Positions 1-37,922 of a stretch of DNA of 37,922 bases are shown one piece after another; positions within the stretch are counted from its first letter, which is position 1, and every line of letters starts with the position of its first letter. The notes under the pieces are model-generated. The model worked only from the letters and a program-made list of their open reading frames with translations. It was not told the origin of the DNA and did not search any database. Both the position numbers and the translations under genes were made by a program. The stretch comes from a virus: the IMG/VR virus record IMGVR_UViG_3300034109_000088, positions 1 to 37,922 of that record; one strand, given 5' to 3'.

Positions 1-127
1 GTAAGCCTTTTCCCATACATGCAATCGGCGCAGTTCGTCGGCGGCTTCTCCGCATAGACCCGTGTGGCTGAATTGCACGTCAAGTTCTTCTAGCGCATCA
101 GCCAGCACTAAGGCTTTGGGTTGTGGG
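1..127. repeat. Terminal direct repeat, copy 1 (circular assembly overlap)
   Basis: Bases 1-127 are identical to 37796-37922. A length of exactly 127 equals a common maximum k-mer size in short-read assemblers, so this is most simply the overlap of a circular contig, not a biological terminal repeat. An open gene crosses the junction in frame, which supports closing the circle. A real short terminal repeat of the packaged DNA cannot be excluded from sequence alone. Confidence 0.93.
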
Positions 128-132
128 TTCAT
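1..132 (-). CDS. Small hypothetical protein, N-terminal part (gene crosses the circle junction)
   Basis: The gene starts at ATG 132-130, which overlaps the stop of the upstream gene as ATGA. It reads off the left edge and continues at 37795 down to a TGA at 37750-37748, giving 59 residues on the closed circle. The protein is helical and charged, with one Cys-Gly-Glu-Ala segment and a run LREKNGGGA at the end. Similar small proteins are common in Burkholderiales phages and prophages, but no function is known to me. It is translationally coupled in a chain of ATGA overlaps with the genes on both sides. Base composition is visibly richer in G+C than the neighbouring early genes. Confidence 0.7.
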   Translation of the reverse strand, partial: MNPQPKALVLADALEELDVQFSHTGLCGEAADELRRLHVWEKAY

Positions 133-377
133 GTGTTCTTCTCCTTAAAAGCCTGCTCAAGTACTCTCGCTACATCTAGCCAACCACCACCCTCAAGCAC
201 GTAATCGATCGCTTCCCAAACTTCGTGATCCGTAAGACTGACCCATTCACGATCAGGCGCAGACAACCTGGCATTCAAAGCATTGATTGCTTCTCCAATC
301 TGGTTAGTAGTCCAGTGCTTTGTATTGGCTAGGAAGAGTGCATCCCTAGTCATGGTCATTAACTCTCTGTCAGTCAT
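129..377 (-). CDS. Small hypothetical early protein (82 aa)
   Basis: The ATG overlaps the stop of the upstream gene by one base (TAATG), with AGGG about eight bases upstream. The product is soluble and mostly helical, with an MTDRELM start and an acidic WEAIDYVLEGGGWLDVARVLEQ stretch. No domain, membrane segment or metal site is recognisable. It sits in the leftward early operon between a basic 96-residue protein and the GC-rich small genes at the circle junction. It is probably an accessory early gene, perhaps a host-takeover factor, but only position supports that. Confidence 0.65.
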   Translation of the reverse strand: MTDRELMTMTRDALFLANTKHWTTNQIGEAINALNARLSAPDREWVSLTDHEVWEAIDYVLEGGGWLDVARVLEQAFKEKNT

Positions 378-667
378 TACTTGATCCCTAAGTTAAAAGG
401 ATTATGCCAACAGATCCCAGTTGTATCCTTCGTGACATAACAACCTAAAGTGTATATGATCTTCTTCTGTCTGTCACCATAGATGTAAATATCCCTATCA
501 ACCGTATAATTATCAACAAGCTTCTGCATTGCATTCAGTAAGGCATTCTTACCCTTAGCAGGAAATGCTGTCATCAGATCCTCTAACGAGCATGTACCAC
601 CATTAGAGTGCATAAACAGCACATACGGTGAAGGCTTACGCTTCCTAGGTTGTATCTTCTTCTTCAT
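377..667 (-). CDS. Small basic hypothetical protein (96 aa), possible winged-helix
   Basis: The ATG overlaps the TGA of the preceding gene (ATGA). The N-terminus is strongly basic (MKKKIQPRKRKPSPY). A middle part with SLEDLMTAFP, NALLNAMQKLVDN and a beta-like DIYIYGDRQKKIIYTLG is compatible with a small helix-turn-helix or winged-helix fold. That is a fold guess from residue pattern only. A nucleic-acid-binding role fits the basic tail and early-operon position. No catalytic residues are apparent. Confidence 0.65.
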   Translation of the reverse strand: MKKKIQPRKRKPSPYVLFMHSNGGTCSLEDLMTAFPAKGKNALLNAMQKLVDNYTVDRDIYIYGDRQKKIIYTLGCYVTKDTTGICWHNPFNLGIK

Positions 668-864
668 ACATTGAACCCTTTAGCATTCAAAGCCTTTGTT
701 AACTGACGCATCATAAAGTAAAAACCATACTCCGAACATAAGCGAACAAATCCACTCAGTACGGCTTCAATCTTAACATCTTCATGGTAATCATCCAACT
801 CTGCCTGTGTTGGCTCTGAAGGCTTCATAGCCTCTTCAGGTAGAAAATCATCATCAGGGTACAT
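664..864 (-). CDS. Small acidic hypothetical protein (66 aa)
   Basis: The start ATG at 864 has a good ribosome binding site (AAAGGA, about seven bases upstream). The N-terminal half is acidic (MYPDDDFLPEEAMKPSEP). The second half is an amphipathic helix ending in LTKALNAKGFNV. It is the first gene downstream of the inverted-repeat region 894-984 and the leftward promoter at 989-1017, so it probably begins a separately controlled transcript. No family is recognised. Confidence 0.65.
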   Translation of the reverse strand: MYPDDDFLPEEAMKPSEPTQAELDDYHEDVKIEAVLSGFVRLCSEYGFYFMMRQLTKALNAKGFNV

Positions 865-893
865 TGTATTATCCTTTAAGGGTACATTGTCTA

Positions 894-984
894 CTATATA
901 GGCTATGTATACATAGTATATACATAGAATATTATACTAAGTATATATACTAAGTATAGTACATAGTATACATAGCCTATATAG
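894..984. repeat. Perfect 19-bp inverted repeat enclosing tandem 13-mers
   Basis: The arms at 894-912 (CTATATAGGCTATGTATAC) and 966-984 are exact reverse complements. The left arm overlaps a perfect 14-bp palindrome at 903-916 (CTATGTATACATAG). Between the arms lie two head-to-tail copies of TATACTAAGTATA (933-945 and 946-958), each nearly palindromic. The whole stretch is almost pure A+T and lies in the gap between genes 664-864 and 1021-1215, just downstream of a leftward promoter. It could be an operator, a cruciform or a transcript hairpin. Confidence 0.85.
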
Positions 985-988
985 ATTT

Positions 989-1017
989 AGGGTATCAGAG
1001 AAAACTAAAGTTGTCAA
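989..1017 (-). promoter_or_regulatory. Putative sigma70 promoter, leftward
   Basis: On the minus strand there is a perfect TTGACA (-35, plus-strand 1012-1017), a 17-base spacer and TACCCT (-10, 989-994) directly preceded by TGA, an extended -10 element. The -10 hexamer itself is weak, so strength would rely on the -35 and extended element. Transcription would begin near 982 and run through the inverted repeat 894-984 into the gene starting at 864. Confidence 0.5.
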
Positions 1018-1020
1018 TAC

Positions 1021-1215
1021 TTAGTCCTCTGACTTCTTACGTTCGCTAACAATCTCATCATCGTCGTGCATCAGGGATACATTGCCTACAGCGCAGATCT
1101 CATCTCGGACATACTTAAAACAATCATTACATAAGTCTAAGTATTGTCTTGTTCGAACACTACGTCTAGAGGCTTCATAGTCGCTAAGCACTTCATTGCA
1201 AGAAAGGCATCTCAT
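1021..1215 (-). CDS. Small zinc-ribbon protein (64 aa)
   Basis: Two CxxC pairs (Cys3/Cys6 and Cys29/Cys32) flank a basic linker, a typical treble-clef or zinc-ribbon arrangement. The motif MRCLSCNEVLSDYEA is familiar from small phage proteins. The tail is acidic then charged (HDDDEIVSERKKSED). The start ATG overlaps the stop of the upstream 57-residue gene as ATGA, so translation is coupled. Zinc binding is supported by the cysteines. Function is unknown, possibly binding of nucleic acid or a host protein. Confidence 0.75.
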   Translation of the reverse strand: MRCLSCNEVLSDYEASRRSVRTRQYLDLCNDCFKYVRDEICAVGNVSLMHDDDEIVSERKKSED

Positions 1216-1385
1216 TTTCCATCATCCTCCATTCTATCCAACAACATCATCAGTTTAGGGTATAGATCCTCTTTAACATCTTCAGCATGACTTACCTCCT
1301 CCCATTGACCCCATGATGCTGCTACACTGGAGTCAATCATCGCCTCAATCAAGGCTAACATTATCTGTACTGTCTCTTTAGTCAT
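1212..1385 (-). CDS. Small acidic hypothetical protein (57 aa)
   Basis: Start ATG 1385-1383 has a GAGGG ribosome binding site in TAGAGGGTATTTTATG. The reading frame runs MTKETVQIML to RMEDDGK and stops with TGA overlapping the next ATG (ATGA). It is an amphipathic helical protein with a strongly acidic second half (WGQWEEVSHAEDVKEDLYP). No family is recognised. The tight coupling and ribosome binding site support it as real. Direct repeats at 1403-1435 lie just upstream. Confidence 0.65.
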   Translation of the reverse strand: MTKETVQIMLALIEAMIDSSVAASWGQWEEVSHAEDVKEDLYPKLMMLLDRMEDDGK

Positions 1386-1402
1386 AAAATACCCTCTAGA
1401 AT

Positions 1403-1435
1403 CGATTAAAACAGGTCTACAAGCGATTAAAACAG
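1403..1435. repeat. Pair of 12-bp direct repeats upstream of an early gene
   Basis: CGATTAAAACAG occurs at 1403-1414 and again at 1424-1435. The copies are 21 bp apart start to start, close to two helical turns. The pair fills the 66-bp gap between the gene ending at 1452 and the gene starting at 1385. Two copies on one helix face are typical of an operator, but no cognate regulator is identifiable. Confidence 0.5.
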
Positions 1436-1451
1436 TCTTGGTGCTATCACC

Positions 1452-1652
1452 CTACATTAGAGCCTCTTCGATGCCTTGTAGAGCCTCTAATCGCTTCTGC
1501 TTTTCTGTGGTTTTCTTCAGTGCTTTAGGGTTAACCCAAGTATAGCTAGGAAAAGGCCATCGAGGATCGCCAGCATATCGTATACAGACTAAGCCATCAG
1601 CATCTGGACCTTGGACAATCTCACATGGTTGATCATTGAATGTAAGACTCAT
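1452..1652 (-). CDS. Small hypothetical protein (66 aa)
   Basis: The ATG overlaps the upstream TGA (ATGA). The N-terminal part is beta-rich (MSLTFNDQPCEIV, GLVCIRYAGDPRWPFPSYTWVNP), resembling a small SH3-like barrel. The C-terminal part is a charged helix (KKTTEKQKRLEALQGIEEALM). No family is recognised. It is an early-operon accessory gene. Confidence 0.65.
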   Translation of the reverse strand: MSLTFNDQPCEIVQGPDADGLVCIRYAGDPRWPFPSYTWVNPKALKKTTEKQKRLEALQGIEEALM

Positions 1653-1879
1653 TTGGTAATCCTGTATTGTTTCCTAAATTCTATGGTGTCTAAGTCGGTA
1701 AAGTTTTCCCTATAATGCTCTGCTAACTCAACATCAGATAGGTTATTGAATCCACCTTCAGAGAGAAAGCGAACAATCTCATCATAGACCTCTGGGAACT
1801 TAACAGAGGCAACAGCATAATCTAATTCTCTCTTAGTACAATCATAGAGTATGTCTTCTTTCTTCAGTATGGTTGTCAT
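1649..1879 (-). CDS. Small hypothetical protein (76 aa)
   Basis: The frame is open upstream to 1906, but AGGAG lies just before the ATG at 1879-1877 (MTTILKKEDILYDC), so that start is chosen. The protein is acidic and helical with AEHYRENFTDLDTIEFRKQYRITK at its end. It overlaps the next gene by four bases. No recognised domain. The preceding 55-residue gene ends five bases upstream. Confidence 0.65.
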   Translation of the reverse strand: MTTILKKEDILYDCTKRELDYAVASVKFPEVYDEIVRFLSEGGFNNLSDVELAEHYRENFTDLDTIEFRKQYRITK

Positions 1880-1883
1880 AGGA

Positions 1884-2051
1884 TTAATCTCCTGATAGGT
1901 CAACAATAGGGTTAATAACGTATTCTGTCAATTCTGAAGATTCGGCATAGTCTTCTGCCTTCGCCAGTGTATCGAACCTATCTAGGTGGGTTAAACCAGA
2001 ATACTCTGGATAGCGATAAGTTAACAGATAACCGACAATCTTAAATTCCAT
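1884..2051 (-). CDS. Small hypothetical protein (55 aa)
   Basis: ATG 2051-2049 is preceded by GAGG six bases upstream and lies just after the stop of the 69-residue gene. The product runs MEFKIVGYLLTYRYPEYSG to PIVDLSGD: a short beta-like start, a FDTLAKAEDYAESSE helix and a beta-like end. This pattern resembles small alpha/beta phage proteins, without a named family. Spacing to both neighbours is under ten bases, consistent with one operon. Confidence 0.6.
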   Translation of the reverse strand: MEFKIVGYLLTYRYPEYSGLTHLDRFDTLAKAEDYAESSELTEYVINPIVDLSGD

Positions 2052-2058
2052 GATAGCC

Positions 2059-2268
2059 TCATTTTATAACGGTAGCATCTTCTGGTGGTTTAATGTTATC
2101 TGGATTTTGAACTACAAATCGATTAGAAATCCTGATAGCAGTTGCACAGCTGCGGATTGATTCAATGAACTCGTCCATTTCGTAACGATTAGCAAATGCT
2201 CTATACCACCAAACGCCACCAGGACGCTCATAATTTGTCGGAAGGAAAGCAAAAAACACTTGTTCCAT
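2059..2268 (-). CDS. Small hypothetical protein (69 aa)
   Basis: The ATG at 2268 has an AGGGG ribosome binding site in CTATAGGGGTTTAACATG. The sequence has an aromatic core (GGVWWYRAFANRYEMDEFIESIR) and a beta-strand-like IRISNRFVVQNP. No metal site, membrane segment or known motif is seen. It lies downstream of a 28-residue membrane peptide in the early operon. Confidence 0.65.
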   Translation of the reverse strand: MEQVFFAFLPTNYERPGGVWWYRAFANRYEMDEFIESIRSCATAIRISNRFVVQNPDNIKPPEDATVIK

Positions 2269-2277
2269 GTTAAACCC

Positions 2278-2364
2278 CTATAGTGAGAAGTAAATCATTG
2301 CAGCATACAATGCACCGAACAGCGCACCGCCTAAGACTAAGACAACATCATTAGACTTTGACAT
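2278..2364 (-). CDS. 28-residue single-pass membrane peptide
   Basis: ATG 2364-2362 starts two bases after the stop of the GP88-like gene, with AAAGG eight bases upstream. The product begins MSKSNDVVLVLGG and ends in MIYFSL before a TAG. After a short polar start it is one uninterrupted hydrophobic helix with small-residue spacing (G, G, G, A, A), typical of a membrane-spanning miniprotein. Function is unknown; it might modulate a host membrane protein. Its shortness lowers confidence, but it fills an otherwise empty 98-bp gap in a compact operon. Confidence 0.5.
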   Translation of the reverse strand: MSKSNDVVLVLGGALFGALYAAMIYFSL

Positions 2365-2366
2365 GA

Positions 2367-3014
2367 TTAAGCCTTTGCAAGTTTAAGCTTGATAACCTTG
2401 GACATTTTAACGCCATGTGCTACGTAACCGATAACTGGGATTGATTTGTCCCAGCATGCTCTACAACCCTTGCACTTGCCTTCATGCTGATATGCATGGC
2501 ACACGCTAACATTAGCATTGTCATATGATTGTGCAATAGTGCTCGACCATGGCGCATCAAGTACTTCGCCGATAACGGAATCAGACGAACGACGAACAAC
2601 AACATTCGGCAGTGCATCCATTTGATCAATGATTGATTGATACTTAGGAAACTTATACATCCTAGTAGGTAACCAGTGTTTGACCCATGGTGTACGTTTC
2701 ATAACTTCAAGCATTTTCTCAGCAAGCTTGATTGTGTACATATCGCCAGAGTCGAACCAGCGGAAGTATCTATCTGAATCTAAGGCTTGCACCATGTCAT
2801 CGACCCAATCATCACGCTGCCAGTCTTGTTTGTTATGCTCACGTGGAGCTTTAACATTAGGGTGTAAGTAGTAGCCAGTGGTTGCATAGCAGCCCTTGCA
2901 GGCATCAACTAATTCGCCAGTGTAAACGTTGATACTACCTGAACATGTGTCTAGTGCCTGTAAACTCCATGAGCGTATCCCGTCAAGCTTGCTAGTGATT
3001 GATAATTTGAGCAT
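2367..3014 (-). CDS. GP88-like cysteine-rich phage protein (215 aa)
   Basis: The frame is open to 3041, but AAGGA sits seven bases before ATG 3014-3012, giving MLKLSITSKLDGIRSWSL, the usual start of the 'gene product 88' phage family. Cysteines cluster in two places: Cys24, Cys39 and Cys42 (DTCSG, ACKGCYA), and a later VCHAYQ..GKCKGCRAC group. A conserved-looking YFRWFDSGDMYT lies between. The clustered cysteines suggest a metal or iron-sulfur site. Some phage proteins with a similar SGD pattern are radical-SAM-like, but the classical CxxxCxxC is absent, so the chemistry is unknown. It has its own candidate promoter at 3043-3071. Confidence 0.75.
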   Translation of the reverse strand: MLKLSITSKLDGIRSWSLQALDTCSGSINVYTGELVDACKGCYATTGYYLHPNVKAPREHNKQDWQRDDWVDDMVQALDSDRYFRWFDSGDMYTIKLAEKMLEVMKRTPWVKHWLPTRMYKFPKYQSIIDQMDALPNVVVRRSSDSVIGEVLDAPWSSTIAQSYDNANVSVCHAYQHEGKCKGCRACWDKSIPVIGYVAHGVKMSKVIKLKLAKA

Positions 3015-3042
3015 GGTTCTATCCTTATAGAATGGACTCATC

Positions 3043-3071
3043 AGTATAGTATTAAACTATAGACCCTACAA
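3043..3071 (-). promoter_or_regulatory. Putative sigma70 promoter for the GP88-like gene
   Basis: Minus-strand TTGTAG (-35, 3066-3071), 17-base spacer, TATACT (-10, 3043-3048, five of six to consensus). A 6-bp inverted repeat, TATAGT-ATTAA-ACTATA (3045-3061), overlaps the -10 and spacer and could be an operator. The -35 is weak. The next start codon is at 3014. Confidence 0.4.
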
Positions 3072-3098
3072 TTGGCAGGGTTTCGTCCTTGGTATTGA

Positions 3099-3284
3099 TT
3101 AGCACAGGTGATTTACACCTAAACGCTTGGCAGCCTCGTATGCCTCTCTAGTTTTTGCTTCAATTAGTTTTTGACCATGAGCATTGGCAAATACACTGCC
3201 AAGGTATCGATCCTCTTGTTTAAGGCAATACTCATAATGAGCCACAGCTGCCTTTTGAGCTTTAGTTAGTTTTTGCTTAATCAT
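3099..3284 (-). CDS. Small hypothetical early protein (61 aa), first gene of leftward arm
   Basis: The start ATG at 3284 has a strong AGGAGA ribosome binding site, and the leftward promoter 3320-3348 lies directly upstream. The protein is basic and almost entirely helical (MIKQKLTKAQKAAVAHYEYCLKQ, AKTREAYEAAKRLGVNHLC). As the first gene after the strongest leftward promoter it is probably made very early. No family is recognised. First genes of leftward arms are often host-takeover proteins, which is inference only. Confidence 0.65.
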   Translation of the reverse strand: MIKQKLTKAQKAAVAHYEYCLKQEDRYLGSVFANAHGQKLIEAKTREAYEAAKRLGVNHLC

Positions 3285-3319
3285 TCTACTTTCTCCTGGT
3301 GTTTTGTTTCGATGTATCC

Positions 3320-3348
3320 ATTGTGCTTATGTATTTTTACCTTGTCAA
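3320..3348 (-). promoter_or_regulatory. Putative sigma70 promoter of the leftward arm
   Basis: Minus-strand TTGACA (-35, 3343-3348) is perfect, the spacer is 17 bases, and CACAAT (-10, 3320-3325) matches four of six positions. Transcription would start about 30 bases upstream of the ATG at 3284. The 13-mer TTTCGATGTATCC is repeated on either side of the promoter and may be a regulator site. Confidence 0.6.
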
Positions 3349-3428
3349 TGTGGTTTTCGATGTATCCGACGAACGGCAGACAATCCAGGATGAACGGTAG
3401 TGTTGTTTGAACACAACAGTTTAAGCTG

Positions 3429-3444
3429 TGTTTCACGTGGAACC
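3429..3444. promoter_or_regulatory. parS-like site (predicted host ParB binding site)
   Basis: TGTTTCACGTGGAACC contains a complete GTTNCACGTGNAAC core (3430-3443), the chromosomal ParB-binding parS core shared across most bacteria. It matches the common 16-mer TGTTTCACGTGAAACA at 14 of 16 positions. All 12 fixed core bases agree. No parA or parB gene was recognised in the phage, so any function would rely on the host protein. Binding is predicted, not shown. Confidence 0.6.
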
Positions 3445-3446
3445 AG

Positions 3447-3541
3447 TGCAGACTGTGCAGGCTTTCTAGGCTTTGAAGTCTGTTCAGGTATCTCTATAGG
3501 GTGCTACGCTGATACATCTCCCTACTGTGCAGACTGTGCAG
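3447..3541. repeat. Repeated TGCAGACTGTGCAG motif
   Basis: The 14-mer TGCAGACTGTGCAG occurs at 3447-3460 and 3528-3541. It contains CTGTGCAG, which also occurs at 3525-3532, and a related CTGTACAG follows at 3546-3553 inside the LexA-type box. The cluster lies between the parS-like site and the SOS box. It looks like a multi-copy protein-binding array, protein unknown. Confidence 0.55.
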
Positions 3542-3543
3542 TC

Positions 3544-3563
3544 TACTGTACAGATATACAGTG
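3544..3563. promoter_or_regulatory. Putative LexA/SOS box
   Basis: TACTGTACAGATATACAGTG matches the gamma/beta-proteobacterial LexA pattern CTGT-N8-ACAG exactly and the E. coli 20-mer consensus (TACTGTATATATATACAGTA) at 17 of 20 positions, including the AT-rich centre and outer TA. It is intergenic. No clear promoter overlaps it; a weak rightward TTGAAG-N16-TATAGG (3473-3500) lies about 45 bases upstream. It is predicted to bind host LexA. Confidence 0.5.
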
Positions 3564-3766
3564 CAGCCTTAATAGTAATGCATTCTCATTAGCATTTCAC
3601 ATTATGAAATCTCAATTAGCTATGCAGTGCTACTAGATATAGTGGTCAAACAAGGATAAAACACTATATGTAGTGGTTGTCAAACAGTAATGATTCTTAA
3701 TTGTACATTGCAGTGCAGCATAGGGGGAGGGGGTCTGGTTAGTTATGTAAATGTTGTGGTGCTACC

Positions 3767-3858
3767 TAGCCTTAAAAAAAGCTAAAATGAAAACATCAGC
3801 TTAGCCTTAAAAAAAGCTAAAATGAAAACATCAGCTTAGCCTTAAAAAAAGCTAAAAT
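3767..3858. repeat. AT-rich 35-bp tandem repeats (iteron-like, 2.6 copies)
   Basis: Units start at 3767, 3802 and 3837. The first two are identical 35-mers, and the third keeps 22 bases before diverging. Each unit contains a small inverted repeat, TTAGC/GCTAA (only TAGC on the left in the first copy), around CTTAAAAAAA. A-tracts phased at 35 bp (a little over three helical turns) would bend the DNA. Tandem AT-rich direct repeats between divergent arms are typical of replication origins or of operator arrays. Two perfect spacers with identical flanks do not make a CRISPR array. Confidence 0.85.
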
Positions 3859-4034
3859 AGAAGTCTCTAAAGCCTAGACAGTCTATTTAATAAAAGGTAA
3901 TAAAATCAATAGCTTAGTAATAAAGCCTCTGCGGAGCCTCTGACACCATGTAAATGGAGTCCCGCCATAGCCTTGTGTAATCTGTGCTGATGTTGGTACA
4001 GAACAACAATCTTGACTGAATAAGTAGAAATAAC

Positions 4035-4063
4035 TTGACAAATCTTAAAAAATATGCTATAAT
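4035..4063 (+). promoter_or_regulatory. Perfect consensus sigma70 promoter of the rightward arm
   Basis: TTGACA (4035-4040), a 17-base spacer and TATAAT (4058-4063) match the consensus at all 12 positions, with a TGC extended -10 directly upstream of TATAAT. Transcription would start near 4070 and give a leader of about 160 bases before the first ATG at 4231. It is the only strong promoter found for the virion genes and should be read by unmodified host RNA polymerase. Confidence 0.9.
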
Positions 4064-4230
4064 ATACCCTTCTATGTAGAAACGATGAACAGACGATGTA
4101 CAGACAATAAATAAAACTTACTTTATACTTACTACATACAATCTTCATACTGACTACATCGTATAGATACATAAAATTATATACACCCTAAAGTCCTGCT
4201 TTCAGCAGAGAAACTATATAGAGGGATCTG

Positions 4231-4725
4231 ATGTCAGAAATTAAAATTACTTCTCCTAATGAGGATTGTTCGCTACCTTCATCAGTCAGCCAGGATGTCT
4301 TGGCAGTCAATGAAGAGAAGAAAGTGCCTGCGAAAAAGAAGAGATCTAGAGGTCGTCCTAAGCAGGAAGAAGTACAAAAGTATATAAAAAGAGAGAAAAG
4401 AGGAAGACCACCAGGAGAAGCAGCAAGGATTAAAGAGTTCACTGCTTCGTTGTTGCTGACACACTCTAATGCGATTATCAGAAAGATAGTACATAAAGCA
4501 TTAGATGATAATGATAAGGATCAGATTGCAGCCCTAAAGATGTGTATGGATAGAATGCTTCCAGTATCTTATTTTGAGGATAAAGGACAAGCATCAGGGG
4601 CTAAAGCAATCACTATTAATATTACTGGAGTACAAGAGTCTCCAGTAGAAATGATTCAGCATGAACCAGTTGACGTAGAGACTACGTTAATTGATTACAA
4701 GGAAGAAGATGGATCTACAAGTTAA
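4231..4725 (+). CDS. Putative terminase small subunit (164 aa)
   Basis: It lies directly before the large terminase, the usual place of the DNA-recognition subunit. The N-terminal third is basic with two AT-hook-like cores (RGRPK near 40 and RGRPP near 57), suited to minor-groove binding. The middle (KALDDNDKDQIAALKMCMDRMLPVSYFEDKG) is a pattern seen in phage genes next to terminases. The C-terminus is acidic. GAGGG precedes the ATG. Its end overlaps the large subunit gene by 17 bases. The role is inferred from position and DNA-binding features; sequence similarity to studied small terminases is not evident to me. Confidence 0.65.
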   Translation: MSEIKITSPNEDCSLPSSVSQDVLAVNEEKKVPAKKKRSRGRPKQEEVQKYIKREKRGRPPGEAARIKEFTASLLLTHSNAIIRKIVHKALDDNDKDQIAALKMCMDRMLPVSYFEDKGQASGAKAITINITGVQESPVEMIQHEPVDVETTLIDYKEEDGSTS

Positions 4726-5962
4726 GCTTCTTCCATGGCAGCAAGAGGTGTTTAAAGACCCTGCAAGGTTTAAGATCATTGCTGCTGGTAGACGTACAGG
4801 TAAATCTAGGTTAGCTGCGTGGACGTTGATTATAGAGGCACTACAGACTGAGAAGGGTCATGTCTGGTATGTAGCTCCTACGCAGGGACAAGCTAGAGAT
4901 ATTATGTGGACTACGCTACTGGAGCTAGGACATTCAGTCATTAAAGGTAGTCATGTAAATAATATGCAGATTACCTTAGTCAATGGTGCGATGATATCGC
5001 TAAAGGGTGCTGATAGACCAGAGACTATGCGTGGTGTTAGTTTGAAGTACTTAGTGATGGATGAGTACGCAGACATGAAACCACAGGTGTTCGAACAAAT
5101 CCTTAGACCTGCTTTAGCTGATCAAAAGGGTAGATCAATGTTCATTGGGACACCAATGGGTAGAAACCACTTCTATGAACTGTATAGGTTAGGTGATAGT
5201 GGTAGAGATAAAGATTACAAAGCATGGCACTTTACTAGCTTTGATAATCCTTTGCTAGATCCAGTAGAGATTGAAGCTGCTAGAGGTTCAATGTCTAGCT
5301 TTGCTTTTAGACAGGAGTTCATGGCTTCGTTTGAAGCTGCACAGTCCGAGATATTTAAGGAAGAATGGATTAAAGTCAACGAGGAGGAACCAGATGAAGG
5401 TAACTACTTTATGGCGGTGGACTTGTGTGGTTTTAGCGATTCTTCGCAGACGAATAAGACGAAGAATTCAAAGCTGGATGAAACAGCGATAGCTATTGTT
5501 AAGGTTAATACAAAAGGGTGGTGGGTTGCTGACATTCTACACGGTAGGTGGGATGTCCGAGAAACAGCAGTAAGGATTCTCAAAGCAGCTAAAGATTACC
5601 ACGTATCTTGTGTCGGTATAGAGAAAGGTGCGCTGAAGAATGCAGTGATGCCTTATATGCACGATCTAATGCGTAGGAATGGTTTTTATCCCCGTATTGA
5701 AGAACTAACACACGGTAATAAGAAGAAAGCTGATAGGATTGTTTGGTCACTACAGGGTCGCTTTGAACACGGCAGGATTGTTTTAAACGAAGGGGATTGG
5801 AATAATAAGTTCATTGATCAACTTATGCAGTTCCCTGACAGTAAAACTCATGATGATTTGATTGATGCGCTAAGCTATATTGATCAGATACAAACTGCAA
5901 ACTGGAATCAAAACCTAGACGAAGACGAGTTTGAAGTTTTAGACCACGTAGCAGGCTATTAG
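4709..5962 (+). CDS. Terminase large subunit (417 aa)
   Basis: This is the packaging motor that cuts concatemers and pumps DNA into the prohead through the portal. From the chosen start (ATG 4709, GGAAG just upstream; the frame is open from 4691), the ATPase has a Walker A AGRRTGKS at 26-33, Walker B LVMDEY with Asp118-Glu119, and the coupling motif IGTPMGR near 147-152. The nuclease domain has the first acidic residue in FMAVDLCG (Asp238) and a final HDDLIDALSYI. The length is normal for compact terminases. It is followed 11 bases later by the portal gene. Confidence 0.95.
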   Translation: MDLQVKLLPWQQEVFKDPARFKIIAAGRRTGKSRLAAWTLIIEALQTEKGHVWYVAPTQGQARDIMWTTLLELGHSVIKGSHVNNMQITLVNGAMISLKGADRPETMRGVSLKYLVMDEYADMKPQVFEQILRPALADQKGRSMFIGTPMGRNHFYELYRLGDSGRDKDYKAWHFTSFDNPLLDPVEIEAARGSMSSFAFRQEFMASFEAAQSEIFKEEWIKVNEEEPDEGNYFMAVDLCGFSDSSQTNKTKNSKLDETAIAIVKVNTKGWWVADILHGRWDVRETAVRILKAAKDYHVSCVGIEKGALKNAVMPYMHDLMRRNGFYPRIEELTHGNKKKADRIVWSLQGRFEHGRIVLNEGDWNNKFIDQLMQFPDSKTHDDLIDALSYIDQIQTANWNQNLDEDEFEVLDHVAGY

Positions 5963-5973
5963 GATACACAAAT

Positions 5974-7974
5974 ATGAAATTTGAATCCGAGATCACCCCT
6001 CAGAATGCTCTTGTAGCATTTGTGATGGATCGGTGTAATAACTGGAGAAACTATAGGGATGAGAATTTCCTTCCTCGTTGGGAAGAGTATGAGCGTTTAT
6101 GGCGTGGAATCTGGGCTGATGAAGATAAAACCAGACAGTCAGAGCGTTCAAAGATTATTTCACCAGCACTCCAGCAAGCTGTAGATAACAAACAAGCTGA
6201 CCTTGAAGAAGCAGTGTTCGCTAAAGGACAGTTCTTTGACATCAGTGATGATACTGAAGATCAAAACAAACAAGACATTGAACTTCTTCGAGTACGTTTA
6301 ACTGAAGATTTTAAGAAAGACAAGGTTAGAAAAGCCATTGGTAACACGATGACTTTGGCTGAAATATACGGCACAGGTATCGGTGAGCTGATTGTTAAGC
6401 AAAAGAAAGAATTAGCACCAGCAACACAACCTTCTGCTAATCCTGGACTGTCTATGATTGGTGTACAGGCTAATAATCGTATATCTGTTCAGTTAAAACC
6501 AATCAATCCTAAGAATTTTCTTATTGATCCTAATGCAACAAGTATTGATGATGCAATGGGATGTGCTATTGAAGAGTATGTTGGTCGTCATATCGTCATT
6601 AAAGGTATGGAAGATGGTGTTTATAAAGCAGTTTCACTAGGTGATGCTGCTGTAGATACCGACTTAGAGCCTGATCAAGACCTTACATACTATCAAAATG
6701 ATAAGATACTACTTTTAAGGTACTATGGTTTAGTACCACGTAAGCTTTTAGACAATCCTGATGATACTGAGTATGAGAATGATGAACTTTACTCAGATAT
6801 GGTTGAGGCTTTAGTGGTTGTTGCTAACGGAGAAGCTCTTCTAAAGGCTGAAGAGAACCCGTTTATGATGCAAGACCGTCCTGTTGTTGCTTATCAAGCT
6901 GATACTATCCCTGGTAGGTTCTGGGGAAGAGGTACAGCAGAGAAAGCATATAACATGCAAAAGGCTGTAGATGCTCAAATTAGGAGTCATGTGGACTCTT
7001 TAGGGCTTACAACAGCTCCTATGATGGCTGTGGACGCTACAAGGCTTCCTAGAGGTGCTAAATTTGAGATTAGACCAGGGAAAACCATCCTAACAAATGG
7101 TAATCCTAATGAAATCTTAGCTCCTTTTAAGTTTGGTAACACAGATCCTGCAAATCTACAGTCTGCTCAGGTGTTTGAGCGTATGATGTTGCAGGCTACA
7201 GGTACTTTAGACACTGCAAACCTACCTGGACAGGTTTCTGGTGGTGAAGCAGCCACTGCAGGGCTTGCAATGGCAGTATCTGGACTGATTAAGAAGAATA
7301 AGAGATCGTTAGTTAACTTCCAAGAAGATTTCTTGATTCCTTTCGTACAAAAAGCTGCATGGAGGTATATGCAGTTTGCACCGCAGCGTTATCCTGTACA
7401 AGATTTTGAGTTTGTTGCTACAGGTACGATGGGTATGATTGCTAGAGAGTTCGAACAAGCACAGATTCTAGCTCTTTTATCTACACTTGGTCCGAATAGT
7501 CCTATTGTACCGTTACTGCTTCAGGGTGTTATTGAGACATCATCGTTACCAAACAAAGAAACATTGCTTGGTCAGTTAGCTCAGATGTCACAACCTGATC
7601 CGCAACAGCAACAACTACAACAGCAAGCTGCTCAGCTTCAATTAGCGGATGCTGAGGCTTCTGTCCGAGAAAAGCAAGCAAAGGCTGCTAAGGACGCTGC
7701 AGAGGCTCAGAAGACCACTATAGAGACACAATTGCTTCCTGAAGAGACTCGTGCTAAAATAATGGCAGCAGTCTCTAAAAACCTACCACAACAAGCTGAT
7801 GCTGCTCAAGTAGAGTTTGATCGTCGTATAAAGATTGCTGAGTTAATGCTCAAAGAAGCTGATCTAGCAAACAATACAAAGATTGTAGAAATGCAGATGA
7901 GTAAAGCAGGAGTACTTCCTGGTGACGAAGACATGCTTAACGAACTACTTGATAAGTTGACCAACAATGGCTAA
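5974..7974 (+). CDS. Portal (head-tail connector) protein (666 aa)
   Basis: Its position after the terminase, its size and an N-terminal WRNYRDENFLPRWEEYERLWRG region fit large short-tailed-phage portals, the dodecameric ring through which DNA enters and leaves. The core has RPVVAYQADTIPGRFWGRGTAEK near 300-325. The end (about 540-620) is a long Gln/Ala-rich coiled coil, probably the barrel that protrudes into the head. AGGA lies six bases before the ATG. Its stop overlaps the start of the tail-fibre gene (ATGGCTAA). Confidence 0.9.
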   Translation: MKFESEITPQNALVAFVMDRCNNWRNYRDENFLPRWEEYERLWRGIWADEDKTRQSERSKIISPALQQAVDNKQADLEEAVFAKGQFFDISDDTEDQNKQDIELLRVRLTEDFKKDKVRKAIGNTMTLAEIYGTGIGELIVKQKKELAPATQPSANPGLSMIGVQANNRISVQLKPINPKNFLIDPNATSIDDAMGCAIEEYVGRHIVIKGMEDGVYKAVSLGDAAVDTDLEPDQDLTYYQNDKILLLRYYGLVPRKLLDNPDDTEYENDELYSDMVEALVVVANGEALLKAEENPFMMQDRPVVAYQADTIPGRFWGRGTAEKAYNMQKAVDAQIRSHVDSLGLTTAPMMAVDATRLPRGAKFEIRPGKTILTNGNPNEILAPFKFGNTDPANLQSAQVFERMMLQATGTLDTANLPGQVSGGEAATAGLAMAVSGLIKKNKRSLVNFQEDFLIPFVQKAAWRYMQFAPQRYPVQDFEFVATGTMGMIAREFEQAQILALLSTLGPNSPIVPLLLQGVIETSSLPNKETLLGQLAQMSQPDPQQQQLQQQAAQLQLADAEASVREKQAKAAKDAAEAQKTTIETQLLPEETRAKIMAAVSKNLPQQADAAQVEFDRRIKIAELMLKEADLANNTKIVEMQMSKAGVLPGDEDMLNELLDKLTNNG

Positions 7975-10483
7975 AGAACTTATTGATGCAGTAATGCAGG
8001 CTTCTTCACGAGATAAGAAACTTTTACTAAAAGAGTTGATTACTGGTCTTCGTGAAGAGAAACAAAAACAAGACTTGGAGGTATCAAAGACTAAATCTGA
8101 CTACATCGTACAGTCCTTTAAACAGATTGAAGAGCGTCTTACACAGAAATACAATGAGATCAAAGATCTTTCTACAAAGAAGGGAGATCCTGGTAAAAAT
8201 GGTAAAGATGGTCTTAACGGTAAAGATGGTAAGGATGGTAGAGACGGTGTAGATGGTCGTCCTGGTGTTGATGGAAGAGATGGCAAAGATGGTGTCGATG
8301 GTTCAGACGGTATCAGTGTAACCAACGTATACATTGACTTTGATGATAAGTTGGTTGTAGAGCTTTCTAACGGACAGCAGATTGATGCTGGTTATGTTAA
8401 TAGAGTTGCTAGTGATGCTGTTATTCAAATGTTCAAACAAGGACAGATGAGCATCACAGAGCTGCTACCAGATCAAACAGGGCATGGTGGTGAAGTTCTT
8501 TCCACAGACGGTGAAGGTAATCTGTCATGGGTTGCTGGTGGCGGTGGAGGAGGTGGTGGTGGTACAACAACTTATGCTGTAACCTTTAACAATAGTGGGA
8601 CAGGTGCTGCATCAGGTACAACCTTTAATGGTTCTGTAGCACGTACAATCAGCTATAACACGCTTGGTGCTCCTAGCATCACAGGTACAAATGCCACAGG
8701 TACTTGGAATATTGATATTCTAGGTAGTGCTGGTACAGTAACTAATGGTGTTTATACAACAGGAAGCTACAGCAATCCTTCATGGATTACAGCACTGGCT
8801 TGGAGTAAGATAACATCAACACCAACCACCATCAGTGGTTATGGCATCACTGATGCAGTTAGCACAGGAGGTAGCTATAGCAATCCTTCATGGATTACAT
8901 CATTAGCTGGTTCTAAGATTACAGGTGACATTAGCGGTAAAGCAGGATCAGCAACAAACATTGCTGGTGGTGATGCTAATAAAGTTCTGTATCAGACTAG
9001 TGCAAACACTACAGGCTTTATTGATGCACCCACTACAGCCAATACGTATTTGAAGTGGTCAGGATCATCATTTGGTTGGGATACTGTTGCTGCAGGCGGT
9101 GGTGGCACAACAACGAATGCTGTTACGTTTAACAATAGCGGCTCTGGAGCTGCTTCAGGAACAGACTTTGATGGTTCAGTAGCACGTACGATCAGTTACA
9201 ATACATTAGGTGCTGCTAATTCAGGTGCTAACACAAACATCACTAGTTTAGACAGTATTACAGGTGGTATTAGTTCTCCTGATTACATTCAGTTTGATAC
9301 AGCAGCAACTGTCACTGGAGCTGTTGGTAGGGTTTGGTATGACAGTGGTGATGGATCTCTGGTTACAAGACTCAAAGGTAACAACCTTGATCTTAATATC
9401 GGACAAGAAAACGTAGTTTTGTCTTATAATGGTTCTGGTGCAACTATTACTAAAGGATCTGTTGTTGCTGTTGCAGGTGCTCAAGGTCAAAGACCTAGTA
9501 TTGTATTAGCTGATGCAGACACTGAAGCATTGTCAGCACCTACACTAGGTATCGCTGCTGAAGACATTACTAACGGTGCAGAAGGCTTTGTAGCAACCTT
9601 TGGTGTTGTTCGTGGTATTGATACTAGTGCATTCACTGCAGGTGATGATGTTTACTTATCTCAAACAGCAGGACAATTTACTGCTACAAGACCATCAGCA
9701 CCAGCACATACGGTGTTTCTTGGTTGGGTTGTCAAAGTCAATGCTAGCAGCGGTGAGTTGTTTGTAAACATTAATAATGGCTGGGAACTTGACGAACTAC
9801 ATAACGTTAAGATTACTTCTGTAGCGAATAACGATATCCTTCAGTACGATTCAACTGGACCTTATTGGAAGAATATTACACCAGCGTCTGTAACAGGTAC
9901 TTGGGGTATCAGTATCACAGGTAATGCAGGCACAGTAACCAACGGTGTCTATACGACAGGATCTTATGCTAATCCGTCATGGATTACTTCGTTAGCTTGG
10001 TCAAAGATCAGCAGCACACCGACAACACTGAGTGGTTATGGTATTACTGACGGTGTAAGTACTGGTGGTAGCTACAGCAATCCAACATGGATCACTTCCA
10101 TTAGTGGTTCTATTGTATCTGGTAACATCACAGGCAATGCAGCTAACGTCACTGGTACAGTAGCAGTTGCTAATGGCGGTACTGGACAAACATCGTACAC
10201 TGATGGTCAACTACTAATTGGCAATACTGCTACAGGTGGTTTGTCTAAAGCTACTCTTACCGCAGGCTCTAACGTAACCATTACAAATGGTAATGGTACG
10301 ATTACAATTGCTGCTACTGGAGGCGGTGGTGGTTCTTCAACGATCCTAGAGAATGATCAAACCATATCATCTAACTATACAGTAACCTCTGCTAAGAATG
10401 GTCTTAGCGTTGGTCCTGTTACAATTAATACCGGAGTCTCTGTTACCGTTGGTACAGGTCAGAGATGGTTGGTTTTAGCTTAA
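7967..10483 (+). CDS. Tail fibre-like protein with collagen-like repeats (838 aa)
   Basis: The N-terminal 70 residues are a charged coiled coil. Residues 73-117 are fifteen uninterrupted Gly-X-Y triplets (GKDG, GRDG), a collagen-like trimeric shaft. A poly-Gly hinge of nine glycines follows near 190. The rest is beta-rich repeats; the blocks VTFNNSG..GSVARTISYNTLG and TTGSYSNPSWIT..GYGITD each occur twice. This fits a trimeric virion fibre that contacts the host. Residue divergence between repeats suggests internal duplication. It overlaps the portal gene by eight bases, so it may be translated with it. Receptor specificity cannot be read from sequence. Confidence 0.8.
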   Translation: MAKELIDAVMQASSRDKKLLLKELITGLREEKQKQDLEVSKTKSDYIVQSFKQIEERLTQKYNEIKDLSTKKGDPGKNGKDGLNGKDGKDGRDGVDGRPGVDGRDGKDGVDGSDGISVTNVYIDFDDKLVVELSNGQQIDAGYVNRVASDAVIQMFKQGQMSITELLPDQTGHGGEVLSTDGEGNLSWVAGGGGGGGGGTTTYAVTFNNSGTGAASGTTFNGSVARTISYNTLGAPSITGTNATGTWNIDILGSAGTVTNGVYTTGSYSNPSWITALAWSKITSTPTTISGYGITDAVSTGGSYSNPSWITSLAGSKITGDISGKAGSATNIAGGDANKVLYQTSANTTGFIDAPTTANTYLKWSGSSFGWDTVAAGGGGTTTNAVTFNNSGSGAASGTDFDGSVARTISYNTLGAANSGANTNITSLDSITGGISSPDYIQFDTAATVTGAVGRVWYDSGDGSLVTRLKGNNLDLNIGQENVVLSYNGSGATITKGSVVAVAGAQGQRPSIVLADADTEALSAPTLGIAAEDITNGAEGFVATFGVVRGIDTSAFTAGDDVYLSQTAGQFTATRPSAPAHTVFLGWVVKVNASSGELFVNINNGWELDELHNVKITSVANNDILQYDSTGPYWKNITPASVTGTWGISITGNAGTVTNGVYTTGSYANPSWITSLAWSKISSTPTTLSGYGITDGVSTGGSYSNPTWITSISGSIVSGNITGNAANVTGTVAVANGGTGQTSYTDGQLLIGNTATGGLSKATLTAGSNVTITNGNGTITIAATGGGGGSSTILENDQTISSNYTVTSAKNGLSVGPVTINTGVSVTVGTGQRWLVLA

Positions 10484-10492
10484 GGAGCTATA

Positions 10493-10939
10493 ATGTCCGC
10501 ATTAAAAGTTCAAGGTCATGCAAGCGGATCAGGTACAACAACACTACAATCTGCCAATAGTAATAGTAATTTTACACAAACATTACCGTCTACAGATAGT
10601 GTTACGTTAGGTTATCTTAATGTACCTATTAATTCTCAATCAGCAGCGTATACGTTAGTTGATACTGATTCAGGTAAAGCTATTTTACATCCATCAACAG
10701 ACGCTAATGCAAGAACTTTTACAATTCCTGCAAATAGTTCTGTTGCATACGATGTAGGAACTGTGTTAACATTCATCAATATGACATCTCAAGTTGTTAC
10801 GATTGCGATTACAACAGATACGATGTATCTTGCTGGTACTGGTACTACAGGTTCTAGATCACTAGCTCAATACGGTATGGCAACAGCAATAAAGTTAACA
10901 TCAACAACTTGGTTGATTTCGGGTACTGGTTTAACTTAA
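10493..10939 (+). CDS. Beta-rich structural protein, adhesin cassette 1 (148 aa)
   Basis: Thr/Ser/Asn-rich and predicted all-beta. The C-terminal 90 residues (SAAYTLVDTDSGKAI, FTIPANSSV, LAQYGMATAIKLTSTTWLISG) share order and motif with the C-terminal half of the 183-residue protein at 16289-16840, so the two are probably paralogous. Each is followed at once by a glycine-rich protein. AGGAG lies before the ATG. Likely a fibre tip or a connector for the glycine-rich adhesin; the exact role is unproven. Confidence 0.7.
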   Translation: MSALKVQGHASGSGTTTLQSANSNSNFTQTLPSTDSVTLGYLNVPINSQSAAYTLVDTDSGKAILHPSTDANARTFTIPANSSVAYDVGTVLTFINMTSQVVTIAITTDTMYLAGTGTTGSRSLAQYGMATAIKLTSTTWLISGTGLT

Positions 10940-10948
10940 GGAATTGTT

Positions 10949-12586
10949 ATGACTGGTATCTTAAATTTATTGCTTGGTGGTGCTGCTGGTAAGTTCACCA
11001 TCATCCAAACCTTCACAGCAACTCAATCGTGGACTCCACCTGCTGGGGTGACTGAGGTTGAGTATTTAGTGGTTGGCGGTGGCGGTGGTGGAGGAAACTT
11101 TGGTGGTGGTGGTGCTGGTGGATACAGAACTGGTACAGGTTTAGCTGTAACCGCTGGCACTAATTACACTATCACGGTAGGGGCTTCTGGTGCTGCTGGC
11201 ACATCTTCGACGGTACGAGGCACAAATGGCGGTGATTCATATATCTCAGGTTCGCCAATTAGTAACAACCCATCATCTGGAAATCCGTATTCAAATGCTT
11301 TTGTAGCTTTTGGTGGAGGAGGTGGAGCTTCTACTGATGCTGCTGCCCCTAACAGAAACGGAAAAGATGGTGGAAGTGGTGGAGGTTCTGCACTTAGTAC
11401 ATCACCCGCAGGTGCTGGAAATACACCATCCACAACACCGTCTCAAGGCAATTCAGGTGGTTTAGGACACACTATTTTGAATGCCGCTGGTGGCGGTGGC
11501 GGTGCTGGTGGCACAGGTGGCGCAGCAAGTAACGCAACTGGCGGAGCAGGTGGCAATGGGATTGTAGGGCCATCGTTTGCCTCAGCATCTGGTGCTGCTG
11601 GCCCCGGTGGATCACCGTCTACCGGCTACTACTCTGGTGGCGGTGGCGGTGGCGGCGAAAACACCCGTGGATTAGCAACTTACGGAGGTGGTGGAAACGG
11701 TGGTTCATCTAGCCCTTCAATTGCTGCAACAGCAGGTGGAACAAACACCGGAGGCGGCGGTGGCGGTGGATATTCATCAACTGGCGGCAACGGCGGCTCC
11801 GGCATTGTCATTCTGAAATATCAAGCACCATCACAGAGTGTTTTCGTATTCAAGGGTTCGGGTAAGTTTACTGTCCCCACGGGCGTGACCAGCATTGATT
11901 ACTTAGTGGTTGCGGGTGGTGGTGCTGGCGGTTATTCGGCTCCGGGCGGCGGAGGAGCAGGAGGTTACCGGCAAGGTGCTGGATTGTCCGTTACCGCTTC
12001 AAATGAATTGACGATTACCGTTGGTAACGGAGGCGCTTCCACCGCACCGACTGCTGGTTCTGGAGGGGATGGCGGTCTTTCCTCTATAGCTGGACCGTCA
12101 CCTTTTTCAACAATAACTGCAAATGGTGGTGGAGGTGGCGGACACCAAACTAACGCCGGAAGAAATGGTGGCTCAGGTGGCGGTGCAGGTGAGACATCTT
12201 CTACAGGCGGAACAGGAAATACTCCTTCTCAACCTTCTGGTGCGCCTAGTCCGTATAACGCTAATCAAGGCTCAAGCGGAGGGATAAGAAACGGTGGCGG
12301 CGGTGGTGCAAATGAAGCAGGAGCTACGGGTTACGGAGCCGGTGGTACGCAAACAGGTAAGGGTGGTGATGGCATACCAAACAGCATTTCAGGGACTACC
12401 GTGACTTATGCTGGTGGTGGTGCTGGATATGCAAGAACAAGCGGTGGTCCTGCTCTAACTGCATCTGGCGGCGCAGGCGGTGGCGGTAATACGACTCAAC
12501 CCGGAACAGCTAACACAGGCGGTGGCGGTGGCGCTGATGGCGGAGCAGGCGGCTCAGGCATTGTCATCATCAAAATAAATCAATAA
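10949..12586 (+). CDS. Glycine-rich tail adhesin, two tandem domains (545 aa)
   Basis: Two similar domains are fused. Residues about 17-290 start FTATQSWTPPAGVTEVEYLVVGGG and end GIVILKY. Residues about 297-545 start VFKGSGKFTVPTGVTSIDYLVVAGGG and end GIVIIKI. Between these beta caps are long runs of glycine triplets and GGxGG, compatible with polyglycine-II helices as in receptor-binding adhesins of T-even-like phages (gp38 type). Likely a receptor-recognition tip. The second domain is visibly richer in G+C and GGC codons than the first, as are the next genes, suggesting recent exchange. Confidence 0.75.
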   Translation: MTGILNLLLGGAAGKFTIIQTFTATQSWTPPAGVTEVEYLVVGGGGGGGNFGGGGAGGYRTGTGLAVTAGTNYTITVGASGAAGTSSTVRGTNGGDSYISGSPISNNPSSGNPYSNAFVAFGGGGGASTDAAAPNRNGKDGGSGGGSALSTSPAGAGNTPSTTPSQGNSGGLGHTILNAAGGGGGAGGTGGAASNATGGAGGNGIVGPSFASASGAAGPGGSPSTGYYSGGGGGGGENTRGLATYGGGGNGGSSSPSIAATAGGTNTGGGGGGGYSSTGGNGGSGIVILKYQAPSQSVFVFKGSGKFTVPTGVTSIDYLVVAGGGAGGYSAPGGGGAGGYRQGAGLSVTASNELTITVGNGGASTAPTAGSGGDGGLSSIAGPSPFSTITANGGGGGGHQTNAGRNGGSGGGAGETSSTGGTGNTPSQPSGAPSPYNANQGSSGGIRNGGGGGANEAGATGYGAGGTQTGKGGDGIPNSISGTTVTYAGGGAGYARTSGGPALTASGGAGGGGNTTQPGTANTGGGGGADGGAGGSGIVIIKINQ

Positions 12587-12594
12587 GAGGTCAC

Positions 12595-12852
12595 ATGGAA
12601 AACACGAAGGTCTACAGGTTCCTCGGCATTGATACGGCGATGCACATGCTTCGCCCCGGTGCTAAGTGGGAAATCACAAACAATCAATTCACACGCTGGG
12701 ATGATCCACGACCCTGTCCGTCAATGGATGAGGTTTACTGGGTGATGGACAAGATCAAAGAGTTTGAAGAGTCAATCCCTACGATGTGGTTGCCAGAGCA
12801 GTTAGAGGAAATGGGCATCAAGATGAAAGAGATTGAAGATGCAATTGCATAA
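12595..12852 (+). CDS. Conserved phage protein near tail-fibre genes (85 aa)
   Basis: MENTKVYRFLGIDTAMHMLRPG is followed by a WEITNNQFTRWDDPRPCPS stretch and an acidic helical end (DKIKEFEESIPTMW). Proteins of this type are often found beside fibre and oxygenase genes in aquatic phages, with unknown function. AGGTC lies before the ATG. It overlaps the oxygenase gene, so both are probably co-translated. Confidence 0.7.
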   Translation: MENTKVYRFLGIDTAMHMLRPGAKWEITNNQFTRWDDPRPCPSMDEVYWVMDKIKEFEESIPTMWLPEQLEEMGIKMKEIEDAIA

Positions 12853-13441
12853 CCTATTCCCCACAGCGGTAGGTTTTGCCGATCTCGGTCGCCCGTTAAG
12901 CGATGAGGAGTTGTTCTTCATCCGTGAGCTTGAGACACGCCCGAATATGGGTAATACGACAAGCACAAACAATTTTGTCCTGCGTGATCCAGCTCTAACG
13001 TCACTCAGATCATTCATTGAAGATTCGGTATCGGAATACTTCAAATCCACTGTCAACCCAAAGCACAACGTGTCCTTGCGCGTTACGCAAAGCTGGTGCA
13101 ACTACTCAGAACAAGGTCAGTACCACCACAAGCATGCACACCCCAATTCGTATATCTCAGGTGTGTTTTATGTGCAGACTAATCCTGATGACCGGATTTA
13201 CTTTTACAAAGACGGCTGGCAACAGATTAAATTTCCTACCGATAACTGGAATGCGTATAACTCGGAGTCTTGGTGGTTTGAGGCTTACGCCGGAAGATTG
13301 ATTCTGTTCCCCTCATCTTTAACACACATGGTTCCTAATGTGCAGGGTGAAACAACCCGTATATCTTTATCGTTTAATACCTTCCCTGTGGGTACTGTTG
13401 GGGAAGAGATGGACTTAACTGGATTGAAACTGGAGGCTTGA
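12839..13441 (+). CDS. 2OG-Fe(II) oxygenase family protein (200 aa)
   Basis: The pattern matches the non-haem iron, 2-oxoglutarate-dependent dioxygenase fold common in cyanophages and other aquatic phages: LFPTAVG at the start, a HKHAHPNSYISGVFYV block with the metal-binding His pair, a second His in LILFPSSLTHMVPN, and an Arg for 2OG binding in TTRISLSFN. A TTG at 12833 could also start the frame; the ATG at 12839 is preferred. Its place inside the fibre cassette suggests hydroxylation of a virion or receptor-binding protein, or of a host surface component, but the substrate is unknown. GC-rich relative to the genome. Confidence 0.8.
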   Translation: MQLHNLFPTAVGFADLGRPLSDEELFFIRELETRPNMGNTTSTNNFVLRDPALTSLRSFIEDSVSEYFKSTVNPKHNVSLRVTQSWCNYSEQGQYHHKHAHPNSYISGVFYVQTNPDDRIYFYKDGWQQIKFPTDNWNAYNSESWWFEAYAGRLILFPSSLTHMVPNVQGETTRISLSFNTFPVGTVGEEMDLTGLKLEA

Positions 13442-13768
13442 ATGGCTCACTACGCCCGCATTGACGAAAACAACATCGTTCAACAAGTGATCGTTGTAGA
13501 CAACAAAGACACGGCTGATGCTTTCGGCGTGGAGAAGGAATACATCGGCGCAGCCTTCTGTGAGCGTTTGCTCGGTGGAACGTGGAAGCAGACTAGTTAC
13601 AACGCTAATTTCAGAAAGAACTATGCTGGGATTGGCTATACGTTTGATGCAGCGCGGGATGCGTTCATTCCACCAAAACCTAGTGATGATGCAACGCTTG
13701 ATGAAGCGACATGCCAGTGGATTGTTACTGTTATTGACCTTGGTTTAGGGGCAGATTCAACTAATTAA
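13442..13768 (+). CDS. Conserved phage structural-type protein (108 aa)
   Basis: MAHYARIDENNIVQQVIVVDN, a central WKQTSYNANFRKNYAGIGYTFD and a terminal LDEATCQW are the hallmarks of a small family frequent in marine and freshwater phages, often called a virion structural protein. The ATG follows the oxygenase stop directly (TGA ATG). It shares the higher G+C of the cassette. The biochemical role is not known. Confidence 0.75.
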   Translation: MAHYARIDENNIVQQVIVVDNKDTADAFGVEKEYIGAAFCERLLGGTWKQTSYNANFRKNYAGIGYTFDAARDAFIPPKPSDDATLDEATCQWIVTVIDLGLGADSTN

Positions 13769-13793
13769 ATAACAAGCGATATTGGAGTCATTA

Positions 13794-14036
13794 TTGGATA
13801 AGAAGTTACAAACTTACTATGAAAACAGATTTGATTTGTTTTTACACCCAGGTTGGAAAGATCTTGTAGAAGATATGCAGGATATGTTCGATAACTATAA
13901 TAAGGTAACAAGTGTATCAGACATCAATAACTTGTTATTCAAAAAAGGTCAACTAGATATATTAGATTGGTTCCTGACACTCAAAGAAGTCTCAGAAAAA
14001 ACCTATGAGGATTTGTTGAATGAAGATTCTAAATGA
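13794..14036 (+). CDS. Conserved small phage protein (80 aa), TTG start
   Basis: There is no ATG at the right place. GGAG followed by six bases and TTG at 13794 gives the product MDKKLQTYYENRFDLF; the frame is open from 13782. The sequence FLHPGWKDLVEDMQDMFDNYNKV and KGQLDILDWFLTLKEVSEKTYEDLL is typical of a small helical family located just before capsid genes in many phages. It overlaps the next gene by 17 bases. Likely a head-assembly accessory, inferred from place. Confidence 0.7.
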   Translation: MDKKLQTYYENRFDLFLHPGWKDLVEDMQDMFDNYNKVTSVSDINNLLFKKGQLDILDWFLTLKEVSEKTYEDLLNEDSK

Positions 14037-14259
14037 TTTTGTTTGTAGTAACAGACATATCTCAGAACACTTTGTACAACATGATCAAAGAACTGTAGTT
14101 TGTTCTGTTTGCGGTAACGAAGCACATCGTAAGTTAGCAGCTCCTAAAAGTAAACTAGAAGGTATTACTGGTTCTTTTCCTGGTGCTGCTGATCGATGGG
14201 CAAAGATGCACGAACAGGCAGCTAAAGTAGCACAATCTAAGTCCTACTATGAAGGATAA
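14020..14259 (+). CDS. Small zinc-ribbon-like phage protein (79 aa)
   Basis: MKILNDFVC begins a family seen before scaffold genes. Cys9, His13, Cys28 and Cys31 (CSVCG) could hold one zinc. The second half has KSKLEGITGSFPGAADRWAKMHEQ, the conserved tail of the family. Function is not established; proximity suggests head assembly or DNA packaging. Base use returns to the AT-rich genome norm here. Confidence 0.7.
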   Translation: MKILNDFVCSNRHISEHFVQHDQRTVVCSVCGNEAHRKLAAPKSKLEGITGSFPGAADRWAKMHEQAAKVAQSKSYYEG

Positions 14260-14313
14260 CTTAGATATTTTTAACATCCTAACAATTGGGTTTAACCCGA
14301 CTAGGAGGCGCAC

Positions 14314-15081
14314 ATGGCTGAATTTGTAGATTCTTTAGATGATGCTGATGAGTTTAAAGCCGAAGAAGAGAAGGCTAAAGAACCAGCAGCTCCAGAGATC
14401 CCTGAAAAACTAAAGGGTAAATCAATGGACGACTTGATCAAGATGTATCAAGAAGCTGAAAAGCTAATTGGTCGTCAGGCTCAAGAGGTTGGTGAAGTTC
14501 GTAGGCTTGCTGATGAGCTAATCAAGAGGCAAATCAATACCCCAAAGGTAGAAGCAAAAGAGGCTGTTGAAGAAGAGACTGATTTTTTTGCCGATCCTGT
14601 GAAGGCAGTTAATAAAGCAGTAGCTACACACCCTGCAGTACAGCAAGCTCAAATGGCTGCTGCACAAATGGCACGTATGCAAACTGCAAACAGGCTAGCT
14701 CAAACTCATCCAGATTATGCTCAAGTGATCTCTGATCCTGAGTTTGCTGATTGGGTTAAACAGTCCAATGTCCGTCAACGTTTATATGTAGCTGCTGATC
14801 AACAATTTGATTTTGATTCTGCTAATGAACTGCTTAACAACTTCAAGGCCATTAAAAAGGTTAAAGAAGAAACTGTTAACCAAGCAGCTCAACAGCTTAA
14901 GGATCAAACAGATCGTTCATTAAAAGCTGCGACTGTCTCTCTTGACGGTGGTACTGGTGAAACGAGCAAGAAAATTTATCGTCGAAGCGATCTTATTCGG
15001 CTTCAAATGAACGACCCAGAGCGTTATCTAAGTTTGCAACCAGAAATTATGCAAGCATACGCTGACGGTCGTGTTCGTTAA
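14314..15081 (+). CDS. Scaffolding protein (255 aa)
   Basis: It sits directly before the major capsid gene with a strong AGGAGG ribosome binding site. It is acidic at the N-terminus, then Ala/Gln-rich and helical (KLIGRQAQEVGEVRRLADEL, VQQAQMAAAQMARMQ), and basic near the C-terminus, as expected for a scaffold that templates prohead assembly and leaves before packaging. No sequence motif is diagnostic, so the call rests on position, composition and length. A GGGTTTAACCC palindrome (14288-14298) lies in its leader. Confidence 0.8.
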   Translation: MAEFVDSLDDADEFKAEEEKAKEPAAPEIPEKLKGKSMDDLIKMYQEAEKLIGRQAQEVGEVRRLADELIKRQINTPKVEAKEAVEEETDFFADPVKAVNKAVATHPAVQQAQMAAAQMARMQTANRLAQTHPDYAQVISDPEFADWVKQSNVRQRLYVAADQQFDFDSANELLNNFKAIKKVKEETVNQAAQQLKDQTDRSLKAATVSLDGGTGETSKKIYRRSDLIRLQMNDPERYLSLQPEIMQAYADGRVR

Positions 15082-15105
15082 ACTTAATTCTTAAGGAAAC
15101 TTAAA

Positions 15106-16080
15106 ATGGCTACAGCAACTTATCCTGGAGGTAGTTCCTCCATCGTTAACAAGACCAATGCGGATAAATTTATCCCAGAAATTTGGTCTGATGAAATCAT
15201 TGCCGCTTACAAGAAGAACCTTGTTATGGCAAACCTTGTCAACAAGATGTCTATGCGTGGCAAGAAAGGTGACTTGCTTCATATTCCTAAGCCCACTCGT
15301 GGTGTTGCAGCAGCTAAGGCAGCTAACACAGCAGTTACGATTCAGGCTAACGTGGAAGACGAAGTACAGGTCGCTATCAACAAGCACTACGAATACTCAC
15401 GTTTGATTGAGGACATCGTAGAAGTACAGGCTCTTGCTTCTTTGCGCCGTTTCTACACTGAAGATGCTGGCTATGCACTAGCTACGCAGGTTGATACTGA
15501 CCTTGTTCGTATCGGTCGTCTCTTCAATGGCTCACACGCTGCTGGCGCTACTGGTGACTACTCTGTTGCTGGTACAACCACTGCTTACATTGGTGGTGAT
15601 GGTACTACTGCATTCGTTGGTGGTGCTGGTGCTGGTAACGCTTCTGCACTGACTGATGCTGCTATTCGTCGTACCATTCAGCGTCTGGATGATAACGATG
15701 TTCCTATGGATCAGCGTTACTTCCTGATTCCTCCTGTTGCACGTAACACGATGATGGGTCTTGCTCGCTTTACTGAGCAGGCTTTCGTTGGTGAGCAAGG
15801 TGGTAACAACACCATCCGTAACGGTCAGATCGGTGATGTATACGGCGTTAAAGTGTTTGTTTCAACGAACGCTGACACGGCTTATGCCTCTTCTGGTACT
15901 GCTCCTCGTGCCTGCTTGATGTTCCATAAAGATGCAATGGTTCATGCAGAGCAAATGGCTGTTCGCTCACAGGCTCAGTACAAGCAAGAGTATCTCTCAA
16001 CGCTGTACACTGCTGACACCCTTTACGGTGTTGCAGAGCTACGTAATGAATCTGGCATTGCCCTGATCATTCCTAGCTAA
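15106..16080 (+). CDS. Major capsid protein (324 aa)
   Basis: Directly after the scaffold, with AAGGAA before the ATG. The N-terminal KFIPEIWSDEIIAAYKKNLVMANLVN and the central YEYSRLIEDIVEVQALASLRRFYTEDAGYALATQVD are typical of HK97-fold capsids of short-tailed phages. Residues about 145-180 form a Gly/Thr/Ala-rich loop (GGDGTTAFVGGAGAGN), probably surface-exposed. It has the most regular codon use of the genome, as expected for the most abundant product. A strong hairpin follows its stop. Confidence 0.93.
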   Translation: MATATYPGGSSSIVNKTNADKFIPEIWSDEIIAAYKKNLVMANLVNKMSMRGKKGDLLHIPKPTRGVAAAKAANTAVTIQANVEDEVQVAINKHYEYSRLIEDIVEVQALASLRRFYTEDAGYALATQVDTDLVRIGRLFNGSHAAGATGDYSVAGTTTAYIGGDGTTAFVGGAGAGNASALTDAAIRRTIQRLDDNDVPMDQRYFLIPPVARNTMMGLARFTEQAFVGEQGGNNTIRNGQIGDVYGVKVFVSTNADTAYASSGTAPRACLMFHKDAMVHAEQMAVRSQAQYKQEYLSTLYTADTLYGVAELRNESGIALIIPS

Positions 16081-16086
16081 TAATAA

Positions 16087-16108
16087 GGAGGGGCTTAACC
16101 GCCCCTTC
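16087..16108 (+). terminator. Hairpin after the capsid gene (possible attenuator)
   Basis: An 8-bp stem with one G-T pair (16087-16094 with 16101-16108, core GGGGC/GCCCC) encloses a TTAACC loop. It starts seven bases after the capsid stop. There is no U-tract, so it may be a partial terminator or an RNA-stabilising 3' end for capsid mRNA. The AAGGAGGGG in its left arm resembles a ribosome binding site but no start codon follows at the right spacing. Confidence 0.5.
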
Positions 16109-16124
16109 AACTCTGGAGGTCACA

Positions 16125-16286
16125 ATGGTTTATTTTAGATGTAAGTGGTCAAACAACCTTATAGGTGTTGACTTTGAATATGATGTAGAACAGATGCGTA
16201 AACATCCTGACTATGATGAAGTAAAAGAAGAAGTAAAACAAGAATCTGACAAATCCACTAAGGTAAAGAAATCTAAAGAGGATTAA
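16125..16286 (+). CDS. Small conserved protein after capsid gene (53 aa)
   Basis: ATG 16125 has a GGAGG ribosome binding site (CTGGAGGTCACAATG). The product starts MVYFRCKWSNNLIGVDFEYD, then MRKHPDYDEV and a highly charged Lys/Glu tail. Small proteins of this pattern often follow capsid genes in phages; function unknown. It ends two bases before the next ATG, supporting operon membership. Confidence 0.7.
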   Translation: MVYFRCKWSNNLIGVDFEYDVEQMRKHPDYDEVKEEVKQESDKSTKVKKSKED

Positions 16287-16288
16287 TA

Positions 16289-16840
16289 ATGTCTAACTAT
16301 ACGAAGACAACCAACTTTACTGCCAAAGATTCTTTACCATCAGGTAATCCTAGTAAACTTGTAAAAGGCTCTGACTTTGACTTAGAGTTTAACAATATTG
16401 CTACGGCTATTGCATCAAAAGAAGATGTTGCTGATCTTGGTCCTTTAGCGTATCAAGCTATTGGTGCTGTATCCATTACAGGTGGTTCTATCACTGGTAT
16501 TGATCCTTTGTCAGATGCTGATGGTAATGTTCGTTCGATACCACAGTCAGGTTCAGCTAAGACTACTTCGTATACGTTAGCAACCACTGACAATGGTAAC
16601 TTTATTGAAGTTGGTAGTGGTGGTTCAATCATTGTTCCTGATGCAACATTCTCTGCTGGACAGAATGTTGTGATATTCAACAATACCACAGGCTCTATTA
16701 CACTGACACTAAACATCACTACAGCTTATGTATCTGGTGTTAATACGGACAGAAACTCCTTATCATTAGCTACACGAGGACTTGCAACCATATTCTTTAT
16801 CTCTGGTACTGTTTGTGTGGTAACTGGTAGTGTGATATGA
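16289..16840 (+). CDS. Fibre-type structural protein, adhesin cassette 2 (183 aa)
   Basis: The N-terminus (MSNYTKTTNFTAKDSLPSG, VKGSDFDLEFNNIATAI) is a recurrent virion-attachment segment of phage fibre proteins. The C-terminal half (TSYTLATTDNGNFIEV, LSLATRGLATIFFISGTVCVVTG) is paralogous to the 148-residue protein at 10493-10939. So it probably docks to the virion and presents the following glycine-rich protein, to which it is coupled by an ATGA overlap. Confidence 0.75.
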   Translation: MSNYTKTTNFTAKDSLPSGNPSKLVKGSDFDLEFNNIATAIASKEDVADLGPLAYQAIGAVSITGGSITGIDPLSDADGNVRSIPQSGSAKTTSYTLATTDNGNFIEVGSGGSIIVPDATFSAGQNVVIFNNTTGSITLTLNITTAYVSGVNTDRNSLSLATRGLATIFFISGTVCVVTGSVI

Positions 16841-17691
16841 GTGCTGCTGCTTTACTCACCTCAGCGATTGAAAACTACCCTAAGCAGGTTCAATACACCA
16901 CTGCTGGTACTTATACCTTCATACCTCCACCAGGAGTTACCTCTGTATGTGTTGTCTGTGTTGGTGGAGGAGGTGGTGGAGGATGGACATTAGCAGGTGG
17001 TGGAGGTGGTTTAGGGTACAAAAATAACATCACAGTAGTCCCAGGTACTTCATACACAGTTGTTGTCGGTGCTGGTGGATCAGGTAGTAGTGGTCTTGGT
17101 GCTGATGGTGGTGATAGTTACTTTATAAACACATCAACTGTTAAAGGTGGTAAAGGAACTGGTGGCGGTAATCTCACACAAAGCGGTACTGGTGGTTCCT
17201 ACACAGGTGATGGTGGTGGTAACGGCGGTAGTTCAAGTGATAGTGGTTGGAATACAATAGTAGGTGCTGGTGGCGCTGGTGGTTATAGCGGTAATGGTGG
17301 TAATGGTGGTTGGATACATAACCAAGGCGGTACAGTTTATCAACAAGCTGCCACAGCAGGAGCAGGAGGTGCTGGCGGTGGTGGTGATGGTTTTAGTACT
17401 AAAAGTGGTGGTGGAGGTGGCGTAGGTATCTACGGACAAGGATCAAACGGTACTGCTGCTGGACAACAAACAGGCGATGGAGGTGGTGGAGGATCTAGTG
17501 GTACGTCAGGCGGTGCTGGAGGGTTACCATCAACTTTTAATGGATCAGGAGGTGCTGGAGGTTCTTTTGGAGGCGGTGGTGGTGCTGCATATACTACTTT
17601 TGATACAGGTGGTGCAGGTAGTGGTGGTGCAGTAAGAATTATATGGGGAGCAGGGCGTTCATTTCCGTCAACTAATACCGGAGATCAGTGA
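16837..17691 (+). CDS. Glycine-rich tail adhesin, single domain (284 aa)
   Basis: A single copy of the domain found twice in the 545-residue protein: a beta start (YTTAGTYTFIPPPGVTSVCVVCVGGG), a long region of glycine runs, and a closing GGAVRIIWGAG. It fits a polyglycine-rich receptor-binding tip. Coupled by ATGA to the upstream protein and overlapping the start of the holin-like gene (TGATG). Unlike the first cassette it has the AT-rich codon use of the core genome, so it may be the resident copy. Confidence 0.75.
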   Translation: MSAAALLTSAIENYPKQVQYTTAGTYTFIPPPGVTSVCVVCVGGGGGGGWTLAGGGGGLGYKNNITVVPGTSYTVVVGAGGSGSSGLGADGGDSYFINTSTVKGGKGTGGGNLTQSGTGGSYTGDGGGNGGSSSDSGWNTIVGAGGAGGYSGNGGNGGWIHNQGGTVYQQAATAGAGGAGGGGDGFSTKSGGGGGVGIYGQGSNGTAAGQQTGDGGGGGSSGTSGGAGGLPSTFNGSGGAGGSFGGGGGAAYTTFDTGGAGSGGAVRIIWGAGRSFPSTNTGDQ

Positions 17692-17900
17692 TGGCTCTCC
17701 AACAAGCCGATGAACATATTAAACAAGTAGGAGATGCGCTTTCCATCATCACAGTGGTGGGTACGTTAGCAGAGTTGTTACCGGCAATGGCTGCAATACT
17801 AACTATTGTATGGACAGCTATACGTATATGGGAAACAGACACTATTCAGTATATCTTCAAGAGGAAGAAAACTAATGAAACAGAACCCAAAGAAGATTAA
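17691..17900 (+). CDS. Putative small holin, class II type (69 aa)
   Basis: CGGAGA precedes ATG 17691, which overlaps the previous stop. A polar start is followed by one or two hydrophobic segments (LSIITVVGTLAELLPAMAAI, ILTIVWTAIRIW) and a basic, charged tail (FKRKKTNETEPKED). Length and layout recall T7 gp17.5-type holins, which form membrane lesions to release lysozyme. Its placement away from the lysozyme is like T7. A second holin candidate lies at 26372-26836; which one times lysis is unknown. Confidence 0.6.
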   Translation: MALQQADEHIKQVGDALSIITVVGTLAELLPAMAAILTIVWTAIRIWETDTIQYIFKRKKTNETEPKED

Positions 17901-18036
17901 GAAGGTTATGGAAGAGTACAAAGAAGGTACGTTACACAGTGGTAAAGGTGGTCCTGTTGTTAAGTCTCGTAAGCAAGCAGTGGCGATTGCTCTATCTGAA
18001 GCAGGTATGTCAAAGCCTATGAAGAAAAAGAAATGA
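17875..18036 (+). CDS. Small basic conserved protein, DUF6496-like (53 aa)
   Basis: ATG 17875 (GAGGAAGAAAACTA upstream) gives MKQNPKKIKKVMEEYKEGTLHSG, then VKSRKQAVAIALSEAG and a Lys-rich end, the core pattern of a very common small protein of unknown function in phages and bacteria. It overlaps the holin-like gene by 26 bases and the next gene by four. Strongly basic, so nucleic-acid binding is plausible, not shown. Confidence 0.8.
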   Translation: MKQNPKKIKKVMEEYKEGTLHSGKGGPVVKSRKQAVAIALSEAGMSKPMKKKK

Positions 18037-18290
18037 AAGACCCTCGCTTAGAAAGAGCAGGAGTGTCTGGTTATAATCGCCCTAAAAAAACACCAGACCA
18101 TCCTACTAAGAGCCACATTGTTGTAGCAAAGGACGGTGATCAAGTTAAGACGATTCGTTTCGGTCAACAAGGTGTTAAAGGTTCTCCTGAAGGTTCTGAG
18201 AGGAATAAAGCCTTTAAAGCAAGACACGCATCAAACATTGCTAAAGGTAAAATGTCAGCGGCCTACTGGTCTGATAAGGTGAAATGGTGA
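18033..18290 (+). CDS. Conserved basic phage protein (85 aa)
   Basis: MKDPRLERAGVSGYNRPKKTP, SHIVVAKDGDQVKTIRFGQQG and KARHASNIAKGKMSAAYWSD are invariant-looking blocks of a widespread small phage family located between holin-like or capsid genes and tail genes. It has a beta-strand-rich core and many basic residues. ATGA overlap with the upstream gene. Function unknown; late-operon position suggests a virion or assembly role. Confidence 0.8.
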   Translation: MKDPRLERAGVSGYNRPKKTPDHPTKSHIVVAKDGDQVKTIRFGQQGVKGSPEGSERNKAFKARHASNIAKGKMSAAYWSDKVKW

Positions 18291-18940
18291 TGGCTACATT
18301 TCTTGATTGTGTTAATGGTGTTCTTAGAAGGCTAAGAGAAGATGAAGTCTCTTCAGTCTCTGAGAATGATTATTCTTCCTTAATAGGAGAAATGGTTAAC
18401 GAGGCTAAGAAAGAAGTTGAAGATGCTTGGAATTGGTCTGTGTTGTATCAAACCATTACTGTTAATACAGTAGCTTCTACAACTAACTATGCTCTAACAG
18501 GTTCTAATCTACGCACTAAAGTAGAAGAAGCTTATATACCAGCAGCACATTGGTATTTAAAGCAACTATCTGGTGCTGAGATGAATGTGTACTTAAACGT
18601 GCTGACAGCTCCTGTAGGAAGACCTAGTAACTTTGCTTTTGGACCTTCTACCTCTTCTGGTGTTTTAACTGTTGATGTTTTTCCTGTACCAGATACAGCA
18701 TACGCATTAAAGTTTAACTGTTTTGTACCACAAGCAGACTTAAGCAATGATAGTGATGTTATCTTAGTACCGTCTGATGTTGTTATCCAAGGTGCTTACC
18801 TACGTGCTATTAACGAACGTGGTGAAGATGGTGGACGATTGTCTGATCAGCAAGCAGATCTTTACAGGAAAACATTAGCTAACTATATATCTATAGAAGC
18901 TGGTAGAGAATCTGATCAAGTGCTCTGGGAAGCAGTATAA
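18284..18940 (+). CDS. Tail tubular protein A-like (218 aa)
   Basis: Size, place before the long nozzle gene and the pattern FLDCVNGVLRRLREDEV then MVNEAKKEVEDAWNWSVL fit the gp11/tubular A family, a dodecamer that joins the portal to the tail nozzle. The end has GAYLRAINERGEDGGRLSDQQADLY, also typical. Two starts are possible (ATG 18284 or 18290); AAGG is near both. Its stop overlaps the next ATG (TAATG). Confidence 0.8.
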   Translation: MVMATFLDCVNGVLRRLREDEVSSVSENDYSSLIGEMVNEAKKEVEDAWNWSVLYQTITVNTVASTTNYALTGSNLRTKVEEAYIPAAHWYLKQLSGAEMNVYLNVLTAPVGRPSNFAFGPSTSSGVLTVDVFPVPDTAYALKFNCFVPQADLSNDSDVILVPSDVVIQGAYLRAINERGEDGGRLSDQQADLYRKTLANYISIEAGRESDQVLWEAV

Positions 18941-20460
18941 TGTCCGATCAACTCAAACCACTAACGATTGTAGCTCCTGGGTTCTATGGTCTTAATACAC
19001 AGGATTCTTCAGTAACATTACCTAAAGAATTTGCTCTTAGGGCTGACAATGCTGTTATTGATCAGTTTGGACGTATTGCTGCTAGGCGTGGTTGGGATAA
19101 TGTCAACACCTCTGCAGGCTTTAATAGTACAGAGCCTGTTGTTATTCATCAAGTTGTTAAAGAAGACGGTAGTACAGAGATTCTATCTATTGGTGATAAT
19201 AAGATTTACTCAGGTACAACAACACTAACACTGAAGTATACTGGGTCTACTTGGACAGCACAGAATTGGAAAGTAGTAACCTTTAATGGTTTAACGTACT
19301 TCTTTCAACGTGCTCATGCTCCTATTGTTTATGATCATACAACAGGTGCTTATTCACTAGTAACAGCCTATACAGGATACACAGGTACTGTACCACAGGC
19401 TAATGAAGTATTAGCTGCTTATGGTCGTTTATGGGTTGCTGACACAACAACGAATAAGACATTAGTTAGTTGGTCAGATACGTTGATTGGTTACAAATGG
19501 TCAGCAGGTGCTTCAGGATCTGTAGACATTGAATCAGTATTTACTAATGGTACTGATAGTGTTGTTGCTCTGGCAGCTTTTAACGGTAGATTAATTATCT
19601 TCTGTAAAAGATCTATTGTTATATACAGCGGTGCTTCTAGTAATCCAACAAGTAATTTAGCTTTAGAAGAGGTGATCGATGGGGTTGGGTGTGTTAGTCG
19701 TGATTCTATCCAAGATATCGGAACAGATATATTATTCTTATCCGACACAGGTGTTAGAAGCCTTGGACGAGTCATACAAGAGAAATCAGCGCCTATATTT
19801 GATGTATCTAGGAATGTTCGAGATGATCTCATCTCAGATGTCATCGCCAACGGTGAAACAGACAACATAAGATCAGCCTATTATGAAAAAGATGGTTTCT
19901 ATCTTCTAAGCCTACCAACAAGAGGTTTGTCCTATTGTTTTGATACAAAGCAAAGACTTCAAGACTCTTCTTGTAAAACAACATTATGGACATTAGCTCC
20001 TAAGTCTCTCTGCAGTACGAATGATAAGAAGTTATATCTAGGTCGTACTGGCTACATTGCAGAGTACACTGGTACAAGCGATAACGGTGAGACGTTTAGG
20101 TTCGCTTACTACACAGCACATATTGATGGTGGTTCTCCAGCTATCTTAAAGATTCTAAAGAAGCTAGTCTTACTTATTATTGGTGGTCAGGGTACTCGTA
20201 TAACCTTTAGATGGGGTACGGATTATGGTACTAACTATTCAACAAGTCAAACAACACTAGCTAGTTTTACAAGGTCTGAGTACAACATTGCTCAGTACAG
20301 TATTAACGAGTATAACTCTGGTCTTCTTATCAATTCAGTTAAAAAACCTATCAGCGGTAATGGTAGAGTATTTCAGATAGGTATTGAAGCAGACATAGGA
20401 TCAGATATTTTTTCTATTCAACAATTGGACGCTTTTGTTAAGACAGGTAGGGTCATATAA
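18940..20460 (+). CDS. Tail nozzle / tubular protein B-like (506 aa)
   Basis: The N-terminal APGFYGLNTQDSSVTLPKEFALRADNAVIDQ and many WxV beta repeats fit the beta-propeller nozzle or stabilisation proteins of short-tailed phages (T7 gp12 or P22 gp10-like role). It follows tubular A with one-base overlap, as in T7-like operons. The nozzle plugs the portal until DNA release. Remote similarity only, so the exact subfamily is uncertain. Confidence 0.7.
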   Translation: MSDQLKPLTIVAPGFYGLNTQDSSVTLPKEFALRADNAVIDQFGRIAARRGWDNVNTSAGFNSTEPVVIHQVVKEDGSTEILSIGDNKIYSGTTTLTLKYTGSTWTAQNWKVVTFNGLTYFFQRAHAPIVYDHTTGAYSLVTAYTGYTGTVPQANEVLAAYGRLWVADTTTNKTLVSWSDTLIGYKWSAGASGSVDIESVFTNGTDSVVALAAFNGRLIIFCKRSIVIYSGASSNPTSNLALEEVIDGVGCVSRDSIQDIGTDILFLSDTGVRSLGRVIQEKSAPIFDVSRNVRDDLISDVIANGETDNIRSAYYEKDGFYLLSLPTRGLSYCFDTKQRLQDSSCKTTLWTLAPKSLCSTNDKKLYLGRTGYIAEYTGTSDNGETFRFAYYTAHIDGGSPAILKILKKLVLLIIGGQGTRITFRWGTDYGTNYSTSQTTLASFTRSEYNIAQYSINEYNSGLLINSVKKPISGNGRVFQIGIEADIGSDIFSIQQLDAFVKTGRVI

Positions 20461-23126
20461 TGCCTATTCAGCAAAATACTGGGTATAGAGAAACGGAAGG
20501 CGACATCGAAAGGTCTATCTTTGATCAAGCCGCTACAGATATATCCACACTGTATAATACAATCATTGCTAGTCCGTCTTCTTCAGGTACTTTACAGACG
20601 TTAGCTAATAGTGTTACTGATAACACAGCAACACTAACAGATGTGGCTAAGTCATTGCAGCAGAACAATGATTATATTGTTACTGCATTGAAGACAGGAC
20701 AGCCTGTTACTATTCCATCAGTAACTGATTTTATTAAACAGAATCAGAATGATCCACAAGCAGTTCAGTTAGCAGCTAAGCAATACGGTTTAGATCTACC
20801 AGCTATTAGCAATGCTTTAGGTATGTCTCAAACACAGGCTCAGGACTATTTCAGAGCTGCTGGTGTTCCTTTAGGGACAATGCTTACAGGCACAGTACAA
20901 CGTACCTTTGGTACTGAGGGCGGGATACGTCAGCTTGATAAAGGTGAAGACGTAGGTACAGAACAAGTTGTAGGTACTCAAGGTGATAAATTAGTTGTAC
21001 AACAATACGATGCGTATGGTATACCTACAAATACTAGATTGTCTGATCCTAATCCTTCTGATGCACAAGGATGGTTACAGGCTCTAGGTATTACAGGAGC
21101 TGCTATAGGCTTAGGTGGTTTGTTTGATGCTGCTGTAGGTGCAGGATCAAGCACTGCAGTTGCAGGTGTTGAAGGAGCTATATCACAAGCAGCAACAACA
21201 GCACAGAATGCTGTGTTAGCTAACGGTGGTACAATGGCTGCAGCCAATATAGCCGCTGATGCTGCTGCTAATGCAGTTGTTAGCGGGGCTACAGTGCAAC
21301 AAGCAGTTGCTGCTGGTGTTGATGCTGCTATATCCTCTCCTGCTATTACTTCACCGGCAGCAGGAACAGGTATGTTGTCATCCGCTGCTGGTACACTAGC
21401 GCCTGAAACATTAGCTGCTTTAGAGGCTGTAGGTCAATCAGCAATACCAGAGATTGTTGCAAACACTGGCGGTTTACTGAATGCTGGTTTAGCTGCTGGT
21501 GCTGCTGCAGGCGCATTAACACCTACAACAACTCCATCATTAACGGTAACAAGTACTCCTTTACCAGCTTCTACAATACCTGCTGAAGTCATCGCTGGTG
21601 GTCTAGGTGCTGGTACGTTAGCAACTTTAGATACTGTAGGTACACAAGCTACTCAAGATTTAGTTAATCAAGCAGCTAATCAAAACATTAACGTAGCTCC
21701 TACAACACCTGTAGTGCCTCCTGTAGTTCCTCCAGCCACTACAACAACCACACCTTCCAATACATTAGGAAGTTTAATCAATGCTGGTGTTAACTATCAA
21801 CAAGCTAAAGAAGCTGCTGATGCTTTGTTAGCTTCTGGGCAACTAAGTCAACAACAGTACAATAACTTAGCAAACACACTACAAACTGGTTATCAAGGTA
21901 TTCAAGGACAATACAACCAGTTAGGACAGAATATCCGTGATACGTACACGCAGTTAGGTGATACATACGCTACACAGATGGATCTACTTGGTGGTAGATA
22001 TGCTGGGCTAGGTCAACAACTTGGTAGTGGTTTGATGGGTTTAGGTGGTAACTTACAAGGTCAGTATAATCAGCTAGGTGGTCAGTTTAGTGGTATGGCT
22101 GGTGATGTAAGACAAACCTATAATCAGTTTGCTGATGAAGCAGCAAGGAATGTTGGTAAGTTTACACCTTATGGGGTTACAAGCAACTTAGTAGGTGACG
22201 CAGGCACTGGTGTCCAGAACGCTGCATTACAAGCTTCGAGGCAATCTTTTGAACAGGCTGGTTTAACTAATGTTGATCAGTTATCTCAAGACTATTACAA
22301 GAAGCTATCTGCTTTGTCTGCACCAGAGATAGAGCGTCAGCGTCTAGCAACAGAGGAACGCTTACGTGCTCAAGGTAGATTGGGTGTAAGTGGGTCTGCT
22401 TATGGTGGTTCTTCACCTGAATTGTTAGCACAAGAACAAGCGATAGCACAGCAACAACTACAACGTGAGCTACAGTCTAGACAGGCTGCATTAGGTGAAC
22501 GTGGTACGTTGTTGTCTCAGGGTACTGCAGCACTACAACCTGCTGTCCAACTAGGCCAATTTGGTTCGCAAGCAGCACAGCAACAGTTTGCTAATGATCT
22601 TGCTAGACAGCAATACCTTACAGGTCTACAGACGCAAGGTCTACAGAATGAGATTGCACTACGTACTCAAGCTGGTAACTTAGCTGCTCAAGGTATCGGT
22701 GCTTATGGTGATCTACAACGTCAAGGGTTACTAAGTCAAGCACAACTTGAACAAGCTGGTTTAGGTGTATCTCAACAAGGTCTTACAAACAGGGCTAATA
22801 TCCTTGGACAAGGTATTTCATCACAGGCTGGGTTAGTAGGTAGAGGTATTGGAGCTGCTGAGCAAGGCTTAGCTGGTAGTGTTGCTTTACAGCGTCAAGG
22901 TGTACAGGATCTGTTAGCAAGACAATTAGCAGCCACTGCAGCAAGATCTGGAGCTAATCAGCAACTAACACAGTCTTTGTTCGGTGGTACTGGCGGTGGT
23001 GTTGGTGGTGTTCTTGGGAATGCTTTAGGAGGACTGTTTAACACCAATGCTGCTGGTGGACTAAACTCCATAGGTTTTGGTACAGGGTCAGGCTACGGTA
23101 ATCAAGATATTGGTCTGTTTATCTAA
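20460..23126 (+). CDS. Internal virion protein 1 (888 aa), Ala/Gln/Gly-rich
   Basis: First of three large proteins after the nozzle, the place of T7 gp14-16. Two Ala/Gly-rich hydrophobic stretches (about 215-260 and 335-360) could cross or insert into a membrane. Residues about 470-560 repeat the unit QGQYNQLG with aromatic-glycine spacing, and the rest is Gln-rich coiled coil. This suits an ejected protein that forms a trans-envelope channel. No transglycosylase motif was seen. One-base overlap with the nozzle gene. Confidence 0.6.
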   Translation: MPIQQNTGYRETEGDIERSIFDQAATDISTLYNTIIASPSSSGTLQTLANSVTDNTATLTDVAKSLQQNNDYIVTALKTGQPVTIPSVTDFIKQNQNDPQAVQLAAKQYGLDLPAISNALGMSQTQAQDYFRAAGVPLGTMLTGTVQRTFGTEGGIRQLDKGEDVGTEQVVGTQGDKLVVQQYDAYGIPTNTRLSDPNPSDAQGWLQALGITGAAIGLGGLFDAAVGAGSSTAVAGVEGAISQAATTAQNAVLANGGTMAAANIAADAAANAVVSGATVQQAVAAGVDAAISSPAITSPAAGTGMLSSAAGTLAPETLAALEAVGQSAIPEIVANTGGLLNAGLAAGAAAGALTPTTTPSLTVTSTPLPASTIPAEVIAGGLGAGTLATLDTVGTQATQDLVNQAANQNINVAPTTPVVPPVVPPATTTTTPSNTLGSLINAGVNYQQAKEAADALLASGQLSQQQYNNLANTLQTGYQGIQGQYNQLGQNIRDTYTQLGDTYATQMDLLGGRYAGLGQQLGSGLMGLGGNLQGQYNQLGGQFSGMAGDVRQTYNQFADEAARNVGKFTPYGVTSNLVGDAGTGVQNAALQASRQSFEQAGLTNVDQLSQDYYKKLSALSAPEIERQRLATEERLRAQGRLGVSGSAYGGSSPELLAQEQAIAQQQLQRELQSRQAALGERGTLLSQGTAALQPAVQLGQFGSQAAQQQFANDLARQQYLTGLQTQGLQNEIALRTQAGNLAAQGIGAYGDLQRQGLLSQAQLEQAGLGVSQQGLTNRANILGQGISSQAGLVGRGIGAAEQGLAGSVALQRQGVQDLLARQLAATAARSGANQQLTQSLFGGTGGGVGGVLGNALGGLFNTNAAGGLNSIGFGTGSGYGNQDIGLFI

Positions 23127-23135
23127 GGAACAATA

Positions 23136-24374
23136 ATGGCACAGCAACAAATAAGTTTATTTGGTCCTAGCTTGGCACAGACCCAGGCGGGGTTGATGCA
23201 GGAAGATGAAGCTATTACTTCAAGACTTGCTCAGTTAACACCTGAGCAGCAGCTAACACGAGTAGCTCTACAAGGTGGGAGACAGGCTGGTAGAGCATTA
23301 GGTGGATTGTTCGGTATCGAAGATCCTCGGCTCAAAGAGGCTGCACAGCAAGAAGCTATCTTTAAAGAACTAAAGGATAGTGGCGTAGACTTTAAAGACC
23401 CTGAGAAGCTCTACAGTGCTCTTATTGAGTCTTATCAAGCTAGAGGTATGCTTGAGAAAGCTATAGTAGCTTCTGCAAAACTTGAAGATATTAAATCTAC
23501 GAAGCTGAAGTCTGAAGCAGAGCTTGGTCTTAAAGGTGCTCAGGAAGAGAAAGCACGTGCTGAAGCAGCTAAAGCACGAAGAGAACAGATTAGCTCTCCT
23601 TTTGGTAAAGTTGATCCTGATAAGTTTACTCCAGAAAGTCTTAATAAATTTCAACAAACAGGAAACTACCAAGACTTAGTTCCTGTTGATCCAACAAAGT
23701 ACACAGATCCTTATATGTCAACAGGAGCTGATGGTAAACCTATTCTTGTTCAAAGAAACTTAAAAACCAATCAAGTTGAACCTGTAGACAAAGCTTCTAA
23801 AGTTAGTGTCAGTGCTACTGCAATGTCTAAACAAGCTGAAGATATTAGTAAGACTAAGGTTAAACGACTAGATGACTTTGAGAACGCAGCAGTAGCTGCT
23901 GATTCAGTGATTGAGAATGTAAACGCTATTAGCAGTGTACTTAACAACGCATTCACTGGTGTAGGTTCTGGTGTGGCTCTTAAGGCAGGTCAGATTGCTA
24001 ATGCTCTTGGTGTACAAGTCACAGGTACAACTGAATCTGAACAATTAAACCAATTGTTAGCTAAGTTGGCTCAAGGACAAGCTAGAACACTTCCTGGTTC
24101 TTTGTCAGAAAAGGAATTGATGTTCTTAAGAGAGGCTATCGGTACTGGTGGTATGACAAAGCAAACACTACAGGCTATGCTTCGACGTATGCGTGAAGGG
24201 GCTATTGCTGATAAAGAAGCCTATAAAGATGCTTTTAAGTTTCAACAAAGAGGCGGTAATCTTAATGACTACGACTTTGCTGAATCACGAACAAAAGCTA
24301 GGACTACTGCAAAAAGGATATCTGATTTACTAGAAAAAGCAACCCCAGAGCAACGCAGACAACTAGGATACTAA
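23136..24374 (+). CDS. Internal virion protein 2 (412 aa), helical
   Basis: Located between two other large late genes, with AAGGA before the ATG. Mostly helical with charged coiled segments (ELGLKGAQEEKARAEAAKARRE) and a conserved-looking end (LSEKELMFLREAIGTGGMTKQ, MLRRMREGAIADKEAYKDAFKFQQRGG). Likely an ejected or core protein analogous in place to T7 gp15. The function is inferred from order and composition only. Confidence 0.6.
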   Translation: MAQQQISLFGPSLAQTQAGLMQEDEAITSRLAQLTPEQQLTRVALQGGRQAGRALGGLFGIEDPRLKEAAQQEAIFKELKDSGVDFKDPEKLYSALIESYQARGMLEKAIVASAKLEDIKSTKLKSEAELGLKGAQEEKARAEAAKARREQISSPFGKVDPDKFTPESLNKFQQTGNYQDLVPVDPTKYTDPYMSTGADGKPILVQRNLKTNQVEPVDKASKVSVSATAMSKQAEDISKTKVKRLDDFENAAVAADSVIENVNAISSVLNNAFTGVGSGVALKAGQIANALGVQVTGTTESEQLNQLLAKLAQGQARTLPGSLSEKELMFLREAIGTGGMTKQTLQAMLRRMREGAIADKEAYKDAFKFQQRGGNLNDYDFAESRTKARTTAKRISDLLEKATPEQRRQLGY

Positions 24375-24375
24375 T

Positions 24376-26379
24376 ATGGCAACAGGTCTTTCACCAGCAG
24401 AATTAGAAGAGCTTAAGGGTCTTCTAGGTACTCAAGGTCAACAAGCACCTCAGCCAACATCAGTCATGGAAGGTGCTACACAACCAAGGAAGACATTTGG
24501 TGATATTGCTCTAGAGGCTTTACCTGATGTAGCTGGACTCGCTGGCGGTGTTATTGGAGCAGCTACGACACGTTCTCCAGCAGGTATGACAGCAGGCAGG
24601 GCATTGGCTCAGCAGGCTGTTAGAGGTGCTATTGGATCTGGTGTAGGAGCAGCTACAGGAACAGCTTTAGAGGCTGGTATTAAGTCTGCAATGGGTATGC
24701 CACAGCCTTTAACAAAGACAGCAGCAGACATGTTATCTAACTCTGTAACTAACATGGCTTTGGATGCTGCAGGTAACGTTGTCTTTAACATGCTTGGTAA
24801 AACTTTCCGTGTTACTAAGGATGCAATGACTAAGGCTGGTGTACTTCCTCCTATGGATGCTTCAGCTCAAGAGTCTAAGAGGGTTGCTCAAGAGTTACTG
24901 CAGAAGTATGGTGGTACGTTAACAGAATATCAAATTACTGGGTCTACAGGCGCTAAAGTCAGAGAAGCAGTAGCTCGTAGTGGTTTGTCAGGACAAAGTA
25001 CATTTGATAAATTAGCTGAGACAAACCTCAATGCTTTAAGACAAGAAAGAGATACGATCTTAGAAAGTATATCATCAGATGCTTTACCTGCTTTACAGGC
25101 TGGTGCTGGTGTTCGAGATGTTGTACAGTCAGCTAACACAAGATTGTCAGAACTTGTTCAGCCTTTCTACGAGCAAGAACTTCCTGCAAGAGGTTTTAAC
25201 GTAGGTGTCAACCTTGCTCCTATAAAGTCTAAAGCTTTTGAATCATTAAAAAGAGCTGAGAAACTTACCGAGACAGGCGATGCTGCTACCGTGTATGGTC
25301 CTGATGTTGCTAGAGTATTAAACGACATTAGTAATATATCGGCAGACGTATCCTTTGCAGAAGCACATCAATTAAGGTCTATTCTAAACAATCGTCTACG
25401 TGATCTTAAAGTAGAAGTAGGTAAGAATAGTCCTGTAGTTGCTGAACTATCCAAAGCAACCAAAGCCATTGATGATGCTATGGACACAGCAGCAAAGCAA
25501 ATGGATCCTGATTTGTTAGCTCGTTACCGTGGTACACAGCAGTTCTACAGAGAATCTTTAGAAAAACTATTTCCTGATACTGTACTTAAGATTCTTGTTA
25601 AAGAGCCAGAAAGGATTGGTGAAGCAATCTTTAGATCAGGTAATCAATCTGAGATTCGAGCTATTAAGGATGCTTTAGCGCAGGCTAAGAAGATTGACCC
25701 AGCTTTAGATAGCACTGCTTTACAACAGGCTCTTAACAGAGGTTATGTAGAGTCTTTCTTAGGCGAACAAGGTGCTGAGAACACGCTTAAAGAGTTTGTT
25801 GCTATAGGTGATAAACTCAGAAAAGATCCTAAGTTTAAGCGTACCTTTGAAGAAGCTCTAAGCCCTGAAGCACAGAACAGTATCAAAGCACTTAGTTCTA
25901 CAGCAAACATTAGCTCTAAAACACCAGGATCAGGGTTATCTTTGTTTGTTGCAGGTAAGCAAGCTGATGCAGTATCTTCATTCGCAGCTCTTGCAGGCAC
26001 TGGAGTTGCCTTTGCTCAAGATCCTTTACTAGGTGCTGCTGTTGGTGCTGGTGTTCTTATCACTCCAAAGATCTTAGCAAAGATTGCTACCAACCCTAAA
26101 GCAGCTAGTCAGTTAGCTGGTGTTGAGAAAGAGATTAGTAAGGCTGGTATGACAGGAGCTGCTGCAGCTAAACTACTAAAGATATACAATGATGCTAAGG
26201 TAACTACGTCTGACTTTGGTGAAGCACAACCTGCAACACAAGATCAACCACCTCAGGGATTATCTCCTCAAGAGATGGAAGAGATGCAGAGGCTTCTTAA
26301 TCCTCAACCAGTTAGACCACAACCACAGAAACAGTCTAGCCTTGTTCGTGATATCATGGGAGATTTCATGAATGTTTGA
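24376..26379 (+). CDS. Internal virion protein 3 (667 aa)
   Basis: Third in the set, in the place of T7 gp16. It has Gly/Ala-rich hydrophobic patches near 60-110 and 545-580 and a long helical middle. A similar short motif lies at both ends: GLSPAELEELKGLLG at 4-18 and GLSPQEMEEMQRLLN near 640, suggesting self-association or binding to a common partner. No SLT or lysozyme motif is visible. It overlaps the holin gene by eight bases. Confidence 0.6.
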   Translation: MATGLSPAELEELKGLLGTQGQQAPQPTSVMEGATQPRKTFGDIALEALPDVAGLAGGVIGAATTRSPAGMTAGRALAQQAVRGAIGSGVGAATGTALEAGIKSAMGMPQPLTKTAADMLSNSVTNMALDAAGNVVFNMLGKTFRVTKDAMTKAGVLPPMDASAQESKRVAQELLQKYGGTLTEYQITGSTGAKVREAVARSGLSGQSTFDKLAETNLNALRQERDTILESISSDALPALQAGAGVRDVVQSANTRLSELVQPFYEQELPARGFNVGVNLAPIKSKAFESLKRAEKLTETGDAATVYGPDVARVLNDISNISADVSFAEAHQLRSILNNRLRDLKVEVGKNSPVVAELSKATKAIDDAMDTAAKQMDPDLLARYRGTQQFYRESLEKLFPDTVLKILVKEPERIGEAIFRSGNQSEIRAIKDALAQAKKIDPALDSTALQQALNRGYVESFLGEQGAENTLKEFVAIGDKLRKDPKFKRTFEEALSPEAQNSIKALSSTANISSKTPGSGLSLFVAGKQADAVSSFAALAGTGVAFAQDPLLGAAVGAGVLITPKILAKIATNPKAASQLAGVEKEISKAGMTGAAAAKLLKIYNDAKVTTSDFGEAQPATQDQPPQGLSPQEMEEMQRLLNPQPVRPQPQKQSSLVRDIMGDFMNV

Positions 26380-26836
26380 ACTCATTGGTGCTCTTATCGG
26401 TGGTGTATTCAGGTTAGCCCCTGAAGTACTGAAGATCTTAGATCGTAAGTTTGAAAGAGAACATGAGCTAAAGAAGTTAGACGTTGAAGTCTCTATTGCT
26501 AAGATGCAAGCAGAGTTTGCTCTACAGCAGGGATATCAGCGTCTACAAGAGCATGAATTAGATGCTATCGGTGAAGCATTCAAACAACAAGCAGAGTCTG
26601 ATGGTAAGGCTTGGAAGTGGGTAGCATCGCTGTCAGCACTAGTTAGACCTGCAGTGACTTACTGGTTTGTTTTCTTTTACTCAGCAGTCAAGATTGCAGG
26701 GCTTTACTTAGCTTTCTTACAAGACGGTAGTTGGACTTCTGTACTCGTCACAGGCTGGACTGATTTCGATGAGGGAATGCTTGCTATGATACTTTCGTTC
26801 TACTTTGTGGGTAGAGTATGGGAATCAAAGAAGTAA
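26372..26836 (+). CDS. Holin of the GTA/3-TM type (154 aa)
   Basis: A charged helical N-terminal part (FEREHELKKLDVEVSIAKMQ) precedes two or three hydrophobic segments: YWFVFFYSAVKIAGLYLAF and MLAMILSFYFVGRVW are clear, and a weaker one lies at the N-terminus. SALVRPAVTYWF is a hallmark of the 3-TM holin family. It directly precedes and overlaps the lysozyme (19 bases), the expected lysis cassette. It is the stronger of the two holin candidates. Confidence 0.75.
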   Translation: MFELIGALIGGVFRLAPEVLKILDRKFEREHELKKLDVEVSIAKMQAEFALQQGYQRLQEHELDAIGEAFKQQAESDGKAWKWVASLSALVRPAVTYWFVFFYSAVKIAGLYLAFLQDGSWTSVLVTGWTDFDEGMLAMILSFYFVGRVWESKK

Positions 26837-27399
26837 TCTCAATCGCTGAACCATTGATTAAGAGATTCGAAGGATGGAGAAGTAAACCTTATCTCTGTAG
26901 TGCTAACGTACCCACCATAGGTTGGGGATCTACGATGTACGAGAATAGGGATAAGGTTACCTTAGATGATCCTGAGATCACAAAAGAAAGAGGACAGGAA
27001 TTATTCGAACTTGATGCAGAGAGGTTCCTACTTCAAGTCTATAAAGCCTGTCCAGTGTTGACGAAACACGATAATAAAGCTGCTGCAATCCTTAGTTGGA
27101 CTTATAATTTAGGTGCAGCTAGGTTGAGAGCATCCACGATGCGAACAAGGATAAACCAAGAGCGATGGGTGGAAGCTGTTCAAGAACTAAAGCGTTGGAA
27201 TCTTGCAGCAGGTAAAGTAACCAGAGGCTTGATTCTTCGTCGTGAAGCTGAGGCATCACTCTTCCTTAGCCCAACCAACAACAAAACTGAAGATAGCAAT
27301 ATTAATAAAGACAAAGAGCCCTTCGAGAAAAGCCTCATCTCCGTCCTCGTCAGTTACGACAAAATCATCAGAGTAGCAGATACCCAACATAAACCCTGA
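26818..27399 (+). CDS. GH24 lysozyme (endolysin) (193 aa)
   Basis: A muramidase that cuts peptidoglycan at lysis. The active site is seen as RFEGWRSKPYLCSANVPTIGWG: Glu18, Cys27 and Thr33, the E-8-(D/C)-5-T arrangement of the T4/P22 family with Cys in the Asp20 place. WTYNLGAARLRASTM and RRWN-like KRWNLAAGKVTRGLILRREAEASLF complete the fold. No signal peptide, so it needs a holin. The last 40 residues (after about 155) are polar, unlike the family, and are antisense to a small gene at 27256-27429. Confidence 0.9.
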   Translation: MGIKEVISIAEPLIKRFEGWRSKPYLCSANVPTIGWGSTMYENRDKVTLDDPEITKERGQELFELDAERFLLQVYKACPVLTKHDNKAAAILSWTYNLGAARLRASTMRTRINQERWVEAVQELKRWNLAAGKVTRGLILRREAEASLFLSPTNNKTEDSNINKDKEPFEKSLISVLVSYDKIIRVADTQHKP

Positions 27400-27429
27400 C
27401 AGAAACGACCAACCCCATATATTCGGCAT
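27256..27429 (-). CDS. Small membrane protein antisense to lysozyme tail (57 aa)
   Basis: The ATG at 27429-27427 has AAGGA five bases upstream. The frame starts MPNIWGWSFLSGFMLGICY, continues with an acidic loop (DDFVVTDEDGDEAF), then a clear 20-residue hydrophobic helix (LFVFINIAIFSFVVGW) and ends AKEE before TGA. This is a coherent two-segment membrane topology with an acidic loop, whereas the opposing lysozyme tail is low-complexity. It would be the last gene of the leftward arm, 52 bases after the ribonucleotide reductase stop. Overlap with the lysozyme gene is 144 bp. No family name is recognised. Confidence 0.6.
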   Translation of the reverse strand: MPNIWGWSFLSGFMLGICYSDDFVVTDEDGDEAFLEGLFVFINIAIFSFVVGWAKEE

Positions 27430-27450
27430 AGTTTTCCTTAGTGACCGTTC

Positions 27451-27478
27451 GCCCTCCTTTGATGGAGGGCTTTTTTTT
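27451..27478 (+). terminator. Intrinsic terminator of the rightward arm
   Basis: A 7-bp GC stem (GCCCTCC 27451-27457 with GGAGGGC 27464-27470) with loop TTTGAT is followed by eight Ts. It lies 52 bases after the lysozyme stop and just before the opposing ribonucleotide reductase stop. In the leftward direction no T-tract follows, so it should act mainly rightward and let leftward transcription enter 27256-27429. Confidence 0.9.
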
Positions 27479-27480
27479 AT

Positions 27481-29379
27481 TTAGATGTCGCAAACGCCCG
27501 AAACACAGGCCAATTGCTGTGCGCCTTCGACGTTATCATCTACCTCCTTAAGATCATCCCAGTTGATGTTCGTAGGCATCTTAGCTAAGAGTTCATTGTA
27601 ATCCTGCTCAGTACATGTCTCATAAGGAGCTTGCCTATACGTACCACCATCCATAGGTAAGAACGATACACCAGTACAGATATCAAAGTTCCTGTACACC
27701 CAAGCCCCTACAGTAGGCCAATCTTCTTCGTTAACTGAGATAGTCACTGAAGGCTTGTGTTCGCACCAGTTAAGTTGGTATATCTTCCATAGGTTTAAGT
27801 GTTCAATAGAAGATACATCATCCCTAGTTATTGCTGAATCAGGAGCCTTCATAGGAAATGAGAACACGGTTGTACTATCTGGTCTCATCACACAAGGCTC
27901 ATTAGGGATACCCTGGCTGATCATAAACGCTGTGAGAGGATCTTTTTTATCCGATCGTACACGCCTGATGTAATACTGGGCATGCTGAGGATGAATGCCA
28001 CTAGCAGTGCCACACAGCTGAGACACAGTACCAGAAGGCTTGACGCAAGTGATAGCAGCAGAGACAGGAATACTAAGAGCATTTGCTGTAACTTCATTTG
28101 CAGTGACTGCTTCATGCTTAAGATCCTGTAGTCTTAATGGTAATTGAATATCATTAGGATCATTCAACAACGGATTGTCGTAGATCCCTGTCAATGATAC
28201 ACCTAATAAACGCTCTTCAGCGGTGTTCTTTTCCCAGATCTTACGCAGATAAGGGAAGTCAGTCATTGTGCTCTGCCAAGTGCCTAGAATCGATGCTACA
28301 CGTACTTTGTAGCGTAGATCTTCAATGGTATCTGTAGCTCTGACAATGACTTCAGTGAGGTTACAGAACTGGTATGGACGTAGGATAATCTCGCTGCAGG
28401 GGTTCGTACCGAAGTCATGGTTAGGATCTCTACGACCATTGATAGCAGCTTGTTTCTGTGATGCTTCTCTGTTGAAGATACCACGCTCACCAGAATGACT
28501 CTCATAGACTGAGCACCATTCACGCATGAATTGACCCACTGAAGGCTTCGTATCATACACAGCAGAGTTGTTCGCTAGGCTACGTTGTCCTTGTTGTTCC
28601 CACCAAGCACCGGCTTTAGCGTGTGCCATACGATCATCACTTAGATCGCTTAAAGATATCATTGCAGATCGTCGCACACCACCCACAACAACAACTTCCC
28701 CGATCTTGCACAGAATATCATGGCATTCAATGGACGACAGACGACGATTTTTGGCCGACTGGAACTTCCTAATAACAAACTTGAATAGTTCAACGAGGGG
28801 TTCTGGGCCAGAAGCTCTGCCTCCAAAGGTCTTAAGTCTTGCCCCAGCAGGTCTAACTTTGGAGACATCCCACTTTGCAATCTCTCCAGCATAGAGTAAA
28901 GCAATGAGTTGTCGTAGTGCTTTAGCCCAGCCCTCTTTGCTGTCGGATACCACGATAGTAGTTTTACTATCGAATAACTGATCAGGGACTTCAGGTAATT
29001 GATTGACATACTTAGACTCTACAGAGAAACCGACACCAGTGCCACACAGAAGGATGTACATTGCCTCATCGAATGACTTAGGATCATCGATGGGTAGATA
29101 CGAACAATTATATCCTGCAATGTTCTGACGCTCTAGTGCTTCGCCAGCAGTCATCATACAACGCATCGAAGGCATAACGTCAAGGTTTAAAATAGCCTTG
29201 CGTACAGTCTTATAGATATGCTGAGGAATCTCATACTTATGCTTCTTAAGTAACTGCTTTTGCATAAAAGCCATGTAGCGATCTACAGTCTCGCCCCAGT
29301 TCTCTCTACGTCCTTGTTCATCAAGAAACCTACTGTAGCGGCTCTTGTGGATAAATGCTTGGTAGTTATTCAACTTCAT
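27481..29379 (-). CDS. nrdJ: Adenosylcobalamin-dependent ribonucleoside-triphosphate reductase (class II, 632 aa)
   Basis: It reduces ribonucleotides to deoxyribonucleotides with a B12-generated thiyl radical. All expected cysteines are present: radical Cys328 in NPCSE, the redox pair Cys92 (GYNCSYLP) and Cys339 (QFCNLTEV), and a C-terminal Cys625-x4-Cys630 shuttle. Glu330 is the catalytic acid. It resembles the monomeric type of Lactobacillus leichmannii but is about 100 residues shorter, as in aquatic phages. It needs oxygen-tolerant B12 chemistry and a host supply of cobalamin. The ATG is coupled by ATGA to the upstream 58-residue gene. Confidence 0.95.
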   Translation of the reverse strand: MKLNNYQAFIHKSRYSRFLDEQGRRENWGETVDRYMAFMQKQLLKKHKYEIPQHIYKTVRKAILNLDVMPSMRCMMTAGEALERQNIAGYNCSYLPIDDPKSFDEAMYILLCGTGVGFSVESKYVNQLPEVPDQLFDSKTTIVVSDSKEGWAKALRQLIALLYAGEIAKWDVSKVRPAGARLKTFGGRASGPEPLVELFKFVIRKFQSAKNRRLSSIECHDILCKIGEVVVVGGVRRSAMISLSDLSDDRMAHAKAGAWWEQQGQRSLANNSAVYDTKPSVGQFMREWCSVYESHSGERGIFNREASQKQAAINGRRDPNHDFGTNPCSEIILRPYQFCNLTEVIVRATDTIEDLRYKVRVASILGTWQSTMTDFPYLRKIWEKNTAEERLLGVSLTGIYDNPLLNDPNDIQLPLRLQDLKHEAVTANEVTANALSIPVSAAITCVKPSGTVSQLCGTASGIHPQHAQYYIRRVRSDKKDPLTAFMISQGIPNEPCVMRPDSTTVFSFPMKAPDSAITRDDVSSIEHLNLWKIYQLNWCEHKPSVTISVNEEDWPTVGAWVYRNFDICTGVSFLPMDGGTYRQAPYETCTEQDYNELLAKMPTNINWDDLKEVDDNVEGAQQLACVSGVCDI

Positions 29380-29552
29380 TGATCTTCCTCTTCGGTATCA
29401 TCTAGTTCGTCAACTAAAACATCAAACATGGCTTCGATTCTGTCCTCAAACCTATCAACCAAGTCTTCTGCTGTTATGTTAAGTACCTCAAGTAGAGATA
29501 TCTCGTCTAGTCTTTTTAGTTTATCAAACAAGTCCAGAATCGTCAAAGCCAT
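29376..29552 (-). CDS. Small acidic conserved phage protein (58 aa)
   Basis: ATG 29552-29550 has a strong AAGGAG ribosome binding site. The product is MALTILDLFDKLKRLDEISLL, LEVLNITAEDLVDRFEDRIE and an acidic end (DELDDTEEEDQ). The LLEVLxITxEDLVDRFEDRI pattern recurs in phage proteins next to ribonucleotide reductase or DUF3310 genes. Function unknown. ATGA overlap with the reductase indicates translational coupling. Confidence 0.8.
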   Translation of the reverse strand: MALTILDLFDKLKRLDEISLLEVLNITAEDLVDRFEDRIEAMFDVLVDELDDTEEEDQ

Positions 29553-29554
29553 TA

Positions 29555-29797
29555 TTACTCCTTGTAGTACTTTTTCTTTACTAAGTCATAGTTCTCAATC
29601 AAATACTCCAGATAGTGTGCTGCTTTCTGTAGATCTTCTTTACCATTCTTACGATGGAATCGTTGAATGTACTTAACAACATTAGCGGACCAAGGGTCTA
29701 AACTCCATGCACTAATGACATCCCAAGGCTGTAGTGTTGTCTGCTTATAGTGATCACCCCCAACCTGTTTAGCTTGGTTTGAGTATTTCGGTAGCAA
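29555..29797 (-). CDS. DUF3310 family protein (80 aa), TTG start
   Basis: The core KQVGGDHYKQTTLQPWDVISAW, VVKYIQRFHRKNGKEDLQKA and HYLEYLIENYD is the DUF3310 family, common in phage nucleotide-metabolism clusters and sometimes called nucleotide kinase without proof. The frame is open to 30010, but GAGGAG lies six bases before a TTG at 29797-29795, and that start avoids a 217-bp out-of-frame overlap with the zinc ribbon of the upstream exonuclease; the remaining overlap is 29 bases. Confidence 0.8.
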   Translation of the reverse strand: MLPKYSNQAKQVGGDHYKQTTLQPWDVISAWSLDPWSANVVKYIQRFHRKNGKEDLQKAAHYLEYLIENYDLVKKKYYKE

Positions 29798-30503
29798 GTT
29801 TTTCTCCTCTACGTTGTTGTTGCCATCCACCACAGTCTTGACACTGGTATCGCTGGTACTTTCCCGTGGCAGTAGTGCTGTACCCCCTCCGCTGTAGACT
29901 GTAGCTCCCGCACCGTGTGCAGCCTGTGTAGTCGTTACCAATACTGACGTTTGGGTGGGTTCGAATCCAGGGAAGAAATCGTTCATAGACCTTCTCCAGC
30001 AGGATAACATCCTGTTTGTTGTACTGCTCCATCACTGTCCAGGCTTCTTTGTCTCTGTTCATACACTTAATCCAGAGTTCAAAGCCTTCATGCTTAGTCT
30101 TCTGTCCTAGTCCTAATGCTCTAGCAACATAGTCTAGCTTATTACTAGGGAATCTAAACTCTTTTCTAGAAGTTTTTAGTAAGTCAATCTGATGATACGG
30201 CGATGGTGGTGGCATTCCTGCTTCTAAGAACTCCTTGTTGAGTGTCGGTATATCAAACCTAGTACCGTTGTAATGTATCACTGCATCACACTCGTCAAGT
30301 AAACTATGGATCTTCTTTAGCATCGTCTTCTTACCATTTAAGATGCTACTGAACATCACATGATCACCACCATACCACTTAGCTGCCCAACACAGAACAC
30401 TACTGCTGTCTACGATCTGACTGACGCTGATGTTTTGCTTAAACAAACCCCAGACATAAGCAGTGTTAGGTGCTGATTCAATATCAAGTAGCAGGATTCT
30501 CAT
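29769..30503 (-). CDS. DEDDy 3'-5' exonuclease-like protein with C-terminal zinc ribbon (244 aa)
   Basis: From ATG 30503 (MRILLLDIESAPN), the RNase-H-like exonuclease motifs are Asp7/Glu9, Asp84 in HYNGTRFDIPTL, and Tyr161-x3-Asp165 in YNKQDV. A C-terminal Cys195-x2-Cys198 and Cys221-x2-Cys224 ribbon (TGCTRCGS, QCQDCGGW) should bind zinc and DNA. It is separate from the exonuclease domain of the polymerase, so it may trim or repair ends. The frame is open to 30629, but the upstream part is out of character. It overlaps the 102-residue gene by 20 bases. Confidence 0.8.
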   Translation of the reverse strand: MRILLLDIESAPNTAYVWGLFKQNISVSQIVDSSSVLCWAAKWYGGDHVMFSSILNGKKTMLKKIHSLLDECDAVIHYNGTRFDIPTLNKEFLEAGMPPPSPYHQIDLLKTSRKEFRFPSNKLDYVARALGLGQKTKHEGFELWIKCMNRDKEAWTVMEQYNKQDVILLEKVYERFLPWIRTHPNVSIGNDYTGCTRCGSYSLQRRGYSTTATGKYQRYQCQDCGGWQQQRRGEKLATEILKPS

Positions 30504-30792
30504 CAGCGTCTGAGTCTGTTTCGTAGTTTGTAAGATCATCGTGTCCGAAGATGTTAACGATCTTGTCAAACTGCTTAACGAATACTTTCTCTTTGACATC
30601 GTAACCGTAGTAAGCACCGATAGCTTCACAAGCTGTCTCTAACAACTTAGGCCAAGCAATACCACTATCGTAGACAGCATTAATATCAACCATATGCTGT
30701 AGTGGAAAACCATAGTCAGCGTTGTGTTTTTTTCCTTCTTCATCTTCTTCTGACATTATCGACACATGAAAACTAATTTTACTGTTTCTCAT
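30484..30792 (-). CDS. Hypothetical phage protein (102 aa)
   Basis: GGAGA lies five bases before ATG 30792-30790 (MRNSKISFHV), chosen over upstream ATGs. The sequence has acidic patches (SEEDEEGKKHNADYG), a helical middle (PKLLETACEAIGAYYGYDV) and an acidic tail (DSDADENPAT). No motif is recognised. It overlaps ThyX by 14 bases and the exonuclease by 20, so it is co-translated with nucleotide and DNA enzymes. Confidence 0.65.
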   Translation of the reverse strand: MRNSKISFHVSIMSEEDEEGKKHNADYGFPLQHMVDINAVYDSGIAWPKLLETACEAIGAYYGYDVKEKVFVKQFDKIVNIFGHDDLTNYETDSDADENPAT

Positions 30793-31489
30793 CTTCATCT
30801 CCATTCATTAGGGCATCCCAGGCATTAGGGAATACTTCAGAGCAGACTCGGCAGATGTTCTCTGCAACGATCCTTGTCTCTGCTTGGGCTTCCTTTGCTA
30901 ACCTTAATTGACATACTCTAGCAAAGGCGTAAAGGCTCCCACTCCAATACCATTCAGTCATCATGGATTGGGGGAGAATCATCCTAGCTTGCTCAGGGCA
31001 AATACCTTCCTTAAGCATCAGCTCATACAATGTTACCATATAAGCAGTGTACTTGTCAACTGTTTCATTCCAGTCTGTGAAACTTTGTACAGGCTCTGAT
31101 GAACTACCTTGCTTGACATTGGGTGCTTTACGTCTGAAATAAGTAGGCTGATAGAACTCTGGTGAGCTATCAACATAGCGTCTACTGACTTCATTCCAGG
31201 CTAACCCTACCGTATGCTTCATCAACTGCCTAGCTACGAATATAGGTGCTTTAACCCTGAACTGGATAAAGCAATGACTGAAGGGACTCCAATGGTTATG
31301 TTTAGCTAGATACTTAATCAGCTTGACATCTTTAGGATCTAACACAGGTAAAGGGAAGTAATGGTTACTTTGCTCTGTGTCAAACCAATCAGTAGCCTCT
31401 GACTCTTTATCGAAGCTAACACGAGCAGCATTGACAACTGTTAAGTCATCGCCCATGTGGTTTAGGTAATCAACCTTTATGTTTGCCAT
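30779..31489 (-). CDS. thyX: FAD-dependent thymidylate synthase ThyX (236 aa)
   Basis: It converts dUMP to dTMP using FAD, NADPH and methylene-tetrahydrofolate. The signature is RQLMKHTVGLAWNEVSRRY (87-105), the phage variant of the RHRxxSxNExSxRY motif, with HWSPFSHCFIQFRV (66-79) before it. It supplies thymidine next to class II ribonucleotide reductase in the same operon. Length is normal. The ribosome binding site is weak; the start overlaps the nuclease gene by 20 bases, so coupling is likely. Confidence 0.93.
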   Translation of the reverse strand: MANIKVDYLNHMGDDLTVVNAARVSFDKESEATDWFDTEQSNHYFPLPVLDPKDVKLIKYLAKHNHWSPFSHCFIQFRVKAPIFVARQLMKHTVGLAWNEVSRRYVDSSPEFYQPTYFRRKAPNVKQGSSSEPVQSFTDWNETVDKYTAYMVTLYELMLKEGICPEQARMILPQSMMTEWYWSGSLYAFARVCQLRLAKEAQAETRIVAENICRVCSEVFPNAWDALMNGDEDEKQ

Positions 31490-31901
31490 AGACTTTTCTC
31501 AATGTGGTTGCTAGTTTACTTTGCTCTACAGTCTTCTGTCGTTGCTGGATCTCATACAACTTAGCCTTTGATGCTAGCTCTATGAAGTGATCAAGATCAA
31601 CAACAGCTAAAGGTGTAGATCTATTCTGCTTCAGAACCAGTAAAGGCTCTGTTTCTTTTCCTTCACAGTGCCGTATTGCTTGTTCGTAGTCGTTGAAGAT
31701 AGCGATTCTTGCTCTGTTCTTGCATTCGATGCCGTAACGGAATCTCTCCAAAGCATTCGACGAGAGCCAGACATCCTCGCCCTGTGTACCCATTGGTGTA
31801 CTTTTGCAGTCATGTTCGCTCAGATTAAAAGTATCTCTTAGTTTCTCAACTACTAGCTTTTGCAGTAGTCTTCCTTTGTTTTTTGCGCTTGAAGGCTTCA
31901 A
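31470..31901 (-). CDS. PD-(D/E)XK-like nuclease, putative Holliday junction resolvase (143 aa), TTG start
   Basis: GGAG lies seven bases before TTG 31901-31899 (KPSSAKNKGRLLQK). The acidic motif Asp in GEDVWLSS and the following ECKNRARI (Glu-x-Lys) match the PD-(D/E)XK core, and YEQAIRHCEG fits the following helix. In phages such genes resolve branched replication DNA before packaging, or act like RecB-type nucleases. A short C-terminal extension is helical. It overlaps the upstream gene by 56 bases. Confidence 0.7.
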   Translation of the reverse strand: MKPSSAKNKGRLLQKLVVEKLRDTFNLSEHDCKSTPMGTQGEDVWLSSNALERFRYGIECKNRARIAIFNDYEQAIRHCEGKETEPLLVLKQNRSTPLAVVDLDHFIELASKAKLYEIQQRQKTVEQSKLATTLRKVYGKHKG

Positions 31902-32127
31902 TATCGATCTCCGTCCATTGACTAATCCATGCTTTAGGAATGATCATCAATCCATTACACTCATCATCATGTATGGTGGCTGCGATGTGTACACAATCAT
32001 TGTTCTCAAACGTCATGAACCCTATTGCTTTACACTTTGCAGTATCACCAACACCCTTCTTAGACCACCCTGAGCTGGCTACTGCATCAACCCATTCTAA
32101 GTAAACTATTGTGTCGGTGGTTGCCAT
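31846..32127 (-). CDS. Conserved small phage protein (93 aa)
   Basis: MATTDTIVYLEWVDAVASSGW, CKAIGFMTFENNDCVHIAATI and a GLMIIPKAWI end follow a family seen in many phages next to DNA-metabolism genes. It looks like a small beta barrel. The last 20 residues are basic (KRKKQRKTTAKASS) and overlap the start of the nuclease gene. It overlaps the exonuclease by 22 bases. Biochemical role unknown. Confidence 0.75.
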   Translation of the reverse strand: MATTDTIVYLEWVDAVASSGWSKKGVGDTAKCKAIGFMTFENNDCVHIAATIHDDECNGLMIIPKAWISQWTEIDIEAFKRKKQRKTTAKASS

Positions 32128-32795
32128 AGCTCATCTTCCTGTCGTCTAATCCATAACAATTGACCATTCTCTATTACACGTTCTTGATTGTTATCGTAAG
32201 CCTTCAGCACAGCTTCATACATCTTTAGCTCTGTCTCAGCTTCAGCAAGGATCTTATCTGCTTTCTTAGGACCGATACCACGTAATCCTTCGATGTTATC
32301 TACCTTGTCTCCAGTAAGGATTTGTCGGTAGAAGTTTTTAATAGCTTCTTTGTCGTCGATGTAATAACTCTCTTTCTTGATTGGATTGTAGTGATAACCA
32401 GGAATCATGTCTAAGTCTTTGTCAATGGTAACGATTACCGATTTGTCTCGTAAGCTCGTGGCATGGATTCCAATAGCATCATCAGCCTCTTGTCCGTCGA
32501 CCACTCTGAAGTCCCAAGCAGTATGCAGGTACTCACGAAGGCGAGGAAGATGAATGGGCCTAGCTGCATCTTTTCTGTTTCCTTTGTAGGGTTGTGTCTT
32601 AGCAATGTCATACCTAAAGTTATTAGATCCTGTTAGGTAGCCGACACAATCATCAGAAGAGAGGTCTATAAAGACCAGCTCTTCCAACAACTCTGCCATG
32701 GTTTTGATGGCTACAGCCTCAGTCTCTTCATTGCAGGCAAAGCCTACTCTGTAGCAGAGGATGTCACCATCAATGATTGGCAGTTTAGAGGACAT
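32106..32795 (-). CDS. 5'-3' exonuclease / flap endonuclease-like (229 aa)
   Basis: A PIN-type nuclease like T7 gp6 or the polymerase I N-terminal domain: Asp9/Asp11 (IIDGDILCYR), YKGNRK near 70-75, EADDAIG near 103-109, TIDKDLDMIPG near 122-132, and TGDKVDNIEGLRGIGPKKA, the H3TH region near 160-178. It removes RNA primers and processes 5' ends, perhaps also degrading host DNA for reuse. It overlaps the SSB gene by 11 bases. Confidence 0.92.
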   Translation of the reverse strand: MSSKLPIIDGDILCYRVGFACNEETEAVAIKTMAELLEELVFIDLSSDDCVGYLTGSNNFRYDIAKTQPYKGNRKDAARPIHLPRLREYLHTAWDFRVVDGQEADDAIGIHATSLRDKSVIVTIDKDLDMIPGYHYNPIKKESYYIDDKEAIKNFYRQILTGDKVDNIEGLRGIGPKKADKILAEAETELKMYEAVLKAYDNNQERVIENGQLLWIRRQEDELWQPPTQ

Positions 32796-33189
32796 CTTCC
32801 GTTTCTTCCTGATCCTGTTGTGGATTGGAACTATAAGTAACTAGGTCAGTAATGACTAGTTTCTTCAGTGACGGTGAAACACCTTTCTTATTCTTAAAGG
32901 TCCAAGAGTAAGCTCCTAAGACGCATACAGCCTTGGTTCCATTACCAACATGTGCTAAGACTTCATCACCATTCTTATCCAATGGTTTGATGGTATGGTT
33001 ACTCTTAGCAGTGATGAAGAAACCTTTACCTTCTTTATTACGAACAGTGATACCCATATCCTCTAAAGCCCTTACAGCCTTCTCTGACAGGTTTGTTAGG
33101 TCTACTTGATACTTACCAGACATGTCATTAGGCTTGTCCAGGAAAGGCCACATAAGGGTTGCTTCGATACGTACAGGTTTGATATCCAT
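32785..33189 (-). CDS. Single-stranded DNA-binding protein, T7 gp2.5-like (134 aa)
   Basis: AAGGA precedes the ATG. The sequence has an OB-like beta-rich core (MDIKPVRIEATLMWPFLDKP, GKYQVDLTNL) and an acidic tail ending TEDVL, the pattern by which phage SSBs contact polymerase and helicase. It lies between polymerase and exonuclease genes. Similarity to studied SSBs is distant, so the call rests on architecture and context. Confidence 0.75.
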   Translation of the reverse strand: MDIKPVRIEATLMWPFLDKPNDMSGKYQVDLTNLSEKAVRALEDMGITVRNKEGKGFFITAKSNHTIKPLDKNGDEVLAHVGNGTKAVCVLGAYSWTFKNKKGVSPSLKKLVITDLVTYSSNPQQDQEETEDVL

Positions 33190-33197
33190 AATCTTCC

Positions 33198-33413
33198 TTA
33201 GTTTAACTTTGCTTTATCAATTGCCATCATTGCCATGATGTCTGCTTTTACACTATCCTCTGCTGACTGAGCAACAGAGTACAACAACGTAACCATCACA
33301 CCATTGGAGACAAGCTTATCAGTACTTATATCCATCAGTATATCACCATCATCACTCCTTGTAAAGCGAACAGTAACAGTTAGTTCATCGATCTTAAGTG
33401 GATCGGTAATCAT
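33198..33413 (-). CDS. Small hypothetical protein downstream of polymerase (71 aa)
   Basis: The ATG overlaps the polymerase stop by one base (TGATG). MITDPLKIDELTVTVRFTRS and DGDILMDISTDKLV are beta-like, followed by a helical end (VAQSAEDSVKADIMAMMAIDKAKLN). No recognised family. Its tight place between polymerase and SSB suggests a replication accessory role, not shown. Confidence 0.7.
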   Translation of the reverse strand: MITDPLKIDELTVTVRFTRSDDGDILMDISTDKLVSNGVMVTLLYSVAQSAEDSVKADIMAMMAIDKAKLN

Positions 33414-35053
33414 CAGTGAGTTTCCTTCCAGTTATTACCTACTTTGTATTCCCCTGTCAGAGGACAGCGTAACCCTAAGGTTACTCCAGCTTGCTCTATA
33501 GCGTCTACTGCAAGCTCACCAACGATTGTTCCATGCTCTTTTAATACTTCTATCTGTATTTCATCATGGACGTTAGCAACAAACTTAGCAGGGATCTTAA
33601 GCCTCTTCAGTGAATCATGAAGATGGATAAGAGCCTGTTTCATACAGATCGCCCCAGCTCCTTGAAGAAGCGTATTAAGTGCTGCGTGTTCCGACCGTAT
33701 CCATAGTCTACGACCATCCAATCCTGGCACAAACCCCTTCTCTGCATACTTTGCAACTTTCTCTTTAAGCATTTTGAGAGCTGGCGTATTCTTAAGGAAC
33801 GAGGCGATAAGCCTCTTACCAGCATCTGCGTTGCCTCCGACAATTGATCCGATCTTAGCTGGGCCAGCCCCGTATAGAAACGCGTAGATAAACGTCTTTG
33901 CTTGAGGTCTGGTTTGTAAACCAGCAGCGAGCTGGTTTTTGCTGTGGACATCCCCATTAATCACCTCCTTTGTATAGTCTTCATCTTTCATGTAGTGAGC
34001 TAGCATCCTCAGCTCTAATCCTGAAGCATCACATCCTACTAAGACATTACCAGCATCTACAGTCCACACTTGTCTGGATACATCACCATACTCTGCTGTC
34101 ACTGCAGGAACCTGAGCCATGTTAGGGCTATGGTGTGTCATACGACCTGTGACAGCACCATTAGTGATGACCTTACCATGAACCCTACCATCGTCAGCAA
34201 CGTGCTCTAGCCACGATGAAGCCTGTGCAATACGCTTTTGTATCAGCAGATACTCAGCCATTGCCTTAGCCTCTGGATAGGGTAGCTTAGACAGGATAAC
34301 CTCATCAACCATAGGCTTTCCAGTCTCAGTAAACTTCTCAGGCTTCCAGCCTAGCGATGTCAGTCTACGTCCTATCTGATCTCTAGAGCCAGGGTTAAAT
34401 ATTTCAACATGATCCTTTAGTTTCTTTCCTGTCTTTTCGCTAATCCTTTCTGTAATGATGGGTGGAAATATTGATTGTAGATTCTCCTCTATGTTAGATA
34501 ACTTAGACTGTAGCTCGGACACAAAAGCAGTACATAAAGGTATGTCTAACTTAAAACCATTACGCTCCTGCTGTGCAACAATGAACTGTACTTTGTGCTC
34601 CAGTGCAATGCTTTGCGGTGAAAAGTCCTTCATATCTTCGCATAGTTTGCGGTGAAGATCACCAGTGAGGTGTACATCCTGGATACAGTAGTCAATCATT
34701 TGCTGTGTCAGTGCTGTAAAGTCTTGGAAGTCAATCTTGTGATTCCCTAGTCTTTTTCCCCAAGCCTCTAGACTGTGTCCTCCTTCGATACTGGGATTCC
34801 ATAGCCTCGACAGCACGAGCGTATCGCAAGCCTTCTTGAGTGGTATCGTAATGTTCCACAATCTCCGTAGGTGGTAACCGTCGAAGCTGATTAGATTGTG
34901 TCCGATCACTGTGTCGTAATCCTCTATAAGAGGCTTTAGTGTACTTGGATGAGTATGACATACCACCTCACTTGTTGTCAGATCCTTCGTGACTACGCAG
35001 AAGATAACAGTCTGCTTCATGTCTGTTTCGATGTCCAGAACTAAGCTCTTCAT
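33413..35053 (-). CDS. T7-like family A DNA polymerase with 3'-5' exonuclease (546 aa)
   Basis: The exonuclease domain has Asp7/Glu9 (LDIETD), Asp58 (NLISFDG) and Tyr122-x3-Asp126 (YCIQD). Polymerase motif A is CDASGLELR with Asp342, motif B is RPQAKTFIYAFLYGAG (Arg382, Lys386, Tyr390, the T7 Tyr526 place), and motif C is HDE at 496-498. It is about 160 residues shorter than T7 gp5 (704), like many aquatic short-tailed phages. There is no clear ribosome binding site; the upstream coiled-coil ORF overlaps its first 86 bases and may carry ribosomes in. Confidence 0.95.
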   Translation of the reverse strand: MKSLVLDIETDMKQTVIFCVVTKDLTTSEVVCHTHPSTLKPLIEDYDTVIGHNLISFDGYHLRRLWNITIPLKKACDTLVLSRLWNPSIEGGHSLEAWGKRLGNHKIDFQDFTALTQQMIDYCIQDVHLTGDLHRKLCEDMKDFSPQSIALEHKVQFIVAQQERNGFKLDIPLCTAFVSELQSKLSNIEENLQSIFPPIITERISEKTGKKLKDHVEIFNPGSRDQIGRRLTSLGWKPEKFTETGKPMVDEVILSKLPYPEAKAMAEYLLIQKRIAQASSWLEHVADDGRVHGKVITNGAVTGRMTHHSPNMAQVPAVTAEYGDVSRQVWTVDAGNVLVGCDASGLELRMLAHYMKDEDYTKEVINGDVHSKNQLAAGLQTRPQAKTFIYAFLYGAGPAKIGSIVGGNADAGKRLIASFLKNTPALKMLKEKVAKYAEKGFVPGLDGRRLWIRSEHAALNTLLQGAGAICMKQALIHLHDSLKRLKIPAKFVANVHDEIQIEVLKEHGTIVGELAVDAIEQAGVTLGLRCPLTGEYKVGNNWKETH

Positions 35054-35147
35054 ATTTGTGTACCAGCTTCTGATAGTCTTCCAAGAGTGTATCGTACTTC
35101 TTCTTTAACTCTGAATGCTCTGCTATCAACCTATCCATTACCCACAT
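34968..35147 (-). CDS. Small coiled-coil protein overlapping the polymerase start (59 aa)
   Basis: AAGGA lies about seven bases before ATG 35147-35145 (MWVMDRLIAEH). Residues 5-35 form a clean heptad coiled coil (ELKKKYDTLLEDYQKL, VHKYEELSS). The last 28 residues are in the +1 frame of the polymerase gene, are less regular and may be weakly constrained. The 86-bp overlap is long for this genome. A coupling or accessory role for polymerase expression is possible. Confidence 0.55.
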   Translation of the reverse strand: MWVMDRLIAEHSELKKKYDTLLEDYQKLVHKYEELSSGHRNRHEADCYLLRSHEGSDNK

Positions 35148-35295
35148 CAGATATCCTTTCCTGATAGTTTTCAACAGCAACCCTAGAGATCTCTTCAGCA
35201 AACCGCATCAGTGCATCAATATTGATGTACTCAACGTTGTAGCCACTAATGAGTTTAGCATCCCATGCTGCCTGAACAACTTCATTCATACTCAT
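35131..35295 (-). CDS. Small hypothetical protein (54 aa)
   Basis: MSMNEVVQAAWDAKLISGYN then NIDALMRFAEEISRVAVENYQ and a SDVGNG end; it is helical and acidic. The frame starts two bases after the stop of the GTG-start gene. The ribosome binding site is weak, so the second ATG two codons later is possible. It overlaps the coiled-coil gene by 17 bases. Unknown function. Confidence 0.6.
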   Translation of the reverse strand: MSMNEVVQAAWDAKLISGYNVEYINIDALMRFAEEISRVAVENYQERISDVGNG

Positions 35296-35297
35296 GA

Positions 35298-35456
35298 CTA
35301 AGAATCCCATTTAAACTCCTTATCTGCTTTGATACCAGCTTTGATAGCTTCTCTGATAGCCCATTGTATCAGTATCCTAGCCTCTTCGTTAGTTAAGTCT
35401 AAGGTAATGGTAGCAGAACCATCTTCATGCTCTACAAGGTTGGTTACTTCAGCCAC
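35298..35456 (-). CDS. Conserved small phage protein (52 aa), GTG start
   Basis: There is no ATG; AGGAG followed by ACCATA and GTG (35456-35454) gives the start, and the GTG overlaps the previous TAG by one base. The product runs (M)AEVTNLVEHEDGSATITLDL, TNEEARILIQWAIREAI and KEFKWDS, a recurrent small phage protein with a beta hairpin and one helix. Function unknown. The tight overlap supports translation. Confidence 0.75.
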   Translation of the reverse strand: MAEVTNLVEHEDGSATITLDLTNEEARILIQWAIREAIKAGIKADKEFKWDS

Positions 35457-35626
35457 TATGGTCTCCTGTTAGCATCTTGTATGGCATACATGTAATCACT
35501 GAAGCTAGACATCTCTTTAGCAGTATCATTGAAAGCATTGATGACTTCTCCTAATGAGCTACCAGTACGAAGTTGTTCTAAAGCAAACTTCTTAGTTAGT
35601 TCCATCAGATCTTCATAAGTTTTCAT
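35456..35626 (-). CDS. Small hypothetical helical protein (56 aa)
   Basis: ATG 35626-35624 lies within the last codons of the primase-helicase gene (14-base overlap). The product MKTYEDLMELTKKFALEQLR, SLGEVINAFNDTAKEMSS and YMYAIQDANRRP is helical. The frame is open far upstream inside primase-helicase, but that part is a shadow. Translation is coupled to the primase-helicase gene. Function unknown. Confidence 0.65.
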   Translation of the reverse strand: MKTYEDLMELTKKFALEQLRTGSSLGEVINAFNDTAKEMSSFSDYMYAIQDANRRP

Positions 35627-37223
35627 CTTCGATGACCTCTGATAACCTTCCTGTTGTGTGGTTGTAGTAGACGCTACAGGCTGGACCTGTCGTGCCTGAG
35701 AAGCGGTTCTTGAGTACCCTAATCCTGGTGATATTGCGTTCACGTTCATCATCATGCTGTGCATTCCTTTCCATACCGATAACCATGTCAGATAATTGTG
35801 CAATGCTTCCAGAGCCTCTAAGCTGTCCTAGTGATGTTGCTGCTCCTTCTTCATGTCCTTTACCATCAGGTCTCTTTAGGTGGCTGACAATCAGTAAGGA
35901 TATACCGGTCTCTTGAACCAACATCCTTAGCTTTGTCATGATCTCGTCTAAGGCTTTCCTCTCATCGCCAACATCACCAGCACTGACGATGATGCTAATA
36001 TGATCCAGCACCACAAAGCTACATCCCAATCCCTTTGACATGAATCTGACTCTTGATAAAATATTATCAATTGACGTACTACCAAAATGATCAAAAAGAT
36101 AAACCCTGTTAGTGCCAAGAGTGTGCTCAAAGGCATCTCTAAACTCCTCATCTGTGTATGCTGTGTCTGGTAAATGTAAAGGTTTGTTAGCGTGTATGGA
36201 CATCAAGCCTTTAGCAGTGCGGACAGTAGACTCTTCAAGAAACATCAAACCAATGTTGTCATCTGTCTTGCACAGGATATGATACACGATCTCACGCAAC
36301 ACCTGTGATTTACCCAGTCCAGATCCAGCAGTGAAGGTAACTAGTTCACCCTTCCTAATGCCATAGGTAAGCTTGTTAAGACCATCAAAGGGATAGTTAC
36401 ATGAAGACTTAATAGCTGGTGTATTGATGTCTTCCCACAGCTTAGAGCCATTGACAATGCCATCAGGTACATAGGTCTCAGCAGCAAACCAATCTTGTAT
36501 GTATTCCTTTATTGCTCCTTCTTTAAGGTAATCGTTAGCATCCTTGAATGGTGCTCTATGCTTGACAACTTTAGCTTTAGCACCGAATAGGTCAGCTACT
36601 TGCGTAGCAGCCTTTTTGCCAGGTTCATCAGCATCAAAAGAGATAACAATGGTTTCAAAAGAATCAAGATATTCATAGTTGGCTTTACAGTCCTTTAGTG
36701 CTGCCTGTGCTCCGTTGCGTATAGATACTGAAGGATACTTCATACCATTCATTTGATAAACTGCAATGGCATCAAACTCACCCTCAGTGATGGTAATGCT
36801 CTTCCCTCCTTTAGCAAATAAGTGTTGTCCGAACAATGTATTAGCTTTGCTCCAATCTCCTTTGATAGTGCAGTCAGTCTTCGTAGCTTCATGCCTTACC
36901 TTGTAGGCTGCTACCTTTCCATCAGCATCATGATAGGGAAATACTACTTCGTAGTCATCAGTAAGCACTACGTTGTATGCCTTCAGTGCATCAGCACTAA
37001 GGTTTCTCACTGGTATCGAACGATATTGACCTTGAATCATAGGTACAACTTTAGGCTTACTTGTTGTGTTTTGTACGAAGTTATCAACATTTGTAGACAA
37101 CTTCTTATTTGTACCGCAACTAAAGCAGTGACTCCATGTCTCGCCTTTGTCATTCTCTGACACTGACAAGGCATCAGAGCTACCGCAATCATCACAACCC
37201 TGGTGCGTGGCTAAGTATGTCAT
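35613..37223 (-). CDS. Primase-helicase, T7 gp4-like (536 aa)
   Basis: It primes the lagging strand and unwinds DNA at the fork. The N-terminal zinc site is Cys10, Cys13, Cys33, Cys36 (CDDCGS, CFSCG). The toprim primase core has Glu147 (TITEGEFDA) and Asp197/Asp199 (ISFDADEPGKKA). The DnaB-type helicase has Walker A GSGLGKS at 300-306, Walker B VVLDH with Asp407, and His448 (LIVSHLKRP). It partners with the polymerase and SSB in the same operon. The start is ATGA-coupled to the upstream small gene. Confidence 0.95.
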   Translation of the reverse strand: MTYLATHQGCDDCGSSDALSVSENDKGETWSHCFSCGTNKKLSTNVDNFVQNTTSKPKVVPMIQGQYRSIPVRNLSADALKAYNVVLTDDYEVVFPYHDADGKVAAYKVRHEATKTDCTIKGDWSKANTLFGQHLFAKGGKSITITEGEFDAIAVYQMNGMKYPSVSIRNGAQAALKDCKANYEYLDSFETIVISFDADEPGKKAATQVADLFGAKAKVVKHRAPFKDANDYLKEGAIKEYIQDWFAAETYVPDGIVNGSKLWEDINTPAIKSSCNYPFDGLNKLTYGIRKGELVTFTAGSGLGKSQVLREIVYHILCKTDDNIGLMFLEESTVRTAKGLMSIHANKPLHLPDTAYTDEEFRDAFEHTLGTNRVYLFDHFGSTSIDNILSRVRFMSKGLGCSFVVLDHISIIVSAGDVGDERKALDEIMTKLRMLVQETGISLLIVSHLKRPDGKGHEEGAATSLGQLRGSGSIAQLSDMVIGMERNAQHDDERERNITRIRVLKNRFSGTTGPACSVYYNHTTGRLSEVIEDENL

Positions 37224-37238
37224 TGCTCACCCCTTGCT
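37220..37238. repeat. 19-bp direct repeat at gene junctions, copy 1
   Basis: TCATTGCTCACCCCTTGCT is present here and at 37411-37429. On the minus strand each copy encodes the end of one gene (ARGEQ), the ribosome binding site and the ATGA start of the next. It is a conserved junction shared by two neighbouring small genes. Confidence 0.8.
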
Positions 37239-37414
37239 TTCAGCATAGCGTCTGCTAAGGCATATGCTGATTCTGCATACTTCATCGTGTCTATACTTTG
37301 ACCGCTAGGAATTAATGCTTGCATCGCCTTAGCTGCAAAGTAATCGCGCAGTGTCATTCCTGTTTCGTTCGGCCATCCGGTTCGTGGAAATGCTGGTCCT
37401 CCATCGTTAATCAT
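37220..37414 (-). CDS. Small conserved phage protein (64 aa)
   Basis: MINDGGPAFPRTGWPNETGMTLRDYFAAKAMQAL is a familiar opening of a family in Burkholderiales phages and prophages; the end is ALADAMLKARGEQ. Function unknown. ATGA overlaps at both ends. The start region AAGGGGTGAGCAATGA is repeated at the start of primase-helicase, so a local duplication of the junction is likely. GC-rich relative to the genome. Confidence 0.75.
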   Translation of the reverse strand: MINDGGPAFPRTGWPNETGMTLRDYFAAKAMQALIPSGQSIDTMKYAESAYALADAMLKARGEQ

Positions 37415-37429
37415 TGCTCACCCCTTGCT
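37411..37429. repeat. 19-bp direct repeat at gene junctions, copy 2
   Basis: This is identical to 37220-37238, 191 bp away. It covers the end of the 66-residue gene and the start of the 64-residue gene. Recombination between the two copies would delete one small gene exactly and leave the operon in frame. Confidence 0.8.
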
Positions 37430-37611
37430 CTGATAGCTTTGGCAATTGTGTGCCCAATTAGCCCGTCCTCTGCCATCTTCGCACACGCCTCACGCTCATG
37501 TGCTGCGACAAGTGCGGCGAAGCGTTCAAATAATTCGAGGTTTGCGCCCGTGTATGAGACTGGGTTAAAACCAGCCTCTCGCGCCATCTTGATAATGTCG
37601 TCTCGTGTCAT
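37411..37611 (-). CDS. Small conserved phage protein (66 aa)
   Basis: AAGGAG precedes the ATG, which overlaps the previous stop as ATGA. MTRDDIIKMAREAG, NLELFERFAALVAAHEREACAKMAED and AIRARGEQ is a very common pattern in phages and prophages of Comamonadaceae-type hosts, function unknown. It is a short helical protein with one cysteine. It is part of the GC-rich chain of small genes. Confidence 0.8.
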   Translation of the reverse strand: MTRDDIIKMAREAGFNPVSYTGANLELFERFAALVAAHEREACAKMAEDGLIGHTIAKAIRARGEQ

Positions 37612-37751
37612 GTGCTCTTCTCCTTCAATCGGGCTTCGATGGCTTGAATACGATCAAGAAGTCCCAGCAAAAGCATCGCCACATCATCGCGGTCAAGCGG
37701 CCCTGTGTCGCAAAGCAATTGGCGAATGTCTCGGTCGAGTTGATCCGTCAT
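37608..37751 (-). CDS. Small helical hypothetical protein (47 aa)
   Basis: ATG 37751-37749 has a very strong GGAGGAGG ribosome binding site and overlaps the previous stop (ATGA). The product is MTDQLDRDIRQLLCDTG, LDRDDVAMLLLGLLDRIQAI and EARLKEKST, an amphipathic helix with a leucine-rich middle. The frame is open to 37850, but that part is a shadow of the junction gene. Function unknown. Confidence 0.7.
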   Translation of the reverse strand: MTDQLDRDIRQLLCDTGPLDRDDVAMLLLGLLDRIQAIEARLKEKST

Positions 37752-37922
37752 GCTCCTCCTCCGTTCTTTTCGCGCAGCAAAGTATCGATGGCTTGGTAAG
37801 CCTTTTCCCATACATGCAATCGGCGCAGTTCGTCGGCGGCTTCTCCGCATAGACCCGTGTGGCTGAATTGCACGTCAAGTTCTTCTAGCGCATCAGCCAG
37901 CACTAAGGCTTTGGGTTGTGGG
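37748..37922 (-). CDS. Small hypothetical protein, C-terminal part (continues from position 132)
   Basis: This is the same gene as at 1-132, cut by the window edge. Here the frame is open from 37922 and lacks only its first codons (the ATG is at 132-130 on the closed circle). It ends with TGA 37750-37748, which overlaps the next ATG. The segment 37796-37922 repeats 1-127, so only 37748-37795 is additional. Confidence 0.7.
   Translation of the reverse strand, partial: PQPKALVLADALEELDVQFSHTGLCGEAADELRRLHVWEKAYQAIDTLLREKNGGGA
37796..37922. repeat. Terminal direct repeat, copy 2
   Basis: Identical to 1-127; see that entry. The true circular length is 37,795 bp if this copy is removed. Confidence 0.93.

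Follow-up and report, generated by a model that had tools for sequence, protein, structure and literature searches.

In this phage, the message for the leftward-transcribed replication genes may open with a 5'-terminal stem-loop that protects it, a reading that we hold tentatively, at a little under an even chance, and that builds on computed folds and on the leaders of its relatives. The window, the whole stretch of DNA analyzed here, is a complete IMG/VR virus record (IMGVR_UViG_3300034109_000088) of 37,922 bases. Genes for terminase, portal, capsid, tail, and endolysin are among those on the plus strand between about 4.2 and 27.4 kb, and the minus-strand genes include those for ribonucleotide reductase, thymidylate synthase, an exonuclease, a DNA polymerase, and a T7-like primase-helicase. 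In relatives (e.g., L010), the homologue of the first leftward gene is encoded on the same strand as the primase gene and upstream of it, suggesting that the leftward gene run continues past the ends of the window. No named phage matches the window at the DNA level; the closest named-phage primases, at ~50%, are those of Pelagibacter phage HTVC115P and of Roseobacter phages, and bacterial genomes scanned by pattern for the primase yielded no relative. The features of the two leaders are as follows.

664-864, minus strand: first gene of the leftward transcript, 66 aa, function unassigned, with kin in 68 viral loci
872-877, minus strand: Shine-Dalgarno-like AAAGGA outside the hairpin, from the sequence
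894-984, minus strand: 5'-leader hairpin, an imperfect 91-bp palindrome, from symmetry and fold computation
894-912, minus strand: 3' arm of the outer 19-bp stem, from complementarity
903-916, no strand assigned: 14-bp palindrome CTATGTATACATAG, straddling the inner end of the 3' arm, from the sequence
933-958, no strand assigned: tandem TATACTAAGTATA pair within the loop; L014 has its reverse complement (2 base differences), and part of it is missing from L004 and L007
966-984, minus strand: 5' arm of the outer 19-bp stem, beginning at the predicted +1, from complementarity and the distance from the -10
989-1017, minus strand: leftward sigma70-type promoter, with -35 TTGACA at 1012-1017, a 17-nt spacer with TG, and -10 TACCCT at 989-994
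4035-4063, plus strand: rightward promoter before the terminase and structural genes, TTGACA-17-TATAAT with an extended -10
4069-4079, plus strand: 5'-end segment of the rightward leader, CTTCTATGTAG, predicted to pair with 4214-4224
4214-4224, plus strand: 3' partner in the rightward leader, CTATATAGAGG, overlapping the Shine-Dalgarno sequence of the first rightward gene (ATG 4231)

The perfect 19-bp inverted repeat named in the original prediction is real: arms 894-912 and 966-984 are complementary at 19 of 19 positions, making this the sole inverted repeat in the whole window with perfect arms of at least 11 bp and a spacer of up to 100. The longest arm was 13 in dinucleotide shuffles of the window (n = 30) and 11 in shuffles of 600-1300 (n = 500), and an arm of 19 was reached in 1 of 2000 shuffles of the 91 bp alone, which are 71% identical to their own reverse complement. 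The two tandem copies of TATACTAAGTATA are also present as described (933-945 and 946-958). The 14-bp palindrome exists too, running past the arm end at 912 instead of being confined to the left arm, and "almost all A+T" was too strong a description of an element with 77% A+T versus 57% for the window. A known RNA family was rejected as the identity of the hairpin, since Rfam gave no match above gathering score in the window; the 42 matches up to E 10 at 780-1080 were mostly to microRNA-hairpin models, far below their cut-offs. An intrinsic terminator or attenuator was rejected as well, with no terminator-like site at 894-984 and two in 1-5000, both near 3.07 kb. We did not recognize a report of this hairpin element in the open PMC literature.

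The element was rightly placed directly downstream of a leftward promoter and within the leader of gene 664-864: it begins 4 nt past the predicted -10, so the leftward message should open with the hairpin. Judged from the usual distance between -10 and start, transcription would begin in the first three bases of the arm. The promoter matches the consensus (TTGACA, 17, extended -10 TGATACCCT), which gives a predicted start only, and it is missing from the list of a stricter promoter scan because TACCCT fits the -10 consensus poorly. A host sigma70-type RNA polymerase would thus begin near position 982, which is two to three nucleotides into the outer arm, and the first nucleotides of the message would base-pair with a segment about 80 nt downstream, leaving the ribosome-binding site (predicted pairing 0.43), which lies beyond the 894-984 stem, outside. 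If RNA, and not DNA, is the acting form, as presumed here, pairing at the 5' end would slow the decay that depends on that end (pyrophosphate removal, RNase E-type entry) and so keep the long leftward message alive. According to PMC3997798, RppH prefers single-stranded 5' ends and RNase E relies on such ends too, a preference that explains why structured 5' ends stabilize mRNA. With its predicted start within a long stem and its ribosome site beyond that stem, the leftward leader has an anatomy that matches this stabilization.

The upstream regions of all 68 loci with a relative of gene 664-864 were compared. The contig ends inside the leader in L036, L038, and L053, and the leaders of the remaining loci are of two types: type A, found in the window, and type B, which matches A over the promoter and the opening 16 bases (CTATATAGGCTATGTA; some leaders carry single changes there) and then diverges. 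Two loci, L020 and L027, have a type A leader before a B-like first gene (73% and 71% identity), a mix that would reflect recombination between leader and gene. All 13 distinct clade-A leaders fold better than all 100 of their shuffles (z -5.3 to -8.5), as do 24 of 27 in clade B (z -1.1 to -8.5 over the 27), the exceptions being L055, L021, and L024, where 1, 3, and 15 shuffles are equally good. L028 escaped the leader pattern and was added later, giving 28 distinct B leaders and 41 in total with the 13 of A. An 82-nt fold of the window leader gave z -1.5 because the cut took off part of the 3' arm, and the full leader was used instead. In A and B leaders the stem, which reaches about 34 bp in L067, begins 3-5 nt past the -10, whereas the 17 loci with an A leader differ in the stretch between the 3' arm and the gene, which is 29 nt long in 11 loci, 72-74 nt in five, and 159 nt in one. 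This steady distance to the -10 and variable distance to the gene suggest that what anchors the hairpin is the start site and not the ribosome site.

Within these clades, pairing is conserved. The outer arms of clade A are almost invariant and therefore give little information on pairing. The tandem 13-mers form a perfect pair in just 2 of the 13 distinct clade-A leaders, those of the window and L014; the second copy contains AGAATA in the remaining 11, and part of the first is missing from L004 and L007. For clade B, 26 of the 28 distinct leaders were aligned, L041 and L022 being excluded because extra repeat copies shift their register. The outer 11-bp helix is paired in 99.7% of cells over these 26 distinct sequences, with four pairs varying: both sides of one pair are changed in L028 (U-A to C-G), and the other changes are U-G to C-G (L048), G-C to G-U (seven sequences), and C-G to U-G (L044). 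One outer pair is broken in L045. For the whole structure, the covariation score is reached by 2, the count of double-change pairs by 14, and that of further pair types by 429 of 500 shuffles, counts that, as the tool warns, are not probabilities. The inner register is weaker, its covariation score being matched by 38 of 500 shuffles, and the consensus structure proposed by RNAalifold itself contains zero pairs with a double change. The asymmetry between G-U and A-C was dropped as proof of RNA pairing, since independent events are too few.

The 5' end itself is predicted to be paired. Over the first 12 nt, mean pairing is 0.99 in the left leader of the window, 0.91 in its right leader, and 0.92 in the right leader of clade B, against 0.42-0.54 in shuffles, of which 0 of 100 reach the observed value in each case; when the 5' bases are kept and only the remaining sequence is shuffled, the counts become 0, 2, and 0 of 100. 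The left leader of the window thus combines a predicted paired 5' end with a ribosome site outside the stem, as expected of a 5'-terminal stem-loop. The rightward value for the window falls from 0.91 to 0.72 with 45 more nt folded, and a rightward start 9 nt past the -10 gives a pairing of 0.60, reached by 13 of 60 shuffles. Clade-B left leaders are 0.49-0.58 paired, like shuffles, from starts 3-5 nt past the -10, and 0.71 and 0.91 paired from starts 7 and 9 nt past it; for the early starts their 5' end is about half paired because a repeated unit lets two registers compete. Six other promoters served as controls; pairing was elevated at three of the four offsets for one of them and at a single offset for a second.

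The rightward leader shares the paired 5' end, in a different layout. The word CTATRTAG occurs in the window just at 894, 977, 4072, and 4214, that is, at both ends of the leftward and rightward leaders, and in longer stretches of 16 relatives it lies mostly at matching places, with a few extra sites. Ten of the 16 distinct rightward A/B leaders were folded, and all ten pair the 5' end CUUCUAUGUAG with CUAUAUAGAGG, which adjoins the first start codon, over 11 bp (overall fold z -1.8 to -2.7, n = 10). The pairing segments are invariant in 52 loci, found with a pattern that required both words and so dropped loci lacking either, and several of these loci come from the same contigs. Here the 3' partner overlaps the Shine-Dalgarno sequence (predicted pairing 0.78), so that the ribosome site is not outside the stem. 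Four clade-A loci (L073, L074, L079, and L083) have a different rightward promoter and 5' end, UCUACUAUGUAG, with the rest of the leader largely kept. L083 was read as sequence and excluded from folding; in the other three, UCUACUAUGUAG is predicted to pair with mid-leader CUACAUAG[A/U]AG, where other leaders differ. Their 5'-end pairing is 0.90, 0.90, and 0.99 versus 0.36-0.37 in shuffles, 0, 1, and 0 of 100 of which reach it, L073 and L074 being near-identical. A changed 5' end thus has a new predicted partner, suggesting that the constant is the paired 5' end and not the covered ribosome site.

Other details of these regions were observed along the way. The first rightward gene (4231-4725, 164 aa, in the position of the terminase small subunit) contains two RGRP motifs that by eye are AT-hook-like, and a tail-fibre-like gene (7967-10483) contains short TGGTAAAGA repeats at 8191-8257. 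A perfect 35-bp x 2.6 tandem repeat, TAGCCTTAAAAAAAGCTAAAATGAAAACATCAGCT, lies at 3767-3858, between the divergent operons and near the GC-skew turn; it is a possible replication origin. In two relatives (L080, 1254-3545; L109, 10001-12264), a frame that by eye resembles an HNH-type endonuclease directly follows a complete primase gene, and after it the final codons of the primase occur a second time, so it is perhaps a mobile gene that carried in its own copy of the gene end. The match length in L081 is the same as in L080, and an Rfam search of L080 and L109 gave zero matches.

The long hairpin is seen in clades A and B but does not extend to the wider group. In 15 more distant left leaders, folding is not clearly above that of shuffles (z from -1.8 to +1.0; for the best, L203, 10 of 200 shuffles are as good), and a general rule for the wider phage group was therefore rejected. 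Thirteen of the 15 precede a small protein, alike by eye, and L215 and L222 precede other genes; blastp against the 66-aa protein of the window gave E values of 0.002-0.026 for just 5 of the 17 tested. Orthology of the distant leaders is therefore no more than likely. Pairing of the 5' end is likewise not clearly in excess in the distant leaders analyzed for it (9 left, 8 right), where the fraction of shuffles at or above the observed value is 0.05-0.88, with L203 and the right leader of G016 borderline (5 of 100); the planned right leader of G023 is absent from this set, and distant rightward promoters were assigned to the terminase operon from position only. Conservation of symmetry in relatives, to which the original prediction had looked, is thus found in clades A and B, and the long symmetry is absent from more distant relatives. 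One of the latter, L187, has six tandem TCTTAAGTAG units 10 bp apart at 3633-3760, soon after a TTGACA-type promoter.

Conserved pairing could be kept by mutation instead of selection, and the loops speak to this. In clade B, the loop of L030 is the exact reverse complement of that of L019, with 7 differences within 17 bp. The 13-mers of the window are likewise the reverse complement of those in L014, and the 8-bp unit CTATTTAG/CTAAATAG is inverted too, yet each of these cases rests on just 2 base differences, so two point changes explain them equally well. The copy number of GGCTACTTA varies (L022, L041), and indels also reshape the interior of the hairpin. Loop inversion and copy change fit template switching and slippage at a hairpin: in PMC8604942, on yeast, arm homogenization and spacer inversion are products of template switching, and PMC8794818, on RNA genes, describes template switching as able to create and maintain RNA hairpins. 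Near-perfect symmetry alone is thus not proof of selection, and it was probably through template switching in replication that the palindrome was kept near-perfect and the clade-B loop flipped. The further step, that CTA/TAG-rich short repeats after the promoter made and kept a functionless inverted repeat by template switching at the fork, draws on the same inversions, copy changes, and published products, but we consider it unlikely, if the foremost competitor, because it accounts neither for the steady place of the fold at the start site, nor for the paired 5' end predicted in the rightward leader, which has no long palindrome, nor for the new partner of a changed 5' end there.

Among the three roles suggested at the outset (operator array, RNA element, and cruciform used as an origin), the RNA element is best supported. 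A dimeric regulator that recognized CTATRTAG-type palindromes at the +1 positions of the two main promoters would account for the confinement of that word to the leader ends, and CTATATAGGCTATGTA adjoins the leftward promoter in 67 of the 72 viral stretches that carry it. Total short-palindrome content in 19 left leaders exceeds that of shuffles (Fisher 4e-6, driven by the A/B rows, L122, and L203, four of the 19 being A/B and non-independent) and is not enriched on the right (0.22); at +1 itself, enrichment is weak in the same left leaders (Fisher 0.012, with the same non-independence) and gives Fisher 0.12 in 11 right leaders. However, the tandem 13-mers on which the operator idea partly rested are not conserved, site spacing is not consistently helical (76, 83, 85, and 116 on the left; 142-143 in A and 128-129 in B on the right), the left 3' arm of clade B lacks the palindrome with complementarity kept, and L028 has lost its 5' palindrome and has the matching 3' change. 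The family scans, which covered some of the genes, found no regulator gene among them, and we rate such an array as improbable to much the same degree as a functionless palindrome. Stems of 19 to ~34 bp are long enough to be RNase III substrates, so the long duplex might be cut to give a defined 5' end, but at the extreme 5' end there is nothing upstream to release, and the rightward helix, at 11 bp, is too short for RNase III; we give this processing site little credence. Hardly better placed is a T7-like origin or cruciform in which the promoter and the A+T-rich segment initiate DNA synthesis. For it stand the 77% A+T beside a promoter, the T7-like primase-helicase and polymerase genes, and the clade-B loop inversion, which suggests a DNA hairpin involved in replication errors. 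Against it, the GC skew turns near 3 kb and tracks gene direction, and the tandem repeat at 3767-3858 is an equally good candidate; for a secondary origin at 894-984, A+T richness and the promoter are the positive evidence. A search for PF00940 (phage-type RNA polymerase) gave no match, and a 14-genome control was also silent. The protective 5' stem-loop remains our preferred reading, held a little lower in view of how the rightward pairing shifts with the set-up of the fold and of the weak orthology of the distant leaders.

If this reading is true, a phage with host-type promoters relies on structure alone to shield its two main messages at their 5' ends. The 41 distinct leaders would then be a natural series in which slippage and inversion rebuild the hairpin and pairing is kept, and a test bed for RNA stems kept by selection versus replication errors copying arm onto arm. 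A far more speculative idea, to which we give very little weight, is that the ends of both operon leaders, built from the self-complementary word CUAURUAG, also pair in trans: the amount of replication mRNA would set the degree to which the terminase mRNA keeps its 5' end clamped on its own ribosome site, making a small RNA-based early-to-late timer without a protein regulator.

In ompA and papA mRNA, a stem stands at or beside the 5' end with the ribosome site outside. Such 5'-terminal stem-loops of E. coli ompA/papA mRNA were reportedly described by Emory, Bouvet and Belasco in 1992 and Bricker and Belasco in 1999. The leftward leader likewise has a stem at its 5' end and the ribosome site outside, but the phage hairpin is much longer, A+T-rich, fast-changing among near relatives, and predicted only. 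The T7 gene 10 leader is a phage mRNA that starts with a stem-loop, after a phage-polymerase promoter; the message here would also open with a stem-loop, whereas its promoter is of the host sigma70 type. The HK022 put antitermination RNA has hairpins right after early promoters in both directions, with conserved sequence. Predicted hairpins follow promoters in both directions here too, but the sequence is not conserved. As in the short inverted repeats of yeast (PMC8604942), the arms are near-perfect and, in clade B, the spacer is exactly inverted; yeast coding-sequence spacers there have 2-5 substitutions, versus 7 differences in 17 bp in the phage leader. A hairpin that protects the 5' end is a known bacterial trick, which this phage may use in an unusually long and fast-changing form.
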